From positions 4,566,862-4,630,861 of the forward strand of contig SMSO01000025.1 of the NCBI GenBank assembly GCA_004764695.1: a stretch of 64,000 bases of DNA. The letters run 5' to 3'. Shown here in pieces: positions 1 through 64,000 of this stretch (position 1 is the first letter of the stretch; each line of letters starts with the position of its first letter). The translations under genes and the position numbers were made by a program. Below the pieces are notes generated by a model. That model was not told where the DNA came from and did not search any database. It was given only the letters and a program-made list of their open reading frames with translations. This DNA comes from Schizochytrium sp. TIO01. Taxonomy: Eukaryota; Sar; Bigyra; Thraustochytrida; Thraustochytriidae.

Positions 1-94
1 GCTCCTCATTGCCAGTAAAGTCTTCGCGACGGCGCTTGCTCACCTTCCGTGAGTCGCCTTTGGCGCCCTTGCGATCGTTCTTCTGCCTCGCCAT
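1..94 (-). CDS. 5' end of an unknown gene running off the left edge
   Basis: An ATG at 92-94 (minus strand) opens a frame to the window edge. The 31 visible residues are very basic: they start MARQKNDRKG and include KVSKRRRED. Such an N-terminus is common in nucleolar and RNA-binding proteins, but that is only a hint. After codon 17 the sequence AAG|GTGAGC is a good 5' splice site, so the true first exon may end near position 44. The product cannot be identified. A longer overlapping minus-strand frame (40-378) crosses the same bases and looks like read-through of the 5' leader. Confidence 0.35.
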   Translation of the reverse strand, partial: MARQKNDRKGAKGDSRKVSKRRREDFTGNEE

Positions 95-937
95 GGCGAC
101 CTCCTTGGAGCGATGACTTGATAAACAAAAGCTCGAGGCTGGCGAGAGACGATGCCAAAGCTCTTTCGCAAGAACCTCCTTGACGCCTGCCCGCAAGTCA
201 CTGACCTACGAGACGAACGATCAGGGATCTGCCCGCCAACCCGATTCCAAGGCGGCACAGCGCTGACAAGTTCACTTGAGTAGAATGGAATGGAATGGAG
301 TGGACTCTCTCCACCATAAACTGGTGGCCTCGAAGGCCTTCCCAAAAATGCGTTGCGCTGGGGAGACCATTCTGGCACTTTTTTCTTTTCTTTTTTCTCT
401 TTCTTTCATTATTTGTATCTTTTACGTGTTCTCTTAGTCTACCTAATAATATGTTTGTGCGAGTTTAAAAAAGCAGTTAGGAGCGGGAAAACAGCAACCC
501 GGCATTATAGCAATTGGACGGAGTTATTCTCTTATATTGCTCTCTTCTTTTCTGTTTGGATTTTTTTCTTTTGAATCAATACAAGTAATGGTGTACCATG
601 ACTGTCTCGAGTTCATGTTGAGTTGTTTCTATTTGAAGTCATTTGTGTCTTGAATTATCGTTAGAATGAGAGACTATCCTCCTGACGGGGCACTGCTACT
701 TGAGATTTGCTCTGACAGCATAACAGCAAAGATGGGTAGTATCACTGAGGGTGGGTCATTTGTTGCTTTGATTGGTTTCCTTTATATATATATATATTTA
801 AACCTCAGTTCATCATTTATAATTTATGTTCATCTATCTATAATACGTTTCTAAGACTTTAAGCGGTATACATGCATCTTCCCACGGGCATTGGTGAATC
901 ATATTTTTGCTACATGGAAAGAATAAGAAACTTCCTA
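95..937. other. intergenic spacer, left edge gene to kinesin 3' end
   Basis: AT-rich spacer of 843 bp containing T-rich tracts (about 380-420 and 545-570) and a TA microsatellite (783-798). It should hold the promoter of the left-edge gene and the 3' end of the kinesin gene. I see no convincing coding frame or RNA gene. Confidence 0.6.
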
Positions 938-3900
938 TTAGTGAGCTTGTTGGCTGAGAAATTCACGCATATCACGATACGCGTCCGGGGCGTCGATGCC
1001 AAGCTCCTCAAGAATTGCGTCGACAAGATCAATAGGAGATACAGGTCTCGAGTTGTCATTTTCAGAACGAGGGCTAGAACTGCTTCTAGATGGGGAAACA
1101 ATAGCGCCAGCGTGCACTAAAGTGCGAACTACCTTTGGACTTGCGCTGCGCAGACGCCTGAGCTCCGTGAGAAGTGGCGAATCGCCAAGTTTGTTCGGTG
1201 CATTTACATCAGCACCAAGGTTGATGAGAGTATCAAGAACAGCAATTATTGCATCTCCAGGAATGACTTGCAGTGCCTTGTGCAGCACAGTATTTCCCGC
1301 AAGATCACAAGCTTGTAGAGGCGCCCCTTTTTCAACTAACATCTGCAAACCTTGCACAACACATGCGCTGCTTCCATGAAAATGGTAGCCTGAAATCATA
1401 CGGTGTAGTGGTAAGAATTTGACGTCAAAATCACTCTTGAAAAATCCTACAGACAGAGCCTGCCCAAGACCTTCAAGGTCGCCTCGAAGACATGCATTGA
1501 GGACAGCCAATTTATACTCTCCAAGACCAGATGGTCCGTGTGCTGTTGAATCATCACTTTCGACGAGTTCTGATTGTTGATTTCCAGATGTTGTGCGTTG
1601 GTGGCTGCTGCGATCCCTGACAGAAGAGCGCCTCATGAGGGCGCGATTAATTACATTCTGAGGGTTTTCTTGCTCTTTCACCTCCTGCAGAAGCTGCTCT
1701 TGCGTTTGTCGCACCGCTCTTAATTCGGAATTTATTTCCTGCCCGTGTTGCTTAAGCCTCGCACGGCTACTGGCATCCTTTGAGCGGTGGGAACGAGTGT
1801 GCTGTTGATGGTTTGGGTGTATAGAACTCCTTGACAAGCCATGTTGAGAACTAGTTCCTGAAGATGCAGGGCCTCGCAATCGTTCTTTTGCCATGACATG
1901 CATTGCGCCTATCGCACTTGTGCTTGATCGGGGTGGTGCAATGGGAGGGCGGGACTTGTCTTGCCATGTGTACATGTTTACACTACGACCCTGTTGCTTC
2001 CGTAGGGCATCCACTTGACCGGCAATCCGAGCAATTCGCGAGGACAGTCGTTTTTGCCCAAGACGATCCACCACACCTTCCATAGTGCCATACATGCCTG
2101 CCATAGCCTCTGCCAAAACTCTTTTTACGCGTAAACGATCCTGGGACCAGTTACGTTGAATCTCTTGAGCTCTCTCAACTTTACTGGCTAACTGTGCAAG
2201 CCGCCCTTGGTTCGTTCGCCGTTCTTCTGCTAGACGAGCAGCTGTACCTTCCGAACGAGCGAGGCGATCGGAGTGAGCAGCCTGGAGACCAACATTCTCC
2301 GTCCGAAGGTAACTCAACTCTTGCTTCATATGATCAATATCTTGTAAGGACTTATGAAGCTTCTCGATCTCTCGAGACGACTTTGCAAGACTCTCTTCGA
2401 GAGCGTCACGTTGCCCTTTCAGGTCGTTCACCCAATCATTTTGTACATCAAGTTTAGCTGACAACTGTTCCTTCTCACGCAAAGCGATCTCATGGTCTTG
2501 TATTAAAGCTTTCTTTTCTTGCTTCCATTCATTCTCACGACGGTGAAATTTTAAAACTTCCTTCTCCTGAGTCTGCCTTAGCAAATCACATGAGCTTGAG
2601 AGCTCATCAAGACGTGCGCGTTCGGCTTTACGTTGCAGCAAGAGTGACGACACGAGGCTAGCAGCATCTGCAAGTGTTTTAGGCGGATTTTGTTGCGAAT
2701 TTGTTGTTCCGCCTAGCGTGTTGATTGCACTGTGCCATATACCTTCATTTTGCAATTGGGAAGCTCGCATAATTTCATTTTGGTTTTGCTCACTTAAACG
2801 AGATTCTCTGAGCTCGCCATGCAACGATTGGTTTTCTGCCTTGAGTTGTGTAATAGTTGCTTTGAGCTCTTCAAGTTTTGCGCGCTGCTTTGCTAGGGTC
2901 TCTTCAGCACGGGTACAAGTAGCTGAAGCCTTTTCAGCAGCACGTTGCGCGTTTGCGCGGTCGTTTTGTAGAGCTTTGATCTGGGCTAGAGCTTGATCAC
3001 GTTCCAACATGACGGCGGCGTATTGCTGTTTGTGCTCAGCATCTGCTTTTTCCTGTGATGTAGTTAACGCGGCGAGCTCATGTTTGAGCCCCTCTTCTCG
3101 AGCATGAGCTGAAGACATCAATTCTTCCTTTTCGAGTTTATGACGGAGGTGAAAACCTTGATATTCATCTGACTTCTGCGCAAGTTTATCGCCTAGATGC
3201 ACAGATTGCTCACTCGCAGATAATAAACGAGTTTCGAGGCTCTTATTCTGAAGTTTCATGTCGTCCAGGTGTTCTTCAAGATCCCGAATCTTGCGCGCCG
3301 TTTCAGAGCGTTCAGAATTAAGAATCTGCTCTAAATTTTCTACCTTCTGAAGAGCCCCTTCTTGGTCGGCTTCCAACGACTGAACACGAGCGTTAGCATG
3401 GATCAGGTTGCCTTGAAGAGACTCAACTGAGCGAAGAGTCTCCGTCTTGCGTTTCTCCGCTCGGCGTGGCGAAATAAACGAGGCAGCCGTATTGTCGAAG
3501 GACTTCGTAGGTGTTGTTTGTTCACCAATTGAACTGCTTGATCCTTTGAGCGCCTGTTCAAGATTTGTGTGAAATTGCATCAAGTGATCTTGCGCCGTGT
3601 CCCGCTCTTGAGCTAGTCGCGCATTTTCCTCTTCAAGAGTGTCTAACTGCGATTTGGCAGACTCCAGCCTGGCCACCTCCTGGGCTAAACGAGATTCCAG
3701 ATTCTGCATCTGTTTTCGTGCATCGTCCCGTTCCTGGGCAGTAGTGCCCTGTACGCCAGTAAGACGGCTGTTCTTCTCCAACGCTTCAGAAAGTTTCTCT
3801 TCAAGAACTTCAGTCTGGTGAGTGATTTCCTTAAGTTGCACTTGCAAAACCTCCCTTTCCTTTGTAAGTTTGTACACTTGATCTTGACTTTGAGATGTTG

Positions 3901-6900
3901 CCTGCTGATTTGTCTTTTGAAGCAGGTCACGTTCCTGAGTTAACTTCTCAACAACTGCTTGGGACTTTTTGTAGGAATCTGAGGCTACCTTTGCAGCTTG
4001 CTTATGTTCGTCCCTCTCCTTATCAACAGACTGTATTTCGATACGCAATTCTTCTTGCTCCCTCCTCAATTTATCGATTTCTGCTTGAGAATATTCGAAT
4101 TTACGGGTACTGTCCGCTAGGAGAACTCGAAGATTGTCGCGGTCATGTTGAACATCCTGGAGCTTAGTTTTCAAGTCATAGTTCTCCTGCGAGAGTTCAT
4201 GAGACCTCCCTTCTGTTTCCCCCTGCTCCGTTTTAAGAAGGTTCAGATAGTGCTCTAATTTGTCTCGTTCCTGAGTGATTCTGCTTATTTCCTGCTTCAA
4301 ATGATCAATTTCGGTAGACTTGGAATCTCGGTCTAGAGTAAGGGACGCAATGTTTTGCTTTGCTAAGGCAAGAGCGTTTCTTTCCCCTTGAAAGTCACGA
4401 GAAAGTTCTTTCAATTTCTGCAAAAGATCGTCGCGCTCGCTCGTGAGAGATTGACTGAGCTCTTCTGAATTACGCAATTTGCTTTCAGCTTGATGTAAAT
4501 TCCTCTGAACTTCCTCAAGATCACGAGAAAGGCTTCCCAAATTTTCCAACGCCTCATTGCGTTCGTGATGGGCATTCTGCAAAGCCTGGTCTAGACTTTT
4601 CAACTTTTTAATCGAGGCTGCTTGCAAAGTCTCAGCTTTTTCCTTGTCTGATTGCATGGATGCTTGGAGTTTACGAAACTCGCCAAGTTCACGAGAAGTA
4701 TCTTTCAACTTCTGCTCTAGTTCGTTACAAGTTTGGGTGAGGCTGCGATTATCCTCATGGGCAGCTTCTAATGCAGCTCTCTGAACATTTGCTTCCTGTG
4801 TCAACTCAACAATTTCGTGATCGTGTTGAGACATCTTCTCCTTGGTGGAGTGGAGTTGTGAAAGAAGCTTGGCTGTTTTGGATTCACCATTAGCTATAAT
4901 TTCCTCTAGCTGTGACTTGAGGCGCGTACTCTCATTTACTGCATCCTGATACTTTTGTTGAAGTGCATCAAGTTCCGACGCGGTCTTCTCAGCGGTAGAC
5001 TTCTTGTCAGCTAGTTCACCACGCAGAATCTCTTGATGCTCTAATAAGCGGTCACGTTCTGCCATGAGGGTCTGCGCGCGCTCTTCATACGCCGCATCAA
5101 GATCATTTGCCCTGGCCTCGGCTCGTTCCAGAGCATCTGTGCGGTCCTTCTCTACTTTACACATCTCTTCTTCAACCTCGGCGATACGCTCTTCAGCACG
5201 GTTCAATTTGTTCATAAATTCATCGCGCTCCTTCTGTAAACTGAGAATGGCCTGTTCAGAACGCTGTTGAGACTTGACTTTAGCTTGTTGAATAAATTCT
5301 TCGGCACGAGTCAAGGCAATATCGCGTTCCTGTTTTGCCTTTGCCACTTCATCAAGTGCAGCAAGAAGCTTCTGATGTTCCTGCGCCACCCGTATCTCTG
5401 TCTCCTCGCGCATCTTCTCAAGCGTTGCATCCGTTTGTTTTTCCATTGCTTGTAAGCGACCTTGCATGTTACTTTCTAAGGCATCACGCTCTTCCTGTAA
5501 TTCCTGTAATTGTGAATGTACATGATCGAGGTCTTCTTGCAACTTGCGTTGTTTGTCAGCATCATCCCCTTTTCTTTTTTCACGTTCTGCTTGCGTTCTT
5601 GAAAGCTCCTTTTCAAGTCGAGATACCACGTTTTCTAAATTTCGTTGCCTATCATGCATGTCACTTTCTATTTCAGACCGCCGTTCTTGTTCACGTTCAA
5701 GCATTTTGTCAAGCTCGGCGAGACGAATAGCTTTTTGCTCATTTTCTCGCTCCGCAGCAGCATTTGCTGATGTTTGTTTGGCTAATTGAGCGCGAACATC
5801 CGAAAGTTGGGTCTCGAGTTCGTGTCTTGCTGAATTTTGTTGCTCGAGAGTTTTGATACAATTTTTGGCTTGTGCCAGGTTCTGCTTCAGTTGAAGAGTG
5901 ACAGTGACTTGATGTTGTTGTGCTTTTTCTTGGTTTTCAGCTTGAGATTCAAGAGTTTGCACTTGCTGTTTAAACTGAAGTGCTAAGCGACTTTCCTGGT
6001 CCAGCTCAGCCTGGACTTCTTGCATTCTCTTTTGCAAAGCTTGTAAGGTACTCTGCGAATCTGTGCTCGTTTTTAGAGCCTCTGTTTGTTGATCGTGTAG
6101 CTGGCGTTGAAGAAAACTAGCCTGTTGTTTGGCTAGCTCTGCTTGATTTCGAGCCTCATCCCGTTGTTTCTGCATCTCAGCTGCCAGGGCCTGGGCCTCG
6201 GAAGCTGCTTCAAGAACAGATACTTTGTGTTGGTCCAGCTCGTTAAGCTTGTCCCGCAAAAGTTCCCGTTCCTTTGCGGATTCGTGCAGCTGTGCATCTT
6301 TGCCAACTAGCGTTTCGCGAACTTGATTATGGAGCTCAGCAATAGCTTGATCATACTTCGCTCTAGTACTTACGCACGCGGTACAAGGTTTGTCCATTGC
6401 TGATTGTAAATGTTTTTTCAACTCAACGATCTCCCGCCTGCGGGATTCCTCTGCTTGGCGCATGCGCTCAAGCTCTCGCAGCGTTTCAACGCTAGCCGAC
6501 TTCAGGGCTTCGTATTGATGCCGCGATACTTTAAGTTGCTCACGAAGTTCATCAATATGAAGTTGCGAAGCACCTTGCTGGGATGATTGTCCTTGCATTC
6601 GTTCATGCGCTAGTTGGAGTTGTCTTTCCAAGGTCTGCACACGCTCGCCATGGCGAAGAGCCTCCTGACGTGCCAGACCAAGTGCCTTTGCTAGCTTTTC
6701 TACCATAGCCTTCATTTCCTCTACCTCATCCTGCGTTGCACCGTTAGCAAATTCTCGAATAGAGTTTCTCAAGGTCTCAATCTCTACTCTCTGCTTATCA
6801 AACACACTCTTGTATTCGGCAAGCTTTACCTGAAGCGAGCTGTACTTTTCTTGTTGTACGGTGAGCTTAGAGGCGTGGTTATGAACTACTTGTCGTAAAC

Positions 6901-8383
6901 ATGCTTCAAGACGCTCCTTCTCAAGTTCATTCTCACGAGCAAGCCTCGAAAGTTGTTCCATGCGATGCCGTTCCTCAGCAGCATCCTCAGTCCCAATTTG
7001 GCGACTCAGCTGTTCAAAGTCGGCCTCGCGTTGTCTTAGTTGCGTTTTCAGTCGATCCACCTCCGCTACAAGAGCTGCAGCCTTAGAGTCACCTTCCGTA
7101 TCAGTATTAAGGTGGATTCGGTTCTGAATTTTTTTTGCACGTTCAGCATACATAAGGGTCATATAGGTTTGTTGCTGATACAAAGAGGGTGTCCGAATGT
7201 TCGCGATCATAACAGTTTTTGAGTTTCCACCTAGAGAGTCTTTGAGCAGAAAAGTTAATTTGCTATTTCGATATGGCACCCGTGCTCGAGCGTCTGCTGC
7301 CTTGCCGCTGCTACAAAGCCTCGAAAGTGCTGATAAGACGTCACCCAAAGTGGAAAGCGAGAGGTTGATATTTTGCGTTTCAGTTAAAGTCTGTCCCTCA
7401 GCACGCGATAGAGAGAGACGCTCACTGCCTGCAAGATCTACAATGTGGAGTTTACCAAGTTTAGAGATATAGCCTTTACCATCAGGCGCCGGAACGCGGC
7501 TCTCAACATAGAATGTCAAAATTGCATGACTTCGTGAACTATGTTCGTTACAGTCAGTGGCTCCTGTGGCTCGATTTCTAGCACCCAGTCCTACCAAACG
7601 CAGCGCTTCTTTGGCACTGGTTACTGGTGTATGAAGTGACGGAGATCCACTGAGAAATACTGAGCCAGACTTTGTTGTGTGCAACTCAATCTTAGGTTGC
7701 TGCAAATGGCTTTGCGTAAAAGACCCCGTAGAATTTAAAGTAGAACTCGACGCTGACTCCCCTGTAAAATGTAACAGGTCTTGAAAGTGATTGTTATACA
7801 ACTCAACATAACCCATGTGTACAAGAACAATACCGTCAGCCTCTCTTTCTGCAAGGTCTCCGGCCAGCTCAAAAATACGATTTACAGCTCGAGGAATAAT
7901 TCCTGGGTTCATACCATCGCCACTGATGGTATGCGTCTTTCCCGAACCTGTAGATCCATAAGCAAAAATAGTAGCATTATATCCTTGAACTGTGGATGCT
8001 ACAAGAGGGTCCACGGCTTCATAGATTTCTTCTTGAGGCGCGAGCGGACCAAACACGCGGTCAAAATGGAAACTCCTTGGCGGCTGGTCACTTCGCCTCA
8101 TTTCCAGGGAATTTCCTTCCGATGCTTTGACGCAAGGCACCATGCCCTCGTTGCCTTCGCTAACATCATTATCATTTTTATTTGTTGTACTCTTCAAAGA
8201 GTTGTTTGCTGAGAGGCCTCCAAAGTGTCTCTGTGAATTGCTGCTCCCAGTTCTGCTTTGAAAGTAGCGGTCTCCCTCATAGCCGCTGCTTTCGTTGTGA
8301 GCTCCACTCTCATCTGGCCGAATCCGCACCAACACACGAATATTCTCGCGCCCCCCTCCCGATTTCTGGGCCCCAGCCGTCAT
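938..8383 (-). CDS. giant N-terminal-motor kinesin with coiled-coil rod and C-terminal ankyrin repeats
   Basis: Uninterrupted frame of 2481 aa with ATG at 8381-8383. The motor domain spans about residues 14-425. It has the P-loop GSTGSGKT (143-150), switch I NEHSSRSH (279-286) and switch II DLAGSER (316-322), so it is predicted to be an active microtubule ATPase. A Ser/Asn-rich stretch of about 70 residues (26-95) follows the first beta strand, longer than usual. Residues about 430-2100 are heptad-rich coiled coil, broken near 1620-1640 by a Ser/Thr-rich linker with TPTK and SPRR, which fit the CDK consensus. A basic disordered region (about 2120-2270) precedes ankyrin-type repeats (about 2285-2425). 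The length recalls CENP-E-like kinesins, but I cannot assign a family. An ankyrin tail on a kinesin is unusual; it could bind cargo or an anchor (inference). Divergent from the O-fucosyltransferase gene. Confidence 0.93.
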   Translation of the reverse strand: MTAGAQKSGGGRENIRVLVRIRPDESGAHNESSGYEGDRYFQSRTGSSNSQRHFGGLSANNSLKSTTNKNDNDVSEGNEGMVPCVKASEGNSLEMRRSDQPPRSFHFDRVFGPLAPQEEIYEAVDPLVASTVQGYNATIFAYGSTGSGKTHTISGDGMNPGIIPRAVNRIFELAGDLAEREADGIVLVHMGYVELYNNHFQDLLHFTGESASSSTLNSTGSFTQSHLQQPKIELHTTKSGSVFLSGSPSLHTPVTSAKEALRLVGLGARNRATGATDCNEHSSRSHAILTFYVESRVPAPDGKGYISKLGKLHIVDLAGSERLSLSRAEGQTLTETQNINLSLSTLGDVLSALSRLCSSGKAADARARVPYRNSKLTFLLKDSLGGNSKTVMIANIRTPSLYQQQTYMTLMYAERAKKIQNRIHLNTDTEGDSKAAALVAEVDRLKTQLRQREADFEQLSRQIGTEDAAEERHRMEQLSRLARENELEKERLEACLRQVVHNHASKLTVQQEKYSSLQVKLAEYKSVFDKQRVEIETLRNSIREFANGATQDEVEEMKAMVEKLAKALGLARQEALRHGERVQTLERQLQLAHERMQGQSSQQGASQLHIDELREQLKVSRHQYEALKSASVETLRELERMRQAEESRRREIVELKKHLQSAMDKPCTACVSTRAKYDQAIAELHNQVRETLVGKDAQLHESAKERELLRDKLNELDQHKVSVLEAASEAQALAAEMQKQRDEARNQAELAKQQASFLQRQLHDQQTEALKTSTDSQSTLQALQKRMQEVQAELDQESRLALQFKQQVQTLESQAENQEKAQQHQVTVTLQLKQNLAQAKNCIKTLEQQNSARHELETQLSDVRAQLAKQTSANAAAERENEQKAIRLAELDKMLEREQERRSEIESDMHDRQRNLENVVSRLEKELSRTQAEREKRKGDDADKQRKLQEDLDHVHSQLQELQEERDALESNMQGRLQAMEKQTDATLEKMREETEIRVAQEHQKLLAALDEVAKAKQERDIALTRAEEFIQQAKVKSQQRSEQAILSLQKERDEFMNKLNRAEERIAEVEEEMCKVEKDRTDALERAEARANDLDAAYEERAQTLMAERDRLLEHQEILRGELADKKSTAEKTASELDALQQKYQDAVNESTRLKSQLEEIIANGESKTAKLLSQLHSTKEKMSQHDHEIVELTQEANVQRAALEAAHEDNRSLTQTCNELEQKLKDTSRELGEFRKLQASMQSDKEKAETLQAASIKKLKSLDQALQNAHHERNEALENLGSLSRDLEEVQRNLHQAESKLRNSEELSQSLTSERDDLLQKLKELSRDFQGERNALALAKQNIASLTLDRDSKSTEIDHLKQEISRITQERDKLEHYLNLLKTEQGETEGRSHELSQENYDLKTKLQDVQHDRDNLRVLLADSTRKFEYSQAEIDKLRREQEELRIEIQSVDKERDEHKQAAKVASDSYKKSQAVVEKLTQERDLLQKTNQQATSQSQDQVYKLTKEREVLQVQLKEITHQTEVLEEKLSEALEKNSRLTGVQGTTAQERDDARKQMQNLESRLAQEVARLESAKSQLDTLEEENARLAQERDTAQDHLMQFHTNLEQALKGSSSSIGEQTTPTKSFDNTAASFISPRRAEKRKTETLRSVESLQGNLIHANARVQSLEADQEGALQKVENLEQILNSERSETARKIRDLEEHLDDMKLQNKSLETRLLSASEQSVHLGDKLAQKSDEYQGFHLRHKLEKEELMSSAHAREEGLKHELAALTTSQEKADAEHKQQYAAVMLERDQALAQIKALQNDRANAQRAAEKASATCTRAEETLAKQRAKLEELKATITQLKAENQSLHGELRESRLSEQNQNEIMRASQLQNEGIWHSAINTLGGTTNSQQNPPKTLADAASLVSSLLLQRKAERARLDELSSSCDLLRQTQEKEVLKFHRRENEWKQEKKALIQDHEIALREKEQLSAKLDVQNDWVNDLKGQRDALEESLAKSSREIEKLHKSLQDIDHMKQELSYLRTENVGLQAAHSDRLARSEGTAARLAEERRTNQGRLAQLASKVERAQEIQRNWSQDRLRVKRVLAEAMAGMYGTMEGVVDRLGQKRLSSRIARIAGQVDALRKQQGRSVNMYTWQDKSRPPIAPPRSSTSAIGAMHVMAKERLRGPASSGTSSQHGLSRSSIHPNHQQHTRSHRSKDASSRARLKQHGQEINSELRAVRQTQEQLLQEVKEQENPQNVINRALMRRSSVRDRSSHQRTTSGNQQSELVESDDSTAHGPSGLGEYKLAVLNACLRGDLEGLGQALSVGFFKSDFDVKFLPLHRMISGYHFHGSSACVVQGLQMLVEKGAPLQACDLAGNTVLHKALQVIPGDAIIAVLDTLINLGADVNAPNKLGDSPLLTELRRLRSASPKVVRTLVHAGAIVSPSRSSSSPRSENDNSRPVSPIDLVDAILEELGIDAPDAYRDMREFLSQQAH

Positions 8384-9670
8384 CGCAAAGGGCTGGCCGC
8401 CCCGCGAAACAGTGCTCCGCTGCCACGCAGCCCAATCTCTCTCAGCGGTTTTCTACTTTGCTTTCGAAAAATCGATTCCACTGTTTTTCTTTTCGTTGTA
8501 GGTTAGTACCATCCCACTTGCACAACCCCAATATCCTACAATTGGGTTCTGGAGAACAGAGGGAACATACTTCACGTTGTTGATTGGGACAAGCGCGCCT
8601 TGTCCTCATTTGCATTCGCTTCATTGATCTTTAATGACTTCGCTCGGAGATAATTCGAGTTCACTCTGAAGAATGTGTGATATTATATAAAATTGAGGTC
8701 CTAATTCTGTCAAATCTAGGAGTTTTGTGGAGCTCCGATGTGAATCAGGTGTGAAGACATGTTGTAGAAAACTGGTAATTTGAACGGTCTTTCGTGATAT
8801 TGGAATTGCGCTTTTTGTTTACGGTCTGTGCATACGTATAGGGTCATCGTGGTTACAGTTTCTAGGACAAATTATGAGTAGCTTCAGTACAAGGCCATCA
8901 CATTTCAAAACTCCACACAAAGTAGAGAAAACTTATTTAAGGATCACTGAGAGAGGTACATGATGCTATGATCCAATTTTATATAAGTAGTCCCCAAAGC
9001 TGAATTACAAGTTAAAAATGAAAGATTTCCAGTATTGCAACATTCAATGCTTGGGTAAGCCTATCGAGTTCCTTGACTGCCCATGCACTTTGCTTTCCAA
9101 GATTCTTCAGAAAAAATGTAAAGAAACGCCCGCCCAAACTATCAGTGATATTCTTGTTTCTCCCGTAGTCATCATTTTGACGCAATACAAGTTTGGCCGC
9201 TACCATCTCCACATTGTGTTTTAGATCTAATATCTCTTTTTTTTCATTTGCCAAGATCAGGAGGTAAAGCCAGCAGCATTTCCTCTAGTCAAAACGATCA
9301 TCAAGCTGGTCATATATTCTGCAGTTCGTAGTGCCACATCAAACATTCGCAATATAATAAGATCCTCTTGTACATAGCCTTTTACATCGTAGCTCAAAAG
9401 GTCATGTTTGAGTTTGAATTTTATTTTTAGTTGTTCACAACCCAACCCAACTGCCATTGATTGATTGGTTGACTGACTGACTGAATTTTGATTGTCTTTT
9501 GAGACAAATCTTCTATATAAAAGTTTTTGGATTAAAGTTTTTGGATTAAAGTTTTAAAAAAGTTTTTCAATTTTAAAAAATTGTTCGGCCAAATCTTGAG
9601 ACAATGACATGTAATGTTTTCATGCAAGCAAATCCGAGTCGCTCTCGCGACACTGCACTTCTTCACTTCT
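8384..9670. promoter_or_regulatory. divergent intergenic region, kinesin / O-fucosyltransferase
   Basis: About 1.3 kb between two divergent start codons, so both promoters should lie here. The first 200 bp beside the kinesin are GC-richer; the rest is AT-rich. It contains a GACT/TGAC microsatellite near 9463-9484 and a direct repeat of the AAAGTTTTTGGATT type at about 9520-9555. No specific promoter motif can be assigned from one sequence. Short frames here (for example 8182-8583 and 9012-9254) look non-coding. Confidence 0.5.
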
Positions 9671-11254
9671 ATGGACCGTCGACCTCCTTTCCGCGGCAGC
9701 GGTGCTTCTGCCCGGCGCTTCGCCGCTGCCTTTGCCTCGCACAACACCGCCTCTGCCACTCCCGCTGCCGGCAGCTACACTCCTAAGCGAGCCAAGCTCG
9801 CGCGATTTCTTGTCTTCTTGTCCTTTGTGGCAGTCTGCTTCGGTCTCAAGTCCCTTTCTGACTCCTACTTCTTTCCCGACTCCTCCGGGTCTTCTGCTGT
9901 TCGAGCCTCATCTTCTCCTGGTCTGCGTCACGTATCTCTTCAAAGTTCGCAGTCCCGCCCGATCCAGGAATCTGTTTCTCCCTTGCGCTATTGGGAGCGT
10001 CTTCCTGCTGCTCTTGACGATGACGTATCTTCTATGGCGCAGTTCCCTCTGCGTGCCAAGGCAACTCGGCACCACGACCGCTATATCACCTTTGAGGACG
10101 ACACTGGTGGCTGGAATAACATTCGCCTAGCCTTCGAGGTCTTCGTGGTCGCAGCCAAGGTCACCGGCAGAGTGCTCGTTCTGCCTCCTCGCTGCCGCTT
10201 CTACCTTCTTGATCGCGGTCCCATTGTGGCCTTTGAAAAGCACGAGCAGGGAGAAACATCAAGCTACCCGGACTACTACGACTTTTCGTATCTGCGTAAG
10301 CATGTGCAAGTTATTTCTACAGATGAGTTCCTTCTGCGGGAGCGCCAATCTCTTGGCATTCCACAGAACCTCGTAGAGGAGGCTAGCAGGCCTGTGATGA
10401 AGAGCAACGGTGCACATACAGACTACTTTCTGTGGCTCCGTGAGTCGCAAGATGTCGCGATATGGCCTACGGGCCCGAGTTTCCAAGCGGACTTTAACAT
10501 TTTCGATCCATCAACCGAGATTCATCCTGAGAAGAAGATCCTGCACTTCCCAATGCACGTCAGCAAGGGCCTGCGATACCTCGATGGCGTACCGGCTTTA
10601 CTTTCTAGCGCGCAGGTTGATCATGAGGCAAACCAAATCATTCGAAGGTTCTGCAGAGTCGCATTTATTTATGGTCCACACATCGTGCGCGCTGCCGAGA
10701 CGTACGTGGAGCTGATGGGAGGTTTCGATAACTTTGTGAGCCTTCATGTGCGTCGTAATGATCTGCAATACAAGAATGCATTTGTGGGTGGTATGACTAC
10801 CGCAACTAATGTGAAGCCTCTTATCCTGCCGGGCGAGCGTGTCTACTTGGCGACGGACGAGACCGAACAAGGGTTTTTCGACCACTTTAAGGAGCTTGGA
10901 ATTCAAGTATCCCGTATGAGTGATTTGCGGGAGCAAGTACATGCACGCGTCGGCCCTCTCGAACCTAAGTATGAGGGCATGGTGGAGCAGCTCATCTGCT
11001 CTGCCGCGAGAATCTTTGCTGGAACGCCATACTCTTCCTTCACGGCACATATTCAACGTCTGCGTGGTTACATGCATCCTATTCTAGATAACCCTATTGA
11101 GGGTGACTTCGCTACTCCCCAGGGCTGCTATTTTCATACAGTAAACTACAACATGCCAGGAACCCTTGCTAAAGCCACGTCGACTTGCAAGAGTACATTC
11201 AAGGGGGAGATTGAAATGTCCGAAGCCTTGCTCCAGCGCAGGTTACAAACTTAA
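9671..11254 (+). CDS. GDP-fucose protein O-fucosyltransferase-like type II membrane protein
   Basis: Single-exon frame of 527 aa from ATG 9671. An in-frame ATG at 9614 would add 19 residues. I prefer 9671 because it has G at +4 and a plain type II topology: a basic Ser/Ala-rich cytosolic tail, then one hydrophobic anchor (about residues 45-62), then a lumenal domain. Family hallmarks are GGWNNIR followed by GRVLVLPP (from about residue 145), the acceptor-site motif HVRRND (from residue 359, comparable to HxRR in PF10250 enzymes), VYLATDE, and a C-terminal VEQLICSAA/FAGTPYSSF segment. Predicted role: Golgi/ER transfer of fucose, or a related sugar, to glycoproteins. Donor and acceptor are not provable from sequence. 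Convergent with UBL5. Confidence 0.82.
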   Translation: MDRRPPFRGSGASARRFAAAFASHNTASATPAAGSYTPKRAKLARFLVFLSFVAVCFGLKSLSDSYFFPDSSGSSAVRASSSPGLRHVSLQSSQSRPIQESVSPLRYWERLPAALDDDVSSMAQFPLRAKATRHHDRYITFEDDTGGWNNIRLAFEVFVVAAKVTGRVLVLPPRCRFYLLDRGPIVAFEKHEQGETSSYPDYYDFSYLRKHVQVISTDEFLLRERQSLGIPQNLVEEASRPVMKSNGAHTDYFLWLRESQDVAIWPTGPSFQADFNIFDPSTEIHPEKKILHFPMHVSKGLRYLDGVPALLSSAQVDHEANQIIRRFCRVAFIYGPHIVRAAETYVELMGGFDNFVSLHVRRNDLQYKNAFVGGMTTATNVKPLILPGERVYLATDETEQGFFDHFKELGIQVSRMSDLREQVHARVGPLEPKYEGMVEQLICSAARIFAGTPYSSFTAHIQRLRGYMHPILDNPIEGDFATPQGCYFHTVNYNMPGTLAKATSTCKSTFKGEIEMSEALLQRRLQT

Positions 11255-11662
11255 ACCACCAACCACAGACAGGTGCTGCTGAGACCTTCGGATCGGCATT
11301 CATGGTTGAAAAGCTAGCCTCTAAAATTCGGGTTAGTGGAAAGCGTTTTCCTAGGTACTACAATGACCAATCAGGAAATTATAATATTCTCTGAGTCTCG
11401 GTATTTCCCAGCAGCTTCTAATCCTGTGAAAAATTAGAAGACACATTTGAAGGAGTTCGAGGAGGACACCTTTCTTTTTTTAAACACACGAACATAAACA
11501 AAAAACAGATTTACTTATTCGATTTGTGAAACTGCATGAAGGAGAGGCAATTTCCACTGCCATGCCTTGAGGCTAGGGGACGCCTTGATCGCATAACTCT
11601 ATTCAGGAAGAGCAGAGAATGAAGAAAAGTTTACGCAAAATGAGAAAGGAGGACGAGATAGT
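11255..11662. other. convergent 3' intergenic region
   Basis: 408 bp between the stop codons of the O-fucosyltransferase (+) and UBL5 (-) genes. It must hold both 3' UTRs and polyadenylation sites. Nothing coding is seen. Confidence 0.5.
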
Positions 11663-12129
11663 TTAGTTGTAATACAGTTCAATGGAAGAGCCGTCCGAAA
11701 GCTCGTAGAGATCAAGCGTGATATGGTCCTTAAAGACGGTGTTCCACTTCTGCAGGCGCAGTTTCTCCGGTCGAGTTCCGAGATGAGCTGCCGCCAGCTT
11801 CTTCAAGTCACCGATAGTGTCGTCTTCGTTACATTTCTGTGTAATAGGAGGAACCGTATCGGAATAGTCATGATTGTGCGGAAAGCCATATCAAAAATGC
11901 TAGGTTCGCACTGTTAGTCATTCAGTTTGATTTCAAAGGTCTTTGCATACACCCGCCATCACATCGTCTTCAGAGGAGGCATATGCCAAAAACAGGCTAT
12001 ACGTCCCAAGAGCGCTTCTTCTTCGCTGGCACCTGCGGCGGTCGCATCCTAGGTCACCTCATACACCATACCCTAACGTACCACGCGAACCTTCTTGCCA
12101 AGGCGATCATTCAGAATGATCTCAATCAT
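11663..12129 (-). CDS. UBL5: ubiquitin-like protein 5 (UBL5/Hub1), two exons
   Basis: Built from two exons: 12082-12129 ([16 protein letters not shown]) and 11663-11836 ([14 protein letters not shown]... ending in ELYYN, stop TAA). The intron 11837-12081 (245 nt) starts GTACGT and ends TTACACAG; phase is 0. The spliced product is exactly 73 aa, the standard UBL5/Hub1 length. It carries the family signatures [33 protein letters not shown] and the C-terminal YY plus one residue in place of a ubiquitin-type GG. Hub1/UBL5 binds spliceosomal proteins non-covalently (Snu66 in yeast) and affects splice-site choice; in animals it also acts in the mitochondrial unfolded protein response. Divergent from AP-3 mu. 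Confidence 0.93.
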
Positions 12130-12446
12130 GTTCTTCTCAGCAGCCTTGCACAGCGCCACTCCACCGTCTCCAAACTCTGTCTCAGCAGAACGAACGCGAG
12201 AGTTTAGTTTTGCTATTTGCTCAATGATGAAAACTAGTTTTGCTTCAGATGTTCTTAAAGTTCTTAACATTCTAAAAAATTCAGATGTTCTGTTCTAGCT
12301 TCCTCTCGTTTTTTTGCTATGATTGATAAAGAATCTCATTCAATTGATCAATCGATCGTTGAAGAGACAACGCCGTGACTATTTCGTTGGCACACGAGGG
12401 TTCGTTGTGGACTCGGCGTGGAACGCTAGTTAAGGAAGAAGTGATT
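12130..12446. promoter_or_regulatory. short bidirectional promoter region between UBL5 and AP-3 mu
   Basis: Only 317 bp separate the divergent start codons of UBL5 and AP-3 mu, so both promoters and 5' UTRs must share it. The middle part (12205-12345) is AT-rich and contains palindromic ATTGATCAAT near 12340. No element can be named with confidence. Confidence 0.5.
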
Positions 12447-14053
12447 ATGCAGAGCCTCTTCATCTTAAGCGGCAATGGGTGAGTGAAACTTGTTTGCCTT
12501 TGCAGGTGGTCTTGAAGCCACCTAGTGGTGCATGCATGATTGCGTGGCAGCACTTGGCCTCGAACTTCGTATGCATGCCACATAAATTTTGCAGCAAGCT
12601 CTGGGGATTTAAGTTTAGTGAAGTATGCACGTTGTATTAAAACCAAACTGTTGTTTTATGATGCATGCATAGACGCTTGAACTTAGCGAATGAGTTGGAT
12701 TCAGTTCAGAATATCATATACTAACGAAGCCTCAAGTTGACTATTTACTTATGATGATAATTACTTCTCATTTACAGCGAGGTGCTTATCGAGAAGCACT
12801 GGCGCAAGGTAACGAGCCGAAACTTCGTGGACCTTTTTCTGCACGAGGTAACTCGATGTGGCGACCCTGCGGACGTGGTGCCGGTGATCTCCACGGCAAA
12901 CCTTTACCTGGTGAATGTGTATCGCTCAAAACTGTTCCTTCTTTGTGTTGTGGGTAATGAGCAGCCGCCTTTGCTGGTCATCGAATTTTTGCACCGCGTT
13001 ATGGACGTTTTTGAGGAGTACATTGGTCAGGTCGATGATGTGAGCATCAAGGAGAACTTTTCGACATTTTATCAGCTTCTTGAGGAGATGTGTGACAATG
13101 GTTTCCCGATGACAACCGAGGTAAACGCCCTCAAGGAACGAATCGCGCCGCCTTCCATCTCTAATCGCATTGTCGCTGCAGTATCTGGAAAGAGTGCTGT
13201 TGCAGATGAGTTGCCAATGGGCCCTCCTTCTCCAGTGCCTTGGCGGCGCCAGGGCGTGCACTACAATGTGAATTCGATTTATCTCGATTTTGTAGAAACT
13301 GTGGACTGCATTGTGGGTCGCAACGGTGCAATTGTTTCTTGTGAAGTCAATGGTGAGCTTTTGTGCAATAGTAAACTCTCTGGCGTGCCAGATATTTCCT
13401 TAAGCCTTGATGACCCATGGGTGCTTCAAGACTTTGCACTTCACCCGTGCGTACGTACCACGCGTTTTGAACAGGATCGCACTTTATCATTCATTCCGCC
13501 TGACGGAAACTTTACTCTCATGAAATATCGTGTGAGCCCAGACAGATTCTCTTCGTCGCATCACTCAGGTAGACGTTCTTATACAAATGTGCCACTGCCA
13601 CTTTACTGCAAGCCTCAGGTTACAAGCTCTAAGGAAGAAGGACGCATTGAGATCATGGTTGGTAGCAAACCAATGGCTCATTTGCTTGGTTCAAAGAAAG
13701 GTTCTGAAGTTGAAAAGATTACAATTATTATTCCGTTTCCTAAGACGGTGCGGTCGACCGATCTGAAGAGCTCGCATGGTAACGTTATGTGCGATGAGAC
13801 CACGAAAGAATGTCGTTGGGAAATTGGTAAACTCCCTAGGGACTCCAGCTGTAAACTGACGGGTGCCTTTACATTTACGGCAGGCGCACCTGCATTTGAC
13901 GAGACTTTGACTGTACAGGTTCAGTTTAGGCTGCCTGATTTTTCAATGTCGAAGGTCACTGTTGCAGACCTCCAACTATACCATGAGTCGTACAAGCCGT
14001 ACAAGTACGTTCGCAGCGTCCTAAAGGCGGACCGTATGGAGGTCCGTGCTTAA
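12447..14053 (+). CDS. AP3M: AP-3 complex subunit mu, two exons
   Basis: Exon 1 (12447-12478) is tiny and encodes MQSLFILSGN plus GG of a split Gly codon. The intron 12479-12777 (299 nt) begins GTGAGT and ends TTTACAG. Exon 2 (12778-14053) continues GEVLIEKHWRKV and runs to TAA. The spliced protein has 435 aa against about 418 in human AP3M1. The N-terminal longin-like half (about 1-140) contains VIEFLHRVMDVFEEY and LLEEMCDNGFP. The mu-homology domain (about 165-435) contains PWRRQGVHY, FIPPDGNFTLMKYRV and YKPYKYVRSVLKA. Mu3 binds tyrosine-based sorting signals in the AP-3 coat, which moves cargo from endosomes to lysosomes or related organelles. AP-3 rather than AP-1/2/4 follows from its resemblance to animal mu3 along the whole length. 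Confidence 0.93.
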
Positions 14054-14217
14054 GTATATGTGCGCACCTTGCAAGTAATTTAGATCGTAATACCAAAGAA
14101 TAGTACATCGATTTTGGACGACCTGAACTAGTCGAGAGATTGGAGGCTTGTTGCTATTAAAAAAGACATAATAAGGAATTCAAGCCAATATAAGCTGTCA
14201 CACTCAACAGGTTTTGA

Positions 14218-15336
14218 CTAAATTTCATTGCAGTCAACATACTCTCCTACTGGTCGGTTCATATCTCTTCGCACATGCTCATGAGGGAATCGACGACTGC
14301 ATCCGGGTTTGTCGCAGTAAGGTTCTTCTTCGTCCTCACTCTCGTTACCTTTGATTTTCTTTTGATGGCCGGTAAACGTGAGCTCAAGCCATTGAATTAG
14401 TGCGTTCACAGCATTACTCTCGCGCTCGAGTTGTCTGCGTAAGAGCGCCGCCAACGGTTCATACTTGCTACCAGAAAGTGCCAGCACGCAGGGAAAATCC
14501 TTTTCTTCCAAAGTGATGGTACCTACGATCGAAGCCGCCGCTGCACAGAGCGGATGACGTGTCGAAAACAAAGATGGGGACACAGAAGCAGCGATGAACT
14601 CGTTGTTTCCTTGCACACCTCTGAGCAGCGCATCACGCACGTTGCGCATAAGGGGCTCATTTTCATTCTTGGATGACTCGAGCAGTAGGAACCGAACCTT
14701 GGGCTCCGGCAAGTCCGCTCGGCCACCTCCTTGCAGCCATGCGGCGAGGCTGTTCTCTAAACTTAATATAGTAATCGATTTAGCTTGTTGTGCCTGACAT
14801 TCCGCAATCCTTGCTTGTGCAAACTTCTGCAGAAAGTCTTCGTCTTCCATCTCCGCCAGAAACTCGTCGAGCTCTGCATCCGAGTCATCGGCCGCGTCCT
14901 CAGAATCGTCCTCATTGCTGCTCTCTCGCACGTGTTCGCACATCTCTCCGCAGTGAGCACCATGTTCACGTTGTGCAAAAAGCCACGATTTGACAGATTT
15001 AGGATGATCTTCAGAGTTCAAGACCACAACCTTTTGGGCTTCACGTTCAGCCCTCGCCACTGGGTCAACCCTTCTTAAGGTTTTCCGAAGTTCGTTCCAT
15101 TTGCGGCGATCTTCTAGCTCCTTGATGCAGCACTGCTCCAAGCCCGGGTCTACCACGCCCTCGGCTTCCTCGATGAAGACGTTTCCGGAGCTGTGTTCAT
15201 GCTCGCAAGCGCCATGATCGTGACCATGGCCATGACCATGGCTGTGCTCACGGCCCGGTCCATAGAGCCGAGAGTTCAGGTCCTGCTGCTCGCGTTGCAG
15301 TCCCGATAGAGACACGCCTCCAGCTGCGCTACTCAT
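14218..15336 (-). CDS. uncharacterised His-rich protein with possible C2H2-type metal site
   Basis: Intact 372-aa frame, ATG at 15334-15336. I do not recognise the family with certainty. Visible features: a His-rich run (residues 31-48, alternating HG/HD/EH); an acidic segment (about 140-165) followed by FLAEMEDEDFLQKFAQARIAE, which resembles the helix before the thioredoxin fold of phosducin-like/TXNDC9 proteins; a mixed alpha/beta region (about 205-320) that could be a divergent thioredoxin fold without a CxxC; and a C-terminal C-x4-C-x5-H-x-H (C341, C346, H352, H354) suited to zinc binding. A cytosolic metal-binding or chaperone-cofactor role is possible but is inference. Convergent with AP-3 mu (164 bp between stops). 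Confidence 0.75.
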   Translation of the reverse strand: MSSAAGGVSLSGLQREQQDLNSRLYGPGREHSHGHGHGHDHGACEHEHSSGNVFIEEAEGVVDPGLEQCCIKELEDRRKWNELRKTLRRVDPVARAEREAQKVVVLNSEDHPKSVKSWLFAQREHGAHCGEMCEHVRESSNEDDSEDAADDSDAELDEFLAEMEDEDFLQKFAQARIAECQAQQAKSITILSLENSLAAWLQGGGRADLPEPKVRFLLLESSKNENEPLMRNVRDALLRGVQGNNEFIAASVSPSLFSTRHPLCAAAASIVGTITLEEKDFPCVLALSGSKYEPLAALLRRQLERESNAVNALIQWLELTFTGHQKKIKGNESEDEEEPYCDKPGCSRRFPHEHVRRDMNRPVGEYVDCNEI

Positions 15337-16172
15337 GGTAGAGAATGAAGAAGAGGCTGTCGTGAGGCGAGTTTCTTACTTCGGGATTTGCTTCAGAGCT
15401 TTCGTGTTTTATTTTTCCCTATTTACCCTTCAGTCTTTATGGGTCAGAAATCCTCATTTTTAGACTTGCCGAGAAAACAAACTGTTCCAGTTTAGGCAAC
15501 ATTATATCATGGTGGTCTAGAAGTGCACCTCTTGGGATTTTCTCGTGAATTAGAGACACGATCAAATGTAACGTTAAATTCTTTAAAGCCATAAATTTTG
15601 CCTTACGTGTTGCTGCTGGCAGTTTTAATACCAGGTGCACGACCTGCATCCTCAAAATAGTTTTGACGGAGTTGCATCAGTAAAATACACGAAGCGCTTA
15701 GCCATGAAGAATGTTCTGTTTGGTGATGCGATAGGCGTTGAGGATCATAGAAATGTAGTTGCCTTGATCGGCATAATTGTCTCGTGTTCCCCGAGGTCAA
15801 GTATGCATTTTCCCCCCATTACAATTTCATAATTTTAATATACCACAGAGTTGTATTTTTCAGTTAAGTAGTTTCTGCAACCAGAACACTGGCTCATAAA
15901 TACGTAGACGTCTTTCGTTTTTTAGATGTGCTTAGTAGCACTTTATGAATTTCGTCACCAATCTCATCAATTTTGCGAAGAATTCTCAACATGGCCCTTT
16001 CCAACTCGCAAGTCCTTCTAAAGATATCAGTTCCATTCTTGACCTTGTATATTGGCTTCATTCAGGCACACAAGCTGCATCATTTGTCATGTCAAATTTT
16101 GATAATCGTTTGGATTCTTGATGTTTTGTCCTTGTGTTTAGGTAGGTTTGTGAGTGGTTCCTGAGGCATCTT
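15337..16172. other. intergenic spacer upstream of the His-rich gene
   Basis: 836 bp, AT-rich. It presumably holds the promoter of the His-rich gene (first about 200 bp) and flanking sequence of the tRNA gene. Frames of 60-70 codons on both strands around 15600-15840 and 15970-16160 show no domain, and I do not call them. Confidence 0.5.
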
Positions 16173-16244
16173 GGGCGCTTAGCTCAGTGGCAGAGTGTCT
16201 GCTTCGCATGCAGAATGTCCAGGGTTCAATTCCCTGAGTGTCCA
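16173..16244 (+). tRNA. tRNA-Ala (anticodon CGC)
   Basis: A complete cloverleaf can be folded by eye. The acceptor stem is GGGCGCT with AGTGTCC. The D-arm is GCTC/GAGT and carries the A-box TAGCTCAGTGG. The anticodon stem is TCTGC/GCAGA with loop TTCGCAT, giving anticodon CGC at 16205-16207. The T-arm is CAGGG/CCCTG with TTCAATT, forming the B-box. Discriminator base is A. The third acceptor pair is G:U, the classic alanine identity element, which agrees with the anticodon. CCA is not encoded and there is no intron. A T6 run at 16249-16254 is a fitting RNA polymerase III terminator. Confidence 0.95.
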
Positions 16245-16248
16245 TTTA

Positions 16249-16254
16249 TTTTTT
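16249..16254 (+). terminator. Pol III T-run terminator of tRNA-Ala
   Basis: Six consecutive T residues start 5 nt after the discriminator base of the tRNA, the normal place for a eukaryotic RNA polymerase III stop. Confidence 0.75.
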
Positions 16255-18210
16255 AGTTATTATTAGATGGGTATCTTTTTTCTTTTAATCGCTTAGCTTG
16301 GATAAAACCTCTAGCCAAAACTATCACTCCTTGTGTTTGTTGGTGTTCTTCAAATAAAATGAAGGGAGTTGGTGTTGACTGATCCCAACCCAGTTATACA
16401 GAGACCAGCAGGCTATTACCTATCTTATTCTACTGTTTTGCGCAATAGCAATCTGATCACACCAGTTGTCTTTGAAGGTGAAGATTATCTCGGAATTTAC
16501 CGTTTCGAACAATGCTAAGTTTACGTCAAGCTAATTTTTCCTCCAGCAGTTTAGGGAGTCGGATTTCAATTTAGACTCAAGCTTCTCGATGATGTGCACA
16601 GTTGTCACAACTATGGAAGTCATTTTATTGTGAATTATATAAAGAACCACCAAGACATCTCACCTTGAAAACGAAGCAACGGGCTCGTTTCTCTTATTTT
16701 CCGTATCACACCATGACACTTGGTGTGAGACATCAAGTAACCCAACGGAGGCCCTGTTCTTGGAGCCTCTGAAGACCGAATTTATTTGCTATCATCGATT
16801 TAAAGTTATTCTGATCTTACAGACTACTTTTAATCACATCTAATATCCCAAATGAGCTTCTACAATTTGGGAAGCAAGACCTCGTCCACTACAACACTTA
16901 AAAATCCAGCCACCACTTTATCGAACCAAGTTTCCGCTTCGGACTCAGAGTATCGAAGCGCCTACCTTTCAATGAATTATGCAGTTACTATTTATGCCCT
17001 CTGCAATGTACCTCACCATTGTTTGGCCAGTGAGTAATCTTGAAGACTTAAAACCTCAGGGCTTGTCGTTTGATGAGACCAACGGCAACCCAACCATCAC
17101 TATTTATGCTGTCCCATAGCCTTTCCGCTTCCTGAAGACTCACACGAAAGACTTGCAATAATCGTGAGTAAGTCGTTCTTCACTGACAACTAACTTGTGG
17201 TTGCCGGCTCCATCAATTCTGTGGGTTGCTTTCTATGCTGAGGTAGGTAGATGATACCTACTACCTGCACTTCTATTGCTTTTGTTTTTTCTACTCAGTC
17301 TTCTTCTTCTAGCCATCCTATTAAAGTTGCTACAAAAATTGCTAATAAAATAGAATTAAATAAAACGTATTGGAATAAAACGCTTTCTCTTGCTTTTCTA
17401 TTTTTTTTTTTTAATTAAACATTAATTATAGGAACCCTAAAGAGCGACGATCAGCGCTTCTCTCAATAACACTCTTTAAATTTCAGATTAATTCATTTTT
17501 ATTTCCTTTTAATTTTGATATAATTAATATTAAAAGCCTCTTTGTTCGCGTTGAAAATGACCCACGAAATAAACGAACCTCTTCTTATTTCAATGTTACC
17601 AATAAGAGGTATTTTATTTAAATGCTTTCAATCGTTACATTTTAATTGGGGTCATGACTAGTTAAAATTAATCGTACTACGCAGGCATCATCCAGATTAT
17701 TCCAAAGCAGACTAGAGCTTCTGGCGAGAATTTTGAGATTGTTTTTTTTTTTTTTTCAATATCAATTGATCTTAGTGTGACGATCGACTTTTGAAGTTTA
17801 GAATTAAGCACAACAGGGCGGATCCATCTCTTGAAACAGTTTAACTTCATGTTTTAGTAGTTTCACTTCATGGCAGAGTCGGTACTTTAGCCATCATCAT
17901 CATAAACAAGGGGATACAGAAAAACATTCATTGACTACAATATTGCTTACTCAGTAAATCCCAGAGCTCCTTCAGAAGATATAGCAGAGCAACATGACGT
18001 ATGACCACGGCTTGATCAGTAAATCACACAGAAAATCAAGATTCTTTGCGAGACCGTTTGACTCTGCCGAGGATTACAGTGTTAAACGAGAGATTACCAT
18101 ATCATCATGCTAGTTTAACTTTGAAAATTGAGAATGATCATTATCATCATGAACCAAGCCAGATTCTTTAGTTTTATGATATCTGTGGGTAAAATGGCTT
18201 CACCAAGAGT

Positions 18211-18260
18211 GAGTGTGTGAGCGGGTGAGCGGGTGAGCGGGTGAGCGAGTGAGTAAGCGT
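18211..18260. repeat. 8-bp tandem repeat, unit GCGGGTGA
   Basis: Three exact copies of GCGGGTGA (18221-18244) and one variant GCGAGTGA, flanked by related GTGAGTGTGTGA and GTGAGTAAGCG sequence. Locally GC-rich and purine-biased in an otherwise AT-rich block. Confidence 0.8.
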
Positions 18261-18510
18261 GTGTGGCTCGATCGGATGAGGCCTCAGAACTTCAAATACA
18301 ACCTTAAGTGCCGCCAAAGTACTTCTTTGCTTTGCTGTGAAGAACATACTTAACTAGGAAACCTATAGCTCTGTCAACTCCAACCAAGTTGAAGGCTTGC
18401 AACGCCAATTGGTTCTCTTTTTCATCTGTCTTTTATTATGATTATTTATTTTAATTTTTTAAATTTATTTTTTTATAGGGCTGTATATACATATGTATAT
18501 TAGCTATCAA

Positions 18511-18570
18511 TCTGTTTCTGTTTCTGTTTCTGTTTATGTTTCTGTTTCTGTTTATGTTTCTGTTTCTGTT
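18511..18570. repeat. hexamer tandem repeat, unit TTTCTG
   Basis: About ten copies of TTTCTG with occasional TTTATG variants, entirely pyrimidine-rich on the + strand, followed by T-rich sequence. Confidence 0.85.
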
Positions 18571-19840
18571 TTTTTGTTTTTTTTGGTCAAAAAAGCTATT
18601 TAATTTAAATACTATTATAAATCACCAGTGGCTAGCTACTCCTGCTCTCAACCTATCCTCCAAATCCTCCCGCACGATTGTAGAAATAAGCTGACTCACT
18701 CAACCACCTCCAATTTTGTTTCTACAATACTATGCACAAAAAACTAAAAGAAATTTGAGTTGCTCTATTTCTTTGTATTTCTTTTTCCAAAGCCTCTGCC
18801 TACTACTCTAGCTAGAGGCGTGTCCAACGTGCACGCGCTGCACGCGTTACAAAGCACGAGAGTTCAAAGAGCAAGAACCTCAGTGGCAAAAGAAAATCAC
18901 TGAGCTCAAGTCATTTACTCTTCACTCCCAAAGACATGGGAGATAACAGCTAGAAGAGGTTCCTCGGTTCCCGTCGTCTTAATCGTGAATGTGGAGTGTT
19001 TGCTTATTCAGGTTGGCCCGGGTGACTCTTTAGGGATCAAGTCCACTTGATCGGAGCAACAAATCAAAGGATCACGATGATGATGGTGGAACTCTTCGAC
19101 GGCTTAAGTGACTTGGAGCGCTTAGAGTAGTTGATGAGGGCCGGCCATCCATTTACTCAGCCAGAGTCGGTTCCCACGATCCTGCCAACTCGCAACCATT
19201 CTTCGAAAATTATTGGAAATAGCAAGCCACAACTGCGTCTAAGCCTCCTAGAAGGAGGTTTCTATTTCCTCCTAGCTCAGATCCACGAGCGTTCGCAAGC
19301 GCTCATGCTTGCACAGTTTGCTAGTGGCCAGGTGCTGAGCTAAGGCCCTTTCTGCGTGGTCAACTCGGCAAACCTGGACTTTGAGAGCAGTCAGCAGTCG
19401 CTATAACTTGTTTCGCCAAACTGCCTGTCTGCGATCTTGAAAGTTGGCTTTGCGTTGTTATTTGCTAGTATTTTAGAAGCGGCGCGTGGCCAGAATCTGA
19501 GAACCGCTAGGCAAGCCACGCACGCCACATCTGGAGGAGTGAATGGTGAATGGTGGCTTTAATACACGTTGAATGGCAAGGGCGGTACTGGCAGGCCATG
19601 GCCATCGCGGCCTCCACAGTGACCATGTATGAAGAAGAAAATTTCGACAAATTGTCAATCTTTCGTAATATCATCATAAAGGATCATCCAAATGCAATCT
19701 TTGATCGCCATCTGCACGTGCAGCATGAGAGTATGCATCCCAATGATAAATATCCTTGTGCAATTCGTACAGCACCATCATTTTTTGGCCAAGACGCCAT
19801 TTTCGTGTCCTGTTCGGGTAGACTTCGAAAGCTACTTCTT

Positions 19841-19929
19841 GAAGTTCAACAAGCTTGAAGTTCAACAAGCTTGAAGTTCAACAAGCTTGAAGTTCAACAA
19901 GCTTGAAGTTCAACAAGCTTGAAGTTCAA
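19841..19929. repeat. 16-bp perfect satellite, unit GAAGTTCAACAAGCTT
   Basis: Five perfect 16-bp copies (19841-19920) plus a 9-bp partial copy. Each unit contains the palindrome CAAGCTTG across the junction, so alternative hairpins are possible. The lack of any mismatch between copies implies recent expansion or ongoing homogenisation. 16 is not a multiple of 3, so it is unlikely to be protein coding. Confidence 0.92.
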
Positions 19930-22900
19930 GGTTGCTTCTGCCTTGGCCTGCAGGACCGCATTACCAGCGGCGCTGGACTCGCTGACTTTCTTCTAGGGTG
20001 CTAGTATTTGCATTTCTACCTACATATTCAGTCAAAGCCCAACTGCAGCTCGAAAGTGATCACTCCCGATTTCAACACTTACTAGCAGAGAACTCATCAT
20101 TGGATTAGTTTTCAGCAGTTTGCAGAGGTCTTCAAGTTCTCTAGCTAGAGATTTGCTCATCCTGCCACAACTTGGAAAACTCGAATATTGCACGGTGCAT
20201 TACGAACAGCTTTACGACAGCGATTTCATTTCCATGGATAGGCAACTTGACAACTCGAATACAAACCTCTTTTCCGAATTCATGGCATGAGATCTGGCAA
20301 CGAACTGTGAGAACCGGAAGAGCACTTGGGCGTCGGCCATCTCTCGCTTCCTGCACGCTGGCCATTTTTTCCATGAGCTTGAGCTAGAAAGCCTCCTCTG
20401 GCCGAAGATTCGGTGTGTTTCAAGTGGCAAAGAGGCTGTGCACTGGCCCAAGCTTGTTCGCATGATGTCATCGTCATGATGTCTCCGCAAGTTCGCATAG
20501 CTTGTAGCAGTCCATCTTTGAGATGCCCAAGCTCGACTTGTGCAGATCGCCGTAGCTAGCGCACCTTCTAATAATGCTATTAGCCTTCCTATAAAAATTT
20601 CCTCTGCCGTGCACACCCTGCTTTAAATTATAATTGAACAGTGTTCTTCTTTTTAATAAAAAGGTATTACTAGTTCTTTAAAACACTTTTGAAGACACCT
20701 CTTCTTTGAGTAAGTTTCGTTTCCTTGCGAGCTGTGGAAATGCAGAAGGGACCGTGGACTATAGACTATGGACTATGGACCGTGCCTGTCTGGAAAAGGG
20801 TGCTATTAGGTAGCAGTTCACTGGCAGCTTCACTCTCACAAAAGAGCTTGGACACTGCGGTTCTCTTGTGTCTTATTTTCTTTTTTTTTGCAATGACTTT
20901 CGCAAGCAATGCTTCTCCTTTTCTTTTGCTAACTTAAAATTTTATTTAATTAAGAAAGGGAATTGGAATTAAAACTTCCCTCCTTCGGCATTTCTCCTCT
21001 CACAAGAAATTCCAGCGTGAACACTTTCCTACAAAGCCCCCCATTTGCGCTCCAGACCTGCAACACCTTAGAACAAAATATATACACATTGGGGTATATT
21101 AAAACACTTGCCAAGAAAGTAACTATAGGGGCACGACGGTGACCAGGGTACTAATAAAAGGTAGTGCACGTGCCTACAATATTCTTTCCCAGCCAGTTTA
21201 GGCAAACTACTCAGGTAGGTAGGTACCTGACGTGACCTTGTGAAGGCATGATGGATGCTCTTAGAGCGTCCGCAGGCCCAAGCATCAACGACATGTTCAG
21301 GTTTTAAAGAAGCAAGGCTTGGAGAGTGAAGAACTTGAGAACAATCTCCTTTATTTTCGGTTTCCTGGATCCTCCTTATTCGAAGAAACTGCGATTCCTA
21401 AACAAAACAAATCAAACACGCAAAGCAGTTCGGCGATGCCATTATTTACTATTAACGTATATTTATGTACAGCCCAGGCCCCAAGTTCAAGTAAGTTGCT
21501 TGCATCAGATAAACCGTTCAAGGCAGCGTTCATAATCATCTCCAACATCTCCTACGGATCTTCTCTGCTGGCCAATCTTTTTGGAGATCATGAGACCATG
21601 AATCGATGGCGCCTCTTTGTTCTGAACAAAGCACCGGCGGCAAGTTCGGAGGAGGCTGCAAGAGATCGAGCCGTCGGACGGTACTTGAGGGGTCGATAGT
21701 CGGCAGGTCGCTCTGCTATGCAAGACGTCATGGCAGGCCTCGTGCTCGGCCGCCAAGCTTTTATTGAAGCATGCGAGGACCTCGCTCGAGCGAGAGGTCT
21801 CGTTTCTGTCGCATCAGGAAATGTGATGCAAGTACTACTCTCATTTAGTGTGTCAATGATTTTCTTTACATTTTTATTTTATTTTGAAGCTAATTTTTTT
21901 TTTTTATGTAAGTAATACTCCTCAATTTATTATTACTATTATTATTTAAAACATGTTTCACGGCTTTGTTGCTACTCATTCTTAGGTAGTAGTCGAAGTA
22001 ATAAAGTAAACAGGAAAGGTGTTTTATTGATAAAGAGTTTTATAGGGAATTGACAAGTTTAAGTTCTTATCTCCTTTCCTTCCTTCAAGTAAGAAATAAA
22101 ATGGAGATCGAAGAAAGCAGAAGGCTTTGAACAGATGGAGCATGCATGTTCTTCAATATGCATTCTATTGATAGCTCATCTTTGTAGGTCCATCAAACTC
22201 TCTCGTCTCCTTCTACACCTTTGGGTCCTCTGGCACTCCTTGTATGGAGGAGTGGGAGTTGTTTCGCTGAGAGAGGAAGGGCACCAGGAGCCAGAACGAA
22301 TAAAACATCACTTTCCGAGTGCTTTTGCTTCTTCCTTTCTAAAATTATAATCTTTAGAAATTCTTTCAGTAAATGACATTTTGTTTTCCAGTAGCATTTG
22401 TAATTGCTAGAAAGAAAAGGAAAAGAGGTAGGAGTTAGTATAGTTAACTCTTACTAAATAGTTACGTTTTAAATTAAAATGGATAAAAGAATAATAAAGA
22501 TGTTGAATAAAAAAGTGCTTTTGTGTGTTTAGTTTGGATTCCCCTCGATGTGCAAACCAAAACCATAACTAATCTGCTCCCGCGCTTAGGTACGTCTATC
22601 ATGTTGAGAGGCCATCTCCCCCGCCCCCCATCTCTCGAGTTCCTCCACCGCGTTGAGACCCTCAGACCTCTTTTGACGCGCTGCGCTGGCCATGTCCACC
22701 TCCTCTGCACGTGCCTCGCTGCCCATGGCTAAGCGCTGAGAAAAAGTCAATTGGCCATTCCTTCCTTTGTTCACTCTTTCAAGTGAAAGCGACTTGTCCT
22801 TACGAGCCATAGCGGACGCAAGCGTCTTAGCGCACCTCTGCACCAAACATACTGCTAGGTGTACGATGGCTGTCATCCATCACAAGCTGCTCGCTGGCTG

Positions 22901-23547
22901 ATCTCTTGGCTTGCCTAAAGACGGAGATCGAGTCGATTGCAGAATATGAAGGATGATGATGAATGGAGCGCGTTTTTATGCACTCTTTATGTGCAACAGA
23001 TTCACACTATTCTGCCATTATTTCCGCTTTTATGTTTTGGCGGTTCAAGGCATCCTTCTGAAGTTATACTTTGTGGCTATTGCAGGGCCTGCGTCTCCTG
23101 CTGGGCTATCATTTTAGCTCAGTAGAATTGGCGACGGCATGCTGTGCATTATTTTTTTGCGCCATGACCTGCTCTTTCCCAGGCATGCACTTTGTTATTA
23201 TTGAGCTTGGCTGGCTAGTTCGCTGGCTTACCAGGAAGTGCCAAGTTTCCAGCAGAAAGAGGGTCGGCGATAGTCACAAAGCAATACGCACGGTCGGATG
23301 AGTGTGCATGCAATCGAATGAATAGTGATCGATGAGGAATTCATAAGAGTAGGAAGTTGTTATAGATGGGGGTCAGAGAAGCCTAGTAGTTGGTGCGTGG
23401 TAGGATGAATGGCATGCTTGCGTAGGATTAAGAAGTATCAAAACACTAACTCTGGAAAAAAAAAATATCTGCACCAAACACCAAACAAAACTTGGTTGTA
23501 TATTAACTGTTCTACAGGTTTAACAGATCAACTCATTGATAGGCACC

Positions 23548-24354
23548 ATGGGCTGCTGTGCTACGACCTCGTACCGCTACTTGGTGTTTCTTAACACCTT
23601 GCTTTCTCTCATTGGCCTTGCCATTCTTGCCTACGGCATCTACGCCTACATTGAGTACAAGGATGTCCTCGAGAACATCAACACCGTGGCTCCCTACGGT
23701 GGCATCATTCTTGGTGCCATCATCTTCATCGTTGGTATGATGGGTTGCCTCGGCGTCCAGAAGCAGAACAAGCCCATCCTTGTCATCTTTTGGATTATTA
23801 TGACTGCCCTCATGATCTTCGTCCTTATGTTCGGTATTGCCCTCATCATCTACCTCGGCTACCTCGACAACGCTGCCACTGACCACCACAACATTGCCAA
23901 GGCTGTCAAGAGGATTAACGATTATGAGATGGGCGTCTACGAGACCTGCTGCATCGACGGCGGCTACACTACTGCCGAAGTACCCAGCTGCAGCAGCATC
24001 AACGCTACTTCTGGCTGCTACTACAGCGAAGAGGACATGATGAACGCCAATGTTGGTGACTCTCTCTGTAACGCGCTTGAGGAGACCACCATTGACAGCG
24101 TCACCATTGTCTCTACTGAGGGCTGCTCCAGCCCGGAGACCTTCCATGACATCTTTACCACCTTCCTCCACGACAACATTCTTCCCATCGGCATTACCCT
24201 CATCGTCCTTGGTGTAGTCATGCTCTTCGCCCTTATTGCCACCTGCGTTATCATCTGTTCTAACCGTTATGATTACGATGCTGCTTACCGCGCTAAGGTC
24301 CAGCAGCAGGAGGCTGGCGTGGTTGCTGGCACTCAGCCAGTTCAGTACAGCTAA
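23548..24354 (+). CDS. tetraspanin-like four-helix membrane protein
   Basis: 268 aa from ATG 23548, which gives MGCC, a typical tetraspanin start with juxtamembrane palmitoylatable Cys. Four hydrophobic segments lie near residues 12-34, 50-70, 76-104 and 211-237. The short first loop and large second loop (about 105-210) match tetraspanin topology. The large loop holds CC (134-135) plus C148, C157, C174 and C193, enough for three disulfides. It reads CCI rather than the classic CCG, so it is tetraspanin-like rather than certain. Possible role: organising plasma or vacuolar membrane microdomains. Codons are strongly C/T-ending, unlike most neighbours, which suggests high expression; this also leaves a long stop-free antisense frame (23533-24171) that is an artefact. 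Confidence 0.85.
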   Translation: MGCCATTSYRYLVFLNTLLSLIGLAILAYGIYAYIEYKDVLENINTVAPYGGIILGAIIFIVGMMGCLGVQKQNKPILVIFWIIMTALMIFVLMFGIALIIYLGYLDNAATDHHNIAKAVKRINDYEMGVYETCCIDGGYTTAEVPSCSSINATSGCYYSEEDMMNANVGDSLCNALEETTIDSVTIVSTEGCSSPETFHDIFTTFLHDNILPIGITLIVLGVVMLFALIATCVIICSNRYDYDAAYRAKVQQQEAGVVAGTQPVQYS

Positions 24355-25021
24355 ATCGTCGATAATTCTTTACCCCTATTTAGGATGGAGACAAAGCATA
24401 ACCTGGCTTAACAAAGGTGCCAAGACAGGATGTCTTGAGACCTTTTTCCCATTCCTTGTTTCATTCTTCATCGAAACATTTTCTACACCACAGTTTTTAC
24501 CCTCTCCACATCATGTAGCCATGACCATTGTCCTTTTTGTTGTAACTCGCCATTTTCTACATTTTTTCTATTTTATCAAAAAAAACAAGAATAACTTGAG
24601 CGTTGTCTATATGCTGACCATTTTTATCGGTGCACGCGCATGAACTATCTGTGTTTTACAGGCCCTTTTCACAAATACTGCCAAGCAGATCTCTCTCGCG
24701 GAGTGAACACCTACCTCCTAGCAATTATCAGACTACCGAAGGCGAAGCATTGCCCAATTGTCATACACACACTCTTTTAATTTTGTGGAAGACCAACGAA
24801 AAACAATGATTGTCTCTCAACACGTCAACACAGCGCATTGCATGCTTGCTTGCATTGCGCCGACGGTCCAAAACGAAGCTAGGTTTGCGTAACGAGTAGG
24901 TACCTACCCTACTACTTACCTTCTAATAAGAATTACTGGTGGAAAATTATAACACAGCGTGTAATACAGACCTTCAGAACCTCAACCTCAGGCTGGGTCA
25001 AAAGCGAAGTTATCTGCGGCA
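24355..25021. other. intergenic spacer between tetraspanin-like gene and TruA-type gene
   Basis: 667 bp between two genes on the same strand. T-rich 3' flank of the tetraspanin-like gene, then a perfect 12-bp palindrome GTAGGTACCTAC (24896-24907) about 115 bp before the next start codon. No coding frame is supported. Confidence 0.5.
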
Positions 25022-26356
25022 ATGGGCCGTAAAAAGCAAGGAATCACATGCGAAACATGCAGCTTTGTCCACCCGACGCCCGCAGAGGTACAGGCGATGC
25101 TTGCAACCGCACGAGCTGGAAAGGAGAAGCTCCCGTCAGCTCGACGCAAAACCCAAAACGCCCAGGCTCAGAATGAGGACTCGGCTGAGACACAGAGCCC
25201 AGAGGTTGTTGTACAGGCTGACCGCGTGCGATTGCGTGCCCTGGTTGCGTACGACGGCCGGAAGTTTCACGGCATGCAACGCACACTCTTCTCCAGTGTG
25301 TGGCAACTCAAAACTGTGCAAGGCATAATCGAAGAAGCCATCGCGCATGAGCTTGGAATCTTACCGCCCGATTGCACTGTCGTGGGAAGTCAATTTTCAA
25401 ATGGTGTGACGGTTGAAGATGATAAGTATGCCATTGGGCCTCGATACGGACATAATTTGCCCCAATTTTCATTTAGCATGACCAGCCGCACAGATTCTGG
25501 AGTGAGTGCTCTTCAGCAGGTGATTTGCTTTTGGTTACTGCCAGAACATGCAGATAGGCTTCAAGAGCAAGACGAAGGCTTGCGCCAACGCCTTGAGCCT
25601 CAAGGTGTTATTCTCACAAATCTTGAGAGTGTCTCGGAGGATGAACATTGGAGTGCCCAGAAGTCGTGTCGTGGAAAGCTGTATCGTTACTCCTTTTATG
25701 ATGGCTCAGATGCCCCACCTGAGCTCCCGGTTTTGCATGCATTCAATGATATTTTTAGTCCAGCTCTCCGATCAAGACGCAAGGATCTGGTATATCCTCT
25801 TGACGTGGAGCTCATGGATAAAGCAGCACAGGCGATGGCGGGGGGTGTCTACCGCAATTTTCGACTTTTTACCCGTAGTTCCCGCCGAACAGGAAGGCTC
25901 ACGACGCATCGAATCCTGCATCGTATTAAGGTGCTCCGAACAAAATCCATGTGTCTTGAAATTGACTTTGATACACCAAGCGAGCCTAAGGGGGATTTTG
26001 TGCATTTGCTTGTGGAAGGCGAGCGCTTTCTCTATCTAATGGTTCGTTGCATGGCGCAGGGCCTTATGCAGGTTGGCTTGGGGAAAGTATCCCTCGAGCA
26101 TCTTACTATTGATATGCTGAACCCGCCTGAAGATGCTAGCGAAACTGAACTCGGCAAGATCATTATGCACGCTGCGCCCGGTGAGGGTCTCACTCTCGTT
26201 CGCACATACTACCTTAATTCATTATTCAGCAATGAAGTCCAAGCTTGGACATACAAGCGTGTGCCACGCCCTGCAAATGATTATAAAGGCCCACTGGACT
26301 CTCTACAAGCTAGCCTCGAAGAAGAGTTTGATAACGATGATGATTTCGACGAGTGA
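25022..26356 (+). CDS. tRNA pseudouridine synthase, TruA/Pus family
   Basis: 444 aa from ATG 25022, single exon. It isomerises uridine to pseudouridine in tRNA. After a charged N-terminal extension (1-66) with a CxxC (C10, C13), the catalytic domain starts at VRLRALVAYDG with FHGMQ. The catalytic aspartate is D158 in SRTDSGVSA (family motif GRTDxGVxA). The conserved Tyr motif is KLYRYSFYDG. The C-terminal signature GERFLYLMVRCMAQGLMQVGLGK and APGEGLTLVRTYY closely match bacterial-type TruA endings. The exact target (positions 38-40 of the anticodon stem in TruA/Pus3, others in Pus1) cannot be decided. Convergent with the TIR-like/TPR gene. Confidence 0.9.
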   Translation: MGRKKQGITCETCSFVHPTPAEVQAMLATARAGKEKLPSARRKTQNAQAQNEDSAETQSPEVVVQADRVRLRALVAYDGRKFHGMQRTLFSSVWQLKTVQGIIEEAIAHELGILPPDCTVVGSQFSNGVTVEDDKYAIGPRYGHNLPQFSFSMTSRTDSGVSALQQVICFWLLPEHADRLQEQDEGLRQRLEPQGVILTNLESVSEDEHWSAQKSCRGKLYRYSFYDGSDAPPELPVLHAFNDIFSPALRSRRKDLVYPLDVELMDKAAQAMAGGVYRNFRLFTRSSRRTGRLTTHRILHRIKVLRTKSMCLEIDFDTPSEPKGDFVHLLVEGERFLYLMVRCMAQGLMQVGLGKVSLEHLTIDMLNPPEDASETELGKIIMHAAPGEGLTLVRTYYLNSLFSNEVQAWTYKRVPRPANDYKGPLDSLQASLEEEFDNDDDFDE

Positions 26357-26643
26357 AATGACTTGCTGCTACCTCTCCACCGCAAGACATGATGAAAGGT
26401 ATTTATATATATTTTTTAAAGATACAAAAGTAACATAGGTAAAACATTAAACTAATTCTACAGCAACAACAAACAATATAAAACCATCAGAGGAGGCAAA
26501 AGGATTCAGCTGCAAGAAAACTCTCCAGGGAGATGCACTTGCATTTAAAATAAAAAAATATTCCGTACAGACTTTCTATGTCGATCTCGCTCTTTCTTAT
26601 TTCATGTCTGCAATAATATAAGATATAAGTAGCAATTCTGCGC

Positions 26644-28713
26644 TCAGAGATTTTGTTTCATATATGAGCGCATATTTGCTTTCGTGGCAGCTTTTGTAGC
26701 AGTTGAAGTTAAGTGTTTCAAATAACGTCGTGCCTTTTCGGAAGCCGAGTCGTTGGGTCCAAGAGTCTCATTATAGATCTCACTCGCCTCCCGTGCTAAG
26801 TCTACAGCTTCCACCATATCACGACAATCTTCGTGAATATGCGCGATCATCAATAAGGTTTTGGCAACCTCAGAGTGTCGCTCTCCAAAATGTTGGCGCC
26901 TTAGATCAAGCGCCTTTGTAAGCACTCCATATGCGCCCTCAACATCTTTTTGACGCAAATACACACCTGCAACCTTGACAAGAATCTCAGAAATTTTGGG
27001 GTAGTCCTCGCCATGAAGTTTGCGCAGTATAAGAATGGCTTCTCGGTAATGTTTTAGAGCCATCTCGTACTCGTCTTGTCGACTGTACATAATAGCGATA
27101 TTCTGCAAAGTGTTTGCAATAGCATCATGGTCCTCTCCTAAATTTTCTCGAAGAATTTCAAGAGCCTCTTCAGACAGACGGAGCGATTCAGGGAAATCGC
27201 CTTGCTCTGCAAAACAATTTGCCATATTGTTAAGTACGTAGGCAACTTCTGCGTTCCGTTCACCGTGTACAATTTTAACGACAGCAAGATCTTCCCTGAA
27301 CAGCTCAAGAGCTTCATCATATTGACCGAGTTGTCGAAGAATTGACGCGAGGGAGTTACACGCTGCTCCATAGTTGCGATCCTCCGTACCACGAGTTCGC
27401 TTATAGACTTGGCGACAGATTTTAAAGTAGTTCATAGCGTTGTGGTACTCGCCAATCTGACGCAAGAATGTTCCAGCATTTGCAAGCATGTAAGCAAAAG
27501 CTTCGTCCTGGTTTGTGTCAATGCTCTGAGTGCGCACCTCTCGAACTGACGACTCAATGTTGAGCATCAGCCATCGCTTGATACGTGCGTGGACCGCACG
27601 TTTAATAGTGGAGAATCCTCCGCGAACCTTGTGCATTTCATCAAAAAGCATCCCCAGGTCAACGTCATTCTCACATTGAAGATTGGAAAGCTCCATGTGC
27701 TCAGCAGCTTTCAAAAGGGCAAGGCCCTTGCCCGAATCAAGCCAATCTGCTGTCTTCATACGAGCATCTTGCGAAAAAATAATATGAAGGTTGCGGCCGC
27801 CCAAAGCTCCAGCCCACAATTCATACACACACCAAGCCCGAGTTAACGCTGTAGGTTTCTCCCAGCTATCCAAGATTAGCACTGTTTCGTCAAACTTTTT
27901 CACTGCCGGTAAGAGTGTCTTGAGCAAACTAGCGTTTGCCTGTTTACGCGCAGACCCGATATTGTCCTTAGCCTGCATCATACGAGCTTGGTTGTCACAG
28001 AAGACGTCCATCCACACATACATGCTTGAAGAAGGGATGCAAAGCTCCGAGCAGTAATCAGAGAGGCCTAATGTAAGGTCCTCCATAGATGTATCGTAAG
28101 GAACACTCACGTATGTACCTTCAAAAGGATTGCCGAGCGCCTCCGGAAGAAGCCAGTCCGTAAAAAGCGACTTGTCCTTGCGTGTCAAGGGGTAGACAAT
28201 GAATAGGCAAATATCCCGCAAACTCCATGATGAACGATGCTTATGCGCTACGGAGCTCTGGGGGACGCTCATGGGTTGTCCGTGCGTCAAAAACGGACAC
28301 GCGACAGTATATGTGCCCCCATTGGTGCTTTCGAGGCAGAGTGTTGCCCCTGCTGGAATGTTCTGGTCGAGAGGCTCGAGTGTCTCAACAAGTGTTACAT
28401 GCATAGCGCGATGTTCTTCACAAACTTCATGCCACAATGTAATCAATGTTGAGAGTTGAATCCCTTGGTAGACAACGTACTCAGAGCTGAGAACACTTTC
28501 CTTCAGTGAGGACCGCAAGCTGAGGCGCCGTGCGGACTTGGAGATGCTCGTTGATGTTTTGGACCAGCTCGTTCTCCACGATGTGCGGCTGCCATTCGAA
28601 CCCGAGACTACGCTCGACCTCGAATTTTTCCTCTCCTCCGTAACAAAACTCAGATCATCAGCTGACGAGGGCCGCGGGACCAATGGTCTCTCCACGGTGA
28701 TGTTGTTACCCAT
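26644..28713 (-). CDS. N-myristoylation-type TIR-like / TPR (kinesin-light-chain-like) protein
   Basis: 689 aa, ATG at 28711-28713, one exon. The start MGNNIT fits the N-myristoylation consensus (Gly2, Thr6). A Ser/Arg-rich linker (30-75) follows. Residues about 170-400 form a domain with TIR-like landmarks: a hydrophobic strand ICLFIVYPL, WMDVFCDNQ (234-242), VLILDSW, and LTRAWCVYELW (290-300), which resembles the WCxxEL of TIR domains; Glu298 sits where TIR NADases keep the catalytic Glu. Residues about 397-660 hold six 42-residue TPRs of the kinesin-light-chain class, with spaced A/LN, G-Y/EA and GExH patterns. There is no NB-ARC ATPase between the two. Likely a membrane-tethered signalling or scaffold protein; enzymatic activity is inference. 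Confidence 0.85.
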   Translation of the reverse strand: MGNNITVERPLVPRPSSADDLSFVTEERKNSRSSVVSGSNGSRTSWRTSWSKTSTSISKSARRLSLRSSLKESVLSSEYVVYQGIQLSTLITLWHEVCEEHRAMHVTLVETLEPLDQNIPAGATLCLESTNGGTYTVACPFLTHGQPMSVPQSSVAHKHRSSWSLRDICLFIVYPLTRKDKSLFTDWLLPEALGNPFEGTYVSVPYDTSMEDLTLGLSDYCSELCIPSSSMYVWMDVFCDNQARMMQAKDNIGSARKQANASLLKTLLPAVKKFDETVLILDSWEKPTALTRAWCVYELWAGALGGRNLHIIFSQDARMKTADWLDSGKGLALLKAAEHMELSNLQCENDVDLGMLFDEMHKVRGGFSTIKRAVHARIKRWLMLNIESSVREVRTQSIDTNQDEAFAYMLANAGTFLRQIGEYHNAMNYFKICRQVYKRTRGTEDRNYGAACNSLASILRQLGQYDEALELFREDLAVVKIVHGERNAEVAYVLNNMANCFAEQGDFPESLRLSEEALEILRENLGEDHDAIANTLQNIAIMYSRQDEYEMALKHYREAILILRKLHGEDYPKISEILVKVAGVYLRQKDVEGAYGVLTKALDLRRQHFGERHSEVAKTLLMIAHIHEDCRDMVEAVDLAREASEIYNETLGPNDSASEKARRYLKHLTSTATKAATKANMRSYMKQNL

Positions 28714-29005
28714 GAGCCCCCTCTCCGTCGTGTTCGAGTGCCTTGCCTTTGCTTTGCTTTGCTTTGCCCAGCCAACAAGTCAACCTTTCAATCCTCAATC
28801 CTCTGCGCCAAATCCAGATCCTAGCCGCCCAGACAATGTATACCAAGCTGTGATGCCACCCGCGTTGATAACCAGCCTCAGCCCTCCTTCGTCCTTCAAT
28901 CGTTCACGCTGCAGCCGACCTTCGCGGAGAAGCCCTTCAGTGCATTTGATTCCTCAAAGAAGCATTCAATTCGACCAATTCGGATTTGGGCTCTTTTCTT
29001 CCCAA

Positions 29006-29170
29006 CAAACAATCAATCAATCAATCAATCAATCAAATAAACAAACAAACAAACAAATCGAACCAAATAAATGAATGAATAAATGAATAAATGAATAAAT
29101 GAATAAATGAATGAATGAATAAATGAATAAATGAATCAATCAAACAAACAAACGAAAGAAAGTAAAGAAA
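29006..29170. repeat. compound tetranucleotide microsatellite (AATC, ACAA, AATG/AATA)
   Basis: Consecutive arrays of AATC, ACAA, then interleaved AATG and AATA units, ending in CAAA and GAAA units. Over 150 bp is almost pure 4-bp periodicity. Confidence 0.9.
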
Positions 29171-29379
29171 GGAAGAAAAAAACACGAAAGATGCGCCTTT
29201 CCCTTCCCGGGAACTACTCCTCCTCTGCCCCCTCCCAAGATTCCCCTTCCACAGTATGCGCCCAAAACTAGATTTATTAGGGGTCTCCCCAGAAGTCCCG
29301 TAATTACCATCAGGCACGTGCGGACTTCCTGAAATCCGCATTGACTTCGCCAAAGAGTTCCGCTGCAAATTTCAAGGTT

Positions 29380-29660
29380 CGCGCAGCCCGATTCATCGCG
29401 ACGGAGGAGGCCAAGGGCGCTCGCCGGCCCTGGCAAGCAAACTCCCCGCGGCGGTCCCAGCTCCGCCGGTCGAGGGCCGCGCCGGCTCGAGGCGCCGTGG
29501 TCGCGCAGGACTTGGCTTGCGGCGGGTCTTGCGGCGGACCGCGCGGAGCCCGACGAATCCCTCCTCCCTCCTGCTCGCGCTCGCCGCTGAGCTCTCCCGG
29601 CACCACCCGTTCGGAGCGACCGCAAGGGCGACCTCGAGGCCGGCGAATCTAGCTCGCCTC
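29380..29660. other. GC-rich island inside the repeat cluster
   Basis: About 280 bp with very high G+C and many CGs, in sharp contrast to the AT-rich microsatellites on either side. Several frames stay open on both strands because of base composition. It could be a CpG-type promoter, a GC-rich exon of an unrecognised gene, or sequence of foreign origin; the sequence alone does not decide. Confidence 0.45.
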
Positions 29661-29685
29661 TGGCCTTGCGCTGCCGCCTTCCTCC

Positions 29686-29730
29686 TTCCTTCACTCCTTC
29701 CTTCACTCCTTCCTTCACTCCTTCCTTCGC
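29686..29730. repeat. 12-bp tandem repeat, CTTCACTCCTTC
   Basis: Three to four near-perfect copies of a pyrimidine-only 12-mer, directly beside the GC-rich island. Confidence 0.85.
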
Positions 29731-29768
29731 CGCGACTTCAGCCGGGCAGCCAGGCAGCAGCTTAGGCT

Positions 29769-29869
29769 CTCGTGCTCCTGCTCGTGCTCCTGCTCGTGCT
29801 CCTGCTCGTGCTCCTGCTCGTGCTCCTGCTCGTGCTCCTGCTCGTGTACTTGCTTGCTTGTTTGCTTGT

Positions 29870-29905
<36 letters not shown>

Positions 29906-29906
29906 C
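29769..29906. repeat. 12-bp minisatellite CTCGTGCTCCTG followed by TGCT microsatellite
   Basis: Six perfect copies of CTCGTGCTCCTG (29769-29840) plus half a copy, then a TGCT/TGTT tetranucleotide array to about 29906. Read in minus-strand frames it gives repetitive Arg-Ala-Gly or Gln-Glu-His peptides, which explains spurious long frames. Confidence 0.92.
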
Positions 29907-30629
29907 TGGAGCCACCGTTTGGCCTCTCTCGCAAGAGCTGGGCGGATGCTGCCTGAGCGGCGGGAGTTCAAGAGTTCACGAGTTCACGGTTCGAGGCTTG
30001 AGGTTCGAGGTTCGAGGTTCAAGATGGATGGATGGATGGATTTCAACGTTGACCCAATTTTGGCGAACTTGGTGGATTTTACAGAAATTGGATTGTATAG
30101 ATAGCTAGTTTAAGACTGTAATGAAGCAGAGAAGTAAAGAGCGATTTCAGAGTTAGTGGTCGTCTTGATCGGTACGAGTTGAACTGGTGCGCCAGAGGAA
30201 GTGGGCGTTAAGCAAGGTAGATGGTTGGCGGGGAAGATGATGGCGGTTGCGAACTTGATCCAGTGCGGCAGGTACCAGAACACCCCTATTCTCTGCCACT
30301 GCCAGCGTTGAGATTGGAAGCAGGTCCTGTGATGCCAGAGAGATGAGCTACCTACGCAGACAGACATCACGCCATCGGCAACCGGTACTCGTAAGATCAC
30401 GGTGTCTCACAAAAACCAAAACCAAAACCAAAACAAAACAAAAAACAAAAAACGCGCACAGTGACTGAGAAAGCCACAAGTCTGGGTTTTGATAGACTTC
30501 ACAGCAGGCATGAAGGTACGTGCGTGGTATTGGACCATAATGAGGAAAACACCGTCAGCGCGTTTCATAGTTGATAACTGATAGATAGTACTTAGGGGGT
30601 ACATAGATCGTCAGGCAGGATGAGACTGC

Positions 30630-30630
<1 letters not shown>

Positions 30631-30660
<30 letters not shown>

Positions 30661-30716
30661 CCAACCAACCAACCAACCAACCAAGCACTGCCAGCTAGCT
30701 AGCTAGCTAGCTAGCT
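30631..30716. repeat. three adjacent microsatellites: AAGC, CCAA, AGCT
   Basis: AAGC units at 30631-30660, CCAA units at 30661-30684 and AGCT units at 30693-30716. The AGCT array is self-complementary. A CAAAAC-type array lies nearby at about 30412-30445 and a GACT array at about 31372-31406. Confidence 0.9.
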
Positions 30717-31880
30717 TCAGAACCATTGTCTCGGACCACCCTGCTGCTGCCGCCGCGACGATTTGCATCTCTTTCTCTTCTTGAGAACTGCTCTTGCCTG
30801 CCTGATGTGCGAGTGTCGCAGACTTGCCGTCTTTTCGAGTTTCGGGTTGCTTTGCCTTCACACCGCATCTCCCCCCCGATATCTCAAGGACAGAGGTGTT
30901 TCCGGAGGAATAATACGCCATGTCCTCACTCGCGCATGATCACTCTACCGAGCTAGCCACAAATGAGCCGTGCACGTGATGCTCCCAAACGGGACGAAAA
31001 AAGGTGTGTACCTCAAGACAAAGAAAGCAGCCCAAATACTCTGCAGCTCAGCGTCGAGTCAAAGCCTTCGTTCACGCATGTCTCTATGCAGAGTGGCTCG
31101 ACTTGAAGAAAAGGCGCCGCCGCCGACTGACCTGGCGTGTACATCGATCGCCCAGCGGTGGCGTGATGGTGGGTGGCACCCTACATGGAGAAAGAAATGA
31201 CTGGCAGGCGTCTCGCATCTAGCTAGTCTGCCTGCCAAGAGGGCGGAGGCTGCGAGAAAAAAAGATGAGACGATCTTGCTCGCAGAGTAGGAAGGTAGCA
31301 AGCATTGTGATCGTGAAAAACCGGGCTCCATCTGCTATCTACTTTCCACCTGCTCTTATTCATCAGCCGACTGATTGACTGACTGACTGACACTGACTGA
31401 CTGACTCCCTGCGGCAGATATCACTGGAATTTACATACCCTAGGCTGCCTTTGGCTATCTACAACCTTTAGCATACATGCCTGAGGTCATTCTAAACTGT
31501 TGAACTAAAATTTAAGCGAAGAAGGAAAATCATTAGTCGCTCTCTGGACTCTGGATTATTCACTACAACCATTCACCAAGATAAACAAAAGTTCATGATC
31601 ATCAAATAAGGAAGGCAACTGACCCTTTCATGGGCTTTAATATATATATACCTCTGATTTCTGCTGCACTTTCACTCCTTTCCTTCAGCCGGGAAGATCG
31701 AACATTTCATTGCATGTCATTTCGACATTTGAACTAATAATACCCTACTAGTAAGTATAGGTAGGTAAGTACATACCAATAAAAACAAATCATAAGCAGT
31801 AAACTATATATGTGTATGTATGAGGAATGATTTAACAAAAAAGACAGGAACAAAGCAATTTGGGGCAATTCTGGTCAACC

Positions 31881-33188
31881 TTAGCCTCGTCGCGGGCCCC
31901 TCTTGCCGCGTTTTCCACCCATGGATACTGTCGGCTGAAGAGAACTGCCCGTTGCAAGAGACTCTCCACCACCAATTCCGGCATCGTGAGGAGGCATCGG
32001 AGGGCCAAGTGAAGAACCCACATCCTGTGAGGTACCAGAGCCGTGGTGAATACCACGATAAGATCCATTTGACGCTGCTGAGAAGCTCTTAAGAAGACTG
32101 AGAAACCCAGCCTGCAAGGGATATGAAGGAGCTGCCTGAATCATAAGTGATGGAGACTGCTGCACTGGGCGGGTGTTTGCATCTTCCTCACCAAGTCGTG
32201 ACGTGTTGCCTGATCCATTAGCTCCATCCGCCTCAACCTCGGCGTCAGGATTATAAGAAGGAATAGCCGTGTGCATAAGACCCAGAAAATCATTGAATTT
32301 TTGATCAATTTCTGCCACCTTGGCTTCCAGCTCTGCCACGCGTTTTCGCAATTGGCTGTTTTCATCCTGTGCGCCAGCGTGTGACTGAGACGGCGAGTAC
32401 GATTCGTCTTCATCAACTGTGGGCATGAGACCATTTCCGTCACCGATACGCGACCTTTTGGCACGCTTCGGTTGATAATCAAGGTCCTGAAACATTTGTT
32501 CTTTTTCCTCTGCTGCGTGGCGCATCTCTGGATAGTCGGGTACCTTAATGAAAGAAGGATCGCTAAGGACGCGGTGGATAAGAGGAGTAGACTGCATAGA
32601 CTGTCGAGAAAGTTTGCGCTCCACCTCCTCATTTCGCCTCCGTGCCAAAATCTCAACCTTGCCGCGCTGATGCTGCTCCGGGTCCCGGTGCTCCTTTCGG
32701 AGGCGCTTCCGCTTGGAGAATACCTGTGTTGCCTCTGTGACTACAGGCTGCACCAGATGCTCCAGGCCCTTGAGCTGCAACTTGAGCCGGAATCCTTGGT
32801 TGTCCTTGCGAAGAGAAACCTTGTTGATGCGGTAACGTACACTGCCAGTACCCTTGCTAACATCAAATTCAGGCGTGCCATCGGAGACCTCTCCATCCTC
32901 ACGAGAGCTTCCCAGGAGGCTGAGGATGCTCTGGTCTGCCACGGGCTCGAGAGTTCCGTCATACAAAAGCGTGCAGTTGATAGGAATCCGACGACGGCCA
33001 TCCGCAGCACGATCATAGGCTTGCTTCAGTTGTAAAGTCTGCTCACCACGGATCACGAAAAACACGAAAAGGTAATACCATTTCTGGCCACCCTCGTCCT
33101 TATAAAATACTGGCTCTGGCTGCTGTGTCAGCTCCATCTGGCCAATGAAGCTGCTGTTGGCATCTTCCTCCTCAGACCCACGCGCCAT
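31881..33188 (-). CDS. uncharacterised predicted nuclear protein with coiled coil
   Basis: 435 aa from ATG at 33186-33188; upstream extension of the frame lacks an ATG. Not assigned to a family. A strand-rich N-terminal part (about 20-158) has IPINCTLLYDG, VADQSIL, RYRINKVS and FRLKLQLKG, then VVTEATQVFSKRKRLRKEHRD. This pattern recalls immunoglobulin-fold DNA-binding modules, where a beta domain ends in a basic FxVxSKR-type segment, but the match is only visual. A highly basic stretch follows (158-197), then an NLS-like KRAKRSR (241-247), a coiled coil with leucine spacing (about 275-303), and a Ser/Gly/Pro-rich tail ending KRGKRGPRRG. A transcription or chromatin role is inference. Confidence 0.75.
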   Translation of the reverse strand: MARGSEEEDANSSFIGQMELTQQPEPVFYKDEGGQKWYYLFVFFVIRGEQTLQLKQAYDRAADGRRRIPINCTLLYDGTLEPVADQSILSLLGSSREDGEVSDGTPEFDVSKGTGSVRYRINKVSLRKDNQGFRLKLQLKGLEHLVQPVVTEATQVFSKRKRLRKEHRDPEQHQRGKVEILARRRNEEVERKLSRQSMQSTPLIHRVLSDPSFIKVPDYPEMRHAAEEKEQMFQDLDYQPKRAKRSRIGDGNGLMPTVDEDESYSPSQSHAGAQDENSQLRKRVAELEAKVAEIDQKFNDFLGLMHTAIPSYNPDAEVEADGANGSGNTSRLGEEDANTRPVQQSPSLMIQAAPSYPLQAGFLSLLKSFSAASNGSYRGIHHGSGTSQDVGSSLGPPMPPHDAGIGGGESLATGSSLQPTVSMGGKRGKRGPRRG

Positions 33189-36100
33189 GGTCTTCTTCGT
33201 CCTCAAGTCCTTGCGCTCCCCAGCCAAAAAAAACTTCCGTGACAGTCAACCGTGTGATTATAGAACCTGTGAACTGTGGCACGCCTCCAAGTCGCTGGCG
33301 ACTGCAAGTAGATTTTCAATTCTCGAATTGGGTTAGATCTCAAGTTCCTCTGCAGCAAACCTGCAGAGAAGCTTGCTTGCTCCTCGAGTGGTCTTTTTCC
33401 ACTCGACGACAAGCAAGCGAACGAATTCTCTCTCTCGTTTTTTTTCCCTTGCCGATGTCCTCGACTTCTTGCACCGTCGCTCCGGTATCGGTGCCTTTTG
33501 GCAGCTGTATCGGGGTGCCGGCCGTTTCCTCGGGCACAGGAATCCGCGCAAACCGTTCCCGGACGGAGCGGACTTGGCTCTGCGGCGTGCTTCTTCGAGC
33601 TCTTGCGTTTCCTTCTTCGCTTTTGCAGTCTGCTGCTGGCCCGCCTGGAGGTTCCGCCCATGTTCCCGCCATGTTCCGCGATACTTTCGCAGAACGTTCT
33701 TGCACCGGTCGGCATAAATGGTTCCTCACCTCGGACTCACCCCACATACCACCTTAATAACCCCCGTGCTGGTCACATCGGCCCATAAACAACAAGGCAC
33801 AATCGGACAGAACAGGGCCAATTTAAGGCGGGTACTCAGAAGCCGTTTTTTTCCACTCCTTCTTTTTTCCAATATATTTGCTCAGTAGAGCCTTTAAGGT
33901 CGACCTTGGGGTTGATATAATTTAGCTTGCCGTGTTGAAGTGTGGAGTGGGATAGGTTGAAGGCTGGTTAGGTTTGTAAAACTGGTTAGTACTTGGAGTC
34001 TGGCTCATCTTCTTTGCTTTGGTTGACAGAGTCTTCCTAGACTTGGAAATGGAGGCGATGTGTATGGCATGGTATGGGACGCGTTGGGCTTCTTCGAGAA
34101 CTTGATGGACTGGATAGAAGATTTGGAAATACAGCACAGTTTCATTGAATGAGAAAATATAGAACTAGAACTATGCACGAATATAGAGTTCCATAGAGTA
34201 TTTCTTCACAAGTGATTTAGTTTTTACTTGTACTCTTATCCAAAGTTAGAGAGCCTCTTTCAGCAAATAATTGCTAATAGCTTCCATGCCTGATCTAGCA
34301 GCAAAGCATTTTTATGAACATTAAATTATTTCAAGGTGTCGTGGCGTCGTTGATAGCAACCTTGCCATAACTACTCTGGACTGAAAGAGGTAAAGGACTA
34401 GATGAAACATTAAATGATCGTAGTCTTTAGACGAAAGATCTAGCTCAGACATAGATCATTTCAGGCTCGAACTTTACTTTACTATTCTGGTTTGATCCTC
34501 TCTGGGTTAACATTACAATATTAAAATGAGAATAGCTAACTTGAAGATTTATTTATTAACACTTGCTAAATGAAGAGTTAATAAGTTCTGACAGTGAGCA
34601 AGATGATTGAGGAGTTAAGCAATACGCCCATCATGAATTCTTAATGAGTGGCTTCGATGTGAGGAGTAAGTCATACTTACAAAATTTCCACGTAGTTAAT
34701 CTCATATATTAGAAAAAACAAAAAAACACCACATGAATCTCCTTCCATCTTCAATTCAAACGCTAGGAAACTAAAGATAAAGCCATGATACTGCTTTCCA
34801 ATCCTCAATACCTTTGACCGGCATAATACTTACACAGTGTTACCTTCCCATGACGGTCATATAGTCCGTCCTATGGTCCCTTGCGATGCCCCCAAAAGGA
34901 TCAGGAAACCTGGTTCCTTTATCTGAATCTTATTTACTTCGAGTTTGTCCTGAATCTATTTGAGTCCCATAAAAATGGAATCTCTGTAAAAATAGCCATG
35001 CACTAAACCAATTTTGAAGGCCATCATAATTGCCGGACCCCATCATAATAGCCAACCCAGAACCCAGGTCCCGAAACTACTCATCAAAGCCACGGTCCAT
35101 AGTGCTTTGCTTCTGCAAAACCCCATGCAGACTGACTCACTCGCTCAACTAGCCAGTCAACCAGCTTATCTCAATAAGAAGCACTGGTAAGCACATTGAA
35201 ACTACTTCAGCACACCCGTAACACAAAATGCATGCTCCAGTTATAGTACGCACGCCGCTCTACCTAACAGTAGTGCATCTAACTCCAAATGCGTTACTGA
35301 GATTTCCTGTCCAGGTCACTTTTTACCCTTATACGACGCACGGGCAAACTTGTGCCAAGATGTATTGCCGACACCTCAGCTAAATATCCGTTTCGGGGAA
35401 ACAGCACTTTTGCCGGTTCTGATTTTCTTCTTACTAACATACCTACCTATCATTCTACTGAGTGATACGCAGTGCATGAATGAATCAACTCGTTCTCTGT
35501 ATGCTTTGCGGAATGGAATCAAGAGCAGCATGGCCCGAGACGATGATTGCAAGCAACAATGCGACGGCGTGACAACTTTATGTGTTGGCCTCACGAAGAC
35601 CCTCCACTCCGACCAAGTGGACGCACCTTTGGGGTCATCGAAGCTGCTGTTATGCTCTGGAGAGCTGATTGGTTAATTGACGACTGTTAAATGAGCTTTT
35701 ATTGGGAGAGGGAAACAGTTGAACAAAGTGGGGTTTCGTTTGCAAACATAGAGTCCCGAAACTGTCCACCTGCCATCACAAACTTTCAAAGCTGCGACTT
35801 GCGTGCGGTGCAACTCAGTGCAGCAGACGACGAAGAAACCTAGCTGGCACCAAGGAGGTCGAGGTCGCAGCTTGGAAAGTTTCCACCGGTTGCAGCGGCC
35901 TTTTCAAAACCCGGTTCTGTCGTGCAAACTGGCTTCGAGGTCCCCGAGAGGCCGACGGAGATTTTGCAAGAGGGCCTGCTGGACAGAAAGCTAGCTGTTG
36001 GGCTGTTTGTGAATATCGTTGACAGACTGGGGAAGTTTCTGGTGCATTTGATCATCGGTACTAGATGCATAAGTATCTAATTCGCCACTGAAGAGTATTG

Positions 36101-36261
36101 GCATTTGCGGCAAATCCTTAATTCTTGAGATCAGAGCGCCGTGCACTCGCTGCCTAGATCACCAGGGGACACAGAAATTTGAGAACTGCTGCGATTAAGA
36201 GACAATGATGGTAAGCCATTGTTTCTCTTCTTCTTCTTCTTCTTCTTCTTCTTCTAGGGCG
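33189..36261. promoter_or_regulatory. divergent intergenic region of 3.1 kb
   Basis: Between divergent genes. The first 600 bp (33189-33790) are GC-richer and show overlapping open frames on both strands (33203-33715 minus; 33239-33757 plus); I read this as promoter/5' leader. 33800-35780 is AT-rich with nothing recognisable. A frame at about 35853-36083 (+) looks coding-like (it includes KPGSVVQTGFEVPERPTEI and LGKFLVHLIIG, ending TAA) but has no clear start or domain; it may be an exon or remnant. Confidence 0.45.
36211..36257 (+). other. candidate 47-nt intron / retained poly-Ser coding tract at the gene start
   Basis: GTAAGC directly follows two ATG codons, and a (TCT)n pyrimidine tract ends in CTAG, so the segment has both intron borders. 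Unspliced, it encodes poly-Ser in frame with the PLC-like protein. Spliced, the upstream ATGs shift to another frame and translation would have to start at 36262. Confidence 0.45.
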
Positions 36262-37383
36262 ATGTGCGCTTTGGTGCTCGCACTGAGTATACTGGCAGTG
36301 CAAGTCTCAGAGACGCAGGCATTAGCTGAGGGAGTGGAGCTCCCAGGAGTCTTGCTGCGCGATTGGCCCATGCTCACCACTCATAATGCTGCAACAGGTT
36401 ACATGAACAGTTCAACAGCGTTCCTTTTGCCTAATAGTGATAGTACTTTGGCAGGAATTGTCAGCTCAGCATCAAACCCAGGCCAGCTTTTAACTAATGT
36501 TGCAAAAAACCAAATTGGGAGTTTTAGCGAGCAGCTTGATTGTGGAGCACGAGCTTTAATTGTTAGGCCACAAGTTTACAATGACAACCTCATTATGCAT
36601 CATGGCGATGTTGGTATTAATGTTTCTCTTGCTGACGCCCTTGAAGACGTCATCTCATGGAGTGCAGAGAATCAAGGTGAATTGGTGATCTTAGGCATGC
36701 TTTATTGCGATGGAACCGATTGTACGGATACGATGCTTGACGTTTTGTCGAATATAAATATCACGTATTTGGATGATTGCTCAAAACTTGTGAACATGAC
36801 TGTCACAGAGGCACGCCAGCTTGGCGAACTTGTCGAAGGTGGCTCGGTATTAGCTATTGCTCAGGAATGTTTTGATCAAAATTACGATGATTCGATTCTT
36901 TGCCGCATTTCTGGGGGTCTTGCATGCACCAGCAGTTCATTTACAAGCGAGCCGTTCCTGGCACTCACAAGCTACCTGAGGAATGTGACGAACACATCTG
37001 CTGTTGACTACCGCGATGATCTTCTTATCTTCCAAAATGGCCATTGGCAATACGATGTTTCTAACGCTATCACCCTGTACATTCTCGGTAGTTCGCTCCT
37101 CGAAGACTCAAACGACTCGAATGTTAACTCGTTCGTTGCCGGTCTTGTCAGCTCTGGCGTTTTAGAGTCTATTAAAATGCTTCAGGTTGACAACGTCTGT
37201 GGAAGTGGAGGGTCGACTCTCTCCAGGTCTGTTCAAGTCTACTCTGCAGAGCAATCCTATCGTACAGCAGTACCAGAGGAAACGACTGCACCTACACCAT
37301 CCCCTGCCTCACAGAGATGTTCGCCTTCGAACATACTTCTTGCCTTAGCTATACTTTCCGTAGTCAAAAACATGCTCATGTAA
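36262..37383 (+). CDS. secreted PI-PLC X-domain-like protein with GPI-type C-terminus
   Basis: 373 aa from ATG 36262, chosen because it begins exactly with a signal peptide (MCALVLALSILAVQVSETQA). In-frame ATGs at 36205/36208 would add 19 residues, mostly poly-Ser. The core resembles PLC-like TIM-barrel phosphodiesterases: LTTHNA (His41) and QLDCGARALIVRP followed by MHHGD (His113/114), matching the two active-site histidines of the PI-PLC X family. Multiple N-x-S/T sites and paired cysteines fit the secretory route. The tail has a Thr/Pro/Ser-rich linker then a hydrophobic end (NILLALAILSVVKNMLM), a GPI-anchor-type signal. The substrate is unknown; many family members are inactive or cleave GPI/PI. 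Convergent with dynein. Confidence 0.8.
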   Translation: MCALVLALSILAVQVSETQALAEGVELPGVLLRDWPMLTTHNAATGYMNSSTAFLLPNSDSTLAGIVSSASNPGQLLTNVAKNQIGSFSEQLDCGARALIVRPQVYNDNLIMHHGDVGINVSLADALEDVISWSAENQGELVILGMLYCDGTDCTDTMLDVLSNINITYLDDCSKLVNMTVTEARQLGELVEGGSVLAIAQECFDQNYDDSILCRISGGLACTSSSFTSEPFLALTSYLRNVTNTSAVDYRDDLLIFQNGHWQYDVSNAITLYILGSSLLEDSNDSNVNSFVAGLVSSGVLESIKMLQVDNVCGSGGSTLSRSVQVYSAEQSYRTAVPEETTAPTPSPASQRCSPSNILLALAILSVVKNMLM

Positions 37384-37602
37384 CTTTTCACAGGCTTCGT
37401 ATGATAATAGAAATTAAATTTTGTGCAATCGCAACCTTCTTTTTATAGCACAAATTGATATAATTTAGTAAACTCTATATTGTTAGAAAACCTGCCTACC
37501 TAAAGGATGGTGACAGACAGCCCATAACTTTTGAGTTCAAAGATATCAGATAGATTTATAAATTTAGTATTTTGTTTTTGTTTTAGAATCCATATCACTA
37601 GA

Positions 37603-40600
37603 TTAGAATTGAAGAGAGCAAAAGCATGCAACACCAGCACGAATCAAATCAGACCTATCAGAATCGCCGCGTACGTTGATCATTTCAAAAGCCGGATTTT
37701 CGTCTGTAGGCACAGCAATCCACATGACGAAGTTTGTGGAGTGGCCAGTGGTCGACAAGGTACCACGGCGAGACAAAACCTTGTAAACCGGAGCACGGTA
37801 TACATTCTTTGTAACAGGCTTTGCATCTTGCTCTGGATAAAAGTGAATTACAGGCATACGAGTGTACAAGACCTTAGGTTCTGAAGAAGCAAGCTGGTGT
37901 TTATCCTTGTCCCATCGAGCGCCCTCCAAAAATAGACCATAGATGTAAGCGCCGTCTTCTGGTCCCTTTTCAATCTCTGTCTCCAATTCCCGGAGATATT
38001 TTTGCTTGAACGAAGTGGTATCGATTGAAATCTGCAACTTACGAGCAAAGTTCTGCAATTGTCCTGTAAAAAAGGCCTGCGGAAAGAAGAAGCCTGATAC
38101 CCAATACACAGGAGGGATGCCATTGTCAACCCAATTGCGTAGAAAGCCAATTCTCTCACAAAGATCCTTCACCCAAGGCATTAATGGCTTCAGACTTGGG
38201 TATGCTACGCTTTCCCAAGGCACTGGGACCTTTTGAGCATAAATCGCATTCGCCATTTGGTCGAGCTCTGTAGAAAGTACAACAAGACCGGCCAAGGCTC
38301 GGATCAACGATGGTAAGGACTCACGCACAGCAGTGAGTAATCGCTGGTAGCGGCTTACCTCCTGCACAAGAACCGTGTTCATCGATTCGTCATATCGAGT
38401 GGGATAAGCCATTTGAATTGATTCAATGTCGAAATCTAATGGAGGCAGCATCGCTAAAATCTCCTTAGCGATGTTTGTCACAATCTCTTCGCGGGATGCA
38501 GATCCACTGGAGCCCCCAGAGCGGGGCTGCAAAAGCATCAGTGTATCAAACAAATCCGTGGTCTCTTGATTTGCGTATGAAATATTTGCATTCTCGTGCA
38601 ATCCAAACACCTCAGGTTCCGAGTTGACGGGAAGACCATCAATATATTGAAGGTAGCCCTCTTGAAAGTCCTCTTCCATTTCTACGGTATAGTAGACACC
38701 ACTTGCAGAAAAGCTGTATCCCTTCTCAAGTACATTCGGATTATAGAATTGCTTCAAAATCACATCAATTGTACGAATGTCAATGGCATCAGTCACACGT
38801 CCACCATAGTTAATGATAGCAGTCAATGTACGCAGCACGGTGTAAGGAGGGTCCTCATACTTGTCCAAGTATAATTCAAGCTGAGCGCGCGAAATATCCA
38901 AGTCAGTGTCGTTGAACTCGTATGGCACGTTCCATCCTAAAGGACCGAACTTGCGACGCTCCTGAATCAATGCGTGGAAGAAGCACAAACCAAACAACAA
39001 TTTACGGAAGACATGAGGCTTGTTTGTTCGCGAAAGTTCTTCATTGTCCAGATTAAAATATGCCTGCTTCAGGTTCGCGCGCAGACCCTGGGGGGCTCTT
39101 TGGTTAGCTTGATTCCGTTCTGAAGCACAGAGACAGGGAAGATCTTCGATGGCATTGAGGTAAGCCAAAGGCGAAAGTCTTTGTGAAGTTCGTCCGGGTC
39201 AAGATTCTCACATATCTGTTCTAGCTTAGGCATCCAACTACTTGCCAAGTGACAATTCTGCAAAAGAACCCAGTTGCCACGAGCAGCACCCTGCTCAATC
39301 AGTGCTTCGGCTAATGGACCTTGACCTTGACCAAGAGAAATAGCATTCACCTTGCGGTTCTGACCTTCGGCAAACAAAAGGAAGTCCTTTGTAGGATCAC
39401 TGCCCGATGTAAGCACGAAAATAAGAGGCGTCACAACAGATGAATCCTTGTAACATGCCTCAATTTCAAAAGGTGGAGGCTCAATAAAGCGCTGACCAAA
39501 ATGAGCACTGACAAAGAGCTGCACCGACTCCACAATCTTGTCAGGTCGAATACAGCGTACAATACAAAGCTTTTCGAGCATGCTGATCTTCGCATCCAAG
39601 CCATCTGGTAGAGGATCAGTGTGCGCAGTTTCGGAGTCGAAGATCCGCTTCCAACTGTCTAAATTAGCTACAAAACGCTCAGCAAAATCCTCAAATCCAT
39701 GCAAACCCTCTGAAAAGTTCACTACTTCACTCCAAATCTTCTCTGTAACCCAACCTCCTGGCGGCGATTCTCGCAGAGGGCAATCATGTAGTTTGGATGG
39801 GGCTTGACCACTGAGCAAAAACCGCCATGCTACAGGATCTACATTATTGTCACCTTGCAAAACCTTGATTACCAGTGAAAAGGAAAAGAGTAGTTTGTGC
39901 TTCTCAAAGAGACTACGACAGATGTTCTGATATAACGAGTACGTAAAGTAATCGTTCAAAAGTCGCAGTCGCTCGGGGATATCAGCAGGGTTCTCAGGGT
40001 GCTCAGAGTTGAGAATTCCTTGTGAGAACAATTGCACAAAGAATTGCAAGGAGTATTCGTACATGGGATCAATGTTGCGAAGCTCTGAGATTGTAAAAAA
40101 CAGCAAAGAACCTCGGAAAGCTACAGGACGATAACTCTCACGCTCGGCATCAAGTTCTTTCTCAGTTTCCTTTGCCTCTTCTACTTGCTTATTAATCTCA
40201 TTAGACGTGATCTTGGATGTTGCAAGGGTCTCAATGAGATCTTGGTCGTCAAGAATATTACCGGTCGAGTTACTCAGCATGTGCAGAATCGTATCTTCGA
40301 TGTCCTTAAGTTCTTTGGCCATGCGAGCATTGTTCACCACAAGAGCATTTTTCTTCTCCTCCTTTTCAGGCAATTCATTAACCATGACAACACCGAGGAG
40401 CTGATCCTCAAGACCTTGAGGAGTAATGCTAAAGTTCAATAAACTGACCTTGACTGACACCTCGGGAGGGTAGTGAGGGTTTGGAAGTTTGGTGGTCATA
40501 AAGAACTTAAAGTTGTCATTGTATGGAATTGTGGAGTCTCCCAGACGCATCATCATCTGAGAGCCTTGCTTGAAAGTTGTTTGCTGAAGGACAGGTTCAA

Positions 40601-43600
40601 GAGCAGCGTCGAGCTTATCACTAACGTTTTCCATCAGAACCCATTTACCAAAACGAATACCATTCTCGAGCACGCGCAAGAGATTTTTATCACTCTGCTT
40701 GACAACCTCAATACCGTTAGGTGCGCTTCCACGGTCGCGGCCCATGTTCTTGATGTAACGATTGGCCTGCGTTTGGGGATCAATTAACAAGGGCCAACGA
40801 CGGGCCTCGGAAATAACAATACCATTCTGAATGGAATGTGTATCAGAAGGAAGCCCAGCGACATTCCAGCTTCGAATCGTCACCGGGTCGCCGAGGGTTT
40901 CAACAATGTCAACCCCTTCTGTATGTGGCAATTCGAGACGCTTCAAATCTACGAGCCAGCGCTTAGTCAGCTCTTCACGGTAGTTGGATGTGAAAGGACC
41001 CAAGTAAGCAATACAGCCACTCGAAATAAGAACATCACCAATGAGGTTCACGTAATCAACGTTTAGCTGTTCAATACTTGCAGTCCAACGATCGCGTTCT
41101 CCGCCGAGACCACCAATAAGCTTTTGTGCGCGTTCAAGCCGTGCAGCACACTGCTCAACATCGCTCTCAAGCTGCTGCTTCTTGGTATTGGACTTCTCGA
41201 AATCAGCTTCAAGTGCTGCGATTTGGTCCTGAACGCCCTTGAGGCGACCACGAGCATCATTCAAAGATTTCATAGTCTCGTCAAGCTCCGCCTGTGCTTC
41301 AGCAAGCAACGCCTTCTTTGGCTCAACCGCCTTTGCGACGTTGTGATATTTGTGCATGGCACGTACCCACATGCAAATGGCTGTACAAGCCTTACTAGCC
41401 TTTTCAATCTCTGCAGGAGTGAACTCAGGCATGTCGATATACGGAGTAATCTGTTCAATAGTTTTCTCCGAGATATTGTCCTTGTCGAAATTCATCAAAT
41501 CTTGCAACAACTGGTTAGCGTTTTGCAAAATTGTACCCTTTGCCGCTACCCAGTAGTCCTTGACCTTTGCACCCATATTATCAGGATCTTTCACCATAAT
41601 GGGCTTGACGTTAAACATGATACATGCGGCCTCCATGGTAAGCTTTACACCCTTTGGAGGAGTCTTCAAGGACTTCACCTCATCAAGGTCAGATTTTTTC
41701 AGCCTATTGAGACAAGCAACAGCCTGGTCAAGAGCTGGTAAGGCCTCATCAAGGTCGCGTTGAGCATCATCTGCAATTTCCTTTGTCTTGCTCGCTTTCT
41801 TCTCAGCTGCGGCTTCTTCACGAGCGACAATCTCCATAGTTTCTTTGGCACCCTCTTTATCCACTGCGATCTTTTTTATCATTTCCTCGACCTCTGCCTG
41901 GGTTTTGACCAGAGTAGGTTGCATGGCAGTTAGCTCAGTTTGCAAATCTGCGACCATGGAAGATGTACTCAAGAGTTTGTCAAGGCCAACCTGAAGACGT
42001 TGCACCAAGCCACCGACTTCCACACGTTTCTTCTGCAAGAGAACCTTGAAAGTATTTAGCAACTCCAGATATGATGTTGGTGTTACATAGTTGTAACGGC
42101 GCAGAGAGTTGAAGAAGTCTGTACTTGCCTCAGCAACACTCTGATGAAAAACCTTGAACAGCTCTACAATATTGTGTAAGTGATCACCAAGTTTCAAGTC
42201 GACCTCCTGCATGATTCCCATGCCTACACTACGCAAAGCTTCTTCGGGCCATTCTGAGAACCAATCAATCGCACAGCAATTCACTAGCGAGGGAAACATT
42301 CGCAAGCGCTCCCGGAAAATGGGCGAAGGGCTCATACAGAGGCACATATGGATATTGCGCTTCACACGAAGAAGATACTGAGCATAAATGTTGATTTTTG
42401 TTGGAGGGATGCGCTTCTTGGTACAGTCGATCTTACAGGTTGTCATGATAGACTCCATATCTTCGGGCGCATACAAATTAGGTACATCACCACTATTGAG
42501 AATTCCGTTGATATCCTCAAGCATTTGCTCATCAATAATTTGAGTGTCAACAAATATAAAAGCAACCTGTTTGTCTTCAATGCCAGCCTTGAGGAGCGCT
42601 GTCTTGACATCATCGCGCCACTCTGTCATGCCATAGCCTTTAGAAATCTCAACTTGGTAGAGAAAGTAATCGCAAATAAAAGACGAAAGCTTTGTCAAAC
42701 TTTGGCGTCCTGAACCTCCAACACCAAGCAAAAGTACATTTCCTAGCGGCTGCCGAAGAACACGTGTGATACGGCAAATGTGTGTGATAGCATCCATGAA
42801 CATTACCAGATTCATGGGTTGCTTCGACTCAGCATTATAATCTACAAGGTACTCCTCGACGAGGGGAATTAAACCAGGCAAATTAGTGACTAGCTCATAA
42901 GATGACTCTCCTGGAACGAGGAAGTCGCAATAAAGCAGATGAGTGCGGTCACCAAATACATCTTCAGGGGAAGCATTCATGCGCTCTTTGATGTGCATCT
43001 TGAGCTGACCATCAAACCAAGTGCGGTCTTCATTGTTAATGAGACGATCCCCGAAGACACGGCGAGACTCATGAACCCACAGTCGAATCATGTCCTCCTT
43101 CGCTACGACAACTTTAGGATTAACCATGAGCAAACCTTGGAATACTTTACCTACATCACGCAAGTTGTACGTGTAGTGTGACTTGGCTGGTGTAGGCAAA
43201 AGCTCGCGACAAATTGTCTGAAAAACATCAATTGTTGATTTGACAAGCTTTGATCCAAGGTCATAAAAGCTAGAATCCATGTTATTGCTCTTCACGAACG
43301 AAGAGACAATGGTTTCGTAGATGATCTGCATTGCAGCGTTGTCCATTTCGGTATAGTTGATGACGGTATAATGGCGGATAAGACGAGCCGTGACTGGGTT
43401 GCGGCCACCTCCAGGAGGGCCCATTGCACCACACATTGTAATATCAATGAGTTTGCGGAAGGAAAGTGCTTTACGGTCATACCAGCCTCCATACGTAAAC
43501 CACTGACGGATAATTTCAATCGGGGGCTGAGCAAAGTATTCCTCGCGCTTTGGCATGTTTAGATCATCAATGAAGATAATGTACTGCTTGCCTGCAGGCG

Positions 43601-46600
43601 GGCCGAACACACCCTTACGACGCTTTTCACATTTGCCATCAATCAGATCTTGAGTCTGGTTTGCACTGGTTTGGGCCGAGAAGGTGAGCATTAGAGGAAT
43701 AAAGTTTGCCGGAAGACCTGTACTAATGTGCTTGTTAATATTAACAGTTTTACCTGTTCCCGTTGGGCCAGTCATGAGCATGTGCTTGCCGTTGCGCATA
43801 AGGATATCTATGAGATAAGTATAGCAAATGGAGTCTCTAGTAGGCACGATTGTTTCGTGAAAGCTAAGCTCAGGATCACATACAAACGGCTTAATTGTCT
43901 CCATCCAGCGCGTCCATCGTTTTTTCGGAGGAGGTTTGCCACCATCATCAGCTGCATAAGCATCTTGAACAGCTACAGGAATGCTCCAGACAAAATCATA
44001 GATTGTCAACACAGTGCCATCATCTGCAGCTTCAGGAAAGCAGAATTCACAGTTGTGTGAATCCATCAAATTTCGCATGTATTGATCAAAGCGTTCGCGG
44101 CCCTCACGATCAACTGTACAACACAGAGACCATACAGCACAGAACAGAAAGATGGGTTCAAGGTCCTGGAGAAACTCTTTGACCTTTGCCTTTGAGACAG
44201 ACTCCCCGCCTTCCTTTACTGCGAATGGGGCAAAGTAGCAATCTAAGCATTTTAGTAAGCTTGCGTTAAGTGCGTTGTCACAAGTTGGCACAGGCTCCTT
44301 GAAGTTACGACGCAAAAACCAAATTAGGCTCTTGACATACTTGTCGAAAAGTGTTTGAAGCTTTTTGACAAAATCGGGCGTACGTGTTGCTTCAGGGAGG
44401 TTCTCTAGCCAACTGCGTTGGACTGGCTCGAGGCCTAGGGTATGTGGCTCCATGTACACAATTCCGACACGAGAAACTGTGGCTGGAGATGCAACCTGGA
44501 GATCCTCAACTTCAAACATCATGGTCATCTCAGGACTGAGAGCGACAATTTCACCAGAGTTCAAACAAAGCTTCTTGTTATCGTCCAGGACAGTATTCAT
44601 GTTTTCAATCCAAATAGCATCTACGGGACCATCAAACATGATCCACTTACGGTCCGGAGTTGTACTCTTTGCGCACTCACGAACGAGAAAAGCAAGAATT
44701 CCATCCTGCCACTCATGGGTGTTGGGGTCGAATTCGCCATAAAGCTGACCCATAGTAATACTCTTGGGATTGACAGTGTGCCGCACAACATTTTCAAACG
44801 CAAATCCCTCGATACCCCGACTCTTCAGCAAACAAAGTGTCTCATCAAGACACTCCACATTACGTGACTTACCACCACCAGTGGGACCCACCAACATGAG
44901 ACCGTGACGCACAACGATGGTTTCATAGAGCTGGATACATTTCTGCATGAAAAAGGGTACCGGTTGAAGGGTCATTTTCTCAGACGTCATTTTCAAACAC
45001 TTGAGCAGCTCACCATAATCAATATCCGGACGCTTGCGTCCAGGAAACAAATCAGAAATGATACCTCTGAAAAGAGGCAAATCATGACTGAGGAATTTTG
45101 GAAGATTTACATCTTGTAGAGCACGAAGCAGAAGAACCTCTTCTTCAGTGTCCGGTTCCGCCGCCTTCAGGTTTCCTGCTGCAACAATTGTAGTCTTGAC
45201 GGCACGCATACCATAATCATAATGATCCTGACTTGACAGCTGCTCTGAGCAAAGCTGAAAGGTAGCAACCATCTTCTTTGCACAGGTACGAGCTTTGGCA
45301 TAACCAAACGAGTAAAGCATAATCTCACCAATAAGAGCGTAGTCAGGCACCATCATTGCTACAGGACGGAAAAGTGCCTTGAGATTGTCGGGAAGTTCAG
45401 TACGACCAGCATAACCAGGATTCATGGTAATATATACTGCAAACTGATCATTCATGTTGATCATAGTACCCTCAAACTCAATCCTATCTAGGCCTGCTTT
45501 TGCAGCATGCTGCAGAGTCATGATTTGTTGTGCAACCACGGAAAGCACTTCTACATCGATACGGTTAAACTCGTCGAAGCAGGCCCAGGCACCACACGAT
45601 CCAAGTCCCTTGAAGAATTTGCCCATGGCAAGATAATCGAGACCATCAGAGCAGTTGAAAACGACACATTGTTTTGCCAGGGCCTTGGCCAAGTCCTTTG
45701 TGGTTTCGGTTTTACCTGTACCAGCAGGTCCTGCAGGAGCTCCACCTAACGTCATTTGAAGAGCACCCATGAGTGTTAAGTAACATTTATCAGTCAGGGG
45801 CGTAATCACAAGACGGAAAGAGTTACCAAGATATTCGTAACCATATGGACGACGTGAAGACACCATCATTACACGCATGTCTCCAGCTAAAGCTTCTCCA
45901 TCCTCCCAGTAGAAGCGCATTTGAGAAATCCAGAGGAATTCCTCCTTGTTGCTCACGCGCTCAACCGCAAGTTTTTCGGTCACATCACGTGCGTGCACAT
46001 CAATGACAGTAAGAGCAGAAAGGGTGATACGAGCCATACGCTTGAGCTTTGGGTCTCGAACAAGTTCGACCATGTCAGAAATCTGTCGAACTTGCTGTTC
46101 AAAGCACTCTTGTACACCATCGGCACCCTTAGATTCCATTCCTTCTTCAATCTCTCTGGTCCAGTGAAATTGAGAGCCGTTAATGGCGCACTGACCAGCA
46201 ACCTTTTGGATCCAGTCCGTACGAGGAATTTGGACGTACTCAAGCATAGATGCGTAAAGAACTTCCTTCACAGATTGTTTCATTGTGTCATCAAGCATTG
46301 TCATCCAGTCCTCGACGTTGCGGCCTGCTGGGTCAATTTCTTGAGCAAGCTTAACTTGCTCTCCCTCGGAAGAGAACATTTCTGTGATAATTTGGTTTTC
46401 ATCAAAGTGTACACGCTTGATACCTTCGAAACACTTCTTCAAGTGCGGCTGAACCATGGTCGGATCCTTCGTTTGAGACAGAATCTCAAGCAGTTCCTCG
46501 TTTGACAAAAAGTAGAAGCGGGCAAAACCAGACCTTTTCGTCTCCAGATAATCAGAAAGACCTTTACTCACCATGTCAAGAAATTTGTTAGATTCGACCC

Positions 46601-49600
46601 ATCGATCTAACAGGCTTTCGCTTGCACAAAATTTGATAGCGCATGGCTTTTCTACAGCTGCCTGCAATGTCTGACGCCAATTTTTATCAACCGTAGCAAA
46701 ACGCTTACCCTCAGTGGGAAGTTGCTTGTTGATATCTGGCGAGTCAAAAATTGGCTGCAGATACAACCAGTTGCGCTGCACAGCCATCCACTCGTCGAGA
46801 ACATCGTTCACTACACTCAAAGTGTGGTTCCACTTCTCTATGCGCTCTTCAAAAGGACCTTTAAAAGCGCTAAACATCATGGCTTGTGTCATAGTGACAT
46901 GTTCATCAAGCAGAGCTTGCAACTCGTCAAAGCCATGCAGGACATATGTTCCGGTTTCCTTATAAGCAGAAACGTTGAGGTCGACACCGCTCCATTCGCG
47001 TTCCATCTTGTCAAGCGCGACCTCAATCTGAAACTCCTTCCCAGCCACCTCACCTGCCTTCGTGATCATGTCTGCCTTAGCATGATCAGTAAGAAGACCA
47101 AGATCATCGGACATAAGTTTCTGCAAAGTAAATTCAGGATCATCGGGGTCAAGTACAAGCTGTGTCGTGTAGCCAAGTTTGCTGTTGACCGCCTTCCAAT
47201 GGCGTTCTCGCATGCCTGGGTTGCGCAAGGAAATGACGAGCGGAACAACAGGCTTGAAATGCTCTACTTGAGACTTGATGGTTTCGGCAGACGCCACAAT
47301 TTCTGGAAGCTCAACCTTCTCAAAGTATTTTACAGAGCGGATCAAATTACGATGGTAGTCGTAAACTTCCTGTTCGATTTCTTCGGCATTAAGATCAACA
47401 AATTTTTTCCCCATCCAGACTTTGCTATTCTTGAGCCATGAATCAATTGAGTTCCACAAAGTCTCATACGGCTCAAATTCCTTGGTCATATTAGTCACAG
47501 CGTCATAGTTTGTGAGCTCCTGTTCAAACAGAATTTCGCGGGAATTGAAGCGTCTGGCATCTTCTTCAGCTTGATTAAGGCGCGCGCGGAGATCACGCAC
47601 CCGCTTTGCAATCATTGTAATTCGGCCAAGATCAGCGTGCTGTGCTAGACCTTCGATATCCTGCTCAAGCTGTCCTAAGGTGTAAGTGAAACCTTCTTGC
47701 TCTTCCTGTTGTTGCTCTTGATAGCTCACCCTTGTGACTTCGTTTCGAGCCTCGGCCTTCTCCAAGGTTTCTGCAACCGCCTTTGGTGCTCCGAAGATAC
47801 ACCAAGGAAGGTCGATATCATCTTGCTTTTTGAACTGGAACCAGTAAGAATCAAGGATTGCGATTTTGTTGAATACCTTGCGTGCGTCAGCTTCAAGTGC
47901 GCGAACTTTGGTTGGGACCTGCTCCATAAACTGCTCCACAGCGGTAAGCTCCTCGATATTTTCGACAGGTTTTTCGATCTCACGACGAATGTCGTTGTAC
48001 TGCTCCATAATAAAGTTCCCCACTTCAACCGTGCGAGTAGCTAAGAGGTTTTTCAAACGATCAACGAGCTCTTGATGCTTATCCTGAAGTAATCGTCGCA
48101 GTGTGCTACAGGAAACTGAAAAGATACCTACGCAGATGGAGTTGGGAATAATTTCACCAATTTCCTCCTTGGCTGCGATGTGAGTGTCGATGAGTGCCTT
48201 GATTTTCTTTGGGTCGAGCATAGCAGGACGCTTTTTACTTCCATCTCCGCCCTTCTCGTCATCGTCATCTTCCTCTTCTTCTCCACCATCACGGCATGAG
48301 CGCTCCACTTCAGCCATGAAATCATCGATTTCGAAATTAAGGAACTCAAGATGCTGATTGTACTGTGCAAGATACTCGCCAAGGGGCTTCACAGCACGTG
48401 ACATCGATGCCTCGAGGTCCTCTGAAAGTGCCTGAACCCACTGTTCATGCTGACTGACAGCACGGATAAGGGGCTCATCCGGCCAGAAAAGCTTATCCAT
48501 GACTTGCTTCTCTACGCGAGAAATGTTCTGCAGGGAAGAAAGTGCTTTGAAGAAGAGCTGTACAGGTACTTTGGGGAATACTTTGGGATCCATGTTGTAT
48601 TTAATAACATAACGGCCTTGTCCCTCTTCGCTATTGCCAGAGCCACCACCTGCGTTTGCCCCATCCCCTTCTGCATGGTTCTCATCATCATCTCCATCTT
48701 TACTGCCCTGATCCTCGTCCTTAGCAGAGTTACTCTCACCATGCTCGCCTTCTGGAGATGTTCTTGCAGTTCCCATAGAGTTTGCCTCTTTCAGTGCATC
48801 ATTGGCTTCTGTCCCTGTTCCTGTTGCTCCGTCTTGTCCACTCTCGCCGGACCCAGTGTCGCGTTCTTCCACTACAAGATCTAGGGCAAAAAGGGGGCCC
48901 TGACGCTTTGATTCGTCAGCCTTGTAATCAAACTTAATCACCACAGAGGTAGCAGATTTCACTGTGATTTGTGCGTCTGCTGAGCGGCGAAGAAAGTCTA
49001 CGAAGTCTTCGAGAGAAGCCACCGTCATGAATCGCATGGAGTCTTGCATCATACAATTGACCAGAGTAAAGAATCTTTTAAGCTTGCTGAAATTATAGAC
49101 CTCAGCGCTGCTCTCACGAAGGTTAAACCAGCCCTTCCCGACATCCTTGAAGCTTGCACGAACGATGTTTTTTACAGCCATTGTCCACTTGCCCTTGACG
49201 AACGCGACAGTATTGGCTGCAGCTGTTGTTTGAAGATGCTGAAACTCATCTAGCTTTACACTTTTGGCAATTGTGGTGTTAAACAAATGATACTGCAGAA
49301 CTTTTGCACACTCGAGTCCAATAGTTTCAAGCGCCGCCATAACTCCATCTTGAGTGTAAAGTGATTTAAAAGAAAAATCTTGGAGTCTCTCATTAAAATC
49401 GTAGACCGGTAGCTTGGGGCGTGGTTGTGATGCTAATGTCGCAGCATCGAGTGGTTCTGTAGCCTTAAGGAGGTCAACATGTGGCAAAAATTCTTGCAAG
49501 AGACTTGCAAGCATACCATCGGGGGTACGTTTCGATGCAGTTGAGCTGGAAAAGTTCCCGGTCTTGTTGGTACTGGCGATGCGATTCAATGTCTGATGGA

Positions 49601-50642
49601 AGATGACCTTGTTCATGGCGCTAGCAAAGGCTGCTCGCGCTTCATCCAAAAGTTTTGCTTTTAGGCTTTCCTTCTCACTGGCATTTTTCTCCCGAAGTTT
49701 AGTTTGAATGCGCTTGGTCTGCTGTTGATCGAGTGTGGCAATGCCTTCGATTGGCATGGAGTCTAGCGTCAAGTAGAAATTGAGCAATGTAAGAGCTTCA
49801 TTGCGCCGTTTATGAGCATTTGCTACACGGTTGGCGAATTGAATTGGGGATTCTCCTAGAAGGTAGACATCGAGGCGTGATCGATGTTCACGGGTACCCT
49901 TACTACTAGATTCCGTCCATTCGATCTCCAGAGCGCCTCCATTTTCTGGGGACCAGGATCTAACGATGCAGGAGATCCACATACCATTCTCGTGGCGGGC
50001 TTTCGCCGGGATGCCTACAAAGTCTCCTGAAATTGGATCACTTCCCAAACGCTTCCATGTTTCTAAAGTGCGCTCTTCATACTCAGTGTCATCAAAGGGA
50101 AACAACGGCAGTGCCTCTTCAGCACGGTCATCTTCTTGTTGTGCTTGTGCAGATTGTGTTGATGGCATTCTGTCTTGTAGAAGTTTGGCAAGGTCCCAGG
50201 AAGCGTAAATTTTTTTGAGGCGCTCTACCTCGACGCGTCGCGGGGCACGACCCGGAAGCGGTCTGTGCGGAACCTGGACTTTGGGTTCGCTTGCCCTGGC
50301 CAAAATTGAAGTTTCGTCACGCACATCATTGCTGCGATCTCCTGACCACAGGCTTGCCCTTCCCCGGAGCGGCACAATGCCCGGAGGTACAGGGCGAAAG
50401 TTCGTGGCTTTGGGTGATTTTTGCACAGGACTTGTCGGAGACCGAATCTCGCGTTCGTCCTTGTACTCATCAGACTCCTCACGTATGGCGATAGACTCGC
50501 TCATAATTCCACGCTGCGGTTCATTTTGCGCAGGTGGAGAGACGAGGTCATGAATCTCAGTTTTTTGTCCCTTAGAGGATTTCGATGACGCTGTATCGAC
50601 CTTGAGCGACGACGCTGTCGATGCCGACGCCGAAGAAGACAT
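37603..50642 (-). CDS. axonemal-type (inner-arm) dynein heavy chain, one-base frameshift near the C-terminus
   Basis: Start ATG 50640-50642; about 4346 aa if the frame is joined. N-terminal tail and linker occupy about 1-1600, with acidic low-complexity inserts near 590-677 and 785-805. The AAA+ ring shows P-loops in AAA1 PAGTGKTE (about 1640), AAA2 GPTGGGKS (about 1920), AAA3 GPTGTGKT (about 2295) and AAA4 GVGGSGRQS (about 2640). The stalk coiled coil is about 2850-3200. AAA5 has SWNVAGLPSD (about 3265). The C-terminal domain contains NTVLVQE, PSLKPL, SGFFFPQAF and GTLSTTGHSTNF. The frame breaks after KLTKEPP, at a run of six G (39090-39095, + strand): the next frame resumes QGLRANLK exactly as in other dyneins, so one base is missing. 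Sequencing or assembly error is likeliest. Best fit is the DNAH1/3/6/7-type group. Implies flagellated cells. Confidence 0.95.
39090..39095 (-). other. homopolymer G6 (C6 on coding strand): frameshift site in dynein
   Basis: Coding strand reads GAG CCC CCC AGG in the upstream frame, whereas continuation needs GAG CCC CCn CAG GGT. One extra C in the run restores the conserved EPP-x-GLRAN sequence. Homologous coding sequence continues on both sides without a gap. Confidence 0.9.
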
Positions 50643-51635
50643 CGATCCGCTCGTTAACACCGCCTCACGACGTCAACCTCGCCAAGCCTGCTGATTTAAG
50701 CAACGCCAAGCGCTCTTATTTGCTAAATTTTTGTCTGTGATGAAGTGATTGTTGTGTTCGGTACGCTGTTGCCAATATTAGGCAAATTGCGACCTTGGGG
50801 TTTACAGCGTCGCAACTACCTCGGCAAACAATCGTTCGAGATTTGCGAAATACAGGCCTACACCAGACGCCAGAGCGTCCTCGCCTGCTGGCTTCTCTTT
50901 CCTCCTCGACTTGCAGCTGCCACCAGCAGCAGCTCAGAGGTTCCAAGCGTGAATGATAGTGTCTTCTCCAAGAAGGGACTTGCGCAGAATGCGCTGCCTC
51001 TTCTCCAAATTACCGTTGCAGGAGGGGTGCGCGAAGGTACACACCTTTACTATGGGGACATCTTCTGATGCAAAGTGGACAAGGGGCTAGAGAGGAATAT
51101 TAGCAACATGAAGCATCTGAGAGAGATCGTACAAGTGAATGAGGGTATTGTTTTATCGAATTAGACAAAGAATCTGAGGAGAGGAAATATAAATGATGAT
51201 ACGAGTTTCGATTGACCTTTTTTTTTTTTTTTTTTTTTTAAATGTAGAAATGTATCATGCAATACAATGCACCGAAGTTGAGCTTGGGAAACAGAAATTC
51301 GTGCAGCCGAAGTCGGGCATAGAAACAGATGACTGAAGAAGGTTTGGCTTCTTGCCCCATGAAAAAAAAATCCTAGATAACCTTGACAGATTATAGCTAC
51401 AAGAATATGGGCAAAGAGAAGTAAATGAGTTTCTGTTTCGATATTTTCTGTTTTCGAACATACGTAGCTTCGAAAGATTTTCTGACGAATGGTGAGTAGG
51501 AATAAAACTACTTTCGATTCGATACTGTTTATATAGGATTTTAAAAAGTTGCCTTTGCTGTTTACTTGATACTGATGGCAAAGTTGATCTTCTGAAGTGC
51601 GACGTGCTGCTGAAAGTTTGAATTTGTAACATCAA
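50643..51635. promoter_or_regulatory. dynein upstream region
   Basis: 993 bp between the dynein start and the 3' end of the ankyrin gene, both on the minus strand. It should contain the dynein promoter, plus the ankyrin 3' UTR. A 22-T run lies at 51218-51239. A plus-strand frame at about 50745-51068 (107 codons, no ATG at its start; it includes GLAQNALPLLQITVAGGVREG) looks mildly coding-like and is followed by a possible GTACAC donor, but I cannot identify it and do not call it. Confidence 0.45.
51218..51239. repeat. poly-T tract (22 nt)
   Basis: Twenty-two uninterrupted T residues (A on the minus strand), followed by AAATGTAG. Confidence 0.95.
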
Positions 51636-52571
51636 TTAATCATCGCAGCATATGACGCCAACCTCGCTCTTGCGAAGCCATTTGATTGCACGCAAACCAG
51701 TTCCAGCAGCAAAATTGGTCTCAGCCCCATTGATGATAAATGCATTGCTTTCTATATATTGTTTGCACCGTCAGTATTCACCTCGAATTTCGACATAAAA
51801 TTCATTTTGCCCCGTTAAACTTACCTTTTTTCGCAGTGTGAAGTTTGGCCTCCTCGTGAGATCGTTCATCGTCGTATGGCTGATCATAGTGCTCATCCTC
51901 ATTCTCGCCTCCATGCTGGTCTGGGCTTTTACTTTCTTGCGTATATCTTCTTGAAGGATCCGCAAGATCCTCTTCGTCCTCTTCATCGTCAAGTAGGTGC
52001 TTCCAGTCAAGAGGTGTGCGACCGTCGGCGTCTACTGCCGACGTGTCTACGTCTGTGTTAGAGATTAACCAGTTTCCGAGCTCAATATGTTCCATGCAGA
52101 AAGCGTAGTGGGCACAGTTTTGACCTTCATGATCAGTGAGATTAACCATAGCCCCTGCGTCGATGAGAAACCTTGATATTTCTTCGTTGCCCTCCGAACA
52201 GGCCTGCATAAGCGCAGATCGACCTTGGTAATCCTGCTCATTAATATCCGCTCCTGCATCAAGTAATACACGTGTTGACTTCAAATTTCCAGCAAGTACT
52301 GCACAGTGTAAGATGCTTGGTGATCCATCCTCTTTGCACAAATACTCAGACTTTCGTAAGCATCCTGGCAGTTCAGCTTCAAGAAGTTGCTTAAGTTTTT
52401 CTACATCCCGCACGGCCTTATGAAGCTGTGATCATAGTTCGAAATATGTAAAGTACATGGCTTAGGTCAGTTTACAGTGTTCGAGACACATGAGTTAAAT
52501 AAGTATATGAGTGTTGATGTTGAAACGAGCGCTTGAATTAAACTTACAGGCGTGGTTCCGGACACCGTCAT
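51636..52571 (-). CDS. ankyrin-repeat protein, three exons
   Basis: Three exons give 246 aa. Exon 1 (52548-52571) encodes MTVSGTTP; exon 2 (51825-52425) begins LHKAVRD; exon 3 (51636-51751) begins within GAA and ends ICCDD, stop TAA. Introns: 52426-52547 (122 nt, GTAAGT...TCACAG, phase 0) and 51752-51824 (73 nt, GTAAGT...ATATAG, phase 1). Splicing joins TTP to LHKAV, completing an ankyrin TPLHKAV motif, strong support for exon 1. About four ankyrin repeats span residues 6-155 (HCAVLAGN, LLDAGADINEQD, LMQACSEGN, FLIDAGAMVN, DGRTPLDW). A DDEEDEED acidic stretch and a charged linker follow, and exon 3 gives a new tail with GTGLRAIKWLRKSEVG. General protein-binding role; partner unknown. The exon 2 frame read through unspliced ends in a spurious GKFNGAK. 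Confidence 0.85.
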
Positions 52572-53541
52572 GGCGTTGGACCTCGACACGACGTCGTTTT
52601 GTTTACGTTTTTCGGATTCGATAGTAGGCAGTCACTCCGCGTTTCAATACGTCACTACAACTTAAGTAGGTGCAGTTGTGTTGGTGTGACACCAACCGAG
52701 CGTGTGATAGCAATCAGCACAACCCCGAGAGCGATTACTTTGCGAGGTCCTCCAAGCAGGGTATGGCGCGAGGTTATACAGAACCTCGCGCTGCGCTACG
52801 AAGCCTTGGAAAGCCGCGTAGGCAGCGCTAACAGGTAGATCAGACCCCTTGTTCCAGGCGACGATTGACTTTGGAGCTCTTTCTCCACTCCTGTTTCTGC
52901 GAACCTGGTATCAAATTGAATAAAGCCAACAAGGGACTCGTGTGTCCAGAGATAAGGTTTCCGTCTATTTACATAAGCGTATAATTAGCAAGAATTGACC
53001 CCTTCGTTTCAAGAAGAGGAAAGGAAAGCTAGCGAGGAAGCAAGTCCGCACAGGTTAAATATTATGGAAAAGATGCTAGACCGCTTCTTCGTGCCTACCA
53101 AATCAATTTTTTCTGAGCACGGTAACTTGGACATAACTCCGCGCGATCAGAGAACACACCTCCGGTGAACTTCCAAAGCTGTCAGTGACATACACACTCA
53201 ATATGTGTGTATCTGAGCTTATATAGTTCCCCAAACAAGTACACTGCCCAGGATTGTCTTGGTGTTTCCCGTCTGTGAACGGAACCTTTTGCACAACCCT
53301 TTTTACTTTCAGGCACACACCCTGACGCGGGCCATTGTTCGAGTCAGCAGTGACTGCCTCGCTTTTGGCGCGGGTACGATGGAATGACGAAGATTGCGTG
53401 TGAAGTGCAGTGCACCGACTTTCGGGTCAATAAGCGTATACCTAAAGTCTGGTCATCAAGGCGGAGAGCGTGGCATGATCTCCTCTTCCTAAGGAAGCGT
53501 GGAAGAGTGCCAGCGCTGCAGACCTCCCCACGTAAGGGAGG
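52572..53541. promoter_or_regulatory. divergent intergenic region, ankyrin gene / IQ-motif gene
   Basis: 970 bp between two divergent start codons, so it should hold both promoters. No repeat, RNA gene or convincing coding frame is seen. Confidence 0.5.
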
Positions 53542-55410
53542 ATGAGCAAACTGAGGAGGCTCATTGAGTTCTTACGCAAACCCAGGTGTCGAGCGGCTGT
53601 GCAGGAAGGAGAAGATGAGCCTTCCGACCTGATACTTGGAGAAAGACCTAGGACGCAGCTTTCAGCCATCATTAAAGCAAAAGCTACCACGAGGGAGATT
53701 TCTCTTCGCATACGCGACAAAGTGAAGACCGCCTTCAATCGACAAAAAGCGGGTCCAAATGCAGGTGATGCAGAGCTGAAGATAATCAAACAGGACGAAG
53801 AAACCACTCAAAACACAGCGACCAATCTTGAGGTAGACTCGGTTAAAGTAAGTCCTCTTTGGAGATTCTTTAAAACCATAAGTAAACCACGATGCTGCGG
53901 TGGGATTGACGAATTAAATAAGGAAGATCCCTCTCAATCAGTACTTGCTGATGGTACGAAGAAAGAAAAGGCTAAGGCAGGCCGAAAAGGCTTGTTTGGA
54001 TATTTGAAAGAAAAAGCTCAGGTCATTCTTTCTAAAGCCACCACTGGAGTGAATGCCTTGAAAGAATGGGGTGATGCTGTTGGGAAAAAGTTAGCAAGTT
54101 CAAAGCTCTTTGGGTCTCGGTTTCGTAAATTGAAAACCCTTTTTGGAGGATTTGGAAGAAAAAGTGCAGTGCAGCGTGCTGTTGACCAAGCACGTAGCCT
54201 TGCCCTCCACCATGAACTTGCTGATATGCAAGCTCTAGCAAGACAGATTACATCTGGCGGTGTTATGCGTGGAGAATACTTCATGACAAAAACTTTACAA
54301 GATCGCATGGATTATTTACGACGCCTACGTGAGGAGGAAGAGCGCCGCCGAGCATGGGAGCAAGCATGTCATGAAGCACGTCTTAAGTACAGCAAGTTAT
54401 ATGCCCAGAACCTTTGGAATAATCTGTATGATTGGGTTGGCACTGATGGAGTGAAGAGAATCATTGCATATCGTGAACATTTAGAGTATCTCAGACTACG
54501 TCGAATTCGGGTTCTTGACGCGTTCGGGCGTTTTGCTCGGCGTCTTGAAATTCGACGAAGAGCAGCAGTTCTTTCGCGTGTGTTTTTGATGCGGATCACA
54601 CTCAAATCCGTTTTCGCTGATCACGATCGCCGCCAAGATGCTGCCCGCGATATACAATGTGCATTCCGTGTACTTATCGCAAGACGAGTCTTTCTTATGG
54701 CGTATATTGAGCAAGAGTCACGAATGCTTGACCTTGAAAAGGATTATGTTTGGGAGAAGTGGGCCGCACGGCTAGCTAGAGCTGTTAAAAGTATTGCACA
54801 TGTTGAAACAGAGGCACACCGCCAGGCTCGACGTAGGGTATGGGCGCGCACGGAGTTTTCCAGGGCTCTGGCCGAGAAACACTTTTTGACGTATGGGAAC
54901 CCTCCAGGACGTGACCCACCTGCTGTGACAAGCTTCCAAAAACCTTGTGATGGTTCGGTTGCCCTGAAACTTCCGGATACTGAAGCTTCGAAAATAGTGG
55001 CTCCTATTGGCGACGATACTCCAGAGGCTGAACGGCTCAATTGGATTGGGGTTCCAATTGGTGTCTCGGCGAATCAGAAACGTTTTGATCCCAAGCACAT
55101 TAGATCCAGCAACAACCACCCACCGCGGAGGTCCCAGCAGAGTCCTGCGAAGAAGACGAAACCCCGAGACCATTTTAGTCTCGTTTACATGCCTCTCCCG
55201 ACGCACCTGCTTGGAGTTTCTTTGAAAGATTCTCGAAGCCGCCAAAAAGCCCAAGAAGACCTCTCTGCACTGAAAGCTGCTGCTCTTCGTCCAAACCAGC
55301 ATATTCAACCTGCTCCTGGGCCTGCCTCTAATTGGTACGAGCAAGAACAAGACGATTTATGGCGGAACCGAACGTCTCTCCTCACAACCTCCTTCGACTC
55401 CAGACCCTGA
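53542..55410 (+). CDS. uncharacterised basic helical protein with IQ-like motif and internal duplication
   Basis: 622 aa from ATG 53542, single exon; family not recognised. The N-terminus carries two copies of a module: residues 4-70 (LRRLIEFLRKPRC, then EPSDLILGE, then basic helix IRDKVKTAF) and 105-165 (PLWRFFKTISKPRC, then DPSQSVLADG, then basic helix LKEKAQVIL). Both share F-x3-x-KPRC and a following acidic/PS segment. The middle (about 210-450) is highly charged and helical, with AARDIQCAFRVLIARR (367-382) fitting an IQ motif (IQxxxRxxxxR), which would bind calmodulin or myosin-light-chain-type proteins. The Pro-rich C-terminus is probably disordered. A cytoskeletal or flagellar role is plausible but is inference. 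Confidence 0.8.
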   Translation: MSKLRRLIEFLRKPRCRAAVQEGEDEPSDLILGERPRTQLSAIIKAKATTREISLRIRDKVKTAFNRQKAGPNAGDAELKIIKQDEETTQNTATNLEVDSVKVSPLWRFFKTISKPRCCGGIDELNKEDPSQSVLADGTKKEKAKAGRKGLFGYLKEKAQVILSKATTGVNALKEWGDAVGKKLASSKLFGSRFRKLKTLFGGFGRKSAVQRAVDQARSLALHHELADMQALARQITSGGVMRGEYFMTKTLQDRMDYLRRLREEEERRRAWEQACHEARLKYSKLYAQNLWNNLYDWVGTDGVKRIIAYREHLEYLRLRRIRVLDAFGRFARRLEIRRRAAVLSRVFLMRITLKSVFADHDRRQDAARDIQCAFRVLIARRVFLMAYIEQESRMLDLEKDYVWEKWAARLARAVKSIAHVETEAHRQARRRVWARTEFSRALAEKHFLTYGNPPGRDPPAVTSFQKPCDGSVALKLPDTEASKIVAPIGDDTPEAERLNWIGVPIGVSANQKRFDPKHIRSSNNHPPRRSQQSPAKKTKPRDHFSLVYMPLPTHLLGVSLKDSRSRQKAQEDLSALKAAALRPNQHIQPAPGPASNWYEQEQDDLWRNRTSLLTTSFDSRP

Positions 55411-56317
55411 CCTTATCAAGCTCCTCCCCAACCATAATTTATCACCTTGTAATTGACAAAATACACATTGTACTATACCTAATCGCTTCTGTCTAAGCCC
55501 TCTTGTGTCTCTGGCCACTTACTACCTACTTTCCTCAACATCCATCACCCCTCTCTAGAGAAGAGTTCAGTCCTTAGTCTGATTGCCATCAGCATTTCCT
55601 CATCACAATGGTATCACACCAGACATCAACCCACAGGTCGCTGCATTACATGCAATCAAATACAAGGACCCGTGTATTTCCTTTGTGCGGCTCAGACAAG
55701 ACCACCTCAGGGTCTCTAAGAGTTTAGCTATCCCAGCTATTGCTTCTCATTCTTAGTGAGACTAAGAGGGTTCTACCGTGTGCCTGTGGCTAGTCTTTTC
55801 AGGCGTAGGGACTAGCGGTGGATACCGTAAACACTAGCAATATGCTTGTAATTACCTCATCATTGGTAGTAGTAGTAGTAGTGGTAGTAGATGCAGTAGC
55901 AGGGACAAGCCGCTGAGGTTGATTCAATCGTCCGTGGAACTCTCTTTGCGCAGCAGCTGGAGTCTAGTTCGTAAGCATGGGGTTTCGATATGCACTATTG
56001 AGATGTATCTGTCAGGTATTTCCTGCCTTGGGTCTGCCATTGTCCTTTCGATGCAGCTTTCGTTCTTGTCTTAGACTGCCCCGATTTGCTTGGCAAAGAC
56101 CTTTCTAGTCTTGTACAGTATGCCACCCTCAATAACATGGTTTTTGTTGGAAACTTTACAGTACTCTTTAGTAAAAGAAAACGAGTACTTAAGTAATTGC
56201 AATTGTTGTGATTTATGTTTGGCATTGACATCTTCGAGTTGACCATGCTTCAGACCCCGAACCTTAAGCGCTGAGTGCGTGCTGGTTTCACGACTCTTAT
56301 CCACGATAGTCAACAAG
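55411..56317. other. intergenic spacer with GTA trinucleotide repeat
   Basis: 907 bp between genes on the same strand. Contains an imperfect GTA repeat (55864-55900). No coding frame or RNA gene is supported. The final part should hold the PheRS promoter. Confidence 0.5.
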
Positions 56318-57559
56318 ATGCTCGCTGTTCAGACTATCTTCCGTGGCGCCGCGCCGCAGGCCGCCTGGGCCGGTGCACGCGCTGTGGTTGGCTACCGCGG
56401 ATTGCACAGCTCCTTGAAATCTCTGGATGCCGCTAAGGATCTTGCCACGCCCAAGTTGACAAGCGAAGGCCTCAACGCCGATGAGCTCGTACGTCCTGAT
56501 ATTGAGTTTAACAATATTACCCCTAGCATTGCCAAGCACCTTGGTCGCGGTCTTTTGCACCGCAAGGGACACCCGTTGGCGACCATGAAGCAGCTCATCT
56601 TTGACTCCTTCAAGCGCCAGTTCCCGGACCGCCTTAAGACCTTTGACGACCTTCACCCGGTGGTTGCCACAAAGGCTTGCTTCGATGACCTTCTTATCCC
56701 CGAAGACCATGTCAGCCGCAGCAAGTCAGACACCTTCTACTACGATGACAAACACGTCCTCCGTACTCACACCAGCGCTCACCAGACACACCTTATGCGT
56801 GAAGGCCACGACGCTTTTCTGGTCGCAGGAGATGTGTACCGCCGTGATGAGATTGACCAAAGCCACTACCCCGTTTTTCATCAGATTGAGGGTGTCGTGC
56901 TCAATGAGGAGGGCTCCAACTTGTCTGACGAGGAGACCATGAACAACCTCAAGACCACCCTGGAGACCATGGTTCGCGATATTTATGGAGACGTTAAGAT
57001 GCGTTGGGTCGATGCCTACTTTCCCTTCACAGACCCCAGCACAGAGCTTGAGATCTGGTTCAACGAGGAGTGGCTCGAGGTGCTTGGCGCTGGTGTCATC
57101 CACAAGGATATTCTCAAGAGCTGTGGTCTCGAGGGCAGATCTGGATTTGCTTTTGGCATCGGCGCGGAGCGCACCAGTATGGTTCTCTTTGATGTTCCCG
57201 ATATCCGCCTCTTTTGGACTGAGGACGCTCGCTTCCACGAGCAATTCAAGGAGGGTCAGATCTCTAAATTCAAGCCCTACAGCAAGTTCCCTCCCTGCAC
57301 AAAGGATGTCAGCTTCTGGCTCAGTGACTCTTTTCACGAGAATGACTTTTACGCTTTGGTGCGCGAGATTGGCGGCGATCTTGTGGAGCGTGTTGAGCTC
57401 ATTGATAAGTTTCTCAACAAGAAGACCGGCCGTACCTCCCACTGTTACCGTATCACTTACCGCCACATGGACCGCAGCTTGACTAACGAGGAGATTGACA
57501 GGATCCAGGAAGTTGTTCGTGAGACTATTGCCAACCAGCTTCACGTTGAATTGCGATAA
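56318..57559 (+). CDS. FARS2: phenylalanyl-tRNA synthetase, mitochondrial monomeric type
   Basis: 413 aa from ATG 56318. Attaches phenylalanine to tRNA-Phe in mitochondria. The first about 32 residues are Ala/Arg-rich without acidic residues, a good mitochondrial presequence. The class II core has HPLATMKQLI (85-94), VLRTHTSAHQTHLM (147-160), motif 2 GDVYRRDEIDQSHYPVFHQIEG (171-192, within the run) and motif 3 GFAFGIGAERTSMVLF (276-291). The C-terminal FDX-ACB anticodon-binding domain (about 321-413) begins YSKFPPCTKDVSFW and includes RTSHCYRITYRHMDRSLT. One chain with both domains and no beta-subunit editing module is diagnostic of the organellar enzyme. Codons are C/T-ending as in a well-expressed gene. 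Convergent with the E2 gene. Confidence 0.95.
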   Translation: MLAVQTIFRGAAPQAAWAGARAVVGYRGLHSSLKSLDAAKDLATPKLTSEGLNADELVRPDIEFNNITPSIAKHLGRGLLHRKGHPLATMKQLIFDSFKRQFPDRLKTFDDLHPVVATKACFDDLLIPEDHVSRSKSDTFYYDDKHVLRTHTSAHQTHLMREGHDAFLVAGDVYRRDEIDQSHYPVFHQIEGVVLNEEGSNLSDEETMNNLKTTLETMVRDIYGDVKMRWVDAYFPFTDPSTELEIWFNEEWLEVLGAGVIHKDILKSCGLEGRSGFAFGIGAERTSMVLFDVPDIRLFWTEDARFHEQFKEGQISKFKPYSKFPPCTKDVSFWLSDSFHENDFYALVREIGGDLVERVELIDKFLNKKTGRTSHCYRITYRHMDRSLTNEEIDRIQEVVRETIANQLHVELR

Positions 57560-58148
57560 ATTACATATCTTTCTGCAAATTTCAACTCTTTGCCATTCAA
57601 TATTTTACATCACACAAACCAACGACAAGGTATTGGAAGACAAGACCATTGCAGTTCGAGTCAACTACTACGATAGAGACCCAGCTAGCATAATCTTCAC
57701 ACAGCTAATTAGTCCTAGTACTACTACTAATATGCATTTGTTTGAGTATTTGATTGACTTTTTTGTTGTTTATAGATGTATTTACAAATCCCACTCGCCC
57801 GGATACACCCCGAATGATAGGCTGTTCTTGATCTAGGATCTGATCATTTAAATTTTCTTTCCTTCCCCCCCTAACGATTTATAATAAGATCAACCATTTT
57901 GTTGAAGGGGATACTTTCTACTGACCTATCTGTAAATATTTCAGTATCAAGATTGATGCTGTACACAGTTAAATTGAGGAGGGTGCAGAATCTTCATTCT
58001 GTTTGTAGTTATATAAGGCGAACAAATTTGTTAATTGATTAAATGATGAATCGAGTTGGTGTACAGAACAAATCAGAGAACGGAGGTTTTTAATGGTCGA
58101 GAATGATGAATGGCAATTACGGGTATTTTGTGGTACGATGACTGCTAT
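57560..58148. other. convergent 3' intergenic region
   Basis: 589 bp between stop codons of PheRS (+) and the E2 gene (-). AT-rich; holds both 3' UTRs. Includes a C8 run (57866-57873 region). Nothing coding is seen. Confidence 0.5.
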
Positions 58149-58658
58149 TTACTTCTTCATGTCATCATCGTGATATTTTTTCAAGAGTACACGCTTGTAC
58201 TCCTCCTGATTATTCCAGAGCTGAGCAGCTAGGCCATTGAGAGGACTGTCGTTGTTAGGGTCAGCTAATAATGAGCGAATAGATTGGAGAATGGTACCAA
58301 TGGTGAGGGTAGAAGACCAGCGCTCCTTCAAAATATCAAGGCAGAGATCACCATTCTCGCTCACATTCGGGTGGAAGCAACGAGTCTTGAAGCGAACGGT
58401 TGGGGCAGTGAACGGGTAATTAGCTGGAAAAGAAATGTGCAGCTTGAATACAAGACCCTCATATACAGTGCCGGAGGCGCCGGTAATACTTGCAGTCCAA
58501 CTGAAGAGGTTATCACCATCGGGAAATGCAGTGGCATTCGGGTCACTCTCACGCATAAGCTGCATTAACTCCTGCTGAAGGCGACGCGTAACAGACTCGC
58601 CATTTGCGATAGTCTTGGATCGTGATCCAGCATCTGACTGAGTAGCCATAGTAGCCAT
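58149..58658 (-). CDS. UBE2C: ubiquitin-conjugating enzyme E2, UBE2C/UbcH10-like
   Basis: 169 aa, ATG at 58656-58658 (a second in-frame ATG is three codons on). The UBC fold covers about 22-160. It has the HPN tripeptide (96-98) and the active-site cysteine C106 in GDLCLDILKERW. FPDGDNLFSW, GASGTVYEGL and SLLADPNNDSPLNGLAAQLW, and the disordered N-terminal extension, match the E2-C class. This class primes ubiquitin chains for the anaphase-promoting complex to destroy cyclins and securin in mitosis. The usual C-terminal extension is short here. UBE2C is favoured over other E2s because of the SPLN-x2-AA-x-LW and TIL-SIRSLL pattern. Single exon. Confidence 0.92.
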   Translation of the reverse strand: MATMATQSDAGSRSKTIANGESVTRRLQQELMQLMRESDPNATAFPDGDNLFSWTASITGASGTVYEGLVFKLHISFPANYPFTAPTVRFKTRCFHPNVSENGDLCLDILKERWSSTLTIGTILQSIRSLLADPNNDSPLNGLAAQLWNNQEEYKRVLLKKYHDDDMKK

Positions 58659-61176
58659 TGTTCCTCAATGAGTATTTCGTCAATTGCTTTGTTTTCTTGT
58701 AAACCTTCTTTTGGTTTTGGATTTGAAATTAGGTTTTTGTTTGTGTATGCCAAAGCCAAGAGCAATAGAACTATTAACCGATTGGATTCGTTTGCCCCAA
58801 TTAGTACGCAGTTGATTGAATGATTCGGTTATGTTTGTCCTTGAAAAACCGAGTTCCTTGTGAATGCCTGGGCTATATATATATATTCTCACGTTTCAAA
58901 ACAGGCAACCCTGGTCAACCCATATATTTCCTAACTTTGATTGCTGGCTACTAATGTGTGTGCACATGACATTTAATTCGAATAGCCTCACTCCTATTGC
59001 ACCTAGTGCTTCAACAGTACACAAGTGAATGTAACCACCGACCACCATCACATTCTGGCCGCGGCATATGGTTTCATTGTTATACGCTTTGCTTGATTCC
59101 TTTTTTACCTCCATCAGAGTCTCCCCGGACATATTTAGACGTTGGGGGGGGGGCACGCGCGCTCCCACGTAGAACTAGGTAACCGCAGATTGTATTTGTT
59201 CGTTCTGATTTCCAAAAGTCAATCGAAAAGATCACCTCGTCCAAGGCAGGTGGACGCCACAAGGCTTGATCCAACATGGCCATGGCATCTCAGCCATTGC
59301 GCACCGCATATTCAAGAAGAGTAACTCCTTTCCCAATGTCTAAGCCTTACACTCAATTAGCGGCTCCATCCTTTCTATCGGGTTCAATGGCACACCTTCG
59401 GGTCTTTCTTTCTTTTTCTCATGAGACCGTTGTTGAGAGAGAGTCCACTAGGCAACACTACAAACTAATTAGCAATATAAAATAGGAATAGTTTGGGTTG
59501 CTCAGTCCTTGGGAAACTGTCGCAGTAATTCACAGTAGGAGTCGTACTAGAGTACGAAAAATGGGCGACCTTAAGGCATGAATCTGAAGTTGCGGTAAAA
59601 AAGCGTGCCCATAGCTCTTCTTCTTTCTTTTCATGATATCGCAGTCTCCTTGTGGCAACAGTTTCGTGTATCGAGCATAAATTACTCCAGATCTTGTCCG
59701 AAGTTACATCTGATAACGAAAACATCGGGCCACAAGATTGGTTAAGTTAGGACCTGAGAAGAGGCCCGAGAGTGTGGTATGAATTAATCTTAATCAATTT
59801 CGATGGAGGTTTCAGAATGACCAAACGCCCATATCGTTACAAGTTCAGGGTTTCCAAAGTTGAGAGAGGGGTGTTATCGTAAAGCTGAAACGAAGGAACA
59901 ACCGCACCTGGTGGTTCCCCTTCATAATTAGGTTTACCTGCAAATAGGAAGGACCGGGGTCTATGGGAGATTCGAGAACACAGCCTCAAATTTAGTCAAG
60001 TTGGCCCAGCGAGAATGAACAAGCAAAGCTTAATATTAGTAAAACATGACACTCTTCTTCGAATTGAAAAGGGGAGCATCTTTAAAGATTTTTACACATC
60101 GAAAATAAGAATGTGCAATCGACTGTTGCTGTAAACCTGAGCAGCACTGTTTCATCAAGTTGAATGTGATTAACATACGCCTACATGGTCTTTTCTTTTT
60201 CCTCCCAAATCATCAATTCTGAAAGTCGTTCTTTTGAACCTGTCATAGAGAGTTGTTGAAATGATCACCTAAGACTTTATGCATGTTCTGATATAAATAT
60301 GGGATGTATATATCGACCTTTGGACTAAACGAAGCTATGGAACTTGGGTCAAGTATGTTTCATGCCTTCCCCGCCTACTGCATGCATCTTGAATGACTCT
60401 CGTTGCGCCTCGTTATAAAGTCTGTCTTTGCGACAGGCCCATTACCTTGACTACTATGGGAAGAATTTAAGCTTCCTTCCTTCCTTAATCACCAAAGCTC
60501 CCACTTATCTCCAGCCCTTCGCAGCACCGTCAACCCTACCACATGATTTTATAAAACATCCTCCATGGCGTCTTATGTTCATTAATTCAATTCTGATATT
60601 CTCTTTGTGCGTAACGATCCCAATGTACCAATACATTTCAATGCTCACCCTGGAATGTGCACCATGAACTAACTAAGGCTATTTAGATATTCACTATAGT
60701 GCTGCAATCCAGGGTGAACCTTTCCCTTTGTTCCCAGCGAAATCTCCTACCTAGTCTTTATCACTTGCAGATATAAAGAGAAAGAACAGAGAGTCGGAGA
60801 GACAGACTGACAAACAAAGAAAGCCCAGCCCCTCCACCCGAAAAGCCTCATTCGACGCTCAGAAGATTAGCTGTAGGATTGCATTTGCGGATCGCAAGAG
60901 GCTTTGGTACATTTTGGACACAGTTGAGCCTGCTACGACCTCGCTTAGGAGCTGTTTCTGCTCTTCGGCATTTTCTGTTGCATCGGCGCCGACGTCGTCG
61001 CAAACCGATCCCACTCTGATCTTCCCTGCGAAGCGCACGGGTTTTGAAAGTTATTTGTTTTTTGTTCGCGCTGGAGCACTTGAGGTTGGATTAAGACGAA
61101 GCTGCGTTGTAGCTACGTCCGTTGCAGAGAATTGAAGAGCCCTTCTAGCGAATAGAACAGGACTTGAATTGAGAAA
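58659..61176. promoter_or_regulatory. divergent intergenic region, E2 / Rab5
   Basis: 2.5 kb between divergent start codons. It includes a TA microsatellite (about 58873-58887), a G9 run near 59144-59152, a possible ankyrin-like remnant (59170-59386, minus; listed separately) and otherwise AT-rich sequence. Small frames such as 60428-60667 (+) show no domain. Confidence 0.5.
59170..59386 (-). pseudogene. possible ankyrin-like coding remnant with in-frame stops
   Basis: One minus-strand frame reads EPDRKDGAAN, stop, a few residues with another stop, then DIGKGVTLLEYAVRNG, a stop (TGA), then DAMAMLDQALWRPP and more. TLLEYAVRNG-x-DAMAML is the pattern of an ankyrin helix pair. Three stop codons within about 30 codons make it non-functional if real. 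It may be a decayed ankyrin gene or chance similarity. Confidence 0.25.
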
Positions 61177-61983
61177 ATGTCCACTTATAAATTGGTGTGT
61201 TTGGGCGAGACTGCCGTCGGTAAGTCAAGCCTATGCCTTCAATTTGCTCGTGGTCAATTCAACCAGTATAGCGAGTCTACAATCGGCGCTTCTTTCTTGA
61301 CGCAAAGTGTCATTGTGGATGGCTCGACGATCAAGTTTGAGATTTGGGATACAGCTGGCCAGGAGCGTTACCACAGCCTGGCCCCAATGGTACGTATTGC
61401 AGCACCTTTATTTGGTGGGCGGGGGGAAAGGATAAATTCGAAGAACTGAAATAGGTAGGGTACTGACTGGTTAAATTGTGGTCCTGTGATTGTTTGTGGG
61501 CATTTCTGTTCATGTCTTGTAGTATTACCGTGGAGCCAAGGCCGCAATTGTAGTTTACGATATCACCTCGAAACAGTCTTTCGAGCGCGCAAAAGCCTGG
61601 GTCGCTGAGCTCCAGCAGAGCGGAAGCTCTGACATGGTTGTCGCTCTCACTGGTAACAAGGCTGACCTTAGCTCCCAGCGTGATGTTGAAGAAGAGGAAG
61701 CAAAGAAATACGCCACCGACAATGGTTTGCTCTTCCTGGAGACCTCCGTACGTTTACTTTCTTTATACTTTAAGTTCCACTCAACCTGTTTATGGTTTTC
61801 TAACGCTGCACACTGCTCATCGTTTGAATGTATGAACTAAAACAGGCTAAGAGCAACTTCAATGTCACTGAACTCTTCGCAATGATTGCAAAGCGACTGC
61901 CACGTGCAGCACCTGCACAGGAGCAGGATGACGCTATTAATCTTACTGGTGATGATGCCGATGAAAGTGCATGCGCCTGTTAG
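61177..61983 (+). CDS. RAB5: Rab5 small GTPase, three exons
   Basis: Exons 61177-61389, 61523-61747 and 61846-61983 give 191 aa. Introns of 133 nt (GTACGT...TTGTAG) and 98 nt (GTACGT...AAACAG) are both phase 0; the first cuts M71/Y72 inside the switch II/YYRGA motif, the second ETS/AK. GTPase motifs: GETAVGKS (10-17), Thr35 in STIGASF, DTAGQE (58-63) with Gln62, GNKAD (115-119) and ETSAK (144-148). [10 protein letters not shown] and [24 protein letters not shown] are Rab5-subfamily signatures. The tail CAC (189-191) fits geranylgeranylation. Rab5 governs early-endosome fusion, so its traffic step precedes that of AP-3. The N-terminus is shorter than in animal Rab5. Confidence 0.95.
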
Positions 61984-64000
61984 ATTTTTGTAGCTGAGAC
62001 AATCATGTACCTAGTTACTCAGAGGACCGGGGCGTTCTCTAGATGGTGGTTCGGGAATGGCCACCTTCCCCAAGATTGACAAAAGGCTAACACTTGTGAT
62101 GCAAATAAAGTGGATGATACCTCGAATCAACTCTGGGGGCGAGGTAAAGGTGCAACTAGTCTTCTTTTTCCAGGATTCCTGTCTTTGCTTCTTTGACTGA
62201 TGGCTTTTGCCTGAATCTCTTTTCAATACAAATAATTAAAAAATCAAAATGCAAGACGCAAGGCGTACGAACTTTGTTCTGCCGGCTGTCATTATATCCT
62301 TTCCACTCTTTCAAGCAGCAGCAACAACAAGACAAGTTATTTTCAAGGTCCTCTTTTTTGTTCAAGAATTTTAGTAAATATGGGCCTTGTCCGCCATCTT
62401 TCAAGTTTTATGTATACAGCGACAAGTAAGAAAAGTGAATCCCAACTAAATTTCCTCTTTCTAATTTTTGTTCACTCACTTATTTCTTTACAACCCCCTG
62501 CTTGCACCGAGAGTTTCTCAATAAGTATCAAACTATATCTCGCAACTGTTAAAAATTACAAAGCACGCTGCAACTCTCCTCTGCTCCTTATTAGTTCGTC
62601 ACAAGCTTGAGTGTCTCTTTCCTCTTGCAAATAATTTTCCATATGAAAAAGAAAAAAAAGAAAAAAAAAGTAGTGTGTGATGCCAATAACCAAAATACAA
62701 GTAGGTTCAGTAGCAGTATAGCAATTCGTAGTACTAGAGATAATCAAAACACTCCGACGCAATGCAGTCGAAACCGAAATCAAGTTCATTTCGTCACTTT
62801 TCTTTTCTCTTGCCTTGGTTTTCTTCTTTTCCGCAGCTCCTCCTTTCGCTTACTTCCCTAGCTACTAGCTAGTAATACGTTCGTAGCTACTCTGCAAAAT
62901 GTAGAGCCTAGGTACGCCTACTCTATGTAGTCACGACGCCATTTTATTTTCTATATATAGAGAGAGAAGAGCTAAGAAGTCGCGGCTTAAGAAATCGTGA
63001 GATTGGTTCCTTATACTCCCTATTCTTCACTAAAAACAGTCTTCGTATGCATGATTTGCTTTGAAGGGGGGTAGAAAAGCGCATTTGCCTTCAAAGACTG
63101 ACTAATGAAGCGCCTAGCTAGTTACTATGAAGTTTACTTGTTAAACTTGCCTTCTTAGTTATTATCCGAGGTTTCTCTGCACATTTGGCACCGACGAAAT
63201 CCACTTTGCCCAAAGCTGCGTCCATGGCTGGTCCAAGGGGAACCTCGGGGCCCTTTCCTCCATGCCACCACCCCCCTCGGCTGCAGCACACGTCAGGCCT
63301 CCCTGTAAAACGCAGACCTCTCGAGCAAGTTTCCACTCTGATGTCCATTTTAGCATTGATCATTTATTTCTTTTTCATCCTTACTTTTGGTCACTTAAAA
63401 CTCCTCCGCAGTCCTACCAGCCTCTCTAGGATCCTCCTAACGCTTTTCAATAGGCATGAATGATCGCAATAGCACACCAAACCAAGGCAGAAGCACTCGC
63501 TCGAGAAGGCCTTCATGAGACACGAAGCACGTCCCATCGACCGACGCACCGCAGCGACGCAGCCTGAATTGAATGGACCACCTACCGGCGCCCTCTGCTA
63601 TCGAGTGGATGAATTGCACATAGTGAATGAATAGTCGTCCAATAAATAGCCATTTTCTACAAATGTGCACACAATACAATAAAACATGCAACTTGAAGAA
63701 AACATACAACCATACAATCATACAACTTGAATAATACGTACATACAATAATACATACATACAATCATACAATAATACATACAGACAATAAATACAATCAT
63801 ACAATAATACATACATACAATCATACAATAATACATACAGACAATAAATACAATCATACAATAAATACAATCATACAATAAATACAATCATACAATAATA
63901 CGTACATACAAGAATACATACATACAATAAATACAATCATACATACATACATACATACATACAATAAATACAGTCATACAACTTGAATAATACAATAGAT
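61984..64000. other. intergenic region to right edge
   Basis: About 2 kb with A-rich (about 62646-62670) and TA/GA tracts and a TACA-based repeat at the end. A GC-richer segment at 63180-63340 opens frames on both strands (63185-63463 plus; 63118-63363 minus), with no recognisable domain. I see no supported gene. Confidence 0.5.
63690..63995. repeat. degenerate TACA/ATAC-rich tandem repeat
   Basis: About 300 bp of interleaved units such as ATACAATCATACAATAA and ATACATACATACA. A higher-order unit, ACAATCATACAATAATACAT, recurs several times around 63760-63870. In the minus-strand frame it gives repetitive MYYCMIV-type peptides, which are spurious. Confidence 0.88.

What the first reader, a model, noticed from the sequence alone, without database searches (positions are those of the whole stretch)
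26644..28713. TIR-like/TPR protein keeps the glutamate aligned with TIR NADase catalysis and an N-myristoylation start
Seen: MGNNIT start, a TIR-like domain ending in TRAWCVYELW with Glu298, and six kinesin-light-chain-type TPRs, with no NB-ARC between. Known: in plant TIRs the Glu of the WCxxEL motif is catalytic for NAD cleavage. Inference: a membrane-tethered TIR-TPR signalling protein, possibly an NADase in cell-death or stress signalling in a free-living protist.
Basis: partly seen in the sequence, partly recalled or inferred. Interest (0 to 1): 0.6.

Follow-up and report, generated by a model that had tools for sequence, protein, structure and literature searches.

The report
Protist TIR/HET-like TPR protein family
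This gene encodes one of about 32 related proteins in a single-celled eukaryote that join a very divergent TIR-like (immune and cell-death type) domain directly to a protein-binding repeat, and the conserved residues suggest, but do not prove, that the domain is an enzyme that cuts NAD.

Summary
The 689-aa ORF at 26644-28713(-) starts MGNNIT, carries R292-A-W-C-V-Y-E298, and has six 42-residue TPRs (404-655). No sequence library recognises the middle domain, but an AlphaFold2 model built on 23 paralogues (pLDDT 87, pTM 0.85) is TIR-like. Every shown structural match spanning its alpha/beta core is a TIR entry (RUN1, RPP1, SARM1, a ThsB complex). All are at Z below 8 and Foldseek PDB E above 0.001, so the support is moderate. 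Glu298 lies on helix C, where TIR NADases keep their catalytic Glu. W234, D236, R292, W294, C295 and E298 are unchanged in 30 of 32 family members. The two exceptions lost the Asp and the helix-C motif together, as pseudo-enzymes would. Myristoylation is possible but not a family trait. NAD cleavage is untested and remains an inference. Verdict: new variant of a known kind.

The parts
26644..28713 (-). whole ORF, 689 aa, single open frame
28696..28713 (-). MGNNIT start, possible N-myristoylation site (fits G-x-x-x-S/T; acidic residue E8 is unfavourable)
   Evidence: sequence; not kept in most paralogues; N-myristoyltransferase present in genome
28495..28713 (-). residues 1-73, low-complexity basic/Ser-rich N-terminus with ARRLS-type sites, low model confidence
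28237..28404 (-). residues 104-159, SH3-like beta barrel conserved in the core subfamily
   Evidence: VIA-align Z up to 7.5 over 52 residues, 1.7 A; paralogue alignment
27568..28137 (-). residues 193-382, TIR/HET-like alpha/beta domain
   Evidence: AlphaFold2 model, fold searches
28000..28020 (-). YVWMDVF (232-238), strand B motif W-x-D, matching HET 'WIDxxCxNQ' and TIR 'W-x-D'
27820..27840 (-). R292-A-W-C-V-Y-E298, helix C motif R-x-W-C-x-x-E
27820..27822 (-). codon of Glu298, the proposed catalytic residue
   Evidence: alignment to TIR_2 Glu
26749..27504 (-). residues 404-655, six 42-residue kinesin-light-chain-type TPRs
26644..26748 (-). residues 656-689, C-terminal capping helix, and stop

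Best explanation
The protein is a cytosolic (possibly membrane-attached) sensor-effector of the TIR/HET superfamily. The six TPRs bind a partner or ligand and hold the TIR/HET-like domain inactive or bring several copies together. Assembly of the TIR-like domains forms an active site in which Glu298, helped by W294, C295, R292 and D236, cleaves the nicotinamide-ribose bond of NAD(P)+ or a related nucleotide. The product, or the loss of NAD, acts as a stress or cell-death signal. Shown here: ORF, TPR register, a family of about 32 genes, near-invariant motif residues, coupled loss of those residues in two paralogues. Predicted here: TIR-like fold and SH3-like barrel. Inferred: catalysis, substrate, regulation by TPR, signalling role, membrane attachment.
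For: Paralogue-based AlphaFold2 model, pLDDT 87.3, pTM 0.85. Foldseek top PDB match is the plant TIR-NLR RPP1, with B. cereus TIR and SARM1 also in the top 50. VIA-align: RUN1 TIR Z 7.0 over 127 residues, 3.3 A; SARM1 Z 6.7 over 113, 3.1 A; RPP1 Z 6.6 over 129. Best viral-library match is a Tetraselmis virus TIR/WD40 protein, E 2.1e-4. Six motif residues intact in 30 of 32 genes despite 15-29% identity to the window protein; L036 and L037 lost the Asp together with the helix-C motif while keeping long open frames. hhalign with the genome's own TIR_2 domains puts strand C, Cys295 and Glu298 on the TIR_2 strand C, Cys and Glu; the score is reached by 5 of 300 column shuffles. W at Glu-4 equals SARM1 W638/E642, both needed for full activity (PMC8266388), and a Cys next to the catalytic Glu matters for plant TIR 2',3'-cNMP synthesis (PMC9153377).
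Against: No enzymatic test. No Pfam or PDB sequence match for the domain. Structural Z-scores below 8 and Foldseek PDB E above 0.001 can reflect a common alpha/beta arrangement. The profile comparison by its own probability is insignificant. Glu298 could not be placed in a pocket. TIRs with the conserved Glu can lack NADase activity (PMC13142454). [quoted passage not shown]
Confidence: 0.5

Rival explanations
1. Non-enzymatic TIR/HET scaffold: the W-x-x-x-E and W-x-D residues hold the fold together, and the domain signals only by homotypic assembly, with the TPRs recruiting partners.
For: WxxxE was found to be structural in TIR proteins BtpA/BtpB (PMC4203976); TirB/TirD keep the Glu without detectable NADase (PMC13142454); Dyrka et al. 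proposed an adaptor role for HET (PMC4986451).
Against: L036 and L037 keep the rest of the domain and long open frames without the motif, so it is not strictly needed for the fold; polar R, D, C and E near-invariance at low overall identity is more typical of an active site.
Confidence: 0.27
2. Enzyme of the same fold with another substrate, such as an N-glycosidase of nucleosides like nucleoside 2-deoxyribosyltransferase, or a 2',3'-cNMP synthetase, and not an NADase.
For: Viral-library matches include several nucleoside 2-deoxyribosyltransferases; the invariant Cys beside the Glu matches the Cys linked to cNMP synthesis in plant TIRs.
Against: The best matches are TIR proteins; the W(Glu-4) and C(Glu-3) spacing is that of TIR/HET; there is no 2-deoxyribosyltransferase family hit.
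Confidence: 0.15
3. Kinesin-light-chain-like cargo adaptor in which the N-terminal half is only a binding module.
For: The best solved matches of the C-terminal half are kinesin light chain TPRs.
Against: This TPR type is widespread; the solved-structure matches cover only the TPR half and no kinesin-specific family model matched; the N-terminal half is a conserved family domain of its own.
Confidence: 0.04

Closest known systems
Fungal HET domain (PF06985) and its HET-like relatives reported in stramenopiles, haptophytes, choanoflagellates and green algae (Dyrka et al. 2014, PMC4986451)
   Same: W-x-D-x-x-x-x-N-Q block and R-x-W-x-x-x-E block (HET motif wording from own knowledge; tested only through); N-terminal effector position; coupling to 42-residue TPRs; large multigene family
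   Different: No Pfam HET match for the window protein; no NOD module; extra SH3-like barrel
Plant TIR domains (RPP1, RUN1, L6/L7), including TIR-NB-ARC-TPR (TNP) proteins
   Same: Predicted fold, Glu on helix C in W-C-x-x-E, TPR at the C-terminus as in TNPs
   Different: No NB-ARC, no sequence-level family match, plant EDS1 partner not found in this genome (the search could not prove absence)
SARM1 TIR
   Same: Predicted fold; W-x-x-x-E with Glu642
   Different: ARM-SAM regulation in place of TPR; no significant sequence similarity
TIR_2 (PF13676) proteins in the same genome, with Roc-COR, SH3 or ankyrin partners
   Same: Same genome; W-x-D and C-x-x-E in matching order
   Different: Recognised by Pfam; the window family is not, and shares no significant sequence similarity with them

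Membership tests
TIR domain superfamily | match to a curated TIR family model (PF01582, PF13676 and relatives) | tested here: not met
   no match even at E 10
TIR domain superfamily | flavodoxin-like TIR fold | tested here: met
   predicted model only; all seven shown rows spanning the alpha/beta core are TIR entries, Z 6.3-7.0; moderate strength
TIR domain superfamily | profile-level similarity to TIR sequences | tested here: inconclusive
   hhalign not significant by itself, 5 of 300 shuffles reach the score, alignment in register
TIR NADases | catalytic Glu on helix C, conserved | tested here: met
   position on helix C from the predicted model; conservation
TIR NADases | Glu lies in the nucleotide pocket | not testable with these tools
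   model coordinates are not exposed
TIR NADases | cleaves NAD+ | not testable with these tools
   needs assay
HET domain (PF06985) | Pfam gathering score 22.5 bits | tested here: not met
   no match for the window protein; the best family member, L040, scores 16.7 bits over only 21 residues
HET domain (PF06985) | HET blocks WIDxxCxNQ and RxWxxxE | tested here: inconclusive
   pattern present; identity of the second block with HET rests on own knowledge
NLR / TNP receptor | central NB-ARC or NACHT between effector and repeats | tested here: not met
   no NB-ARC or NACHT match in the protein
N-myristoylated proteins | N-terminal Gly with permissive residues | tested here: inconclusive
   MGNNITVE fits the loose pattern; only 2 of 31 paralogues start Met-Gly; enzyme present

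The most novel reading that the evidence does not exclude
A protist without a large NB-ARC receptor set runs an NLR-free sensor-effector repertoire. About 32 TIR/HET-like enzymes are fused, most of them directly, to TPR sensors (with at least two pseudo-enzymes among them), and together they are a link between fungal HET cell-death domains and TIR NADases, with NAD cleavage as the shared chemistry.
Probability: 0.22. Interest if true: 0.78.

Novelty: new variant of a known kind. Interest (0 to 1): 0.46.

Why it matters
How fungal HET domains kill cells was an open question as of 2024. This protist family keeps HET-like motifs on a predicted TIR fold, with a Glu where TIR NADases have theirs. 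Its genes are mostly single open frames, the fold is predicted with good confidence, and natural variants have lost the motif, so it gives a tractable protein set for testing whether HET and TIR share NAD chemistry. It also shows that current family libraries miss a sizeable TIR-like gene family.

Tried and rejected
Single-sequence AlphaFold2 of the whole protein left residues 1-405 below pLDDT 50, useful only for the TPRs. Pfam searches with the domain, 17 paralogues, a consensus and divergent members gave no TIR, and HET only sub-threshold in L040. PDB sequence search with the profile: none. The genome's 42 TIR_2 matches do not include this gene. The EDS1 search rang nowhere and is uninformative. 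Considered and rejected: plain kinesin light chain (matches only the TPR half), NLR (no NB-ARC), and the claim that myristoylation defines the family.

Full report
What is there. The ORF 26644-28713 on the minus strand is a clean 689-codon frame starting MGNNIT. Glu298 sits in T-R-A-W-C-V-Y-E-L-W exactly as written. The C-terminal half is six TPRs in a perfect 42-residue register, 404-655, with a capping helix, closest among solved proteins to kinesin light chains. The gene lies tail to tail with a tRNA pseudouridine synthase gene (25022-26356 +).

A gene family. Searching the window's own genome (64 Mb, 37 contigs) with residues 165-400 finds some 30 places. Further queries extend this to 32 genes or gene pieces analysed here. 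Most core members end in TPRs. Several sit in arrays, e.g. four on C24 within about 18 kb and five on C30 between 7.02 and 7.53 Mb. Identity to the window protein is only 15-29%. The genome's 42 Pfam TIR_2 matches are a separate set that does not include this gene.

Residues. In 30 of the 32, W234, D236, R292, W294, C295 and E298 are all identical. L036 has W-x-E in place of W-x-D and no R-x-W-C-x-x-E. L037 has D236N, R292D, W294E and C295F but keeps the Glu. Both have frames of over 1000 codons. The coupled loss suggests that the strand-B and helix-C residues act as one site that can be discarded without losing the protein. Caveats: the paralogues were found by similarity to a query that contains the motif, so conservation is somewhat overstated, and 22 of the sequences also built the profile. 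L017 is a fragment; with L061 (two in-frame TGA) it looks like one broken copy.

Fold. Using 23 sequences of the family, AlphaFold2 gives a confident model for residues 60-420, pLDDT 87.3, pTM 0.85. The order is strand, helix, SH3-like barrel (about 104-159), then an alpha/beta domain with strand A at 200-203, strand B at 232-234, strand C at 276-281, helix C at 293-304 carrying Glu298, and strand D at 309-313. Foldseek's first PDB match is RPP1 (E 0.018), with a B. cereus TIR and SARM1 E642A further down. In the VIA-align table all seven rows that span the alpha/beta core are TIR entries: RUN1, three SARM1, two RPP1, and a ThsB-Tad3 complex whose chain identity I did not check. Z is 6.3-7.0 over 109-135 residues. 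These Z-scores are below 8, so on their own they are moderate; consistency across the list and the order of motifs raise my confidence in a TIR-like fold to about 0.85. In the viral library the only match below E 0.001 is a TIR/WD40 protein of Tetraselmis virus 1.

Sequence link to TIR and HET. No curated family matches the domain. Profile comparison with the genome's own TIR_2 domains is not significant by hhalign's probability, but restricted to the core it scores 18.3 against a shuffle mean of 12.3, reached by 5 of 300 shuffles, and aligns strand C, Cys295 and Glu298 with the TIR_2 strand C, Cys and Glu. A bridging member, L040, with YVWIDILCVNQ and RRSWCLWEI, gives the only named hit, Pfam HET at 16.7 bits (cut-off 22.5, E 0.0099), over the WIDxxCxNQ block. 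Dyrka et al. 2014 already reported HET homologues in stramenopiles and other protists and argued that HET is related to TIR up to helix C (PMC4986451). The present family is best seen as a divergent protist branch of that HET/TIR superfamily, with plant-type TIR only a more distant comparison.

How it may work. By analogy with SARM1 and plant TIRs, whose NAD cleavage needs self-association and the helix-C Glu (PMC8635717), the TPRs would sense a partner, the TIR/HET-like domains would associate, and Glu298 would support cleavage of NAD or a related nucleotide. In SARM1, W638 (Glu-4) and E642 mutants are among those whose kcat falls 100- to 400-fold (PMC8266388). Against this, WxxxE can be structural (PMC4203976), and TirB and TirD of Dictyostelium keep the Glu without detectable NAD processing (PMC13142454). 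I put enzymatic NAD cleavage at about one half.

Membrane anchoring. MGNNITVE fits the loose myristoylation pattern, and the genome has an N-myristoyltransferase (E 4.4e-71). Only L011 (MGCTKS) and L030 (MGSCMS) also start Met-Gly, so it is at most a trait of individual members.

Known versus new. TIR/HET-like genes in stramenopiles, and uncharacterised divergent eukaryotic TIR clades (PMC13142454), are known in outline. What is added here: a coherent 32-gene set invisible to Pfam, its confident fold prediction, an SH3-like barrel before the TIR-like domain, and natural motif-lacking paralogues.

Noticed in passing
L005, L003, L007 and the other PF13676 matches: The genome holds at least 42 ordinary TIR_2 matches: L005 joins TIR to a Roc-COR (COR-A) region, L003 to an SH3 domain, L007 to ankyrin repeats.
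   Followed up: partly
L036 and L037/L038: Two long-frame paralogues lack the W-x-D and R-x-W-C-x-x-E motif (L037 keeps only the Glu), like natural pseudo-enzymes.
   Followed up: yes
L023, L020, L024, L016 (G000 C24:1312957-1331086): Four paralogues lie in one array of about 18 kb; five divergent ones (L027, L028, L031, L033, L034) lie on C30 between 7.02 and 7.53 Mb.
   Followed up: no
L017 and L061 (G000 C36:2869514-2870189): A paralogue in two pieces with two in-frame TGA codons, probably a broken copy or one with an intron.
   Followed up: no
window 29015-29165: Run of tetranucleotide repeats (caat, aaac, aatg/aata) about 300 bases upstream of the start codon.
   Followed up: no
window 37603-50642: The dynein heavy chain ORF (39069-50642 -) and the next ORF (37603-38679 -), which carries the Dynein_C domain, look like two exons of one gene.
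   Followed up: partly
window 14218-15336: 372-aa ORF with a His/Gly-rich stretch (HGHGHGHDHGACEHEH) and no Pfam match.
   Followed up: no
fold search of the domain model: The best viral structural match of the family is a TIR/WD40 protein of the algal giant virus Tetraselmis virus 1.
   Followed up: no
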